From positions 20,149,201 through 20,213,200 of the forward strand of contig NC_092670.1 in the NCBI RefSeq assembly GCF_964355755.1: DNA of 64,000 bases. Direction: 5' to 3'. A program made the translations under genes and the position numbers. The notes below the pieces were generated by a model. That model was not told the DNA's origin. It saw only the letters and a list, made by a program, of their open reading frames with translations, and ran no database searches. This document shows, piece after piece, positions 1 through 64,000 of this stretch (position 1 is the first letter of the stretch; each line of letters starts with the position of its first letter). The DNA comes from Antedon mediterranea (lineage: Eukaryota > Echinodermata > Crinoidea > Comatulida > Antedonidae).

Positions 1-368
1 GTGTTGTGGTCAGTTTGAAAGGTTCCTCAATGAGAACTTCATAAATCACATTACGTGATAGGCATTAAAGTTAGTGTGTGGGATTTCGTACGTAAAATAA
101 AAAACCAAGGTAAAATACAACATTTTAGAAATACAATATTTATTGTATAATTTCAAAATACTGTACACGCTTATATTTATATTAGTGTGAAAGATTGTTT
201 AATTTTACCACATATGTGAACTTAACATAATGGTTCCTATTTTATGTAAAATAAATATAAATAAATATTATGGAAAATTCAGTGATTTTTTTATTTTTCG
301 CCAAAATCATTTAAAGTGTTAAAATATGATCATGTAAGTACCACACAACCGATTAATGATATTCGAAA
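1..368. other. Intergenic / ERI2 3' flank
   Basis: AT-rich, no coding potential seen. Read on the minus strand, an AATAAA hexamer lies at 290-295, about 75 bases past the ERI2 stop, and is a good poly(A) signal candidate. A second AATAAA on the same strand lies at 139-144. Confidence 0.6.
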
Positions 369-3300
369 TTAATATGGTTTCATTCTAAAGGCTGGCCTTC
401 CTAATGAACACTTCAAAGTGCTGTTTAAAGGCGTTGTTCGAATTTGAACCGACCCTATAGATAACCTCTCCGTATTCTTAGTATTGCGAAACAATTGGAG
501 ATTTTTCTTGACAACGCTCGATTCCCATTGAAAGTAACCACACCCTTTTCTTTCTTTTGGGTTATACCCATTACTCTTTGGGCAAACGAAGAATGGGCTG
601 TTTTGGTTAGGACCTGGTTTTGATGCAACTTTTCTCTTTGTTCGTCGTCCGCATCCACACATCGGCGGCGTGATTTTCTCTTGAAGAGATGTCCGGTTGT
701 TCCACGTCGGCGTCTTCAAACAATTAGTATTACTTATCTTTAAACTGGTCGCTGAGCACCAAGTCGGGGTGGTCACAGAACTCGAGCATCTGGTATCTCC
801 AGTGTACATCCCTTTACTATTCCTTCCGTTGGAATTTGACGTCGGAGTGACGGCAACATCCTTCTTGGAAGATCTATATGGATGGCAACCAGTAGTCTGG
901 CGATCATTGGCAATTGACGAAAAGCTTCTATTCAGTGTTCCAAGACTTTTTCGAGTGTTTTTCAAGTACTTCAAAATACTGTTTGATTTTTCTGGCGGTT
1001 TGAATTCACTATGTATCTTCGAAGCATTAAAACGTATACCATTTGTAAACGGCATTTTCATAGATTGTTTTAAAGTCCGTAGAGGAGTAAATAGTTTGTC
1101 ATCAGCAGCTTTAGGCTTATCTTTATTAATCGTGTTATTTTCCTTATCATCATATTCTATAAAACAAGCATTGAGGTCTGTATTTTCAGTGTCATTGACG
1201 ATCGTAAATTCCATACAATGATTTTCAACTTTTTCACTTTTACCAACATCGTTTTCATTTTCTGTGACTTCTGTTTTTTCTTTAAATTTTCTGTTCATAG
1301 TCTCCTTCAATACGAATGTATTAAAAGGCTGAGAATAAATAAAACACATTGACCAGTTATTAAACAAAAATATATTTATTCAAAGTAAATATTTTCTAAC
1401 ATTCAATATTTCTTTAAAAATAAACTACTTTAGTCATTTAACAGTAACATATTAAATATAAAAAAACTGTCTTTCTAATTAATATTTGCAGTTTATGAGC
1501 TCAATTTAGTTTCCATTTGATTTTACTATCTTTTACCTACCATTTCAAACTGAGCTGAAGCGATTGTCTTATGCAAATCTTTACAAGCTTGTCTGCCTGA
1601 AGTATTTACATCCTTTGCTGGTGTTTGAAGGACTTTAGAGGTGTTTTTCGGCAGAGCAGGATTACTGTGGTTCTGTTTTGACAAAGAGAATTGACCAATA
1701 GTGGTGTTCGTTGATTGTCCAACACTGGTGTTCTTTGATTGACCAACACTGGTGTTCTTTGATTGTCCAACACTGATGTTCTTTGATTGTCCAACACTGG
1801 TGTTATATGATTGTCCAACACTGGTGTTCTTTGATTGTCCAACACTGGTGTTCTTTGATTGTCCAACACTGGGCTTTATTGTGGTATATGAGCTTGAATA
1901 AGTAACAGGCCTAGTGGCAGTTCCTGGTGTATGTATAGATTGTTTACCACTGGGTGTAGTTAAATGGTTCAAGCTACCAGACGCACTTGCTCTTGCAGTG
2001 TAGTTAGGGTTAGTAATCATATTCTGCATGCTACTGGATGAGGTGCTAGGCCTCTGTAAACATTGTTCAATTACAGTATTCTCTTTATGTGCTGATGAGA
2101 TTTGATTGCTTGACGATGATCTTGTAAGTCCAGAGGATGATCTGCCTTTATCAAGAGTCTTAGTAATGCTCATTTGGCAACCATCACAGATCATTTTCCA
2201 TGCTAACTGTGAAGTGTTTCTTGCATCATCCAATCCTAAAGAAAAGAGAATCAAATAAGTATTGGTAAACAAAATTCAATGTTAATTGAAACACATTTTT
2301 CTTTTTCTTCTATTTTTTTACAGTGCCTCAGTGTTCGCCAGTGTAGCATAGCAAAAAGCTATACAACCCTTATTGCTACACATTTCTAAAATTGTGTAGC
2401 AAAAAACACAATACAAAACTATGTTTCTCGACTTAAAAATCAGTTTGATTAGCAATATTTTTTATATTTAAATGAAATTTTTCCTTGCTGTCTCTGAGAA
2501 AAGCGCTATATAAATCACTATAATAATAATAAAACTGTAAAATAAATGTATGTACAGTATTTTTTTGTTTGCAAAGTATACCAACAGATCATTTCTATTT
2601 TTTATACTGTATTGGTGACATCACAAAAGCTTATTGAAATTTGTCTTCAATATTGGCCAAAATATTAAACAGAATACCCCTCTGTATATTTCCAAGCTTT
2701 ATTAATAAATGTTTTCCAACATAGACAAAGCCTCCATTTTTATATTGTTATATGCATGACTGGATGAGAAATGTTTCAATTTTTATGGTCAAGATGGTTG
2801 ATTGTGTTTAGGCTGTACAGAAAAATCGTGACAAAAACAACTGCCCACCTGAATGTTGTCGTCCCTCAAACTGAATTCCCACATCCTGTAAAGCTCCATT
2901 CAAACCATTCGGTTTTCTTTGATAAAAATTCTGCAAGAAACAAACGTTTACTGTAGTGTATGTTACACAGTGAACTCTTCCAAAACTGAGAACCCTGGGT
3001 CGGCTCTGAATATCTAGGTTTATAGAAGGACAGTTAATGAACTCACTTTTGGCTATCAATGGCAATATGTCTTAAACAAGATAAGAAATATAACCAGTAA
3101 AGTATCAATTATTCTTTAACTAACTGTACATTCGAATGAAAGTTCATACATAGTGGTATAAATATAACCATGACCAAGGATTGGAATTACCATCCTTATT
3201 TATAGTGTAATCTTCTGACCGACATCACCAGGTCATATAGAAGGTCACACATCCTCATAACACTCATAGGATTCTTCTAGTGAAAATTCAAGGTATGTTG

Positions 3301-5511
3301 AATTTGTGCTGTAAGTTTGTTTAAAAACACTTTATAGTTGTACTGTACCTTGTAAGTAGCTCTGAGATCAATCCAACTTTCAAGTACTGGTGGTTTATAA
3401 ATCTGTTTACGAAGACACTCTCTTTGTAAACACATCCCAAGATCCCAATCTACAAAACATAAGCAGACATATAAAGCTCTGTCTACACTATCAAACTTTA
3501 TGTGACAACAAAATGTGCCCATATATGACATCATATTACTACCATATTTGGAAACATCACTTTTTTTATGTGTTACAGTCTTATATACAAGTCTTACTTA
3601 TGTAACCCTGTCATTTCTAAACCCACCTGACCATGTTACAAAGGTACAAAGCTTCTTATCCTCTTTTGTGACATGGTAATCCATATCATATTCTGCAGCC
3701 AACTTTTTCAACCATCTCAGAAACTGACTCAAAATCACAGATATTGGTGCTCCACTTTCTACCATATCCTATTAAAAAAACATGAGAAATTTTGAGCATC
3801 ATTAAAAACTACAAAATTATGGCATTGTCTTTTTAGGATTTGGAGTGCGATCACTTGCCTAACACAGTGATAAAATGCCTTTGAGGTGTGCAGCACACTT
3901 AAGCCTGTTTTCCAGTTGACGTTATTTGACGCTATCGTCGTTGATCGTTAACAGTTCAACGACGATCGTTTGCAAGCGATCAAGTTGAAATGATAATAGC
4001 GAGTGTCTTTTCCTGTAAATCGTTAACATTTCAATGTTTACGTAGATGATCGCCGATTATTGTTAACGATAGCGTCGACAGGAAAACAGGCTTTACATTT
4101 CTAAACTTCTACACACAGTACACCTGAATGTATTTAGGAGTGCAATAATATGTAGCAGTAAATCCGGAATTTTCAAACGACACGGGCTGATTATACAATA
4201 TGTGATTGTGTAAAGTTTCAATAGACTATGAAAATACCTGTTAAGCTTTGTCTACACTATCAAACTAGTTTGACAAAAAAAAGTGTGATGTGCTCAAATG
4301 TGGTAGACCGTAGTATGCTTAAACATGGTAGTGATAATACATATGTCCATATATGGGCACATCACATTTTATTGTCACATAAAGTTTGATGGTGTAGACA
4401 GAGCTTTATTCTATTCTGCATGTCATACATGTATTCCAAACAATGTCCATTGGCGCAGTTTACCTGGGTAATGCCTGTAAACTCGGTACAAAACTTGCTT
4501 AGTTGTGGCTTTTCCATTGGTAGAACATAAGAATGGAACTCATCTACAATCGCACCAGTTGATGTGTTTAACAGAACTGCTGGGAATTCAACTAAAAGAA
4601 AAATAATGAATATTTTTATATGTTGTGGACCTAGACTTTAATAAAACATTTAGAAATGAGTATGTTACAGCCTAAATAATATATAATACTGTATGGCTCT
4701 CCAAGCAACAAATGGAAACCACTTACTTATCTCTTGGCCTGTGTTCATCTGTTTCTCTTTCCAACAAGTTGATTCAAAATCTATCACTATCAGGAACATA
4801 AATTCTTGAGCTTTCAAATAAAAAGTATGAACACAGGTAAATTATTACTGTATATTAATTTATTTCTGAAGCAAAATGATTTCTTTGAATCAAAATGATT
4901 AAATTTTTGTAAACATTAACAGTGCTTCCTGAGACTGCAGTAGATAGATTAAAAAGATCTAATATACTGTACTGTATGCAAGGTAGGTGTGTATGATTTG
5001 ATAGTCCCTGTAAAAACAATAGAAAAAATGTATTTTTACCATTTAAAAACATAAAAATCAAAATAATGTTTAAATCATTTTAACTTACAACACTTTTGAG
5101 CCTTTTTTAAATCTCTGGCATTTTGAGAAGAAGATGAATGTCTACGGAGCAATCCAAGTTCCCTGAAATAATAATATGCATCCATTTTATAATTATTCAT
5201 GATCTAAGTAGGCCTGCTGCATTATCTTTCTATCAAAAAGTCTGGCATAATACTTTTTATCTTCTTGTTTATCTCTCTGTGAATGTCATGACTTCACCAA
5301 ATATTGTGTAAAATGTTCCAAAGTAATTAAAAAATAGAGATGGCATTTCTATTTTTTATTTACAGCACTTTAATTACTTAATGCTGATAATAATAGATAT
5401 TTTCATTATTACATAATTATATTATATTTTATATATCACATAATTGTTCAGGTCTAAAATAATTTATAAATGTGTTATACTGAACCTGGCAATTTCCTTT
5501 GCTGTCTTCAT
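369..5511 (-). CDS. ERI2: ERI1 exoribonuclease 2 (ERI2/EXOD1)
   Basis: Predicted 3'-5' exoribonuclease of the DEDDh (ERI1-like) family. Nine exons, in coding order: 5486-5511, 5089-5162, 4727-4810, 4464-4591, 3627-3768, 3349-3449, 2849-2930, 1541-2235, 369-1328. They join in frame to 763 residues. Exo I is DFEST (D44, E46). Exo II is the TWSDWDLG region (about residue 152). Exo III is HSGLDD (H about 209, D about 214), so all catalytic residues are present. A GRF zinc finger follows near residues 666-715 (CGCGRR...PFFVC...GCGYFQW). The start MKTAKEIARELGLLRR lines up with vertebrate ERI2. The linker between the nuclease and the zinc finger is long and Ser/Thr/Asn-rich and carries an 8-residue tandem repeat. 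Family knowledge: ERI-type enzymes trim structured or small RNA; the exact substrate here is inference. The donor of the eighth exon could lie 6 bases further downstream. Confidence 0.93.
1690..1880 (-). repeat. 24-bp coding minisatellite in ERI2
   Basis: About eight tandem copies of a 24-base unit encode the octapeptide TSVGQSKN with small variations (SYN, ISV, TTIGQF). It lies at about residues 330-395, between the nuclease and the GRF finger. The unit is a multiple of three, so copy number can change without breaking the frame. Confidence 0.95.
3471..3557. mobile_element. MITE family A, truncated copy
   Basis: Starts AAGCTCTGTCTACACTATCA and runs to the internal CCATATTTGG motif. It is one terminus of the most abundant small element in the window and lies in an ERI2 intron just upstream of the exon at 3349-3449. 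Confidence 0.8.
3901..4093. mobile_element. MITE with AAGCCTGTTTTCC ends
   Basis: About 193 bp with inverted ends AAGCCTGTTTTCC and GGAAAACAGGCTT. The interior is rich in partly palindromic GATCGTTAAC-like words. It lies in an ERI2 intron. I see no second copy in this window, so the family is not confirmed. Confidence 0.7.
4243..4408. mobile_element. MITE family A, complete copy
   Basis: About 166 bp with both ends: AAGCTTTGTCTACACTATCA at the left and TGTAGACAGAGCTT at the right. The interior shows the hallmark words AATATGGTAGTGAT and ATATGGGCACATCACA. It lies in the ERI2 intron between 3768 and 4464 and serves as the reference copy for this family. Confidence 0.9.
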
Positions 5512-6560
5512 TTTAAGAAATGCTGCTACTAAAAAAAAGTACATTGTTACTATAGTGACCTGTTTTCTGTTCTACAGTAACAACCCCAAGCCAAGACTCT
5601 ACTAGCTAAGTAAAGTACTCTAGTAGAGTACTTAGCTAGTAGTAGAAGGAACATCGAAACACAAACAAATATTATTATCATTATTGTAAATGGCATATCG
5701 TACACATATGTTATGGTTATCATCATAAATTCATATATATATTGATTGAATATTGTTCACAAGAAACTAGTAAGCTGCATATTTGGCGTGCTGATCCTTC
5801 CTAGCCATACCTAGCAAGGCTAGCCTCCTCCTCTTACGCAAGGCTAGGAAGGAGGGGCCCGGTGAACCCGGCTGGCTTAGCTAGCCTTAGTACTAGGCCT
5901 AGTAGTAGGCCTACTACTACTAGCTAGGCCTACTACTACTCTAGCCTAGTTAGGCGGCCTAGGCCTAACTAGGCCCTAGACTAGGGCCTAGCTAGTAAAA
6001 CTAAAAGTAGTAGTAGCCTGCTGTACTGCATTGCATACTTAATTACGTTATCTAGGCGGGTAGCCATCTAGGCCTAGGCCTACTCTTAATATATAATCCA
6101 ATCATCGTATACACACCGCATAGCTATTTATCGGAGCAGAATTATAAATTTTATTAAATAATAATAATATCAGAAACATTTTCTCCGCATATTTTTCACA
6201 CCATATATTTATAATAATCATGCATCGTGAAAAAAACAACTTTTGAAACATCGCGCGCCACCGAGAGAGGGAGCCATTTGTTGTGGCGCTGTTGTCGTTG
6301 GTGGTGGTGGACTAGGCCTAGGCCTCTAGGGAGAAAAACATTTATTTTACTTTCCAGCCTCCCTACTACTAAGATAGGTCTATTAATTAATAATACGTTT
6401 TGCAATGTTTATATATAATAACTGTGATTACCACAAAAAAAAAACCTGGCATAATTAATAGGGCTAGTATTGTGGCCTCTTCCAAAACTATTCTCAATTC
6501 ACAAGCTAGGCAGAGTGAGTGGAGTGTGTGTGTGTGAGCTGCTGCAGTGTGTGTGTGTGC
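5512..6560. other. ERI2 upstream region, palindrome-rich
   Basis: No coding signal. 5590-6090 is dense in AGGCCTA, CTAG and CTACTA words, many self-complementary. A clear hairpin has arms CTACTAGCTAAG (5599-5610) and CTTAGCTAGTAG (5631-5642) around an inner AGTACTC...GAGTACT palindrome. The ERI2 promoter must lie here, but no core motif is distinctive. Confidence 0.5.
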
Positions 6561-7980
6561 CTAATAAACCACTTGTTTGGTTTAGATACATTGACGACAT
6601 CTTCATGATCTGGACCCATGGTGAAGATAATTTGGAATCTTTTCTTCTCAATATTAATTCAGCCCACCCAACTATCAAATTTACAGCAGCTACCAAATCC
6701 ACTAGCTAGTAGACTAGTAGTAGCGTTGATTTTTTGGACACTATAATAGTGACCATAAAAAATGGTACACTCAAAACTGACCGATTCCGTAAACCCACAG
6801 ATAAAAATATGTACCTGCTCCCTAGCAGTTGTCATCCCCGACACTGTACTAAAAACATACCGTACAGTCAAGCATTACGTATCAGACGTATCTGTTCTTT
6901 AGATTTAGATTTTCAGAATGGTACCGAAGAACTAACCGGACATCTCCGGAATAGAAATTACAAGAAAGAATACATCGAAACTGCTATAAAGAAAGCAAAG
7001 ATATTCCTCGATGTCAAACACTGACGTACAAACCATGTCAGCCAAAAAATTCGACCAGAGTGCCATTGGTCACAACCTATCACCCTAGGTTTCCTCCATT
7101 ACGGGCTATTATTGAGAAACATATGCCCATTCTACAGTCCACAGAACATCTCAGGACTGTTTTTCCGGAACCACCCATTATTGCATTTCGTAGACCTCCC
7201 AACCTTCGTGATATATTAGTCAGATCCAAATTTAAGAGTGAAATTAACTCTCATGACAGCCAAAATTTGGGCAGTCACCTTTGCGGAAAATCTTGCAAAA
7301 CTTGTTCATTGGTTGATTCTACTGAAAAATTTAAGAGTAATCAAACTGGCCACATTTTTCGGATAAGACAATCAATTACCGTAATTGTCTAATCAAAAAC
7401 ATCATTTATCTCATGATACTGTAATATTTGTGGCAAACAGTACGTCGGAGAAACAAAAAACACTCTCCATATGAGAATGACACAACACGATCAGCTATCA
7501 AAACATTAAAGCATGATCAACCTGTAGCCGAACATTTTAATTCAGCTGGTCACTCGATTGCAAATTTCAGAGTTATTGCAATAGACCACGATGTCAAATA
7601 GAGCGACAAAACTCGCAAAGACAAAGAAAACCACTGGGAATTACAACTTAAAACCACAAAACCTTTTGGACTTAGCATTAGGAACATACTCCCAGATCGA
7701 TAAAATTATTTCATTGACTACCAAAATTTAAGTTTCAATATTAACCACCATTTAAGCTGTTTTTTAGTTTCATTCCAAAATTGTTTATATCAGCACTTGC
7801 CAGCTCTTATACTATGACGTTATCCAAATTCCTTCCATTGCACTGATGAAGGGCTAGTGTTGCCCGAAAGCTCTGCTAACTTTTCTGGCTGTTTTACTTA
7901 TCGTTTTAATTTAGCTTTTCGCTTTTTTTTTTTTATCTTCATTGAGATCCAGCCACTGATACCCACAGGGTTGTCATTTT
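6561..7980 (+). mobile_element. Penelope-like retroelement, 5'-truncated, decayed
   Basis: The reading begins just before the reverse transcriptase catalytic box FRYIDDIFMIW (about 6580-6615). It continues through the RT thumb region (DFLDTIIV, FRKPTDKNMYL), then a C-terminal GIY-YIG endonuclease fragment (KQYVGETKNTL, about 7430-7460) and the tail NHWELQLKTTKPFGLS near 7640. In-frame stops near 6710 and 7022, and frame changes around 7030-7060 and 7390-7470, show it is dead. The YIDD RT plus GIY-YIG combination is diagnostic of Penelope-like elements. The 3' part carries a hammerhead-like motif. Two shorter antisense pieces of the same 3' end lie at 18641-18691 and about 49555-49700. Confidence 0.88.
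7843..7879 (+). ncRNA. Hammerhead ribozyme-like motif
   Basis: Core CTGATGA (7843-7849) is followed by a stem II candidate GGGC/GCCC (7851-7854 with 7862-7865), GAAA (7866-7869) and a short AGC/GCT hairpin ending in TA, the expected cleavage dinucleotide type. Hammerheads are known in Penelope-like elements. Against activity: one extra A sits between the core and stem II, and the first stem I pair (A opposite A) does not form. Treat it as a candidate, possibly degenerate. Confidence 0.45.
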
Positions 7981-8161
7981 TTCAGTTATTTGCCGTTGGA
8001 TTTATAACATAATGTATACATTTTTTGGTAGTAATTACTAACCATAAATTTTTATAAAGCCAACATATCTTTATTTGTCTTTTATTTACTTTTTAAACAA
8101 TTTAAATATTCATTCTCCATCTACGTAGGCTTGTCAAGTCCAGATTCCACAAAAAAGGAAA

Positions 8162-11100
8162 ATGGAATACTTCAAAGTTGGTACTGAGTTTTCATCTTTT
8201 GCTGAGATAAAATCCCGAATAGAGCTTTTACAAAACACTACATATGCTCAATTTTATATTAAAGATTCCAGAACAATTGAGTCTGATTTAAAACGTAGAG
8301 TAACTCGAAGGTTTGTCAAACCTGAGCTGAAATATGTCAATCTGACTTTCTTATGTATTGCTGCTGGGAAATTTAAGTCCAAATCCAAAGGTTCTAGACC
8401 AAATCAGAAGTAAGTAAATCTAAGTTAAAAAAACTTATCTCAATAGGACCATATAGTATTTATTTTTACATTTACATTAGAATACATAATTAGATATAAA
8501 AAATGTATAGAATGGGACTTTAAACATCTAAGAACTGATTTTTACTTCAACCAAATAAGTTGTTTAATTTACTTTGTGGTGTTTCAGAACATTCAAACAA
8601 GATTGTCAAGCAGGAATCAAGTTATCAGTTTCGAAGGATGGCAATACCCTCAAAGTTATTAGCTTTATTGAGGATCACAATCATGAATGTACTAAGGTAA
8701 GGCTCTGTCTACACTATCAAACTTTATGTGACAATAAAATGTGATATGCCATGATGATGTCATATCACTACCATATTTAAGCATCACTACCATATTTGGA
8801 CACATCGCACTTTTTTTGTCAAACTAGTTTGATAGTTGAAAGGCTTACTGAACTGACTACCACAGTCTCAGATTATGATGTCACATGTTAATTAAGCTCT
8901 GTCAACCTATCAAACTAGACTAGACAAAAAACCAAATATGGTAGTGATATGATGTCATTGTGTCCATATGGGCACATCACATTTTTTTGTAGTATATGAA
9001 AATCAACGTTCCAGATACTTATAGCAGCAGCAGCAGGTTAACATCACCACGTTATGTCTCTTTTTATTTTAGCTTGGTTTTGAAAGTCTTCCTCAACAAA
9101 GACGATTGAGTGAAGCAGTGAGGGAAGAGGCTGTGAAGCTGTTTGAGATGGATTGTAACCGTAAGCAAGTGCAAAATCACCTACAGAAGATTACAGGCAA
9201 AGTTATTATAAGACGAGACATAACTAATATTAAGCAACAATTTATGAAGGATAAAACGAAAAAAAGCAATGTTGAAGAAGTTGTGAAAAAATTGAACAGA
9301 ATTCAAGGTGTGTTTTTTTCTATGTATAAAGCTCTGTCTACACTATCAAACTTTATGTGAAAAAAAAAATGTGATGTGCCCATATTATATGGACATGATC
9401 ACTACCATATTTGGACATATCACTACCATATTTGGACACAAGACATCCAATTTGTTATAAGCACATCCCTATTGATAATGAATTTGCATTGAGCAGTTCA
9501 AAATGTTTAAAAACCTAATGACATATGCTTTATTCTGTTTCTTTTTTGTCCTTGGTGTAAAGGTGGTTCATTTTAGAAGCAAATCGCTTTTTGTTCGTCG
9601 TCTTGTTGTAAATTTTTATTTTATTAATTAAAGACGTATTGGCCCCCTGAAAAATAATTTGTAAAATGTTTATTGTTGAATATGCCATTTTATTGTCGCA
9701 TAATAGTTATCCACACAAATTTGATATAAAAAAAATGTACAACAAACTGTAATTTAAAGCACAAATGGTGAAATTGGCATTATGTTATTTTATAAGTGAA
9801 AACATTGTTTTTTTTCTACGGAAGTGATTAACTTTTTTAAATAACCTATTCAAAGTCTGATTTAATTAATCTTCTTTTTTCATGTTTTTGGGGGACAATA
9901 CATCTTTAATTTAAATGTGATCTGAAAGTTTAAAACATTTTTGTTTATTATTAGGGTCGACAACTAAGGTTTCAGTGGATGATGATTATAACTTATTAGG
10001 AATTTATTACCAAGACAAGGTAATGAAGGAAGCATTTGCAGCCTTTCCAGAAATAGTTTTCATTGATGCAGTTGCAACTTACAAACTTGATGAGCTAAAA
10101 ATGCCATTTAACTTGTATATAATAGTAGGAGAAGATGGAAATGGCCAGAGTGAAGTATTTGCTACGTTTCTTGTTTCTAGTGATGCAAAACATGTCATCT
10201 CAAAGATGATCCAAACTTTTAAATGTCACAATCCCAACTGGTCAAAGGTTAAATCAATCATGACAGATAAGGACTTCACTAAAAGACACATTCTTGGAAA
10301 CGAGTTTCCAGAGGCAAATATAATGATTTGCCTTTTCCATGTTTTTCGTGTAATTCAACGGGAAATAACAACAAAGATGGGAATTAATCTTACTGAGAGA
10401 AACATCTGCTTAGAAATTATTCAGAAAATGGTTCATGCCAATTCTGAAGAAATATACGAGGCTGCGTACGAAGCATTGAAAATGACTCGTTTGTCGTGTG
10501 TTATACAGTATTTTGAAAAGAATTGGCATGGAAGCCATCATGAATGGGTTGAAGGTTTTAAGGGAGATGACTTGACCTTTTTAAACCGGATAAATAATAA
10601 GTTAAAAACTTTAAGTCAATTGGTCAATGAAGTTTGCCAACAGCAGTCAAGTCTTCACCAATTCTACTGTGACTTTTTATTCTTCTTAAAATCAACTAGG
10701 CAAGTCCATGACAGCAATTCTTTGAATAATGTTGGACATACTTGGTCAGTGGGCATTTGTCGGACAGGATCAGCAGAAGAAAAATATAAGGCATTGCTGA
10801 CACCATATGCTTTTATGTATGTGATGCAACAGTTAGAAGAGTTACCGAATAATGTAATTGTAGTTGAAGAACATCCAGATGGCCGCTACAGTATTGAGTT
10901 GGAATCCTCACATCTGAATGTTTCAACATCAGACTGTGAATGTGTTTTCAGGTATTTATTAGAGAACGGTATGGTGTAATAGTAAAAGGCAAGTGGGAAG
11001 CATGGGTTCGGGACCTGTCTGTGTCATATTGCTTGTATCCTTAATCAAGATATTCTCATTGATAACTGAATTTTTTTTATCATCAATTGACTTGTTATAT

Positions 11101-12543
11101 ATTTTACTGGAATTTATTATGTTTACCTCATTTTCTTGAAGGAAGAAATAAATGTTAAGTTGAATTGAATTGAATTGAATTGCTTTGTCCTTCAGATACA
11201 TTGCATGTGCAACAATAAAACAGTTGGTACTGTATAATATTCAAAAAGATCAAAAGGTATCATCTCCTAGTGGTGATCTTGCTGCTGTACTGCGTTTGGG
11301 GCATGTGTCCTTCCTTCCACATCCGCTTTTGATCTAAAATAAAATTAAAAAATTATCTTTTCCTTTGCCTTAGAAAAATCGATCATATTTTGTTTTGTAT
11401 TTTTTGATATTTTCCTTGAAAAATACATGGTAATACAAAATAATTTTTGTATATACAGGTCAGCCATGCAGCTACCATGTCGACACATATTTGCTGTCAG
11501 AAGTATTGAAGGCCAAGATTTATTTGATGAGGAACTTTGCAACCCACGATGGTCAATTGAATATTACAAAGAAAAACATGCACTTAACGATGAGATTGAA
11601 TCAAGTATTTATAATCTAGACAACGAGGTTGTAGAAGAAGCACAACAAGAAGTAACAATTATTACTCAAGCCGAGAAATATCATAAAGCCTTTATGGTTT
11701 GTGAAAACCTGTCAACGCTCGTCTCGAAGTCACCATCGGATCAGTTTAAATACCAGTGTGATATGCTTCAACGAATTTATAATGCATGGAATGATGGGAT
11801 ACGTGTAGGAATACATACCATTAATGGTAAGTTGGCCCAGTGACAAAAAATAGGGAATTAAGTTCTGTACCTAATATCCTAACTTCTGCTTGTATTTTCC
11901 AAAACATATAGAGATACAGGTGTAGGTGGGAGTGGTGGTGCTGACTGAGGTTTCTTTATGTTTATAAGCTGACCTATACTTTACTAATACTGTTCACAAA
12001 TTATCTATTATCATTAGATGAAACAACTGGATGCACTGATATTGATGTTCTAGAACAGTCTAGTATTGACAATGGTAAGTCAAAGATATCAATTTTTAAA
12101 ACTGATCTTCTACAATAGTATCATCATCAGAGTGATAATATCTTAAAGCTAAGCAAACTGCTTAACAGGAACACATTATTTGATTCCTATTATTGCATAT
12201 ACTTATGTATTAAGTTTTAGACAACTGAATGCTGTGCTTATTTTTATTGATTAATATTTTACCCCTTTTTTTTTAAAGGTTTAATTTAGTGGTGTTTACC
12301 TTAAGTGATGCTTACCTTAAGTGAAATAAGGAGGCAAAGAGTATTACTCGTATAGGCTGCATCCTCTCATAGTTTTTATGTGCGATTCATATGTTCGTTG
12401 GACTTGAAATAATTCAACAAAGTTAATTAATTTTATTGTTTATTTTAGAAAACTCCAGGATAAATCTTCCATTGGCTGATCGAAAGCGGAGTGCCAATTT
12501 ACCGATTAGCTCGCCCTCAAAACGCACCAAAGAAACAACCTAA
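8162..12543 (+). CDS. ZSWIM3-like MULE-transposase-derived SWIM zinc-finger protein
   Basis: Seven exons: 8162-8409, 8588-8696, 9073-9307, 9955-10951, 11459-11826, 12018-12074, 12449-12543, joining in frame to 702 residues. Residues 1-119 resemble the FAR1-like N-terminal region (HNHECTK at its end). Residues about 200-340 are a MULE-type transposase core, with D in FIDAVATY and D in IMTDKDF, then CLFHVFR. A SWIM finger is split across an intron: CEC at the end of the fourth exon and CRH early in the fifth (CxC...CxH). The tail is basic with a possible nuclear signal (DRKRS, SPSKRTK). It is intact, multi-exonic and lacks flanking inverted repeats that I can see, so domestication is likelier than a live transposon. 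ZSWIM3/ZSWIM1 is the closest known type; its molecular role is poorly known and I infer none beyond possible DNA binding. Confidence 0.87.
8701..8850. mobile_element. MITE family A copy
   Basis: GCTCTGTCTACACTATCA at the left, internal TCACTACCATATTT repeats, and TTTGTCAAACTAGTTTGATA at the right. It begins 5 bases after the exon end at 8696, so it abuts the splice donor of the ZSWIM3-like gene. Confidence 0.8.
8894..8990. mobile_element. MITE family A, partial copy
   Basis: AAGCTCTGTCAACCTATCAAACTAG followed by the ATATGGTAGTGATATGATGT and ATATGGGCACATCACA words. The far inverted end is missing. Same intron as the copy at 8701. Confidence 0.7.
9329..9440. mobile_element. MITE family A, partial copy
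   Basis: AAGCTCTGTCTACACTATCA start with two tandem ATCACTACCATATTTGGACA words, lacking the opposite end. It begins about 20 bases after the exon end at 9307. Confidence 0.75.
9628..9909. mobile_element. TTAA-flanked MITE family B
   Basis: About 280 bp bounded by TTAA on both sides. The left end is AAAGACGTATTGGCCCCCTG and the right end is GGGGGACAATACATCTTTAA. The interior has a conserved GGAAGTGATTAACTTTT block and AAAGTCTGATTTAATTAATC. TTAA target duplication is typical of piggyBac- or Kolobok-type transposases. It lies in the intron before the large exon of the ZSWIM3-like gene. Confidence 0.85.
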
Positions 12544-13201
12544 AAAATGGAACATGTATCTACACAGTATACTGCTGACAATAACAAACAATGGATCCGA
12601 AACAACTTAATGTGAAACAAAATTATTGATGTTATAATAGTTTATCTTGGTTGTTAATTTGGAACTTTAATTTTTTTTAAATGTAACTACAGTAAAGTTT
12701 AATACTTTCTTTTTGATAGAGAAAGATTGTGAAAAGTATTTAAAAGATATTTTAAAGATTCTTTGCTTTCCATAGTTGTTGTCAGTAAATTCATGAATTA
12801 CCAGTAAATTTCTTAAATATTTTGATTGTTTTTGGCAGTATTTATATAATAAAAGATTATATAAAATATATTTTGTATCATTTTATTCTTAATGCTATCT
12901 CTGATTCAATATCAATAGACAATATGGATCTTTAAATAAAGGGTGTATTAATATATACAACAACAATGTTTTGGTTTCACAAATCTGTTTTTCTAAATTG
13001 TACTCTCTGCTGTTTTTAACATTCATTCAAGCATGACAAAAATAGTCTAAATATCCAGTCGTATACGACTCAAACGAAAAATTGCTGAAAAGCGGCTGTA
13101 CGGTACTGGCGAGCGAGTCTATCAACAATATCTCAACGTTGAGTGCGTTGGACACATGTTTTATTATTGATAAAAAATAATTGCAAATATTTGATAAAAT
13201 A
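12544..13201. other. Intergenic between ZSWIM3-like and REXO5
   Basis: The 3' flank of the ZSWIM3-like gene is AT-rich, with AATAAA-type signals near 12848 and 12933. The short stretch before the REXO5 start at 13202 would hold its promoter and 5' UTR. I see no TATA box or other distinctive element. Confidence 0.5.
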
Positions 13202-16200
13202 ATGGGTAAAAAGCGGCCGTATGTAGGTGTAGACGAGGTATGTGTTGTTTACTATGTTCATCGTTCATATAATTAGGTATATTTATGTTTTATTACATTT
13301 TATCATAAAATATAAAGCTGTTCTAGGCTAGGCCTGTCACTGACAGCTGGTGTTTGATAAACGTTTCGTCTGCCTTGTATTGTATCGAGACTCGGCTGTG
13401 GTGTGTAGGTAGTGTGCTTTCTTTACTGATCTGACATGATAGGCCTAGGAATATCAGTCTAGCACGGTGGTATGATTTTTGTTTTTTAAACAGTGGTTGG
13501 ATACAAAAGGTGTTTTATTCCACTTTCTTTATTTTCACAAAATAATATGAATTAATAATAATAATTAATAAATACTAGGCTAGCTAGGCCTACCTACTAG
13601 GCCTAGTACTAGCCTAGGCCTACTAAATATAAATTTTATTAAAAAAATGATAAATTGGAGAAAAAAAACCTTATTTAAACTACAATAATATGTTTTCTAC
13701 TTAGGGAAGTGTGACTTTTTCATATACTGTAGTTAGCTGGTCGATCTCTATGGGAAACAATAACTCACTATCCTTTAAAGTGTATAGTAGTGCCTCTAAA
13801 ACACTTTTACATGCAAGTTGCCTGTGCTGATAGTCTCATTCAACTCACTATCCTTTAAAGTGTATAGTAGTGCCTCTAAAACACTTTTACATGCAAGTTG
13901 CCTGTGCTGATAGTCTCATTCAACTCACTATCCTTTAAAGTGTATAGTAGTGCCTCTAAAACACTTTTACATGCAAGTTGCATGTGCTGATAGTCTCATT
14001 CAACTCACTATCCTTTCAAGTGTATAGTAGTGCCTCTAAAACACTTTTACATGCAAGTTGGCTGTGCTGATAGTCTCATTCTTCAATAAGTTGTATTGTA
14101 AATCAAATATCTCACTAGGGTTTGCCCAAGACCAAATCTATCAAAAAAGAAATTATTGAACTGCCAAAAAAGAAGAAAGCCAAGGAGAAAAACAAACCCA
14201 GTACTTACAAACAAGGAATTAAGATTGAACCTGTCGAAACTGTTGTGCAACAGGTTACAGTGGAAGAAATAGAGAAGCAAAAAAAGAAAACAGTAAACAT
14301 TGATAGAATACAAAAGAGTATGGTAAGAATGTATCTTTGGTGCAGTATGCGCGATTTGAACAATTTGAATCCGTTCATTTATTTGTGCATGTAATTTGAA
14401 ATAATGTAGTGCAATATTAATAAGATAAAAAGCATAAATGTATTAATAAATATGTACCATTATTCTTTGCACAATTTCAAGTTAACGCAAACAAATTTTA
14501 GTTCGAATCGTGCGTAATATATTTAAAATTGAAATTCTATATTTTAATTTTTATTTCAACCACATCCAACAGCGTAAAATCGCCATTCATAGGATGCCTA
14601 ACATTTAATACCACATACAATGCATGAACCCCTTCTTGTTTACATTGAACCTAAAGTATTTTAAAGCAAATTTTGTATCAATTCATAATAATTTCTTCAA
14701 TTTTGTATTGATTAATCTTATTTTGTCTTATTCAATCAACATTTATTTTTCTGAATTTTTAAAGCAAAGACCAAAAATGTTCTTAAATCAGAGTGACCAG
14801 ACAGCAGTGAATGTTAGTGACATTCAAGACTTGATCCAGTTTTCATGCCTAGGATTAGTGTCAAGTGTACAACCAACGTAAGTACCAGGCATGGATTTAG
14901 GCGGGGGCTAAACAGGCTTTAGCACCCCCACCACCACCAACCTAAAATTTAGCAGCCATGTTTACTATTTTTATATTTCTACAACCCCCAACAGATGTTT
15001 TTTTTCATTTTTGAAATGCTGGATCCGCCCCTAAGTACAGTAACCACAAGGTAGCAGATTTCAATAGTCCACATGGCATCACACTTCTTTGGAAGAATGT
15101 ATTTGGGAAAAAATATTTTAGAAATAATTTGGTAATTCAATGTAATTTCTTTTAGCTGGTGTAAACTGTTACGAGTAGGCAAGTTGCGTAAGGTTGCGGT
15201 CGTGATAGTTGGTGGAGTTAATGAGAAATGGTATCGGCAGTGTTCCCACCTTTTCACAAACATTCAGCAATTATTTAATGTTGTAAGTACATAATGGTTT
15301 ATATCCTTGTGTATAAACGACTTTATATAGCTTAGGCAGTATGGGAATTTTTTCAAGGCCTAGCCAGGATTTTTACCAGGTTTGTTTTTCCACAAAATTG
15401 GCAAAAATCCATTTTGAAAAGTGGACTTCAGGAAAAATGTGCGTTTGTTCGAACCCTCAATACAGTTATTTATATCTTTCTTTATTTTAGTCTGTAAAAG
15501 TGAAGCCAGTTTCGACTAAATCTGTCATACATAATCTACTGTTTTTAAAATGGACCCGATCAAGGTTAAAAAAGGAGGTGTATATTTCCCGTAAGAGTTT
15601 CTTATCTCTAATATATCAATAGAAATATAGTGAGTTCCTGAGTGAATTTGTTTGTATGAAACAGAATAAAGTCAGAGACCAGAAATCTGTGTGGATGCTA
15701 ACAACGCTTTACACTGATCAGTATCACATCCTTATTTCACAAAGATTACCACTAATAATGGACAATCATTATCTTGATTGATTTTGATAAAAGACTTAAG
15801 CTCTGTCTACACTATCAAACTTTTTGTCATGTGCCCATATATGACATATTTGGGTATATCACTACCATATTTGGGCACATCACATTTTTTTTGTCAAACT
15901 AGTTGATAGTGTAGACAGAGCTAAAATCTCTACCGTGTTGTATTTAAATTGTTTGTTATTGTTGTATATGTAGGTTTACTAGAGAAGGAACCAGACATAC
16001 CTAAACAGGAAGAAGGTAGGTTTAACATAATTATGTTTGTACACAACAGTAGCCTGATAAGTGGTCAGCTACAGGCACTGTCACAACACGGATTTGTTTA
16101 TTAACATGCTCAGTTTCATGTTCATTTTATTTATTTTTAATTAGTTGGTTAATTAAAGTGACTCAAATTTTAAATTCAAACAAATATTTTATTTTGTCAC

Positions 16201-19200
16201 ATAGACAGTTCAAGTGACGATGACAATGAAGAGGAAGAGTGTAAATTAATGAGAGGTGACCTTGTTTTAACTGAGGGTCAAATGCGTTGGCATGGTTACC
16301 TTCTACCTGATGTGTCACCAGATTTCATTCAAACAAACCATGTTGATGCAGTTGATGAGGATAGTCCACTGATAGCCATTGATTGTGAGATGGTAAGCAT
16401 CTAAAGCTCTGTCTACACTATCAAGCTTAATGTGACTAAAAAATGTGATGTGCCCACCTATGGATTGGATGATGATGTATCACTACCATATTTAAGCGTA
16501 TCACTACCATATTTAAGCATATCACTACCATATTTGGGTGCATCACACTTATTTTTGTATCACTACTATATTTAAGTATATCACTACCATATTTGGCACA
16601 TCACACTTTTTTTATCAACCTAATTTGATAGTGTAGACAGAGCTTTCGATTTTCTAGAATTGTTTTAGGCTTAATACTGTAGGATTGAAATTGCTTGGAA
16701 TTGAGGAAGATGGTTTGAGATACCATGGTAATTACTATCTTGTATTATCTTTCTAGTGTTTGACATGCAATGGACAAGAGTTAACCAGAGTTTCTGTTGT
16801 GAATGAGAAACATGAAGTTCTGTATGACACACTTGTGAAACCCTATAATAAAATTATACACTACAATACGCAGTAAGTACTGTACAGAGTGCGTCTCATA
16901 TACAACATGACTAAAGGGTCCTTCACACCTGTTCTGCCACAGTTCCGGTCCAGCGCTAAAAAAATCCAATCGCACGTCAATGTTTCGTTTTCACGCGGGG
17001 CTACGCACTTATCGATTGCCGCATAGCCGCCTGGAGCATTGTGAAAACAAAACATTGATGTTCGATCGTGCCGGAACAGGTGTGAAAGAATCAATTAATT
17101 TGTTTTCTTTAGTAAGTATTAACAAAAAATGTGAAATAAATATCTTGTTTAAATTCACAGGTTCAGTGGAATAACAGAACGTTTACTTAACCCTGTTACA
17201 ATAAGATTGGCAGACGTTCAAAAAAAGTTGCTGAGTATTATACCAACCAATGCCATCTTAGTGGGACAATCACTCAATGGAGATCTGAAGGCATTAAAGG
17301 TGCAGTAATATTTGTGTGTGAAAAGATGGTAAAAAATCTAATTGCCATTCCTGACCCCAAATCACCAAGGAAGTGTATTAAATGGCATAGTATAACCATG
17401 GAGCAATAATGATACTGTAACCCAGCTTCCCTAATAAGATTGAATTGTATTGTTTAAAAGGAGAAAACCCAATGCTTTCTATTAAACATTATATATATTA
17501 TATACATTATAAATTATATAGAGGCTAGGTAGAGAGTAATTTAGTTGAAGTATAAAATAACCGAGACACAAATTTATGTTATTCTAAGTACTGTATTAGT
17601 ATTTTTGCTTGTTTTTGCTTTATAGATGTATCACCCACACTGTATTGATACAAGTTCTCTGTTCACAACATATAAAGTTGGACTTAAAGCACTTACCAAA
17701 TTCTACCTCAAGTAAGTCTCAACCTGCTTATTTTATACTTGCCTTTCAATGTTAAAGATGTATTGTCCTCCAAAAACATAAAAAATGAAGATTAATGGGA
17801 AAAAAAAAGACTTTGAATGGGCCATTTTTTGTTAAAAGTTTAATACTTCTGTAGAAAAAAAAATGTTTTACTTATAAAAAGACAAAATAAATGGTTAAAT
17901 TCAAAAACCTATTGGCTTCAATTTTGATCCAAATTTTGGTCAAAGTGAAAATACTGTGACATTCAAATGCCATATTAAAAAAAAAAAAATTTTCAGGGAG
18001 ATAATATATTTTTAAAGTAGTCGAATATCATCTTATTATTCACTTTTGGTGTGATTTTATATTTCTGCATTTTTTATTGTTAATCGATACTGAAATTTGT
18101 TATTAATAACAGTTAATGTATAATCTATAAATATTTATTGAATTAAATTATTCATATTGTCACAAAATCATACAAAATTATGATCCATCACAATCCATAC
18201 CAAATCATCTAATAATTTCCGGATCATTGTATAGTTACCACCAGAAGGATTCTCTTCATCATTCTATGTATGGATAACTAGTTGAGAGCAGGAACTAATC
18301 AAACCATGTACCATTTTTGATTGTCTTTATAAAAAATAAAAAATCATTAACTAGTGTAACGGTGTGTCATGTATTTGTTCTTCAGAAAAGACATACAATG
18401 CGGAAACGATGGCCACAATTCCATAGAAGATGCAACAGCATCAATGGACCTTGCTTTACTTAAACTTAGGAAAGGTAATAATCTAAGGAACTATCAAAGT
18501 GGACGGAAGAATGACCTGCCAGTGGAAAGGTAAAGTTGTCATCATCATTGTCATAAGATGTATAGTTTGTTTATGTATTGCTATGCCATAGAACAATACA
18601 TTACAGAAATATTAACAAAATATATCTATATCAAAATATAAAAGCTAAATCAAAACGATAAAGTAAAACAGCCAGAAAAGTTAGCAGAGCTATATCAAAA
18701 TATGACATAGCAGCAGAGGATGCAGAGGATAACCTATTAGGCTTGAACAATTGTTTCAGAAGGTGTCATCTACAAATGATATAATAAGACAACATAAACA
18801 ATTAAATGTATATAAAAATATTACTGCTCAAAATATCTATAATTGTAATACAACTTATCATAATTTTTATGTATTATTTTAATTTGGATTATTTAACAAT
18901 TTATTATTTTATGCATTATATATTTATAATAATAATGTACAATTTTCTAATGGCTTGCAATCCTATTCTGCTTGTAAACCCTGCTATATGGTTGCTTGGA
19001 CTACCCTAAACCCACAATCCTAGGCACAGTAAATATTTGTATACTATATGACCTCGTCACACAATGAATGTTATTCATTTTTAAAATCACTCTTTTTTTC
19101 CCTTGTTTTAGTATATTTCAGAGAATAGCAGCAGGTAAACAAAAGTCGACAGTATTAGATGTTCCTGGCAACCTCAAGAAATTTTACAAAGACTCGGTAG

Positions 19201-20482
19201 ATTGTATAACAGTAATGACAGATTCAGAGGTAAGAAAACCATTGCAAAAAAGCAGTGTTATTATTGATAATAATATTTACCACATTTCTATAGCGCCCCT
19301 TTTCATGAATAATTATGCTCAAAGGGGAATTACATAGCAAATTATTACCCCTGGTAATTTTCTAGATCGAATACGTATGGAAACATACTCCCATAATAAT
19401 GCAGCTAGTAACCAAAGCAAAGTTGTGTCTTGATTTAACCGGTACCATTTATACACCTGGGTGGAGAGGGCAAATGCCTATACAAGCAATGCGCCGAGAG
19501 TTGGATTGGAATTATGCTCACACGCCCTCATTGATAGAAATTTGTTTGTTAATGCAGACAAAGAAGAAAATGAAGAAGGCTTTGAACGGAGATAGTTCTC
19601 TTGTTTGTGGTCACCTACATTCCTTTAAGACACTGATGGATGGAATATCACATGAACAGGAGGTCATTGAGGTAAGAGCAATATCCTATATATAGATTGT
19701 GTGTGATGCCCCCTCCTACTTTTAGTGATCTCATCCCTCATCCAATCAGTGCCGGTATTGTGCGATTTCCATGGCAATTGAGAGTAATCATGTCGTTGCA
19801 CTAACCGTTTAGCTTATCTGAGTGGTAACTGATAACATTTGTATTATATGAATACTGTACTAATTACATTACTGTACTTGGTAAGCAAACAGTATTATAC
19901 ATGGGTTGAAAATGAAACAATTGTTCACCTTCATATTGTCGGTGACACCATGAAGTGACACTAAAGTGGATTTAGCTTTAATATACTAGTTCATTAATTA
20001 ACAAGAATTATCTAGCTTTACACACGTGTGAATAAAACATATAATTGAAAATTTCTTAAAATATGTGTTTTGTGAAGCTTTCTACTAAACCACGTTTTTT
20101 TCCAAAAGGCATACATGGTTATGTCAAATGACTACGTTGTTAGTGTCATTTTGTTATGTCGCTGACAATATGGACCAATAATTTCAAATCAATATCCATT
20201 GTTCTATTTTGGTTAAAACAATAGGAACCAAAAATCCATTTTTTAACAGTTTAAATAATTTCAGTAAACAGTAATTATGTATTATTTCAGTCAACGCTGG
20301 GTAAAATAGATGAACGTGTTGGCGAAATCTATGCCGCAATGCCTAACAACAGCCTTTGCATTGTTGTATTTGCGTCATCAACGCAGGACATCGACATGGA
20401 TGTCAATACGTCAGAGAGTGAACTGTACAGTAGATGTTTCGCTGGAATTAAATACGAGAAAGACGAACCGGAAACAACATGA
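13202..20482 (+). CDS. REXO5: RNA exonuclease 5 (REXO5/NEF-sp)
   Basis: DEDDh 3'-5' RNA exonuclease. Fourteen exons: 13202-13237, 14119-14322, 14765-14877, 15156-15282, 15491-15590, 15974-16015, 16205-16392, 16757-16872, 17161-17299, 17626-17711, 18386-18529, 19112-19229, 19558-19671, 20291-20482; in frame to 572 residues. The lysine-rich N-terminus (KKKKAKEKNK) suggests nuclear or nucleolar targeting. Before the nuclease comes LTEGQMRWHGY, a REXO5 landmark. Exo I is AIDCEM (D and E about residues 267-269). Exo II is VGQSLNGDLKALK. Exo III is GHNSIEDA with H-x4-D. FSGITERLLNPVT matches family members closely. The C-terminal part after residue 430 is poorly conserved and I do not see clear RRM motifs in it. 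Family knowledge: REXO5 homologues trim the ends of rRNA and snoRNA. The exon end at 15590 was chosen because it preserves phase. Confidence 0.94.
13760..14080 (+). repeat. 80-bp tandem repeat, four copies
   Basis: Four nearly identical 80-base units, each starting AACTCACTATCCTTTAAAGT and ending GCTGATAGTCTCATT, in REXO5 intron 1 just upstream of the exon at 14119. Only a few substitutions separate the units, so the array is young. Confidence 0.95.
14887..15028. mobile_element. Short inverted-repeat element
   Basis: Left end CAGGCATGGATTTAGGCGGG and right end TGCTGGATCCGCCCCTAAG are partly complementary (GGATTTAGGCGGGGGC versus GGATCCGCCCC). It starts about 10 bases after a REXO5 exon. Small and diverged; low confidence. 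Confidence 0.4.
15798..15922. mobile_element. MITE family A copy
   Basis: TTAAGCTCTGTCTACACTAT at the left and TAGTGTAGACAGAGCT at the right. The interior is shortened to about 125 bp but both inverted ends survive. REXO5 intron. Confidence 0.88.
16403..16644. mobile_element. MITE family A copy with internal expansion
   Basis: Both ends present (AAGCTCTGTCTACACTATCA and TAGTGTAGACAGAGCTTT). The internal word ATCACTACCATATTTAAGC is repeated about five times, stretching the copy to about 240 bp. It starts about 11 bases after the REXO5 Exo I exon. Confidence 0.88.
16914..17089. mobile_element. MITE family C (AAGGGTCCTTCACACC ends)
   Basis: Left end AAGGGTCCTTCACACCTGTT; right end AACAGGTGTGAAAGAA. 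Internal GTTTTCACG...GTGAAAAC inverted words. A diverged relative lies at 33568-33684. REXO5 intron. Confidence 0.75.
17752..18015. mobile_element. TTAA-flanked MITE family B, reverse copy
   Basis: Left TTAAAGATGTATTGTCCTCC. The interior reads as the reverse complement of the copy at 9628 (ACTTTGAATGGGCCATTTT, AATACTTCTGTAGAAAAAA). The right end has decayed (ATATATTTTTAA). REXO5 intron. Confidence 0.8.
18641..18691 (-). mobile_element. Penelope-like element 3' end fragment
   Basis: About 50 bp matching, in reverse orientation, the segment just downstream of the hammerhead-like motif of the element at 6561-7980 (GCCAGAAAAGTTAGCAGAGC). It stops near the motif's GAAA. REXO5 intron. Confidence 0.75.
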
Positions 20483-22614
20483 GACATCATGAAAGTTGTA
20501 CAGAGAAATATACTAAACAAAAATTTCTATGCATAGTACAGTTGTATATGTACTAAATTAGTTTCCGAATAGCCAAGTTAAGGTTGCAGGAAACGTAGAC
20601 AGCATGTAGTCTGGAGGAGTTCTGTCAGGCTAGGCCTCTGATCAAACAGGGGATTTCCTCCATCCTCCTCCTCTGCATCAGTTTCTTGATTTTCCTGGAT
20701 CCAGTCCGATGTCAGTTCACCAGTTTTTTGGAAACTTGTTCATTTTGAGAATAAACTGGTTTAGACACAATTTCTAACATGTATTCTACTTTCTTTGTTG
20801 TTTTTATATCATATTGTAGCGTGGACAATTTTGTTCACAGAAATCATCACGTGTTCATAAACAGATATTTTTCTGGTTAATCCATTGTACACTGGCACTT
20901 TTCTAGGAGATATAAACGCTTTCATGCTATATTGTCCAAAACATGGCTGCCATTATGAGCCGCTAAATTTAAGGTTTACATTACTTAGAAAGGCCACAAA
21001 CCATCTATTAAATATGCGATATTCCATTGTAGACTGGTGAATAAACATCTGTCTATTCACACAATAAAAATAAAAACTGTAGTCTATTATCACATAAACA
21101 ATTAATTTATTGCATTTTAAAATCCAAAAACTGTACAATATTAACTAACATGTCCACTGCAATGGAATATTACTCTACAAAGAATGGAGCTTAGATTTGT
21201 TATCAAGGATTGTATTGTAAATCAATTTAATATACAATTTCATTCACGGAGGAGAAGTTAGACCTCTGAAATGTAATACGGATGCTAGCCTAGAAAGCAA
21301 AAATTGTCCTCCATGTAATTCTTTTGCTTGATACTACTGTATATTACTAATACTTGATAAACCAGGAAAAATCCAACCTCTATATACACAAGATAGTAAA
21401 GATGACAAATCTTATCATTACTTGAATCAATTTGGATAAATAAAGAATACTTGACATTTGAGATCCTCCAAAGTAATTATATTTTTCTTCAGGGATTATA
21501 TGTGACACATATGTTACTGTATCACAGAATTTGCCTATGAAACTTTACAAATCATAGATACAGTACAGAGAATTGGCTAGGCTATCACAATTGATTGGTT
21601 AAGCATCGTGGTACATGTATTTAATATGCTTTGTCTGTTTCCTCTTCTGTAAAATGTTCAACCAATGTTTCTTTGGCTTTGTAAAATGTAACAAAGTTAC
21701 TTTGGAAATACAGCATGAATATGAAGCCTACATATTTCAAGGTGAACATTTACATACGATTTCCTACGTTCAGACACAGCTGCTATAATAGCTAGTTTAA
21801 CTTAATCCACCATGGCCCTAACAGCTATAGATGCATGCAGTATGGTAGAACTTTGTCTATTATGTATCAGATAATCTGGGTGGATACATACACCCAATCT
21901 AGCATACAGTGCGTGTCTAAAATCATCACCAACTTGCCTATACCTGTTTACAGTGTAGGTACTGTACCATAAATAATTAGGTACATTCAATTGTTTCCAA
22001 ACTACTACCCCTCTTTTGGGACACCCCCTATTGAGGGGAAACCGACACCCCTGTTCCAGGGACACCTCTTAAGTTTGAGTCCCAAAAATGTCCCCTTGAT
22101 AGGTGTTGTATTGTAAGCAACTATTGCAACATTTGTGATATTAATTTGTAAATACTAGACCGACCTTTTTATATCTAAAAGGTCTTCACTTTATAACTTA
22201 CTGTTAAACTAACATTACTTTTAGGACCTCTCTTGTTTTACAGTTATGAAACCAAAGGCTTTTTGAAAAGTGTAGAGAATCCATAATAATTGAAGTCAGG
22301 CCATATTTCTACTATACTACATGGACAATATAACCTCTATTAAGGCCCAATTGAGACCCAACAAATTGTACCCTTAACCGGGGCTAAGTGTCTCAAAGGA
22401 GGGATTCTACTACATACCAAGTTGTTTACACCTACTGCAAATAAAAGTATATAATCATATTGTCTAGTATACAGTATTAGTATTTTGATATTAAATCTAG
22501 TGCACCTATTTATTTTAATTTTTCTGCATACACTTCAGCCATTTGTTCTTGTAACAAATACCTACACTCTTCATGTACATAAAATACTATTTAAATTTCC
22601 CACTGCAACTGAAC

Positions 22615-22684
<70 letters not shown>

Positions 22685-23673
22685 ATGTCCAATTTTAACA
22701 TTAGTAAAAATCTTTTAAAAGAAACTGTCATTTTGTTAAATTATTATATAATATATAAATAACATATTAATAGAATAATATAGATTAGATAAGGATAAGA
22801 ACTTTTTAGTAAAATATAACTAATGCTAATAAAATATTTATGCTGTACAAAGACGTTACTTTTTTCTCTTGAAATGTCTGAAGTACACAAAATAAGTTTG
22901 GTTAGGCTTCACATATTTTGCGTTTCGACATCTGCATTGTCTAGGACTTTAACTCTGTAATCTTCAATTGTTTGAGGTAGGCAAAACTAATCTATTCCAG
23001 GCTCAGCTTAAGATTAGTTAGGTGCCTTATCTCTAATGCGGAATAGAAGAGTACTGTTGAAACTTGGGATTACAGGCTATTTGATTCTTGGTAGTCCTAA
23101 TCCTAGCTTACAAGTATCCTTTCCATACCTGTTTTTATGTTTACAGCATTTTAACCTCCGTACAGTTGCCATCTCCTTTTTACAAACCACATCCCTGTCC
23201 TCTACAAAAATATTGTGTGCATCCACAAACTACAGACCTTTGTTTTAGATGAGCCTAAACTGCTAATAAACAATAACGTTTTCTGAATATGAGTTGATAA
23301 TATTAGTGTGCATTTTCACACTAGTAAAAATTCACTTAAAATTACAGTATTCGCTAGCAAGTTTCACCTATGTTCAACATTAGACATACTGAAAAATACT
23401 TGCATCACAAAACTAGGCGTCCAGCGCCAAATCAACCATTACAGGCTCTAGTCAACTTTGCCTGCACAAATTGTCTGGTGTGATTTTCTAAAATGGCGAG
23501 TATATTTTGGACATTTAGGAGGCATATCCTGTATTTTTAGAGTTTCTGGAGAGTTGACTGTAAATAAAAAGTATTTATATCCTTGTCAAATTTGCATAAG
23601 ATATTAATTTTAATTACTCAACTCCTGTGAAAGGCTAAAGCATGGAGGCACTCCAAGTATTCTATTCAACAAG
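20483..23673. other. Convergent intergenic region REXO5 / NAA60
   Basis: About 3.2 kb between two genes that face each other, so it should hold both 3' UTRs. An AATAAA occurs near 20751 for REXO5. Apart from the AGT microsatellite at 22615 I see no coding signal; the small open frames here have no recognisable domains. Confidence 0.55.
22615..22683 (+). repeat. (AGT)n microsatellite
   Basis: 23 uninterrupted AGT triplets. Confidence 0.98.
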
Positions 23674-26600
23674 TCACTGTCCAGAGGACAACGGATGAAT
23701 CTGATTAGAAGTAAAGCAATTTGCGGACGATGTTGAAGAGGCGCCCTCAGGGGATGCAGACGAAGAAGATGCAGCTTGCACGGACGGAGATTGCACTACT
23801 GATGACCCATTTTGTCCCCGTATTCTTGATATAATGTTCACATTTGGCAAGTTCATGTTCGGTAAGTTTACACTTGGAAGGCTCGGAAGCCAGCTTCGAC
23901 GATTCGTAAAAAAGTTTCTTGTGTGTCTGGCTACAGCCTGTGGAAATGTACATGGTTGGATCCTAGCTAGGTAAGAGCCAAACTGCTTCATATAATCTGT
24001 TCAGAGTGCTAAGGAAAATATTGATTAAATTGTGTATAAATACATTGTGTTGAGGCCATAAGTTATGTCAAAGCTCACATATTAAGAAATATGACACCAT
24101 CACTACATTAATAAAAAAGACTGGTATTTGTTTGTACTTTGTGCCAGTGCTGTACATACAACTCAGACCTAGGGTATCCAGTATTGGGACAGTTTATAGT
24201 GTGTCCAGATATTGGGACAGCCCATAGTGGTCCAGATATTGGAACAGCACAATGGTGTCCAATATTGGAACAGTCTAAGCGTGTCCAGTATAGGAACAGG
24301 CCAATGGTGTCCATTTATTGGAACAGCACAATGGTGTCCAGTATTGGAACAGTCCAAAAGTGTCCAGTATTGGAACAGCACAATGGAGTCCAGTATTTTG
24401 ACAGCCCAATGGTGTCCAGTATTAGAACAGTCCATAGTGTTTCCAGATATTGGAACAGCCCAATGGAGTCCAGTATTGAGACAGCCCAATGGTGTCCAGT
24501 ATTAGAACAGTCCATAGTGTTTCCAGATATTGGAACAGCCCAATGGTGTCCAGTATTGAGACAGCCCAATGGTGTCCAGTATTGAGACAGCCCAATGGTG
24601 TCCAGTATTGAGACAGCCCAATGGCGTTCAATATTGAGACAGCCCAATGGTGTCCAGTATTGAGACAGCCCAATGGTGTTCAATATTGAGACAGTTCAAT
24701 GGTGTCCAGTATTGAGACAGCCCAATGGTGTCCAGTATTGAGACAGTCCAATGGTGTTCAATATTGAGACAGTTCAATGGTGTCCAGTATTGAGACAGCC
24801 CAATGGTGTCCAGTATTTGAACAGCCCAATGGTGTTCAATATTGAGACAGCCCAATGGTGTTCAATATTGAGACAGCCCAATGGTGTTCAATATTGAGAC
24901 AGCCCAATGGTGTTCAATATTGAGACAGTCCAATGGTGTTCAATATTGAGACAGCCCAATGGTGTTCAATATTGAGACAGCCCAATGGTGTTCAATATTG
25001 AGACAGTCCAATGGTGTACAGTATTGGAACAGCCTAAAGGGTGCCCAGTAACTGTACTATCCGTTTATTTACTTTTTATTACCATAATCTAAATAATAAA
25101 ACTTAATTACAAGAAATATATGAATTAAAGGATATATAAAACTCCATGGTGGCTGTCCTCCATTAATATACAACACATATGAAAATCCATCTTTTGCCAA
25201 TCCTTTGATGGCATAGTAATTGGGAAGATACTCATGCCGTCGAAAGTTGTGGCGTTCATAGAAACGAATCGCTGTTGTATTTGATGCAAGCACATGTAGG
25301 TACGTGGCCTTTACAGTTGAGCGTTCACTCGTACTAAGATGCGAGAGTAGATTAGTAAGTAACGCAGAAGCTGTATTTAAAAAAAAAAGTGTATATAAAT
25401 TGGTTTTCTTTTGATACAATTAAAATTCATTTTTTAAGAGTAATTGGCTCAAATTAAAAATGAATTTTTTAAGTTGCTGGTCATAACTATAGAAGTACTA
25501 GTAAAGCTATAAGAAATTCTGATTATACATAGCGGGATTATTCTAGTTGCAGTACCTATTCCTCTTCGTCTGTATTCTTTAACAACACCAAGACTCAGTA
25601 TATACGTCACTTGAGTAGAACTGGGAAAGGTAGCCGACAGGATATTAATGTCCTAAAAGATAAAGATATTATATTTTGTTACACCATAAATTCACATTAT
25701 AAATGTTGTCAAAACAATGTGACTTTAAAATGAGTAAAGGCTAGTGTTTGTTAAATAGGTCTGTAACTCATGTTTTCAAATAGCTTATAAATGGGCTAGT
25801 AAAAAGCATTGGCAACGAATGGCCGTATTCACCAATCACACTTAAAGATGTATAGTTAATCACAAAACCAACAAAATAATGTTTTCACTTATAAAATGAA
25901 AAAATAAATGGTTAAATTCTACCAAAAACCAGACTATTTTTTGTTTTTAATTTTTCAGGTAACTACATTTTTTTTTCGATTCAATTTTTGTTTAAAGTAG
26001 ATAATTATTATGTGATATTAAAATGGCATATTCAACAACAACAATTATTTTTCAGAGTGACAAGATTCAAGAAATTGTATTGGTCCACTTTAAAACAGAA
26101 ATTAGTTTTGCTTGGCATAAAATACAATACATCTTTAATGGTAAGTGTTTCCCTTAGACTAAGTGTGAATGGTGAATACAGCTACAGATTAATTGCTCTG
26201 TCAGTACACTTACTTCTCTGTGACATCTTGCTCTGGTCTTCACCTCGGCCACGATGAGACCAACAATCCTGTTCTCTAGAACAGCAGCTAGTGAAAAAAA
26301 TCTTTTATCGCTTGTAATGTCTTTATACCAAGTGTCAGGATATCTATAAACAGAATCAATAATTCAATGGTTAATTTGTATAACACATTTCAAAAGACAA
26401 GAAATCTAATAGAAGTAAACTATTGTGTAAGTTTTGATTTGCAACGACCCGACCACCGAACTATGAAATGTCAGTTCATTGTACGCATGCGGGGATATTG
26501 GGAACGCTTCTCACCTCAACATAGGTTTCATAGTTTCTAGATCCAGGTGAAAGCGCCGAAGCATCCTAATCGTAGTACTGTATAGTAGGACATAAAAAAA

Positions 26601-26842
26601 ACCCACTGCAAGATTATGGGATTACCAGTAGTAACAAGTTACCAACACATTCCCATGGATAACCATTGACTTAAAATAAATTTGTCATATATATAAGGTA
26701 CAGCTTCAACTTACTCTACGGGAAACCACTCGGAACAAAGTTTCTTCACTTCATCTAAGTCATCGTGGGAAAGAAAGCGTAATTTTAATTCATGTTTAAC
26801 CTCTGACCTTCCGCGATAGTCTGTCTTAGTGCGTGTACACAT
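23674..26842 (-). CDS. NAA60: N-alpha-acetyltransferase 60 (NAA60/NatF)
   Basis: GNAT-fold enzyme that acetylates N-termini of transmembrane proteins facing the cytosol; in animals it sits on the Golgi. Five coding exons, in order: 26715-26842, 26214-26343, 25556-25652, 25143-25370, 23674-23996, in frame to 301 residues. Landmarks: LRFLSHDDLDEVKKLC, EYPDTWYKDITSDKRFFSLA, YILSLGVVKEYRRRGIA (the acetyl-CoA R-x-x-G-x-A loop), YLHVLASNTTAIRFYE and FSYVLYINGGQPPW, all strongly NAA60-like. The C-terminal segment after PPW corresponds to the membrane-associating helices of vertebrate NAA60, then a Ser/Ala-rich tail of about 60 residues. The start at 26842 is the first ATG after an in-frame stop. The last intron holds a large minisatellite. 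Confidence 0.93.
24177..25037 (+). repeat. 26-bp minisatellite in NAA60 intron
   Basis: About 33 tandem units of roughly 26 bases, consensus near CCCAATGGTGTCCAGTATTG followed by AGACAG. Variant units swap GTCCAGTATT for GTTCAATATT, giving higher-order blocks. The left part is more diverged (GGAACAG units) and the right part more homogeneous, the pattern of expansion from one side. Confidence 0.95.
25842..26138. mobile_element. TTAA-flanked MITE family B, rearranged copy
   Basis: TTAAAGATGTATAGTTAATC at the left and ACAATACATCTTTAA at the right, about 297 bp, in a NAA60 intron. Internal order is scrambled relative to the copy at 9628. Confidence 0.75.
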
Positions 26843-27793
26843 GCAGATGACTTGTCAGAGTTCTTCACCCATTTATCGATACAGTCATCAAGCCTGTGGA
26901 AAATAGAATACTGTACTGTAGTAATTAAATATTTATTACTGTAGTGTAATAATGTTGTTAACGTTTTCCGTCTTCCGACATTACGCTTTTCACAATTTGT
27001 TTCCATTTTTTTCTGTTTATGGCAGGATGGTTTGTTATTGTGTTAGTGTCTACTTGTCCTTGTAAGTCTTTCTTTATTTGATTCATCCAGTTATTTCTTG
27101 GTAATAAACCATTATAAATAATCCATCATAAACCATGTAAATCAACCAACCAAATTTCATTTGTACCTTGTTGTAAAAGTCCCTCTTTATGTACTGTATA
27201 ACTAGCTAGGCCTAGTTCAAGGGTACAGTGGCCAATACGCTCCACACCACCACCTCAGAGTCAGACCCCAATCACTATTGCAGTAAGGCTATGCTCAGCA
27301 GGCATAGGGCCTAGAAATTATTTTAGTGTAGGCCTCCTAGTCATGGATTAAAGAAATCCATGGCCTAGGCCCTAGTGTATAGGCCTAGTTAGCTGGCCTT
27401 TGTTTGTTGTTTGTTTTGGACTGCCACCACACATTCTCTAGCTTGTGTATTGTCTTTACACATTATATACAATAATGACAAAAAACTACACTTATGATCT
27501 TACTTGATAATTAATAAACTTTTTAAAAAAATGGATGTATACAGCATTTAAACTTTAAAAAACCTAGGCCAGGTAGCCAACAAAAACATCAACGTATTCA
27601 TGAAGAGACATCGACGACCCCGACCGTGGAGGAGAGAGAGATAGAGGTTCTTCATCATAAAAACAAGTAAGTGAGCCATCTGTCGGTGGTTGTAAATGTG
27701 GTACAGTTTTGGTGAACGGTGGTGGCAGCAGCTGCTCTCTCGATTATTTATGTTTTTCTAGACTTAATATTTATATATTTAAAAATAAACAAA
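26843..27793. promoter_or_regulatory. Head-to-head NAA60 / GNPTG intergenic region
   Basis: About 950 bases separate the NAA60 start (minus) from the GNPTG start (plus), so a shared or bidirectional promoter is plausible. The stretch 27200-27400 holds many AGGCCTA words. I see no clear TATA box. That it acts as a shared promoter is inference from arrangement only. Confidence 0.4.
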
Positions 27794-30700
27794 ATGAACA
27801 CTTTAACAAAAGCACGACAGTTTATTTTAATAGGAACCATTTTTACAATTATTTTAGCCATAGGTAATGTATTAGTTTTTACAAAAAGTGTAATATTTAG
27901 ATGAAAATAAAGCCAGAACTAGCTAGGCCCTACCTCTAGCTAGCCTGGCTTACTAACTAGCTAGGCTAGGCCCTACTCAGATTGACCACCAGGACAGGTA
28001 CAAGGCCTATTTAATAATGTTTGAGTCCGTCACACTGTTCAGGTATCTCTGGCCTAGCTTATGGAATGTATGGAGGTAGGGTGTAGGCCTAGTATGCTTA
28101 GAACGCTAGGGTTACACAAACGTTTATGGAGATATAAATTGTAGTAAACAACTCTAATCTAAGTGAAAACTATTTGTATTATATTTTTTATTTTAATAAA
28201 TTTGTCAATATTATTTATTTGTCAAAATTGTGTGCATTACCATGTACCATGTGACGTCTGATGATGAACATTAAGGAATCATATATCATTTGTTTTCACA
28301 ATTTGTAGGTACAAGTGGAAGCGAGAGAGTCAAAATGAGACTTGTTCAGGAACCATCAAATTATGGGTAAGTATGAATAGGTGACTGAAGAGCTAGTTTT
28401 GCAAGTGGCTGTCAAAAACCCCATTTCCTTGTCCAACACATCACACAACCTTTCAAAAAATGTGTTTTTCATTTTTAGATATAACCAGAATATAGATGAC
28501 AATTCTGACAATTCATTAAAACCTAGAATAAAACCAGCTAATTTTACAGGTAAATTCACATAATTGATTTCTTAATTTTATTTATTCAAAGTTCTGCAAA
28601 GTAGTATAATACAAAACAAGATATAAAAAGCAAGGAAAAAAAACAGGTGATAAACATTATGGTAGTTTGTCAACCAAAAACAGACAAATAAAACAATTAT
28701 TACAATCTACTAATTACAATATCTACAAGAAAACCATAACTCAATGTTACTATTCTAAATAATGGCGATTTTTTGATTTTTGATCTATTTTCGCAATTAA
28801 ACTGTTTACCGTATATGAAACATGATCAACATTTTTTCTACTACCAGGTCCACCTCATCTTAGACGGCTAATGGGCAGATGTTTTAGTCTTGTGCAATCA
28901 TCGTAAGTTAGTTGCATTGGTTCATCTTATTTGTGTTTAAGTACCAAGAAAATCTAACAAGCTAACAGGTTTATCTGTGGCTGCAACACAATCGGTTCCA
29001 CATCCCTTAACAGACACCATGCGCTGCTGAGAATATGTAAATAGTACAGTACTGTTGCTATTTGTCGCAGCCAGACATAAGATCAAAGGTTACGAGTTCC
29101 TATCTTGGAAAGGCAAGCTCAGTGTCTTGTTAGATTGCCTTGTACTGTAAATTCTCGTCTGTACTATATTTTAAATAATTATGCACATTACTGTTGGTGA
29201 CATAAAACAGTGAATATGTTTTCTTTTTCATTACGAATTATCCTAGAGAACATAAGAAATATCAATATTTATGCTACCCATTTTAGTATGTAGTAGTACA
29301 TTTCATATGTCTCTTTACCATGTCCCATTAGATGAGAAAATTTCATTATTAGGACTAAATTTAAGCAAGGTCATTACCTTCATTGTATAGCAATAGCATT
29401 TTAATCTTTTGGCCAAGCATCTTGACAAGGATACATGGTCATTTAAGATGCTGGTATATTTATAAAATGGTCAAAGAAAAGAGCATTGATTAATTATTTT
29501 GTTGATAATAATTTTTTAATTGATTTAATCATTTTGTTTTTCTATATTTTAAGATATAAATATGAATTTTGCCCCTTTCAAAATGTTACTCAACATGAAC
29601 AAAGTATGCGTTGGAATCCTTACAGTGGTATTCTAGGGTAAGTAAAGTTTTAGCTTAAATACATAGCATATAACTTGTTACAGTCACTGCTCCAATATTT
29701 AACAGGGTTTTTTTATGTTTTTTAATTCAATTTTCAACCTTTTATATTTGATAGAATATGGCAAGAATGGGAGATACATAACAACACATTCTATGCGCTT
29801 AGGATGAAGGAAGGGGATGTTTGTGGTGACAAGGGGCGAGAGGTTACGGTAAGATTGACATTTGTTCTGGTCCTACCTTGTGCTGGCTTTATCTCATTAA
29901 GCACAATACTGTAGGTCAGCTAGTGGCTTTTGATAGGCATTGTATCTACAGTACTGTAGGATTTAATTCATATATAGTTTACATAAATAAAAGTTTGATT
30001 TTTATTTATTTATTTATTTACCAGATTTCTATAGCGCCCTTTTCATGAAAACTCATGCTCAAAGGCGCTTCACATCATAAAGACAAACATCATAAGCAAT
30101 AATTACAAAAGTAACCTCAAATTATGCGAAATAAGATTTCTTAAACTAAGTTATAAATATTCTTACTGTACATTAATTAAAATCGCATAAAATAGAAAAA
30201 TAAAATGAACGATATACAAAATAGGTCGGAATTTCTTAAACTACGATTACAAAAATACAATTTATTTACATATTAATTATTATTTAATTTATTTATTTAT
30301 TTATTTTTTTTTATTTATTTATTTATTTTTTTAAATTTTTATTTTATTTAATTAAATTGATTAAAAATTAAAAATATTATTGCACAATAATTGACCAAAC
30401 AAATTGCAGTAGAAAAATACAAGATTACAAAAATAGGCATCAATCGATTTCTTGTGCAAATTGCTGCTGTAGCACACATTCCACTATAAGAAGCTTTTGA
30501 TTTGCTACAAACTAGGAACAAGCTAGGTCAAGTGATGTCAGTCGTCTCCTAAAACTCTGTCGAGCTAGGGAGCTTGAAAGAACATCCCAACTTCCTAGCA
30601 TTTCCACAATGAATTGACATGACCTAGTTAGGTCATAGGTCGTCTCAAATCAAAAGCTCCCTTTTATCAGATAGTGGAACATATCGATTACTTACATTTC

Positions 30701-33700
30701 TGTCTTTTCTTCAGGTGAGGCTGCTTTGTGGCACAAAAAATGAGGTTACAGCTGTGAGCGAACCAGTCACTTGCAAGTATCAGATGGAATTTAAGACGCC
30801 TTTAGTGTGCCATAATCACTCTCTCCTAGGTGTGTATAATTGAACTTTCTTTTCCCCTTTTTTTGTACTCTTTTCTCTTTTTTTTCTTATCCCTGATTCA
30901 GTATATATGACTACTGTATTTCATACAGTATTATACAGTAGGTCAGTAATATCTTCATCATTTTTTCAGTGTATCCAACATTATCTGTGGAATTAAGGAA
31001 CAAATGGAATGAGTTAGAAGGACAATTGCTTGAAGAGGATATCACTCAACAGGTACAGTATTTGCTACCAGAAGAAACACTGAAATGCTAAAGCGCTCTT
31101 TACACTATCATAACATTATGTGACAAAAAAATATGATGTACCCAAATATGGACATGATGATATCATATTACTACCATATTTGGGCACATCACACTTTTTT
31201 TCATACTAGTGTAGACAAAGCTTAAAGCTTTTTGTATAGAGTTCTGCGGTGCTGACGTCACAACGGTAGGTGGCGCTGCATGGACGGTAGGTGGCGCTGC
31301 ATGGTTGCTAGCCAACCAAAAAATGCGTTCAGCCTGCCTGAGTGACTCCTAGTTCACAAATGGTTTGGAATAGGCTTATTGAAGTAGTCATTTTAAAACT
31401 TAATAATTTTCGATAAAAACAAACTAAATATTTGTTTTTAATAATCTATTTATTCTTCAATTAAAAAAAATCAAGCTAAGAGACAAATTTGATAGAAACA
31501 CAAATCTATAGTGGTTATCAAAATATAGTGTTGAACACATTTTTGGTTGGTTGCGCTAGCAACCACCCAGCGCCATCTACCGTTGTGACGTCACAACGCA
31601 GAACTCTATCTACAGAAACTTTAGCTTCTGATTTTCAATAATATTCATTGCATACAGGTAGTAGTTTCAGATCAAACACTATTAAACACCATTACACTGT
31701 CACTGTATTTATCCAAGTGTCTATATATGTATTTTTTCTATTAAACACATAAGTTCTGTTTTTAGGGCTACCAAAAACGACTAAATGAAATTTTCAAGGC
31801 TGCAGGTTATATAATGGATGAAAAGTTGCATGAGTCACTTAAAATAGAGAATGAGAAAAAGGAGAACCCTGCCAGCCAATTTTCAACACTAGAATCTTGT
31901 AGTGAGGTATGTACTTCTCATATGGACTATACTATAGATTTGTTGTTGATTATATTTAAGTTTTAGTTTTTATGTTGAATAATTATTTAATCTTCTATGT
32001 AAAATTATTATCTAAATCTTAATGAATTTCCCCGGAGTTTGGGATAATAAAATTTTATTGAATTGAATATGAAAATACATGATTGTTTATTATGTAAGAT
32101 TTGATTGACTATTTATTGATTATTGTCCAATATTAGGCCTATTGTTTACTGTATGTTGTTTTTGTAATTGTTTTCTGAGATGCATTGAAGCTACTCTATC
32201 AAATTTTATGTGAAAAAAAATATGACATCATATCACTACCATATTTGGTGCGTCAAACTTGTTTGTTTAACTAGTTTGATATATAGTGTAGACAGAGTTT
32301 ACCTTGTGAGGCACCCCTGTGTATAACATGATGTGTATATGAGTGTATTTAAAGTTGCTACGTTTGTTTCTAACAGGCACATAAAAAACTAGAAGCAGAA
32401 ATTGAGAGACTTCAAGGTCTATTATCGAAAAATAATGTTTACGGTAAGAAAGCACTTTCATCATTTTCCATTTTTAGTCTGTTAATACAGAGTATCCAAA
32501 ATGCCCTTAACATTCTCTTCTCTTGCTTCCAAATTACATGACATCACTTCCTGGAAGGTCAACTTCTCCCAGAATGACCTCTATAACTTGTGTTCTGAAA
32601 TAGATTTAATTTAAATTTAAAAGATCGTACATTTAAATTTTAAAACAAGCTTTCTATGAGCTCGAACATAAGATCATTATGTCATGCAATCTATCCCATC
32701 ATGCATTAGTATTAGTTTCTTCTATTAAGCATTATTATTCAAAATCAATTTTTTAAAACACTTTTTATCTATGTGTATTATGTAATGTGTTTTTTGTGTA
32801 CAGTTGTTGTAAGTTCGGTATCACTTCCATACATTGTATTGCAAATAATTATGGCCGAGAACCTAATGAGTTCATTCCAAAAAAACAGAGACGCACTTTG
32901 TCTTTCCTTTCCATTACTGTAGTACAGTCAGCTCTCTAAAAATCAAACACCTAAATTCAATATTTGAAACATTTTAAAGGTCTAAATGATTTTAAGATTT
33001 TCCAAAAAGGTCTGTAAAAAGTGTTTAAGGTGTTTGATTTTGAGGAGATGGACTTTTAGTCTTGATTTTTGCACATTTTGGTTTCTTTTGAATAATTCTC
33101 TATGCTTTCTAGACAATTCTACAGCAGTTACTTCAAACAAGTTACCTTGAATCTGATTGGTAAATCTCCACTATACATGTCAAAGGTCATAAAAGCCTTG
33201 TTCACATTATGCATTTCTATTTGGCAAAAGTATCTCTCAACATAATGATTTTATTGATTAATGAGATTTAAGCTGTGTGTGTCAATCACTTCTACCAACA
33301 GTTGGTTAAATATCGCTTCACCTTTGTACATATTGAGGAACAATTATATGTCCATATGAATGCATTACTTTTGTCAAATATGTTTGTAGTAATAAGAACT
33401 TGGGTTAAATGTGTGATATGAATCTATCTGCATGCCTCACAATCATTTGCATGAATTTCTAAACATCTAAATCATGAATGTGTCATTCACACTAGTATAA
33501 TTGAAATATGTTACCGTGTGTGATTGGTGAATACAGTCATGGTTCACACTAGTTATTAACCTCCTCTAAAGGGTCTTTCACACTTGTTCAGGCATGGTAC
33601 CAATCTGGTGCTGGCAAATCAAATGGAACATCATTGTTTCCATGTGGAGCGTCGTGAAAACAAAACAAAGTGTAAAAGACCCTTAAACAAGTTAAATGAC

Positions 33701-34687
33701 TCATCCTCAGTGGAAAGCCTATCACTTGATAGGTTGAAATAACTTATATATAGCGTACAGGAAAATAGATGCAAACAAACTAAGAGAAAGATAGGAAAAG
33801 GCTATGAAAGAAAAGAGTAGAGTAGAATGGAATGGACTAGCTCCCTGTCCCAAGATCCCATGGTCTATATGTGTAAACAGGTAGCATGTATCTTCCATCA
33901 GCTGCTATAACACCTCATGTATTTATAATCATAGTACTTTTTATTCTATAATTAATAGGAAATAGACATGTAAAAAAATAAAGAGAAAGAAGGTACAAAA
34001 GAAGAGAATGGAGTAGAATAGAATGGACTAGCTCCCTGTCTTAATATCCCATGAGTCTATTTGTATTACTGTGTCTGTATAAAGGTAGCATGTACCTTTC
34101 ATATCTGCAGCAATAACACCTCTCATGTATTTGTAATCATACTTTCTTATTATAAGACATATTCATGTTTATTTATTTTACTAATTCAACTTCAGTTCCT
34201 AATACTAACATTAACTATAATAAACAATTTGTATTCTGGAAATGACTTTATTATTTTTTAAGTGTAAATAAATGTGTGTGGTTGTGTATGGTAAAAATAG
34301 AAACAGTTCTGTAATCTGCATGACAACTTAATAAGTGTGGTAGTAATGATGATATAATGATGTTGGTAATTATAAAAAACAATAATAATAATTACAATAG
34401 TGATGTTGATATTAATCTGAAGAGAAATATTCTTATTATATTCAGATTGTCTGATTCTAATCTTATCGATGTAATAAGTAAGAAAGAAGGAGAAGAGATT
34501 GGCAATTGTGATTAAAACTAATATATTTTTTTTTTTATGGAAAACAAATTAACTGATTGAATTGCACTTTGCACTGCACAGCTAGCATCACATTTTGAGT
34601 TAATAATGTTTGTTTGTTTCAGGGGAAATATCCTACCATGATGATCAGCAAAGAGAGGATTTTGCTTATGCTAATTATGACATGTAA
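27794..34687 (+). CDS. GNPTG: GlcNAc-1-phosphotransferase gamma subunit (GNPTG)
   Basis: Gamma subunit of the Golgi enzyme that starts the mannose-6-phosphate tag on lysosomal hydrolases. Eleven exons: 27794-27863, 28309-28366, 28479-28549, 28848-28902, 29554-29637, 29755-29848, 30715-30829, 30970-31052, 31766-31906, 32377-32443, 34623-34687; in frame to 300 residues, close to the human length. The first exon encodes a signal peptide ([13 protein letters not shown]). The MRH-type lectin core shows [47 protein letters not shown] and [12 protein letters not shown]-like segments with conserved cysteines and N-glycosylation sites NVT and NNT. The C-terminal part ([16 protein letters not shown]) is a short coiled coil also seen in vertebrates. 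An upstream ATG at 27719 opens a different, overlapping frame and is rejected because only the 27794 start joins the downstream exons. Confidence 0.95.
30000..30360. repeat. AT-rich low-complexity block with a GCGCC hairpin word
   Basis: TTTATTTATTTA runs flank ATTTCTATAGCGCCCTTTTC...CTCAAAGGCGC (30027-30070), whose GCGCC and GGCGC arms can pair. The same word in diverged form occurs at about 19280-19330 in REXO5. GNPTG intron 6. Confidence 0.6.
31091..31221. mobile_element. MITE family A, diverged copy
   Basis: AAGCGCTCTTTACACTATCA at the left; GTGTAGACAAAGCTT at the right. Hallmark ATTACTACCATATTTGGGCA inside. GNPTG intron 8. Confidence 0.75.
31237..31608. mobile_element. Inverted-repeat element (TAGAGTTCTGCG ends)
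   Basis: About 370 bp. Left end TAGAGTTCTGCGGTGCTGAC, then GTCACAACGGTAGGTGGCGC; right end has GCGCCATCTACCGTTGTGAC, then GTCACAACGCAGAACTCTA. The inverted repeats are about 45 bases. The GGTAGGTGGCGCTGCATGG word is duplicated in tandem at the left. It lies about 10 bases from a family A MITE in GNPTG intron 8. Confidence 0.85.
32187..32299. mobile_element. MITE family A, partial copy
   Basis: CTACTCTATCAAATTTTATG at the left; GATATATAGTGTAGACAGAG at the right; shortened interior. GNPTG intron 9. Confidence 0.7.
33568..33684. mobile_element. MITE family C copy
   Basis: Left AAAGGGTCTTTCACACTTGT; right AAGTGTAAAAGACCCTT. Shares the GTCGTGAAAACAAAACA stretch with the copy at 16914. GNPTG intron 10. 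Confidence 0.8.
33775..34145 (+). repeat. Tandem segmental duplication, about 185-bp unit
   Basis: Two diverged copies in GNPTG intron 10. Both contain AGAATGGACTAGCTCCCTGTC-like words (near 33825 and 34015), then AGGTAGCATGTA and AACACCTC.CATGTATTT. No coding signal. Confidence 0.8.
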
Positions 34688-34824
34688 AGATATGAAAGAT
34701 CACACGACTAGTATTGGTTTGGGATTTGGAGATTTCTCTCTGTCTCAGAAAGCATGAGAGCTTCTTTGAAAGATGGTGAACTATATACAATTCCAAGTCA
34801 GTTCAGCAAACGTTCTTCTGAGAC

Positions 34825-35079
34825 TTAAAGATGTATTGGGGCCTTGAAAAAATAATGTTTTAAATTTTTTTTTTTAATATGCCATTTTAATGTCACATAA
34901 TATTTATTCACTTTGACCAAAAATTGGAGCGGAAAAAAATAATTTTGTAATTTTATAACTTAAAACATTTTTTGTTCGTTTTTTTTCTACGGAAGTGATT
35001 AACTAAAAAACTACAAAATGGCCTATTCAAAGTCTGATTTTGTTAATCTTCATTTTTCATGTTTTTAGGGGACAAACAC
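34825..35079. mobile_element. TTAA-flanked MITE family B, right end lost
   Basis: TTAAAGATGTATTGGGGCCT at the left. Internal ACGGAAGTGATTAACTAAAA and AAAGTCTGATTTTGTTAATC match other copies. The match fades after TTTTTAGGGGACAA. It probably lies within the GNPTG 3' UTR. Confidence 0.8.
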
Positions 35080-35752
35080 AACAATTTTTCAGTAAATTTA
35101 TGTTCATACAGTAGTAGATAGTAAGAGTATAATTTTTTAATAACTTTTTAAACATGTTTTATTCAACTTGGTTGCTTAATTATGTTTTTAATTATGCTTC
35201 TAAAAACACTTTTTGATTTACTAATCATAACAATTACTAATTTCATATTCATTTCATATTCCAAGTTTTTAAAATAGATTGTACCAAATTATTGTACATT
35301 AATTATGTTGTAAACATTGGTATTTATGTATTTGTATAAGTTGTTTTTTCTAATATTAAATATTTTGAATTAATTAATAAATGTAATTTGATGTTCCTTT
35401 CATGTTTTGTTACCCTGCACCACACATCATATAATTTGAAATTTGCTACGAAATGGAAATCTGTTTGCTTTTCGGTGACATATACAAATAATTGATGTTT
35501 ATGATTTTGCAAGGACAACGTTGCGTGGCAAAATGTTTACAGAAACCTAAACGTGCACTAGAGCCGTTCATTATCACCATTAGATATAACTTTTCCATGA
35601 AATAGTGCTAATTCAAAATGAGACGTGATGCCTAATTGATCAATCAAATTGCAAGAATACAATCAGGTGTGTTATAATAATTTATGTCAAAAAAGTAGAC
35701 TTCACTCTTTGCACTGTGCAATATTGATCTTGCACGTTAACTGTATTCAATT

Positions 35753-35949
35753 AAGCATGGTTCCCACTAGCGACGCAACGCAAGGACGTAACGCAACCAG
35801 TACTGAACGCAACGCAAGTGAATTGACCAATCACAAGGGATGGCTTATTCGCGTGTGATTGCTAACTGTCTATAACTTTGCTTGTCATTGGTTAAAACGC
35901 TTGCGTTGCGTTTACGTCCTTGCGTTACGTTCTAGTGGGAACCAAGCTT
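35753..35949. mobile_element. MITE family D (GGTTCCCACTAG ends), complete
   Basis: About 197 bp. Left AAGCATGGTTCCCACTAGCG; right CTAGTGGGAACCAAGCTT. Sub-terminal GCAACGCAAGGACGTAACGC pairs with its complement near the right end. Relatives lie at about 36755-36916 and 56255-56417. Confidence 0.9.
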
Positions 35950-36255
35950 TACTGTAGTTGCTGCAGTGTCGTAATCACTGTCTTTGAAACGCGATTGTTG
36001 ATGAAAACGCGTTTTTCACCATGATTGTCGGGAAAAAGTTACAGCCGTACAAAATAATGATTACGCAATAACGAGTATGCATTATTGTATTAAATACAAT
36101 TTATTGGAAATGTTTAAAATCAAATTAAAATGTCTTTTATTTTATAATCTATTTTTATTACACATTATCATACGTAGGCATACTATTGATAAAAATCGTT
36201 AATATTAGAATTAATAGATTACTATTTTTTAAATATTATTATCAAGTTACTAATG

Positions 36256-38225
36256 TTATAGTTCTTCTTTATTCTTTTTCACGCTTTCTGCCCTGTCTGT
36301 ATTAGCAGTTTTGGTTTTAGGAGGATTTTTCTTTTTCTTTTTGTCCTTTTTCTCTTTCTTTTCCTTGATATCATTTTCCTCATTTTCTTCTATAGACGGT
36401 GCCTTTCGTGCCTTCTATAAATATACACATTTATTTCAATCTCAGTTACCACTTTTTAAAATATTTTGTTTGAAGAAAAGAATAACTTAAATCAGGTGTG
36501 ATATTTATCGTTAACTATCACATCCTTTATTACAATTTGTTTATTTAAACTTACCGGTCCTTTATATTTATTGATACGGAAGTTAGATCTATCAACCCCA
36601 ACACAAGCATCAGTTACTTCAAAGCAAAGTTCCAGCTCTTGTTCGTTGACATCAGTGTCTTTGGATAGCACAGCCAAAAGCTCATCCTTGTAGTCGCCTA
36701 AAATGTAAAGGTGTTCTATATGATTAGACGTGGTCCTTTGGTTGTCAATAGTAAATTTTGGTTCAATGACGTAGACGCAACGTAAGGACGTAGACGTAAC
36801 GCAAGGACGTATCACAATCGATTGTTCGAATAAGTCATCGCTTTTGATTGGTCAAATGACTTACGTTGCGTTACGTAGGCCTACTTGCATTGCATCTCTA
36901 GTGGGAACCAAGCTTAAGGCTCATAATCTTCGGAATAGATCTTTTTCAAAGTGTATCAGGCTACCGTTACACAACTTGCACAAAGTAGGCGAGGCCTAAA
37001 CAATGTGTCCACTTACTTGTCCAATAATCGCAAACTTTCTTCATATTAGGCGGGCTAAACTCATATGCTCGTAAATTGTCAAAATTGCATACTTTGGTGA
37101 TGACCGTTGCCGCCTTCTTTCTGCTTCCCTTACCAATTAGTTTGTTGGATTCTGAAAAGTATAAAGGACGTATTACTACTACATACAGTCGTCATCTTTT
37201 AATTCCACCAAACCGAAACGTTTAAGTGCTCAGTGACATGCAAGGCTTTGATTAGGGGAGTCCAAAACACAGTTAGTACAGTAAAGCTCTGTATCAAACT
37301 AGTTTGACAAAAAAAGTGTGGTGTACCCGTATATATGGTAGTGATATTCCCAAATATGGTAGTGATATGATACATCATGTCCATATATGGGCACATCAAC
37401 ATTTTTTGTCACATAAAGTTTGACAGGTCAGACCAGACTTCAGGTGATTTTTTGGATTGGCAAACATTTGTAAACAGTACCAACTGTCTCGGAGTTTTGG
37501 ACAAACTTTTTATCTCCACATACATACCAGTTATAACTGCATGGCATCCCTCGCAAACAACCTCTGCAAATAAAAGAAAAATCACCGGCGTTATATTGAT
37601 TTGGTTCAGTTTATTATTGTCAGTCATTCGTATTGAAAATATCGAAAGTCAATGTCATTATTTTAGCATTGTACCCAAACTTACATTTTTTCGCGGGGTT
37701 TGAGGTTTAAAAAAAGTAAATCGTGTACTATTTCTCAGTTTACTTTGATAGAAACGTTATACTTATCGCAATGAAGCATCTTTTGTGCCTCATTTGAATG
37801 TAAACGAACTTTTACAAAAAAATTATTTCGTTTGTAAAACATTGTTCAACCCCGAAGCCGGTATTGATATAATCATGGAGTATTACTCCATGTTACAATT
37901 GACAAAAATGCTTTGTTCGTTTTGTACTGTTATTCTAATTTCACACAGAAAGACCACAATGGGGTTACCATCTGGATTTGCCGAACTCCCAAATCTCATT
38001 ATTATGTCGTATTTGCTACAGTAGTAAGAAAAATAATTCCTCCTTGGTGTAAAAAGCATTGTGTAAATACCGCCTCTGTTGAGTTAGAGTCATTAATAAG
38101 TTGGTCAGAGTTAAATGTAGTACCTTTTCACATTTTTAATTACCTTTTGCAAATTTGGTAGGTTTCACTGCCCACGTGACTGTAATACTTGCAAGAGTAA
38201 GGATTAATATATTTAGAAAATCCAT
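36256..38225 (-). CDS. Canopy/MZB1-like saposin-fold ER protein
   Basis: Five exons in coding order: 38144-38225, 37507-37563, 37017-37151, 36555-36697, 36256-36414; in frame to 191 residues. Residues 1-20 are a signal peptide (FLNILILTLASITVTWA). The core has the saposin/canopy cysteine pattern: CEGC, then CNFDNLRAYEF, KVCDYW, LELCFEVTDAC. The tail is extremely lysine-rich (KEKKEKKDKKKKK) and ends KEEL, a plausible ER-retrieval signal like the REEL of MZB1, which has nearly the same length. Family knowledge: canopy proteins are ER co-chaperones. The assignment rests on cysteine spacing, signal peptide and tail, not on strong identity, so another saposin-fold family is possible. The second exon's donor (AAAA|GTTTGT) is weak; it was chosen because it is the only one I found that keeps the frame open. 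Confidence 0.72.
36755..36916. mobile_element. MITE family D, asymmetrical copy
   Basis: GACGTAGACGCAACGTAAGG inner left repeats and the right end CTCTAGTGGGAACCAAGCTT; the outermost left end is decayed. It lies in the intron upstream of the exon at 36555-36697 of the canopy-like gene. Confidence 0.75.
37284..37428. mobile_element. MITE family A copy
   Basis: AAAGCTCTGTATCAAACTAG at the left, two ATGGTAGTGATAT words, then ATATATGGGCACATCAACAT and CACATAAAGTTTGACAG at the right. It lies in an intron of the canopy-like gene and its outer right end is lost. Confidence 0.82.
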
Positions 38226-39000
38226 TGTATACAAAATGTTCCTTTAAAAAATAGGAAAGAGTCGATATTATACTGTAGTTGCATATAAACATGGAGTAAA
38301 AGACAGAACAACAGAACTGTACTGTATTGTCAAATAGCGGTACCGTTTTCAATACGGATTTCCGTTATAGATCTAAGAAAGGTATAACTGTAGGCTACTT
38401 CCCTATGCTAGTATAGGTTTTTTTTAATTGATCTAATACCAGTAAAGCCACAATTAAAGAGTATAAGCCAGTAACTTACCGTTATTAAATCAGTTATAGG
38501 TCTATGAAGAAGGCAGATATTAACACGTGTCCTTTATTTAAGAGGTTCATTCGACAAACACACTTGGACTTTAAACTTGCAATAAGATAAGATCGAACCT
38601 GGAATTGTGATTAAAGAAGCGCCCTCAATGAGTGTGGCTTGGTCTTTTTAAAGTTAAAAATTTATCTAGTAGACCTATATTTCCTGCAGGTTACAGTAGG
38701 GTATCCCATGGAGGTATAATACCTCCATGGCTATCCTTACAGTAGTGAATATTCATCAGCAACTTGATACGGTTGACAAATTAATAATAATGAATATTCA
38801 AACATCTAACCACTCCCTGCTGAATATTCATAATCGCAAGCGTGACCGAACACGACGTTGAAAACCAGGAAGTGGCAAGCCCATGTTCTAAATATAGCAA
38901 TGTATCATGATGTTCGTATTAATAATAACATGCTTGAATAATAAAAACCTGACAGTTCGGTAAGGGGTTGAGAGGCTACTTGAAACAACAGGGAGAGAAG
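38226..39000. promoter_or_regulatory. Head-to-head canopy-like / Rho intergenic region
   Basis: About 775 bases between two divergent starts. It contains a 25-base palindrome at 38706-38730 (CCATGGAGGTAT, one base, ATACCTCCATGG). The last about 170 bases (from 38822) match the region upstream of the second Rho gene (43700-43886): TGAATATTCATAAT, GAAAACCAGGAAGTG and AGCAATGTATCAT are shared. These shared words are the best promoter candidates. Confidence 0.55.
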
Positions 39001-42000
39001 ATGTCGCGAGTGAGTATGAAATTGAAGCCGATTGGTATTCGGTGTATAACTGTAGGCGATAGGTAAGTAGGCCTATAGTACAGTAACTAATAGACTAGAA
39101 ACTATTCTTAATAAAAGCTATAGACTTAAGTGAGTGTACTGTGATAGCCTTGGTTAAAACTCATGATATTGGATTAGGATCAGTTATATATCTATGGGAT
39201 CAAGATATAGTACGTTGCAGACTTTGCAATCCGCTTTTCTAAAGACGGTTGACCATTAATGTTATGTATGACTATGTTTAATCAAATGAAAAGATACATT
39301 ATTCATTTTAGTGCAGTTGGGAAAACCTGCCTCCTCATCCGTGAATGCATGAATGTGTATCCTGAAGACTACGTACCAACAGTGTAAGTTAATTTGTGGG
39401 ATTCGAATGTTTGTTGGCCTGTGACAAACCGTCCGCACGCGAAAATGTCATTGATAGGCTCGACGCATCTAAAAACAAATTAAATTTGGAAAATCGTATA
39501 GGCCTATTAAAGAACAACAAGTCAAAATATCTGAGCTGAGTGTGCCCCAATTGCCTAGTTTGAAAACTAACGATAAAAAGTAACGATAAAAAACAAAATT
39601 TTATTTTTACAGGTTTGATAGTTACATTCATGAAATCACAGTGGACAATGCAGTTGTAAAAGTACAGACAGAAGACGCTCGTGGGCGACAGGATGAAGAT
39701 TACATTAGGTTACGTCCGTTATGTTATATTAATGCGGTATGTTTTTCTTCTGTAAGATCCGTGCTTTTTCTAAATGAACTTTAATTGAAAGTGTTTCATA
39801 TTCCTGTATAGGCTGTACGTTTTAGAAAAACACCTTTGCTATGTCTATTTGATTCTTTTGGTCAGTCTTGTGAAGTCATTTCATTTGCAAAACTGTGAAA
39901 TCTCTGTAAATAATTTTAGTTAAGTCACCAACAAGAGATGCGCTGCGCGTTGCCTGGCGTTGTTCACTCGCGAGAGGGAGAAGCTCTTGTACTTACATTT
40001 TTTTTTGCGAGCATGCACTCCACTCGGTAATTGCAGGGCCGTAGCCAGGATCTGTCAAGGGGGGGTTCGCACACTAAGTATTTGGGTCATCCCACCCCCA
40101 TACCTACCCCCCCCCCCCCCCCCTGGGGTGGGGCCTGAGGCGAAGCAAATTTTGTTAAATGATACCCCTAGATGGCCGGAAAAGACACTCTCATGCAGCA
40201 TGCTACCAATGAGCAAAACGATCGTACTTGGACCCGTGGACTATTTAAACGATAACATTTGTTGCCGTATGTTAGATGCGCGTGCTCTGTGCGGAACGCG
40301 ATTTTTTTTTTCGTACATAAGTTGGGGACCCCTCATGAAACGTCACAAAATAAACATGAATAATTCATCAGTTAAATTTGTTGTTCCGTGTGCACCCAAG
40401 CGTATAGCAACAAGAAGTGATTACACAACTGCGATACGATACTTTCTACAGTAGGCCTAGAATTCCAAGTCAATTCACGTGATTGCCTTCGCGCACTCTT
40501 CTTCACACAAAATGTGTCGAGTCGAGGCTAATCGACAGCTAGGCAAGACATTAAACTAAGTAGTAATTCATTGGACATAGCCCAAAGAAAGCTTAGACCC
40601 ACAAGAATAAAGAATGTGTATAATTTGTGTACTGTATTTTTTTAATTCTGCTATTTTATTATCAAACAATATGCATGTACTCAAAGGAACTTTAAAAATG
40701 TGCGTATATGAACACATGAGATGGGAAGATTAGACCCACGAGAATAATGTATTTTTGTGTAATGTTTATTGTTTAATTTTGCTGACTTATTACTCGGATT
40801 GTGTCATACCTAACACACACACGTCACACACACCCACACAGCTACTACTACTAGGCCTAGAATTATAGACATGGGTTTAGAGACTATTAATTAGGCCTAA
40901 TAGTATTAATAGAAACTATAATTTTAACACGTAATTCTTTAGTAATAAATTATATTAAAAACACCATAAACTAAAGGCTGATTATTTCGACAATCCACAC
41001 AAAACGCCGCTGTTCTTCTATGAAATCGTACGCCGCAACAACAGCGGAGATAGGCTTAGAATCGTACCGCACTTGTGTATAATCACTTCTTGTTGCTATA
41101 CGCTTGGGTGCACACGGAACAAGAAAATTTAACTGATGAATTATTCATGTTTATTTTGTGACGTTTCATGAGGGGGTCCCCAACTTATGTACGAAAAAAA
41201 AAATCGCGTGCGGAACCGCCGATTGTTAGATCATTTACTCGATATTTTGTTTTGCGTTCAAGTTCAATGCGAACGTACGTCTAGGAGAAGCCCCGAAAAA
41301 AGCACACTGGGTGAAGGAAAATGCTATTCTTATTATAGCTCTATCTATAATATTTATTTACAGCAATTTGTTGAGGAAATTAAATATGCCAATGTAAATA
41401 GGTGATATTGATACATTTGAGTACGTATCGGCGAAGCAAATTTTGTTAAATGACACCCCTTGATGGCCGGAAAAGACACTCTCATGCAGCATTCTACCAA
41501 TGAGCAAAACGATCGTACTTGGACTCGTGGACTATTTAAACGATAACATTTTGTTGCCGTATGTTAGATGCGCGTGCTCTGTGCGGAACCGCCGATTGTT
41601 TGATCATTTACTCGATATTTTGTTTTGCGTTCAAGTTCAATGCGAACGTAGGCCTACGTCTAGGAGAAGCCCCGAAAAAAGCACACTGGGTGAAGGCAAA
41701 TACAATTCTTATTATAGCTCTATCTATAATATTTATTTACAGCAATTTGTTGAGGAAATTAAATATGCCAATGTAAATAGGTGATATTGATACATTTGAG
41801 TACGTATCGGCTGGTGGTCTAGAAAAAAATAATCGGATGCCATAATGTGAACTACAGTACATGATACCATAGATATTATAGTGTAAAATATTAATATTCA
41901 CTATAATCCTCTATGATACATTATACTTCATAGCCAAACATAAATACTGATGTATGTCGGAAGGCTATATACTTTATGCATGCTGCCTGACTGCCAGTGA

Positions 42001-43212
42001 TCTAAACAATTGGTACGCAGTTGTCTGGCGGTGTCCTTTCCTTTGTACGAATCGTTCGTCCCCCAGCTCGCTGTGAGAGACGCGTCAATATCATGTTGAA
42101 TGCAGGGACCAAACATTTATTTTTCAGGTTAAAATCGGCAATTCATTTGCAACTCTTAGAAATTTACAGACTATATCGCTCGAAGTACGCTCATACAGGG
42201 AAGAAGGTACTGTATGAGTTATTCCGAACGAGTTTACGAATTCTTTAATTTACGAACAACTTTTTGTACTGTGGGGCACGTATTTGGACGATTTTCGGAG
42301 ATGAGGGTGAGGTATTGGGCATGTCGGGGATGGGGGTTCGCAGTCGGTTAAGGGGGGTTCGCTGTAAAGGGGGGGGGGGGGGGGGGGGGTTCGCCCGAAC
42401 CATAAAAACCCCCCCTGGCTACGGGCCTGAATTGCTTTGTAATATTTTGGAACTTAAGAAAGAGAAATGTTATAAGAGAAAGATATTTAATTTATTTGTT
42501 TTATGTTTCTTCAATACAGAATGTTTTTGTAATTTGTTTCGACTTGTCGAATCCAACATCATATGAAAATGTAAGTAAGCTTTGGTATCCCGAAATACAT
42601 GAACACTGCCCCGATGTACCGTTTATTCTAGTTGGTACAAAGTTGGATTTGAAAATAGATGAAGATGGGAATCCGAAAACAACAGACGATGCAAAGTGTA
42701 TTACATACGAACAGGTGATGATGATCTTTTATTGTTTATAGTTACATTTTTAATTGCTATTTTGAATGTTCATCTTTGACGGGAAGGGGTGTAAATGACG
42801 TGTTCTACGAAGCTACATGTCATGGTGTATCGCATAGACTTGGAAAAAAAGAAAAAACGAAAAAACTGTGTCGTCATATAGCTTTTCTGTTGTTGTTGTT
42901 GTCTTGCCATAACAGTGACATATACAGAGGAGAGTTTCCAAATGTTTAGATATTTAGTTTTTATATTTTATTTTACTAATATAATAATATATAGCGCATA
43001 TTCGTAATAAATAAAATTAGATTTTTAAAAGAAGACTTCTAATTATATATTTTTATTTTCAGGGTCAAGAAATGAAATCAAAGGTTGGTGCTCTCGGCTA
43101 TTTTGAATGTTCATCTTTGACGGGAAGGGGTGTAAATGACGAAGCTACATGTCATGGTGTATCGCATAGACTTGGAAAAAAGAAAAAAAGAAAAAACTGT
43201 GTCGTCATATAG
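39001..43212 (+). CDS. Atypical Rho-family GTPase, copy 1
   Basis: Five exons: 39001-39062, 39312-39383, 39613-39736, 42520-42714, 43063-43212; in frame to 200 residues. P-loop GDSAVGKT carries Ser where Rac/Rho/Cdc42 have Gly12, as in the Rnd and RhoH types. Switch I keeps YVPTVFDSY. Switch II is rebuilt: the usual WDTAGQEDY reads [11 protein letters not shown], keeping D-x-x-G but adding two residues and losing T58/A59. G4 GTKLDL and G5 CSSLTGRG are good. The C-terminus is polybasic and ends CVVI, a geranylgeranylation-type CAAX box. The last exon lacks nine bases encoding VFY that the sister gene has, removing part of the final helix. Intron 3 is 2.8 kb because of a transposon. Either a GTP-locked signalling protein or a decaying duplicate; no stop or frameshift is seen. 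Confidence 0.86.
40138..41812 (+). repeat. Tandem duplicate, about 380-bp unit, one unit interrupted
   Basis: Unit 1 is 40138-40297 plus 41217-41431; unit 2 is 41432-41812. Both start GCGAAGCAAATTTTGTTAAA and end GAGTACGTATCGG and are almost identical. Unit 2 is uninterrupted and preserves the empty site for the insertion in unit 1. Confidence 0.9.
40298..41207. mobile_element. MULE-like non-autonomous element, long TIRs and 9-bp TSD
   Basis: 910 bp. The terminal inverted repeats are about 145 bases: left GCGATTTTTTTTTTCGTACA and onward, matched almost base for base by the reverse of 41060-41207. The 9-base GTGCGGAAC is duplicated at 40289-40297 and 41208-41216. The neighbouring duplicate (near 41578) has this 9-mer once. 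Long TIRs with a 9-bp duplication are typical of Mutator-like elements; no transposase is encoded. Confidence 0.88.
42758..42951 (+). pseudogene. Partial duplicate of Rho terminal exon
   Basis: This stretch repeats the end of the last Rho copy 1 exon and its 3' UTR (TTTTGAATGTTCATCTTTGA at 42758, also at 43102). It lacks the exon start and an acceptor, and its reading is frameshifted near the polybasic tail, so no CAAX box is encoded. Unlike the used exon of copy 1 it still has the nine bases encoding VFY. It lies in the intron between 42714 and 43063. Confidence 0.85.
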
Positions 43213-43886
43213 CTTTTTTGTTGTTGTTGTTGTCTTGCCATAACAGTGACATATACAGAGGAGAGTTTCCAAAGTTCTTCAACCCGCAACACAATTTTTG
43301 TTACGTCACAACATCCGAAGACATTTGAATACTCATTTCAATTTTATTACGGCACAGACAGATACAAATTTAGGAGGATATCATATTGGTTACTGTAAAA
43401 TAAAGAGGTGGAACTTTTTTTAAAACGCCTTGTAGTATAGCCTACTATTCTTGTCGTTTCATTTGTGTATTCCGTATCACGTACCGTACGTATAGCATTC
43501 GTTATTTCTTTCGTCAGTCAGTCTTTTTTTAGATGCACCCAAAAACAATTATAGTTACACATGTTAAAATGCACATCGTTCATTTTAATGGCCATACTAC
43601 ACACACTGAGCAACTGGCAGAGCACCAGAGAGAGAAGTCATTTTTGGTGTGTATTCATCAGCAATGACAAGTTGAAATCAATATTTAAATATGTATCGTT
43701 AACTGCTGAATATTCATAATAAATTGCAAGCTTGACTGAGCATGACGTTGGAAAACCAGGAAGTGTCAGTTTCTAAAAATAGCAATGTATCATCGATGTC
43801 CGTATTTAATAATAACATGCTTTAAAAGCCAGGCAGTTTGATATGAGTTATTTTAAATACATTCTAGGCCTCTGAAACACGAAGTA
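43213..43886. other. Spacer between the two Rho genes
   Basis: 3' UTR of copy 1, then from about 43700 a region similar to that upstream of copy 1 (TGAATATTCATAAT, AAAACCAGGAAGTGTC, AGCAATGTATCAT). The unit of duplication therefore included the upstream region. Confidence 0.65.
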
Positions 43887-45633
43887 ATGTCGCGAGTGAG
43901 TGTAAAATTGAAGCCGATTCGTATTCGGTGTATAACTGTAGGCGATAGGTAAGTTATGGCTAAAAAAACAAAGTGTACGTTCCGGTCTATGCTTAATGAG
44001 GCTAGACTTGAATACTGTATTGTATATGCTTAAGTTACATGTAGGTTTTCTAAATGCTACGACCATACAGTTACACGTTGCCTACACACATTATCCAAAA
44101 GGCCTAAATCCGATAAGAAATAAAAACTAATATGTAGAGGCCTATATATATGGAGATGTAATTTAATAAACTTTACTTTTTGTTTCTTTTTATTCCTCAT
44201 GTCATCAGTTTTGTTGGGAAAACCTGCCTCCTCATTCGTGAATGCAAACAATTGTTTCCTGAAGTCTACGTACCAACACAGTAAGTACACTGTCTACACT
44301 AACTTAGTATGACAAAAACAAGTGTGATGTGCCCAAATATAGTAGTGGTGTGCCCAAATAAGGTAGTGGTATGACATCATCATGTCCATATATGGGCACA
44401 TCACATGTTTTGGTCACATAAAGTTTGATAGTGTAGACAGAGAACATTTCAAAAAGTACGTCATGATTTGATTACAGTCAGTAGCCTACAATTTTAATTA
44501 AAATTTTTAGCTGTTGAAGTAAATTTAGTTAAAGTGATAAAGCTACCCTAACATGCCTACAATACCTTGATTACAAGTACGACACTTAAACAAAATTAAT
44601 TTAAAATTATTTGTTTTATACAGTAAATAAAAAAACAATTTGAGAAACTAGACATTTAGAGATTTATGATTGACGATAAAAAATGTTGTGCCTTATATAT
44701 TAGTTAATTAAGTTAATTCGAGCATCCATGGTTTACGTATTTGTAAGTAAAGTATGTTGTGATATATAAATTAAACGAAATTGTATTATGTACAGGTTTG
44801 AAAGTTACGTTCATGAAATCATATTGGATAGTACAGTTGTGGAAGTACAGACAGAAGACGCCCGTGGCGAACAGGAAGATTACGCAAGGTTACGCCCACT
44901 GTGTTATTTTAGAGCGGTAGGTATCACATAGCCTATGTCTTACTTATTTTAAATTACCAGACCAATTGTACTATTTCTAGTTCTTATGGTTTTGTATTTT
45001 TGATTGCAAACCAATACAATAGATATAGAAATACAATAGAGATATTGTTTATGATCAAATACCACTCAAACATTGATTTTGTTTTTCTTTAAACAGAATA
45101 TGTTTATTATTTGTTTCGATTTGTCGAATCCAACATCATATGAAAATGTAAGTAAGCTTTGGTATCCCGAAATACATGAACACTGTCCCGATGTACCGTT
45201 TATTCTAGTTGGTACAAAGTTGGACTTAAGAGAAGATGAGGACGGGAATCTGAAAAAGACAGACGACGGAACAAAGTTTATTACATACGAACAGGTAATT
45301 TTTTTTTAAATTAAATTTTAATTAAATTATAACGACGGACTTATAAGCCAGTCTCTACACAAAAGTAAACCAATAACGATTTGATTATTTATCTCTTAAA
45401 AATTAAATTACAGCCGTGTAGGCCTACTTTTTTTTAATTAAAAAATGTATTTTATTTATTTTGTTTATTTTCAGGGCCAAGAAATGAAATCAAAGGTTGG
45501 TGCTCTCGACTATTTTGAATGTTCATCTTTGACGGGAAGGGGTGTAAATGATGTGTTCTACGAAGCTACGTGTCACGGGGTATCGCATAAACTTGAAGAG
45601 AAGAAACGTACGAAACATTGTGTAGTCATATAG
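43887..45633 (+). CDS. Atypical Rho-family GTPase, copy 2
   Basis: Five exons: 43887-43948, 44209-44280, 44796-44916, 45097-45294, 45475-45633; in frame to 203 residues with the same intron positions as copy 1. P-loop is GDSFVGKT (G12S and A13F relative to Rac). Switch I reads YVPTQFESY. Switch II reads EDARGEQEDYARLRPL: D-x-x-G kept, T58A and A59R, one residue inserted before Gln. G4 GTKLDL, G5 ECSSLTGRG, insert region REDEDGNLKKTDDG, tail KKRTKHCVVI (CAAX, predicted geranylgeranylated). The VFYEAT helix missing in part from copy 1 is complete here. All introns are short. Gly12 replacement predicts poor GTP hydrolysis; whether it binds nucleotide is untested. AATAAA lies near 46012. Confidence 0.9.
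44286..44442. mobile_element. MITE family A copy
   Basis: ACACTGTCTACACTAACTTAG at the left; TTTGATAGTGTAGACAGAG at the right; hallmark ATATATGGGCACATCACAT. It begins 5 bases after the second exon of Rho copy 2. Confidence 0.82.
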
Positions 45634-46502
45634 CTTGTTTTGTGTTTTTTTTTTGTTTTTTTTGTTTTCATGCCATTGGAAAACACTGTGACGTATCCTA
45701 CGTTTTGCTCAAGTGCTTTACCTCATCACAACGTTTTGTTTTGTTACAATTGAACCGAAGACATTACTTTCCAATAAAATGTTCTGCTTCCGTTTTAAAT
45801 GTGTATACTCTGAAATGACGGTATATTTTTATTATTCCGTCGGACCCTTTCATAGTCGGCATACTGACATGAATGTACGAGAGACAGTGCCAGGAATGAA
45901 TGACTAGCTTTTAAATGTTGTCTCTGGAGAAGGAATGTTGTGTCCGTTGGATATTGTGTTCCTGCCAACAGAACAAACATAATTTTTATGTTTTTTTCTT
46001 AAAACAAATGACAATAAATGATACTTGACTTGATATAAACGTATCGTATTTACTTAGAAAAGACAAAATATTGTGCAATCATAACTCGTTTGTTCTGAAT
46101 TATGTTTCCATTTGGAAATACGTAGAAGTAAAAACATCTCTACATAAACATTAAATTTTTTGTATAATATTCAGTACCAGTATTTAATGCGAATATAACA
46201 GTAATGGTATCTTGTAATTAAGACGGAAAAATAAAAAAGAGAGTGAATAAAAGATTTGTGATGTGAAGCTACATATCAAGTGATATGAATAGAGAGATGA
46301 TTAGCTCGTTCTAAATTCGATACAGAAAACAAGTCCTCTTGTTGCGCCCTCTAAAAATACAATATTTATGGCATAATTTGCGAGTTATAAGCGTTGCACC
46401 AACAAGCTATATCATTATTTACATTAAACTACTGGTAGTTCGGATTAGTTTTATCGAACATATCACATATCACTAATAGGAAAGTATGTAATAATTGGAG
46501 CG
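45634..46502. other. Intergenic before the mosaic lectin gene
   Basis: 3' UTR of Rho copy 2 to about 46030, then AT-rich sequence and the presumed promoter of the gene starting at 46503. No clear core element is seen. Confidence 0.5.
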
Positions 46503-49500
46503 ATGTCAATTTTCAAGTTTTCAATCTGGATAATTTTTACAATCCTCTTTCAAGGTAACTTTCAATTTGTGTTTTTTTGTTGGAATTTTAATGTTTTCGT
46601 TTCGAGAAACTAAAATCAATCAGTTACTATTAAGTTTATTCACTTACCAACCTTGGGTCTGAAATAAACAACACAATCAAAAAGATCTGAAACACAATCA
46701 ACTGACCATTTTGTTGTTTTGCAAATACTGAATCAATATTAGGGCCTATGCATATGATTTTAATAATTTCAAAATGACATTTGGCAAGAAGCTGTCGAAC
46801 TCGGACAAGTTCAGTTATTTTCTCCCCTCCCCCTATCCGTAGTATTTCTCGTGTGTTTCGAAGCAAGTCAAGGTCAAATACCAACAATTCAAATCGAGAA
46901 CCGAAACCACGGCGTTAAAAATTCAGCCATCCCTACAATAGTTATGCTAAATTAAATAGTTCATATAGAGACAACGTGAACGACATTTTTGTACCTTTTT
47001 ATTCGTTTTTATTGTATTTTGTATTGTAATTTAAATTGTACAGTAATTTTGTAATCTTTTGTGGTTCACCACCACCTTTATTCATTTAATGTTTCATTAC
47101 ATAATTTCTATAGGCCTAGATTTTCTACTTTCTTTTCAATATTTTCTATTTTTCCTTTTTTAATAATAATATAGTTTTTTTTATACCTAAACAAATAAAT
47201 AAATAAGACCAGTTTATTTTGTATATGCTATATTGTAAATAAACAAATGTCAGCAAAGTAATTTACTGTAGGTTGCTTACTCGATCGTTTGTAGAATAGT
47301 ATTTGAAAGGTTGCTTACTCGATCGTTTGTAGAATAGTATTTTGATAGGGTTTTCTAAAATGTGGCACGGACAAGCCAAACCAGTCGGTTGTCGGTAATC
47401 CCCGAACTGAGATACAGCCTAGAATAGTCAAAATCACGTCGACAAAAACAAAAATAATATTTTATCGATTAAATCTAACCTTTATGTATTCTAGAATCAT
47501 ACTATGTTGTTATTTTTTTTTAATTTTCCAACTAAAACAAGTAAAACAATACATTTTGTTAGGCTATGTTTTTGTAAGATGTCGGTCTGGCTTGTCCATG
47601 CCACAAATAAACAAACAACGTATTCCTTTAGGAACGGATGTCGGCGGTGAAGATTTTAAGATAGAGGCACTCGCATAGACAATAACCAATTATTCTATTA
47701 CCGGAACGGGATTATGAGAACCAGCAGAACATTTTGTCAAAACCAACTACTTGGTTTCTGCAGTATCATGTCTCCGACAACAAGCCCATGTCACAGCATC
47801 TAACTCCTAAATATTAACTTATCTTACCCTATATTAGGCCCTAAATAATAAATATCACTACGTCTACATTGCATTATCCAAAATGGGATAAAGTTTTCTA
47901 TCAGACTCGATACTGCTGTGTGTTTATTGTCACTGACATACTGCTTGTGTATCGAGTAGTTTAAGGCTGTTGGGATGGCAAGGGCGTAGGCCTAAGTGGA
48001 ATATTTAATTTAGGGTTAGGCGTGTTGTATGATATCACTCACTTTCCTGATAACAACAAATGCTCCTATATGACAACATGTTGTTGTTTGTTAATTTAAT
48101 CATTAAGGCGATAAATATTAGTTTTAATTATTCTAAAAGATCATTAATCTTTATTATGCGTGTTCTATTGTCCTTCGTGTAGTATTTCTCAATAATAACG
48201 CCTACTTATTGTTAGATTTCACGGAACATCTTTGAAAAGAAATGGTTATGTTATACTGTAATATTAAATCTAATTTTCATAAGAATAACTGGTATTTTTT
48301 TTCAAAAAAAGAACTATATTTTTCCTTTCTTCTGTGGCTTATTCACCATCCATATTTTAACATTTAAAATAATTGTGTATGAAATAACAATATTTGAATA
48401 GACAGGTTCCTATCTGACAACGAATGACGATATTGTATGCCACACTACATATTTTTCATTTTATTTGATTTGTGAAAATATTATTCTATTCATTGAAGAG
48501 AGTATAAATGTTTGTCCCATTGTTCTAGAATGATTTCACATAATTTATTTTGGTTTTATTTGTGAGAAAATGTATTTATTAGTTATTGTCGGTATACGGG
48601 CCTGTCGCACAATTCTTTTTGTGAGTGTATACATCTATTTCCACCAGGTGTTTTCTGTACGATTCTTGGTATCCTGATTTGTTGTGTATAGTTTTATTTG
48701 TTTTCTATGGATATGTTATCAGCATTTATTATGGCATTCCGATATAAAAAAAATGAATGAATGAATAATTTTGATTATATTTGTCGGTTTGCTTCACGAA
48801 GAAATCATTGTTAAAATTGATTTTTTTTAGTTTGTTATTAAGTTCTATCTTGTCAATTTTAACATCTTGTACACCAATGTAAACTAGGCCTATAACTATT
48901 CGTTTTCGTGTATAATTTAGGACTATATTGAAAAAGGATCTTTACTCACATACCAGGTTTTTAATTTAATTTTAGCAAAAGCCCAAGAAAACACCACTAC
49001 AAATGATTCGAACTTGCAGGACAACAAGGTCAATAACACATTGTCGATGACAACTATGGAATATGGTAAGCATTAAACATAACAATATTTTCACGTATAA
49101 ACTCTGAAAATAGCACATTTTTCATCCATATGTTTTCATAAGGGGTACTCACTGACTATTCAATACAATAGGCCATATTACATTCCATTTTATGATCTTA
49201 AGTGACTTATATAAAATGATTATTATCAATACGGTATATTAACAATATTGTTTATTATAAATAAAGAGGGGGCACTAAAAAGGATAGTTACTAAAGACAA
49301 CGGAACGCATTGATAATAAGGCTATACTCTTTCTACAAACAAATAGCTATTGAGTTGTTTTTTTAAAAAAAGGAGGAAAAAGAAAATGTTTGATTGTATT
49401 TATTATTTATTGATGTACATATTACAATACCGTATGTGATGTAAATGTATGAATGATCTCTTGTGCAGAGATTTTTAAGATTACTGAGAAACTTAATATT

Positions 49501-52500
49501 TATGAAAGAAAATATTTATAGATTTAAAAATCCAAAGGCAAATTACTGAAAAAAATGACAATGCTGTGGGTATCAGTGGCTGAATCTCAATGGAGATACA
49601 AAAAAAAAGCGAAAAGCTAAATCAAAACGATAAAGTAAACAGCCAGAAAAGTTAGCAGAGCTTTCGGGCAACACTAGCCCTTCATCAGTGCAAGTGATTT
49701 AAAATATATATACAAAAACTTAATAAGAATAGAAAATAAACAGCAATTTAAATTGCAAAGAAAGTGTTTTTATCAAAAGAATTATGTAAAAATTATGTTT
49801 TGAAATGGAAATTAAGGTGAGTGAACCTCACAAAAGACGAACAATAATATATAAAACAATATTGTTTGTATTAAACTACGTTTCGATCTTAGGAGTTACA
49901 ATTCAAGAGGATACTGTGACAGAAAACTATACGTTGACCTCCGAGGAAATTACTACTGGTAGGCCTAAACCTACCGAAGATATGACTACCAGTAGGCCTA
50001 TCATATCTACAACACTAAATGAATATCCAGGTACGAATGACTCACAACTCATAAGCTAGGCCTATCACAAGTGTATTTCAAAAAGTGTAAATTAATCATG
50101 AATTCAACCTTAAAATTAAACAAATCCTCTTCCCGAAAAAAAAAAATTAATTCCCCTTAAAGTGGATCCTTGACAATAAATAGGCCTATGTTTTAACATT
50201 ACAGGAAACACTGGTATTAAAGGGGAACTCCGAAGGTCTCAACAATTTCGCCATAATAGGAGTACTTAACGTTAAAATTAACGAATACTCTTCCCTGAAA
50301 AACAATTTGAATTCTTGACAAAGGAATACAAGATCTTACTCTTGCTGATGTCATGAATTTTTATTAAAACAACTGACATCCCATTGCATTTTACCTAATT
50401 CTTTCATTTTTCTTTAAATATCATTATTCTGCGTCTAGCTTTCATTCATTCATTCATCTTTTATTTCGGAAAAAAAAGTAATTCTTCATAGCTCAAGAAC
50501 AAATTAGTGTCTACATTATTATAATTCTAATGGTTATTTTGTGACGAGGGCCCATAACAAAATAGGTCGAATAAAAACAACTGCCTAGCTACCGTTACGG
50601 CCTTCTTCGGCTCTTTCACTATTCGGCCCTTTACCATTTTGCTCTTTCACCATTTTATACGGCTCTTTTACCATTACTTTTGACACTTTTACCATTAATT
50701 GTTATTGATCTGTTAATTATAAAGAGAATCAGAAGTAATTTGCAATGTTTGTTTTCAGAATGTTTCCATTTGGAAAATGCAGCCGATTACCGTGGCACGG
50801 TAAGTGTTACACAAAGTGGCAGAGCATGTCAGTACTGGACGTCACAGTCTCCTCACGAGCATGGGTATAGCGATGAAACGCATCCAAACACGGGCCTAGG
50901 AGACCACAACTATTGTCGCAACCCAGAACCGGATGAACAAACTTGGTGTTATACAACAGATCCAGACGTTAGGTGGGAGTGGTGTGATGTTGGACAACCA
51001 AATGTAAACTGTGCTAGTAAGTTGAATTTTATTTATAATTAAAGCAACCATAGTACAAGGTATTTTAAAAAAAACGTCTAGCTAATTTTACATCTTTGAC
51101 AGAATCAGAAAACAAATCAAGCGATTCTATCTGTATACAAAAGGATACTGTATCGTATTTTTTATTTAAATGTTTCTTGTAGTTCAATCTATATCATCAA
51201 TCATAGAACTACACATGCTAACAAAAACACTCAATCAGCCTAAGATTAAACTTTGTGTAGGTTATATAATTTATTTTAACATTCCTAATCCTAGTTTACA
51301 GTATACATAATTTCTTCCATTTGCATATATATATATATACTCATAACATTAATCAGATTAAAGCTCTGTCTACACTATCAAACTAGTTTGACAAAAAAAA
51401 AGTGTGATGTAAGTAAGTAATATTTATCAGTACAATTTATAAAACAGCATAAAATATGAATAAAAATAACTAGAATAATACAACAAATATTTGGAAACAT
51501 GGAAAGCAGGGGATTACCCTTTAAGCTCAAAGGCTTGTTTCCATAGGGATCCCCAAAGATGTGCCTCCGACTTTAAACTTGCTGGCTATCTAAATATTAT
51601 AAATAGAGTGAATCAACTGCAACTCAATCATATTTTTAATTTAATGCACAATTTCTCCCCTGTGTATATGCGTGAAAACTTTTTGAAAGTTTCAGAAAGA
51701 CATCACCATAATACAAGGGGCAGCATACACGATTTTGTAAACATTTATAAAAAATCCAGTTGCATTGCTTCTACTTTTTTTTATAATAAAATAATTCTCT
51801 GGAATAGTTTGCCTCCGAATATCAAAGAAATTAATTTAAAGTCCACCTTCAAGCTTCATATAAAGAAAATCCTCAAAGAGCGAATTGACTAATTTAGCCT
51901 TTTCTCACTTCCTGCCGTCTGCTGATTAATTGTTTATTTTTCCTTTGTTTTTTCTTTCGGGACCCCTCAGGATACAAACCTCCGGGTTTAGAGGGTTATC
52001 CTTTGCTCCTACTCGTTGTATGTTGTTGTCTTTGTTCTGATTTTGTTGTTTGTTAAGTCTGCGACTTTTGATGTATATATATATATATATATTTCTGTAC
52101 CTCTGTTATTTTTATATGAGCAAGAAATAAAAACAAACAAACAAACCTAAATATGGTAGTGATATGCTTAAATATGGTAGTGATATGCTTAAATATGGTA
52201 GTGATATGACATCATTATGTCTGTATATGGGAACATCACAATTTTGTGTTACATCAAGTTTGATAGTGTAGACAGAGCTTTAGTATCACTAATCTATATT
52301 CTTTCAGGCTGTAGTGAGACGTTTAATGGAACTGAGGGCCGAATTACGTCCCCCTCTTATCCAGCAAATTACGAAAACGACCAACAATGTGAATGGACAA
52401 TACATGTAAGTTTATAAATATGATAACAAATGGTCGTCTGGTTTTGTCACCTTTTTATATATTTTGAATATTGAATTTTTATTTAATATTGTTAAGAGCC

Positions 52501-55500
52501 TGTATTAAAAGGTTACACGCAATCTGGCCATTGGCCATAAGTTGTAAACTCTGTCTACACTATCAAATTAGTTTTGTTTTTTTGGTGTCACAAAAGTGAC
52601 AAAGGTTATGTAGTGGCTTAACGTTGCTATATTGGTAATTGCTAATAGATGCAGATTAAAAATGTTACTAATTCTGTCATTATTTTGACCAATAGGTGCC
52701 AGATGCGTATGTTGTACAGATAGCCTTTGTATTTTTTGACGTTGAGTTTCACGCGCGTTGTACATATGACTATCTTGATGTTTATACAGAGGGGATTAAC
52801 GACGAACAATACGATTATAGGTAAATAACATGAATCATATTACATTTCTACAAATTGTCATTTATTAGTGCTTATTACTGCCTAGTGTGGGTTCCAGACG
52901 GAGTTTTGACTTAATATTAGTAAAAAGATAAATATTTTGGCACATATGGCGTTTTATACGTGTACTACTTTTCAGGAAAAAAAATCGAAGCGTTGACTGA
53001 TAAACTAAGACAATAATACAGACTTGGGGCAAGTGTAATTACTGCTGTAAAAATATAGTTACTGAACTTTCGATATTTTAAATTGAATACTGTTCGATGG
53101 ATTTGAATAACTATGCTGGTATCATGAGCTATTTATTATATAGATTTAACAGTTAATTAAAACTATGAAACCTAGATATATACTGCAGCATTAAAAAAAT
53201 GTGTATACGTATAAACTCTCTCATATTTTTTTTAATAATAAAAAATCAATTCGTATAATTTTATCGATTAATATAGTCATAATCAGTTTTTTTTCTCAAC
53301 TTACAGGTTCTGTGGTACTACTGCCTCGCCAGTAATTTCAGAAGGGTCTACACTTGTATTAATTTTTACATCTGACAATATTTACAATAACAAAGGTTTC
53401 GATATTAGATGGAAAGCTATCAAATTGGGTAATTTTGTTTTATTCATCTATTTAAAATAATACTACAGCGGTGGATTATTATTATAAATAAAGTCTCATA
53501 TGAGGCTTAGGGAGGGGAGTTGAAAGAGGCGTGAGTTACAACCACCCTGACACTAGGTCAGGATTGAATCTCGGATGGAAGGCAAGCATATTAACCACCA
53601 CCGCTCCATGAATTGAATTTGTAGGCCTACTTTCCAAATAGACATTTATCGCCTATGTTTTCCAAGTAAAGATGTCTTACTTATGGAGGCCTACAGTAGA
53701 CACATACTATATATGGGGACCCTTTGCAGTAAAAAGAATGAATGACGATAAATATTTTTTTAACACTACAGGGAACACCCTTATTAAAGAAGTACTCCGA
53801 TGGTCCCAAAAAGTTCCTTTTTTAATAGAAGTGCTAACTGTATATCGTTAAATTCAGCAATACACTTTTAGACTTCGTCTATTTCTGTCTACACTATCAA
53901 ACTTTAATGTGTCAAAAAATGTGATATTATATGGACACGATGATGCTGCGACAGAGCTTTAGGAACAGTAAAATCGTATTTTATAACCACACGCGTCGTC
54001 CACGAATCTTCGTCACCCACTGGTGAAATCATACCTACCTATTATATTTCATTACCAGCATCGATTTTTTTAATGGGAAGCATAGGTATATTTTGACGAC
54101 TCTTTAGATGAATATCAATATCTAATACTGTATACAGTCAAATGCATACATAATTGTAAAGTAGTCTCTGATTATTATTATTAACGATATAATTAAAACA
54201 CCACGTGTAATGGCAATTACACACACAACAAAGCGATATAACCATTAGTTAAGTGTTCTCTAAATTATGCCTGCGATTGTGTAGTGATTATTTTGTAACA
54301 GTCAAATAGTGACACACAATTGTTAAGTAAACTATAATTATAATTAACAACGAAGAGCAACGAAATGTCTGAAATTACAGACACAGTGTAAACGTTACGT
54401 ACACAATTGCCTAATAATTGCCTAAGTACAATTTGTTTCTATTTGCACGGACGGGTTTGCGCGTTTGCTCTTTCATCGTGCAAATAGCCGTCATATGCGT
54501 AACTGCTTAGTTAGAAATAGTGCAATTATCCCTATTTTCTTTATCACTTAACTTTCTTCTTTAGGACTACTTTCCAAGTTCAAGCCAACGAAACAAAGTA
54601 GTGCTTATGCTGATGCACATCCGTATGGCTCAGAGTTGGCTGTTGATGGACATTATAGCTCGAGATTTGAAGACGGTTTCTGTTGTCACACAGGCAAGAT
54701 AGTCTTTAGCAGCATCAATTTTCATATAAAAACATGAATATTTAAATCTAGGCAGGGCCGTAGTCAGCCTGAGGCAGATGAGGCGCTTGTCTTGTCTAAA
54801 ATTTTTGAATGTTCACCACCCACCCCAATTCCCCAGCACAGATCGTCATATTTTCTATAGGCCTAAACAATATTTAAAGCACCATTTTCTCGTCTGTTTT
54901 TAACCTCTCGCTACGGCCTTGTCTAGGCCCTACAAACAATAACTGTTGGTGAGATATTGGCAATGAATAATTAGCATTATTCATGATATACAGTATTGTA
55001 TATATAATGATAATACTGGTTTGAACATTTTTCCCTAAGGTGGAAATGCTTATCTCATTATGTTCAATTTTACTGCTAAAGGTATAGACCTACATTTTGT
55101 GATCGATTGATTAATATTGCTGAAGAAGAAAACATAATTTGATCCGACAAAAGTAGTGTTTTTCACCAAATACATTTTAGTATAATCACTAATAAAGTAC
55201 ATTATTTTATATATAGATAAAGATTTTGAACCATGGTGGAGAGTTGATTTGGAGAAAGCATTCGCCATCCGATTTGTAGATATTATCAATCGCAATTCCC
55301 ACAGTAAGAATTTATACAATATTATCTATACATTAAAATGATATTAATTTACCAATTTGTGACAATAAATTTGAACTGGTGCTTCCATATAATTGGTGAA
55401 AAAATTTAACGTTAAATATCAAATTAATAACTTAGATTAAAGATTCATTGTTGTAACTAGGCCTACCATACACCCATTTCCTCCTGCATCACATATGAAG

Positions 55501-58500
55501 TCTTTGTTGAGTTTCGTTTAACGACTTTTTTTGTGCTTTTAGCTGATCGTCTAGTTAATACTGAGGTCCATGTCGGTATGAATCCAAATCCCTTCAACGT
55601 GAATCCACAATGCGGCGCGGCATTTACGAACGCCGTGGCGGCAAACATGTTCATCAGAGTAGAGTGCGGTGAATTATTACACGGCCGTTATGTGTCCATT
55701 TATATTCCTGGCGTATCTCAATATCTAACGTTATGCGAGGTGCAAGTATACGGCTTAGGTACGTAGCTCTCTTTTTGGTTTAAAGTACAACTTTGTAATA
55801 AAGCGGAAATGGTGTTTGATGATTTAGGCAATATTGATGACGTAAATAAAGAAGTGAATTCCAATGCGCATTTAATGTAGGCCTATACTGTAATTAACAA
55901 AACGGATACAGTTAATATTAATAATTTAATATCTAGAACAATATTAAATGAATATAGTATGAATTTTATTAATGGTATAATGCTTAACGACCAGGTGCGG
56001 GCAAAACATTTCTATTGATCATATATTCCAATAATCACCAGACATGTTATTACATTAGGTTAAACTAACTAACTACTGAAAAAATGTCTTCCTGGTTTTT
56101 ATAGCAGAATTTTGATAATATAATGTTGTATTTGACCATTTTAAGGGAAATTTTTCGTCTTGATTTCTATTACAAATTTTCGATTTATGTACAATTAACC
56201 AGATATAAATTTAAAATAGTGTGTAAATTTAAAGATAATACGCATTGCATAAGATGCTTGGTTCCCACTCGGAGGCCACGCAACTGACGTAAGCGCACAG
56301 CAATTAATTTGACCAATCACGACGCGATGGATCATCCGAACTGTCGCTTGTGATTTGTCAACTCACTTGCGTTGTACCTACGTCGTTGGGCTACGTCCAA
56401 AAATTGGAACAAGGCATTTATGAAGAATTTTCATTGTCAGATACTTGTCTGGTAGGCCTAATACTTGGCTGATTAAAGGAAAAAATGATGGTCTTTTCAC
56501 CACTTTTCTTTCTGTTATTATTCAAGATTGATATGCATTTTAATAATTAGATATTGACAATTTGCCAAGTGGAATTGAGGTTGAGGATAATGAATGCAGT
56601 TTCTCACCAGGACCTTGTGATGATCCATCAATTAATTGCACGATTCTTAACGCTGATTGGCCATCGTGTCGTGAGTATATATTTCAGTTAATTTCTTATT
56701 GACTTGTGCAAGTTAAATTGTATTAAATTTAAATCCTCATCTATTTCTATTTTACATATTTCATTTATGATTTAAATTATGCGTGTCATGGCCTACTTTT
56801 TTTAGTGAGACATCGCCATATAATTTAATTATGTTGTTTTTGCTCCACTAAAAATTCAATACATTAAATTAAAGCCTAGCTACTGCATGACGCAAGCAAG
56901 TTTATAACCAACATGTCAATAAAACAAATGCTGGTCACTGTAATTGTATAAAATTTCCCCAATGTTTTCTTATGTTCTTTCTTCTGTTTTTTTAGGGTAT
57001 GTATATTAGTTAACTTTTAATTGTTTTCTTCTAGTTTGTATTATCCTTCACGTGTTCACACACTGAATACACACAACATACACCCATACACACACACACG
57101 CACACATTAAATTACACACAACATACACCCATATACACACACACGCACACATTAAATTTGACCTTTTATTTCCATTCTATATCCGACTTCTGAAATAAAT
57201 AATAAAATAATATTGCAGTATCCATATCAGTCTATCTTGTAACCCTGGGTTATTATTCTTTGATTGTTTTTAGGGTGGGTTACTATTAGAAGGGGTTACT
57301 GTAGTGGGTTACTATTACTAATCTTAAATTAGGCACCTGAAAATAGTAACCCACTCCAACTTTTCCGGTCAGCAACTCATAGTAAAATAATAAAACAGTA
57401 CAAATAACTAAATTTGTTTGAACTCTAACTTTATTTTATAATCTTAAAAACACTAAATCCTCCCCACTCCCGAGATCAACATGCATTATCTCCTTTTTTT
57501 TTTCAAAATACGGCTGCATCATAAACGACCAGTCTTCATAAATGTCGTTTTGTCAATAGTTTTTGTGACCCTAATATTAACCCCTATGGGTTACTATTAG
57601 ATTAGTGGGTTATTATTATAGATTAACTTATAAGGGGGTTACTATTAGAGTGTGGGTTACTATTAGAAGATTTACGATATAGTAACTTTTTGGTTATATA
57701 TATTGTACAGTTTAAGTATTATGTATTTCCATACAGATTTAATTAATTAATTAGTTTACATATTGTTTTGATGTTATGTATTAGTTAAAACTTTGTGGCT
57801 TATGTTATTTGTAATTTTGTCTGTAAATTAGATGCACCATTAACTGATAAATGTGTGCCACCGATATAAAGGTCATTCCTATGAATAAATAAAAATTAAT
57901 AAAACTCATGAAATTTATCTCTTGAAATTAACACAGTTTGTGGTGTGATATGATATGAATAACTATTAAATAACAATAATCCGTCTATTTTATTATTGTT
58001 ATTTAGTTCATAGTGTGAGAGGTTTTTGAAATTGCTTTTTAACAACTAGGCCTATAATTTCTTGTTCAATTAAATACATATTCGATATTTTATTGTCCAT
58101 AATGTTTATATTTATTTTGAATTTTTCAATTTTATAGCTATTTGTTGCCATAAAGAAATATTGATTTTTAGGCATTTTGACACTCACGTCTCTATAATAC
58201 CGTAAAGAAATTGATACTGTTTTTTTCTTACTGTTAAGCTAATCTATTCTATGTTATTAGAGTGTGACGAAACTATGTTCAAATGCAATAATGGTCGCTG
58301 TGTTCCAATGATGTACCGATGCAATATGTACGACAATTGTGGCGACTCAACTGATGAATATTCATGCGGTAAATTTGTTATTTTATTTTGATAATTGTAA
58401 TGTTTATTATTTTTCATTAGGTTATAAATATGAATTACAATATTATAACTATTGATAGTAATCACCTTAAATGTTTAATAATTGCTGTAATTATGAATAT

Positions 58501-61500
58501 TGTAGTATGGATCTACTCTATCAAAAATGTATTAAAATGATGTAAATTGTATATTTTCCGTCCAGCACTGCAGACGCCAATATGATCGATAGATAATTAA
58601 TATTTAAATATAATACAAGAATATAACAAATTACAATAACAATCATAACATACATAAATTATTTATTTGTCCAAAAAACATAACAAAATTCAATCAAATA
58701 ATAAAAAATGGCTTGTTACGAAAAGTAGAGAGGGCCAATATAAATACAATTAAATTTATCACAAGGGATGATTAGCTGGGAATCACGCGAATCGTAAGCG
58801 TCAGCTTATACGCATACGTATAGAGGGATTTGGAAGATTAAAAAACATGCGTATAAGTTGACGCTTTTGATTCGCGCGAACAAATTCGGCTAGAAATAAT
58901 GTAGGTGCAGTATTAGCCATATAATGTAGAGCGGTTACTTGTTAAAAGGTTAGTGGTACTGTAATTACCGAATTTCCTTCAGTTATACGACACTGAAACA
59001 AAATCAATACCAGTATTCATCCTTAAAAGTGTATTGTCCCCCTGAAAAAAATAATTTCTTCAAAAAAATGTTGTTGAATATTCTATTTTAATGTAACTTA
59101 ATAGTTATCCATTTTGATCAAAAATTGGATCGAAAAAAAATGTATTTACCTGAAAAAAATGTAATTTAAAGCAAAAAAATTGTGAAATTTGGTTGAATTT
59201 AAAGATGTATTGTTGTCCCCCTGAAAAAAAAATTGTTACAATTTTTGTTGTTGAATATACCATTTTAATTAATCTTTATTTTTCATGTTTTTGGGGGACA
59301 ATACATCTTTAACCATTTATTTGTCATTTTATAAGTGAAAAATTTTTTTTCCGTTTTTTAGTTGCGAGGAAGCGACTCTATAGTTCACTATGTCGGTCGG
59401 TCGGTCTGTCGGTCTGTCGGTCTGTCTGTCGGTCCGGTATCACTATGCGTTTTATCGCTTTCTGAACTTATCTTGATATCAGTTTAATCTAGCTAAGTCA
59501 ATTTTTCACAGTATATTCCTTATGGCCATGAATCGATGTGGTTATGTTTTCACGGTGCGCAATAAAAAATTACGCGGTCTACGCACGATTTAACGAAATC
59601 ACGTTTGTAATCATATCTTCACAACCATGAATCACAATTAAATAAAATTTGGTACTCATAAATTTCAGGGCATAAATCATCATATGGCAATACAATTACG
59701 TGCGTAGCGCATGTAACGCATGCGTACTCGCGCTTAAAATTTTCACAATTTATTTTCGATGAAATAAGAGTACGTTTCAGGCAATTTTAAGCGTTTACAA
59801 AATTGCCATGAGTCACAAAGCCACAAAGTTACGTGCGCACGCGCATTTAAAATTTTAAAATGCGCAAAATTCATTTTTAATCAACTTTCTACGCGTTTCT
59901 TGTCATTTTGAGCATGTTTTTGCAGCCTTTTCTAATAATTTTACCATCTTTTAAACAATTTTGACTTAAAATTACGTCATACGAGCACGTCGAATTGGAT
60001 AATTTGCGCACGTTTTTGATGAAAAAGTTTAAAAATTCGTCAAAATTATGCTTTTTTAGTCGCGTGGACGCGACTATAGTTCACTATGTCGGTCGGTCTG
60101 TCTGTCGGTCTGTCTGTCTGTCGGTCTGTCTGTCGGTCCGGTATCATTGTTTTCTATGGAAGTGATTACCTTTACAAACTACAAAATAACATATTCAAAG
60201 TCTGATTTAATTAATCTTCATTTTTCATGTTTTTGGGGGACAATACATCTTTAAGATATATGTCTAAAGTGTGACCATGTACCCAATCATGGTGGTGATG
60301 TGTCCAAATATGGTAGTGATATGACGTGTCCATATATGGGCACATCACATTTTTTTGTCACATAAAGTTTGATAGTGTAGACAGCAAGTCAAGAAGATAT
60401 GCTCATAATGTAGGCCTTATTTCAGAGTGTGAAATGGACTCATCCGTCTGTTTAGAATCAAATGGCACAAGATGTATTGTATCACGGTTTGTCTGTGATG
60501 GATTCGATAATTGTGAAGATTCCTCTGACGAGCATTCCTGTAGTAAGTCTTTTCAACCAGGGCACATCTACTCTTGAACCTGATGTTTCCTCAAAGTATA
60601 AATTAACAGTAGGCCTAAAACGTAGCATGACGCATGAACTCATTTGAACCGTGTGCTAATTGATCGTGTGATGGTTCTTCTTCTTAGTAAAGTAGGCCTA
60701 CGATGTCTACAGTTTGAAAACTCTTCCGTTAAAGATCTGATGTCCACCTGAAAAGATAATTCTTAACTAATGTTGCTGAATATGCTATTTTATTGTCACA
60801 TAATAGTTGGATCGACAAAAAATGTATTTACCTAAAAATTTGTAATTTAAACAAAAAGTAGTCTGCCAGCAATGGTATTTTGTCATTTTATAAGTGAAAA
60901 CATAATTTGTTCTGTTTTTTCCTACGGAAGTGATTAACCGTATTAAAACTACAAAATAATATAGTCAAAATCTGATTTTATTAACCTTTATTTGTCATGT
61001 TTTTGGGGGACAATACATCAAGTGTTAATATTGATTTAATCCTACTTTCATAGTAATATTATTCATTAATAATATTCCAATTATTGTATAGCTTGTGGCA
61101 AAGACGATTTTGTGTGTAGCGATGGAAGATGTTTAGCCTCCAGTAAAGTTTGTAATAATTTACCAGAATGTCAAGACGAAGAAGATGAAGGAAATTGTGG
61201 TAACAATTATTCTTTGTTTCTATTATTAGAATTTCGTTACTTCATCATAAACACGTCAACAAAACACAAGCCTACCGACATCATAGTGACAACAACAAAA
61301 TAAATGGTTAAGATCTTTTTGAAATAACCATAATGATGAATATTGTAGATGATTAATATGATAACAAAAGGCCAACTCAAACAGCATCGTACGACGAGGC
61401 CCGACGAAACGGCTTTGACTCGTCGGTGCTGTCTGAGTTGAATCCCGACGAGACGAGTAGTCTTGAGATAGCGTCGGGCGTAGTTTTTAGGTATTCGGGA

Positions 61501-63868
61501 GAACTTTAAACATGTTTAATTTTCTCCCGACGAGACGGTTTGTCGGGCCTCGTCGTACTCGTCTTAGTTCTTTTTAAGATAACAAAAGATGAAAAATAAT
61601 ATACAATAATAAAATAGTGATAAATTGTGTAAGTATATACGTTCAATAAAGACTTTTTTAGGAATGTGCTACATTTTCTCTTTGGTACCGTATCGTACAA
61701 TCCAAAAGTACCTTTCTTCTGGAACATTTCAACCGAGGAAAATATTCCATCATGTGCTCATTTAAGTATTTGTTTGCTTCAAAGTGTTACATTGCATTAC
61801 TTGAAAATTGGTATTATTTGCACATTTAGTGACTTGTGACGGCGCTCCAGTCCCGTTTTCCCAGCTCTGCGACGGTAAATACGACTGCACAAACAGAGAG
61901 GACGAGCTTAACTGTGGTAAGCAATTGAAGTAGTTTAAGTCTAGAACACATTTTTACATAGTTTAGTAAAGGATATATTAAACATGTTACCACTGTTTTT
62001 AGGGATACACAATAGATCGATATAAAAAAGCAACAAGATGGCTGCGTCTAACACGTGATTTACATTGTCTTTTAGCGTATTGTCCAAGTGCTTATGAACA
62101 ATTTAAAGGAAGTTGTTACCACTTTAAACTGGACGTGGGTTTATCATTCACCGACGCGCAGGATTACTGCAGTGGTAAGGGTGGCTATTTGGTGGTCATT
62201 GATTCTGAAGATGAAAATGTATATATTACACAATCTATGGTGGATCTTACTGATAAGGTAATTTTAACGCTCAGTAATACTAACGTACGTATGTTGACGT
62301 CACAGGCCCGTTCAAACGTTTTTTTTATTAACCCTGGTATGTTGATTCTTACCCATCAAAGCTAGCGATAACTGCGTTCATGAAACCAACTTGCCCGGGT
62401 AAATAACTAAACATGAACAGGCCCTACAAAAGTTATGTGAAAATAAGCCTAAAGATAAATGTATAAACTTCCTGTATATAAACAGGGAGATCTCCCTGAT
62501 ATAAAGGGCTTTGAAATAAAATAATAAATTCAAAGTTAACTATGTTCTTTGAATTTAAATTACAGACATATGTTTGGATTGGAATTAATGATATAGAAGA
62601 GGAAGGTATTTGGGTACCTGAAGCTCCCATGTTTACATCGTACACAAGTAAGTTACTATACTACTTATACTTACTTATAAATAAACTTATATACAAAAAC
62701 ACGTGTGCAAGAGATCGTTTAAATTTGGCGGAAACCCGTTAGATGAATAGGATGAATCCATTAGGATAGAGGGGTGCTAAGTTTAGCACTGTGGAGTTTT
62801 TTTTCTGTCTGGACTATTTCAGTTGAAGGATCTTATCATTCTAGCCCCTATGTTTAAAAAAACAGATCCCAGCCTTATTGGTCTTGGTATTGGTAATCCA
62901 TCCTAGTATCCATTTATTATGTCAATATATAACTAATCAACATGAATGAATACATGAATATTACCTACCGTACTTACTTACACTAGAATTACTGAGTTTG
63001 TTTTACATTTAGATTGGAATCCAGGACAACCAGACAATTATGTAAATTACGATGGAGAACACTGTGCCCACCTTCAAGTTCAGAATGGTAGAGGTGGATG
63101 GAACGACATACCGTGTTCATTCAACTACATGGGAACCGTTTGCGAGTTTCGTAAGTAAAAAAAAAATCAATAATAATTATATTTATATTCTTTATTTTTT
63201 TAACAGTGAATCATCGCCACTAACAGGTTGTTCAAAATCTTCATAAAACTACTATAGATAAAAAATTTAATTCATTAAAACAATTACTGCAGTATTTTAA
63301 TGTTGACTTGTATTCAATAATCAATTCATTCATTTAAATCTATTTAGCTATCATCCTGCATGTTACAATGTCAAAGTGCATTTGTACATCTAAAGCTCTG
63401 CCTACACTATCAAACTAGTTTCACAAAAAGTGTGATGTACCCAAATATGGTAGTGAAATGCGCGCCCAAATATGGTAGTGACATAACGCCATCGTGTCCA
63501 AAATCACACAAATTTCATAGTGTAGACAGAGCTTAACAATATTTTCTAATTGTTAATAGAACCTGTTAGGTTAGTTGGAGGGGACTCATTGATTGATGGT
63601 TTTGTTGAAATATACAATGATGGAAGCTGGGGGACAATCTGCAGTAAGGATTGGGGCACTGTCGAAGCAGATGTTGTCTGCAATCAGCTGAATTTGCCGT
63701 ATAGTGATCCTCTAAAATGCTGTGATGCCAAAGTTCAACATAACACAGGAAGGCACTACGACCAAGTGTCTTGCACTGGAGAGGAGTCTTCTCTGAGTTA
63801 CTGCAGTTCAAAAGTTGAGAAAGGAAATTGTCCAAATGATCTGGACGTCTGGGTTAAATGTTCAAACG
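46503..63868 (+). CDS. Secreted mosaic protein: kringle-CUB-F-lectin-LDLa-C-lectin-SRCR (3' partial)
   Basis: Nineteen exons visible, about 855 residues, continuing beyond the window: 46503-46554, 48976-49065, 49893-50030, 50759-51016, 52308-52405, 52696-52820, 53307-53428, 54565-54693, 55217-55303, 55543-55758, 56551-56670, 58261-58368, 60426-60542, 61092-61199, 61830-61916, 62076-62257, 62566-62647, 63013-63150, 63560-63868. Signal peptide (IWIIFTILFQAKA), then a Thr-rich glycosylatable stretch to residue 93; kringle 94-179 (YRGTVSVT, CRNPEPDEQTWCY, WEWC); CUB 179-294 (FCGTTASPVISEGSTL); F-type lectin 295-438 (WWRVDLEKAF, GRYVSIYIPGVSQYLTLCEV); Cys-rich linker; LDLa repeats at 479-514, 515-553, 554-589 and a shortened fourth at 590-618; C-type lectin 619-752 (WIGIND, QPDNY, WND); SRCR 753 on (GSWGTICSKDWG, DVWVKC). 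Domain borders are phase 1 introns. One intron uses a GC donor at 54694. The full domain order matches no protein I know; kringle plus SRCR recalls neurotrypsin (PRSS12), so a trypsin domain may follow. Confidence 0.87.
46555..48975. other. First intron of the mosaic gene
   Basis: 2.4 kb, AT-rich. It contains a tandem duplication of GGTTGCTTACTCGATCGTTT at 47272 and 47311 (39-base unit). Nothing else recognised; small open frames lack domains. Confidence 0.55.
49555..49700 (-). mobile_element. Penelope-like 3' end with hammerhead-like motif
   Basis: Reverse-strand match to 7842-7965 of the element near the left of the window, including the core CTGATGA (complement near 49684-49690), stem II and GAAA. 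The last part reads GCCACTGATACCCACAGC in sense. It lies in the second intron of the mosaic gene. Confidence 0.85.
51361..52282. mobile_element. MITE family A split by a LINE insertion
   Basis: Left half 51361-51411 (AAGCTCTGTCTACACTATCA through AAAGTGTGATG). Right half from about 52146 (AAATATGGTAGTGATATGC repeated, then GTTTGATAGTGTAGACAGAG). The 734 bases between are a 5'-truncated LINE. The right end lies 25 bases before the CUB exon acceptor. Confidence 0.88.
51412..52145 (+). mobile_element. 5'-truncated non-LTR retrotransposon (LINE) 3' end
   Basis: An open frame at 51491-51892 encodes the C-terminal tail typical of LINE reverse transcriptase proteins (RVNQLQLNHIFNLMHNFSP, HNTRGS, LWNSLPPNIKE, STFKLHIKKIL). 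It is followed by a 3' UTR and ends in an AATAAAAACAAACAAACAAAC tail. 5' truncation and a simple-repeat tail are classic for target-primed LINE insertion. The clade (CR1/L2-like) is a guess. Confidence 0.85.
53883..53962. mobile_element. MITE family A, short remnant
   Basis: TTCTGTCTACACTATCAAAC at the left; GCGACAGAGCTTTAG at the right; about 80 bp, interior mostly deleted. Confidence 0.7.
54756..54923. mobile_element. Short CAGGGCCGTAG-ended element
   Basis: Left CAGGGCCGTAGTCAGCCTGA; right CTCGCTACGGCCTTG. The ends resemble those of the 2.4-kb element at 40034, so it may be a small relative. Mosaic gene intron. Confidence 0.6.
56255..56417. mobile_element. MITE family D, diverged copy
   Basis: TGCTTGGTTCCCACTCGGAG at the left and AAAATTGGAACAAGGCA at the right, with ACGCAACTGACGTAAGCGC and TTGACCAATCACGACGCG inside as in the copy at 35753. 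Mosaic gene intron. Confidence 0.75.
56671..58260. other. Mosaic gene intron with GGGTTACTATTAG repeats
   Basis: 57055-57151 is two tandem 45-base units rich in ACACACAACATACACCC. 57245-57675 has dispersed GGGTTACTATTAG and TAGTAACCC words in both orientations, forming an inverted structure of about 430 bp, possibly a mobile element with degenerate ends. The rest is AT-rich. Confidence 0.5.
58774..58905. repeat. Inverted-repeat element
   Basis: Arms GAATCACGCGAATCGTAAGC...GTCAGCTTATACGCATA and ATGCGTATAAGTTGACGC...GATTCGCGCGAA pair over about 40 bases, giving a long hairpin. Probable small MITE; single copy in this window. Confidence 0.65.
59203..59308. mobile_element. Short family B MITE inserted in another family B MITE
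   Basis: About 106 bp with AAGATGTATTG...CAATACATCTT ends, flanked by TTAA at 59199-59202 and 59309-59312. Other copies read GAATTTAACCATTTATT without interruption here, so the empty site is known. Confidence 0.88.
59355..60146. mobile_element. Element with direct terminal repeats (TCGGTCGGTCTG)
   Basis: Two same-orientation repeats of about 90 bases (about 59359-59452 and 60058-60145). Each has a short GCG...CGC hairpin (GAGGAAGCGACTC / CGCGTGGACGCG), then ATAGTTCACTATGTCGGTCGG, a variable TCTG/TCGG run, and GGTCCGGTATCA. About 600 bases lie between, with no open frame. Class unknown. Confidence 0.75.
60262..60385. mobile_element. MITE family A, left end lost
   Basis: AAATATGGTAGTGATATGAC, CATATATGGGCACATCACAT, then GTTTGATAGTGTAGACAG. 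The preserved right end lies about 40 bases upstream of the second LDLa exon. Confidence 0.8.
60729..61024. mobile_element. TTAA MITE family B copy
   Basis: TTAAAGATCTGATGTCCACC at the left and GGGGGACAATACATC at the right, with the conserved CGGAAGTGATTAACCGT block. It lies between the second and third LDLa exons. Confidence 0.85.
61370..61572. mobile_element. GACGAG-rich inverted-repeat element
   Basis: Left CGTACGACGAGGCCCGACGA pairs with TCGTCGGGCCTCGTCGTACT-type sequence near the right end. Internal CCCGACGAGACG words recur three times. About 200 bp between LDLa exons; no coding capacity. Confidence 0.75.
63392..63536. mobile_element. MITE family A copy next to SRCR exon
   Basis: AAAGCTCTGCCTACACTATC at the left, two AAATATGGTAGTGA words, right end TAGTGTAGACAGAGCTT. 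The right end is 24 bases from the start of the SRCR exon. Confidence 0.88.
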
Positions 63869-64000
63869 GTATGTCTGGAAACATTTTCCATGTATAATGT
63901 TGTTTAACACCCAAACCTATATAGTTTACTATACCCCTATAACCCCTATTAAGGGGACACCTTCAGGACCTAAATAATTTCCCTCAGAATAAAGTTCCGC

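Follow-up and report, generated by a model that had tools for sequence, protein, structure and literature searches.

The 19 exons lying between positions 46503 and 63868 are the first part of a single gene, whose product is predicted to be a GRL101-like LGR (type C) with a long, lectin-rich ectodomain. We refer to the whole 64,000-nucleotide stretch of Antedon mediterranea DNA that was analyzed (C1:20149201-20213200) as the window, and we used the 354-Mb assembly, composed of 18 contigs, as search space. Exons were joined by hand on the exact sequence, and a further 30 kb downstream of the window was read in the same way. The complete gene consists of 41 exons and 40 introns, spans 31.0 kb and encodes 2,289 residues, with a TAA stop at C1:20226700, approximately 13.6 kb beyond position 63868. 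The sequence-only reading of this DNA had placed the right-hand limit of the gene at 63868, which merely reflects the edge of the window: the intron that follows fills positions 63869-64000 (+) and the gene carries on outside. That reading had also described the product as secreted. Because its open frame extends into a 7TM domain, the protein is not predicted to be secreted, and the secreted lectin was discarded.

Exon structure and reading frame

All window exons lie on the + strand. Exon 1 (46503-46554) carries the start codon and the signal peptide (MSIFKFSIWIIFTILFQ), identified from the open frame, the splice sites and, by eye, the hydrophobic N-terminus. Exons 2 and 3 (48976-49065 and 49893-50030), which are of phase 1-1 and flanked by GT/AG sites, encode a Thr-rich stalk, and exon 4 (50759-51016) encodes a kringle (Pfam PF00051, 2.2e-22; genome match at C1:20199973). 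CUB1 is formed by exons 5 to 7 (52308-52405, 52696-52820 and 53307-53428; PF00431, 1.3e-25) and recurs in a paralog on contig C4. The F-type lectin domain occupies exons 8 to 10 (54565-54693, 55217-55303 and 55543-55758), resembles the solved structures of FBP32 and the eel lectin, and is present in paralogs on C4 and C5, which also keep the Cys-rich linker (ECSFSPGPCDDP...C) encoded by exon 11 (56551-56670). LDLa1 to LDLa4, again found in both paralogs, correspond to exons 12 to 15 (58261-58368, 60426-60542, 61092-61199 and 61830-61916; PF00057, 3.6e-23 over four stretches), the last of them being a shortened module. Exons 16 to 18 (62076-62257, 62566-62647 and 63013-63150) form C-type lectin 1, or CLECT1, as indicated by Pfam (PF00059, 4.2e-16), sequence motifs, solved structures and the C5 paralog. 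Exon 19 (63560-63868) is SRCR1 (PF00530, 1.9e-19; 43% to the C5 paralog). The domain list and order proposed earlier were thus recovered in one frame, except that the linker between the F-type lectin and LDLa1 had been overlooked, and the combination of F-type lectin, C-type lectin, SRCR and kringle in one continuous chain was borne out, well beyond what chance would produce.

Hand splicing of these 19 exons returns a single open frame of 855 complete codons. Over the whole gene, AG is found at all 40 acceptors and GT at 39 of the 40 donors, the only exception being a GC donor at 54694-54695. All 40 exon junctions are phase-matched: single-exon modules outside the LRRs belong to class 1-1 and the LRR exons to class 2-2. 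The two alternative frames of the joined coding sequence contain 116 and 214 stops.

Beyond the window, the frame continues through SRCR2, CUB2, CUB3, a second C-type lectin (CLECT2), LDLa5-11, LRRNT, LRRs, the 7TM domain and a kinase-like tail before the stop. Pfam matches in this second half are Ldl_recept_a (8.7e-40), 7tm_1 (3.9e-30), CUB (1.7e-22), SRCR (6e-20) and LRR_8 (1e-15). The LRR region opens with the LRRNT cap, followed by one odd exon and by four clear 72-bp exons of one repeat each; the 7TM domain lies wholly within one exon of 1,013 bp, and two tail exons complete the gene. The ectodomain therefore comprises a kringle, three CUB, an F-type lectin, 11 LDLa, two C-type lectins and two SRCR modules ahead of the LRRs. 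A further SRCR had been anticipated downstream and was indeed found as SRCR2. A trypsin domain had been envisaged there too, which would have made the product a lectin-guided protease; Pfam detects no trypsin in the complete 2,289-residue frame, and a neurotrypsin-like protease was ruled out. What the gene shares with neurotrypsin and the SRCR-kringle proteins is the use of kringle and SRCR modules in one chain, but the Antedon chain ends in a 7TM domain and has no protease domain.

Several other elements were also seen. Two near-identical tandem exons of the Rho GTPase family lie immediately upstream (42406-42741 and 45055-45633, both +; Ras, 1.9e-10 and 1.1e-11), and the window also hosts a MULE/ZSWIM-like transposase frame (9921-10979, +; 1.1e-34) and an exon of a GRF zinc-finger protein (369-1379, -; 1.6e-11). 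Downstream of the gene we found a reverse-transcriptase frame (L010:7242-8471, -; RVT_1, 3.8e-22), and beyond it a MAP2K-like kinase gene. A P-element-like transposase frame was noted at L011:685-1221 (+; TNP-like RNaseH, 1.7e-20). Phage records, searched as a control, returned no match.

Paralogs and the extent of the gene

When the assembly was searched with the 7TM domain, about 69 GRL101-like exons were identified at a minimum identity of approximately 45%, some of them partial, which revealed a large, partly tandem family. The SRCR, CUB and C-type lectin families are also very large in this genome, with at least 150 matches each. We read the sequence upstream of the two closest 7TM matches, located on C4 (80%) and C5 (63%). 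The C4 paralog shows the order CUB1, F-type lectin, Cys-rich linker, LDLa1-4, CUB3, CLECT2, LDLa5-11, LRRNT, LRR, 7TM and tail; CLECT1, SRCR1, SRCR2 and CUB2 are absent from the upstream sequence that was read. The order in the C5 paralog is F-type lectin, linker, LDLa1-4, CLECT1, SRCR1, SRCR2, CUB2, CUB3, CLECT2, LDLa5-11, LRRNT, LRR, 7TM and tail. The Cys-rich linker is 59% conserved in C4 and 65% in C5 over 17 residues. For several ectodomain modules, conservation between paralogs matches that of the 7TM domain (77%), with LDLa1 reaching 86% and LDLa8 89%.

The occurrence of the same module order at three unlinked loci strongly supports a single gene. Together, the two paralogs cover every module except the kringle, the signal peptide and the Thr-rich stalk, which are assigned to the gene by intron phase and the open frame. 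The single-gene interpretation, which could have failed had the modules been separated, holds from CUB1 and the F-type lectin onwards, and separate genes from the F-type lectin onward are excluded. Hand splicing might instead have wrongly joined two adjacent genes further upstream, one for a kringle protein and one for a receptor running from CUB1 and the F-type lectin to the 7TM domain. We consider this very unlikely. The kringle was found in neither the C4 nor the C5 paralog, the C5 stretch examined yielded no CUB1, and the intron between kringle and CUB1 contains a frame (51479-51892, +) that by eye resembles the C-terminus of a LINE reverse transcriptase, as an old retroelement piece would, with no reverse transcriptase match in Pfam. 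However, the phase 1-1 kringle exon fits the frame without introducing a stop, and CUB1 adjoins the F-type lectin in the C4 paralog. Moreover, among the GRL101-like 7TM exons of contig C3 (at 6.97-7.17 Mb and 3.18 Mb), seven are preceded on the same strand, at a distance of 5-12 kb, by kringle and SRCR exons, as judged from the positions of unspliced matches. These seven probably represent a second mosaic subfamily and indicate that kringles may join the GRL101-like family.

A secreted mosaic could also derive from a short transcript ending in the lectin part, produced with or without the membrane form. The signal peptide and the long extracellular run would suit such a product, and alternative polyadenylation could generate it. 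Since the frame, the exon phases and the order of modules in the paralogs all extend into the LRRs and the 7TM domain, and since the frame lacks trypsin, we regard this as extremely improbable.

The receptor core, its tail and the lectin sites

Among solved structures, the LRR and 7TM part of the protein is closest to RXFP1 (PDB 7tmw, 1.1e-69), followed by TSHR, LHCGR, FSHR and LGR4. In the 7TM domain, NPxxY (as NPYLY) and CWxP (as CWFP) are conserved, and DRY reads DRA. In a 7TM tree that contained only the Antedon paralogs and RXFP1, the RXFP1 branch is very long. RXFP1 has one LDLa and, unlike the Antedon receptor, possesses neither a lectin mosaic nor a kinase-like tail. The rhodopsin-type 7TM domain nearest to relaxin/LGR receptors, the LRRs lying directly before it and the presence of 11 LDLa exons, rather than the single LDLa of RXFP and type C1 receptors, correspond to the layout described for GRL101 and type C2 receptors, namely many LDLa, LRRs and a relaxin-type 7TM (PMC8286064, PMC4079206, PMC11863921). 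The comparison with GRL101 was made through this published layout, and it marks the predicted product as a GRL101-like receptor, putatively of type C2.

The cytoplasmic tail, of approximately 143 residues, shows weak kinase similarity over helix E and the catalytic loop. Its match to Pkinase (0.0015) lies below the Pfam cut-off, and among solved structures it matches VRK3 (4.3e-4), which is a pseudokinase. Tails are recognizable in the C4, C7 and C5 receptors, and the same part of Pkinase is matched, weakly and in each case independently, by those of C4 and C5. Across paralogs the HRD-like motif reads HGD, HGT, HGL or HGH, which means that the catalytic Asp has not been retained. The tail comprises neither a complete kinase domain nor a conserved catalytic Asp, and an active kinase was excluded on account of its short length and the loss of this residue. 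For the first tail exon, AlphaFold returned a model with a mean pLDDT of 55; the similarity to kinases is sequence-based. In the 7TM tree mentioned above, which is rough, a clade of 12 other sampled paralogs (support 88/100) excludes the tail-bearing receptors. Our reading is that the tail may be a fragment derived from a pseudokinase.

The lectin modules differ in their predicted ability to bind sugars. At the position of the F-type lectin, Pfam reports F5_F8_type_C_2 (2.4e-9); we assign the match to the F-type lectins because its best matches among solved structures are FBP32 (3.4e-48) and eel agglutinin (8e-17). The fucose-binding motif of this family is HX24RXDX4(R/K) (PMC5712786). In the Antedon domain it is degenerate, reading RNSHTDR: the His and the first Arg are kept, Asp is replaced by Ser and the loop is one residue short. 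CLECT1 carries QPD at residue 712 and WND at 736, the calcium and galactose-type set, while CLECT2 has EPK and WKE instead of QPD/EPN and WND. One canonical sugar site is thus predicted, in CLECT1, and sugar binding by the F-type lectin and by CLECT2 is uncertain.

Proposed function and comparison with known receptors

We lean towards a glycan- or microbe-sensing GRL101-like GPCR, with a role in immune or environmental recognition served by its N-terminally extended ectodomain. The lectin-rich arm would capture a glycan-bearing or large particulate ligand, such as a microbial surface or a self glycoprotein or lipoprotein, away from the membrane. Binding would then shift the hinge between LDLa and LRRs, and the 7TM core, like that of RXFP1, would activate a G protein. 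Given the loss of its catalytic Asp, the tail would serve as a scaffold. A pattern-recognition role, already suggested by the sequence-only reading, remains plausible, as part of a GPCR and not of a secreted lectin. Rather more doubtful is the broader proposal that the GPCR family consists of direct pattern-recognition receptors, whose lectin and SRCR arms would bind microbial glycans and signal directly by way of the 7TM core, one subfamily being coupled to a pseudokinase-like cytoplasmic tail.

A receptor for an endogenous ligand, such as an insulin/IGF-like peptide, a lipoprotein or a matrix glycoprotein, with the additional modules used in adhesion, capture or cell-cell contact, is a credible though less probable reading. 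The LRR and 7TM parts match hormone receptors, the LDLa modules are strongly conserved, and Veenstra proposed that GRL101 is an IGF receptor (PMC8286064). The conservation of LDLa1 and LDLa8, comparable to that of the 7TM domain, is as compatible with an endogenous ligand as with a pathogen, and as evidence on the type of ligand it is neutral or favors the former. On the other hand, a peptide ligand would need neither three lectin-type folds nor two SRCRs, a large and partly tandem family resembles recognition receptors more than hormone receptors, and the genes for snail GRL101 receptors with C-type lectins sit in a parasite-resistance locus (PMC12297450).

This snail locus, SudRes2 of Biomphalaria sudanica, is a region linked with resistance to schistosomes and hosts ten GRL101-like genes that combine LRRs, LDLa and C-type lectin (PMC12297450). 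Its products share with the Antedon receptor the LRR-7TM core, the LDLa, an N-terminal C-type lectin, the organization in a clustered multigene family and a proposed role in recognition. The Antedon receptor adds a second C-type lectin, the F-type lectin, the kringle, three CUB and two SRCR modules, 11 LDLa and the kinase-like tail, whereas the association with schistosome resistance has no known counterpart for it. GRL101 from Lymnaea stagnalis, an LGR of type C2, likewise has many LDLa repeats, LRRs and a relaxin-receptor-like 7TM, but it is described with 12 LDLa and six LRRs and without any lectin, CUB, SRCR or kringle module. The Ciona LDLRR-GPCRs (PMC2396169) are a comparable lineage-specific expansion with a relaxin-receptor-like TM region and LDLa arrays; they differ in having no LRRs, and lectin modules are not reported for them. 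Veenstra's survey of ambulacrarians counted one GRL101 per species (PMC8286064), as compared to the about 69 related 7TM exons detected here. In the open-access papers searched, we found no report of an F-type lectin, SRCR, CUB or kringle on a GRL101 receptor, nor of a kinase-like tail; proteins of this kind may well be present among automatic annotations. Because lectin-bearing GRL101 GPCRs have already been published, the Antedon receptor does not constitute a new receptor category.

A partial reading of a gene of this kind can be misleading, as it returns a 'secreted lectin'. Pattern recognition in invertebrates is usually credited to Toll, scavenger receptors and soluble lectins. A large family of GRL101-like GPCRs, some of them equipped with lectin, SRCR, CUB and kringle modules, would contribute a further class of receptors, in which the binding of microbes or glycans is coupled directly to G proteins. 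Considered alongside the SudRes2 locus, this family suggests that lectin-bearing GRL101 receptors are old or have arisen more than once, and the genes defined here make GPCR-based recognition of glycans and microbes a testable question.
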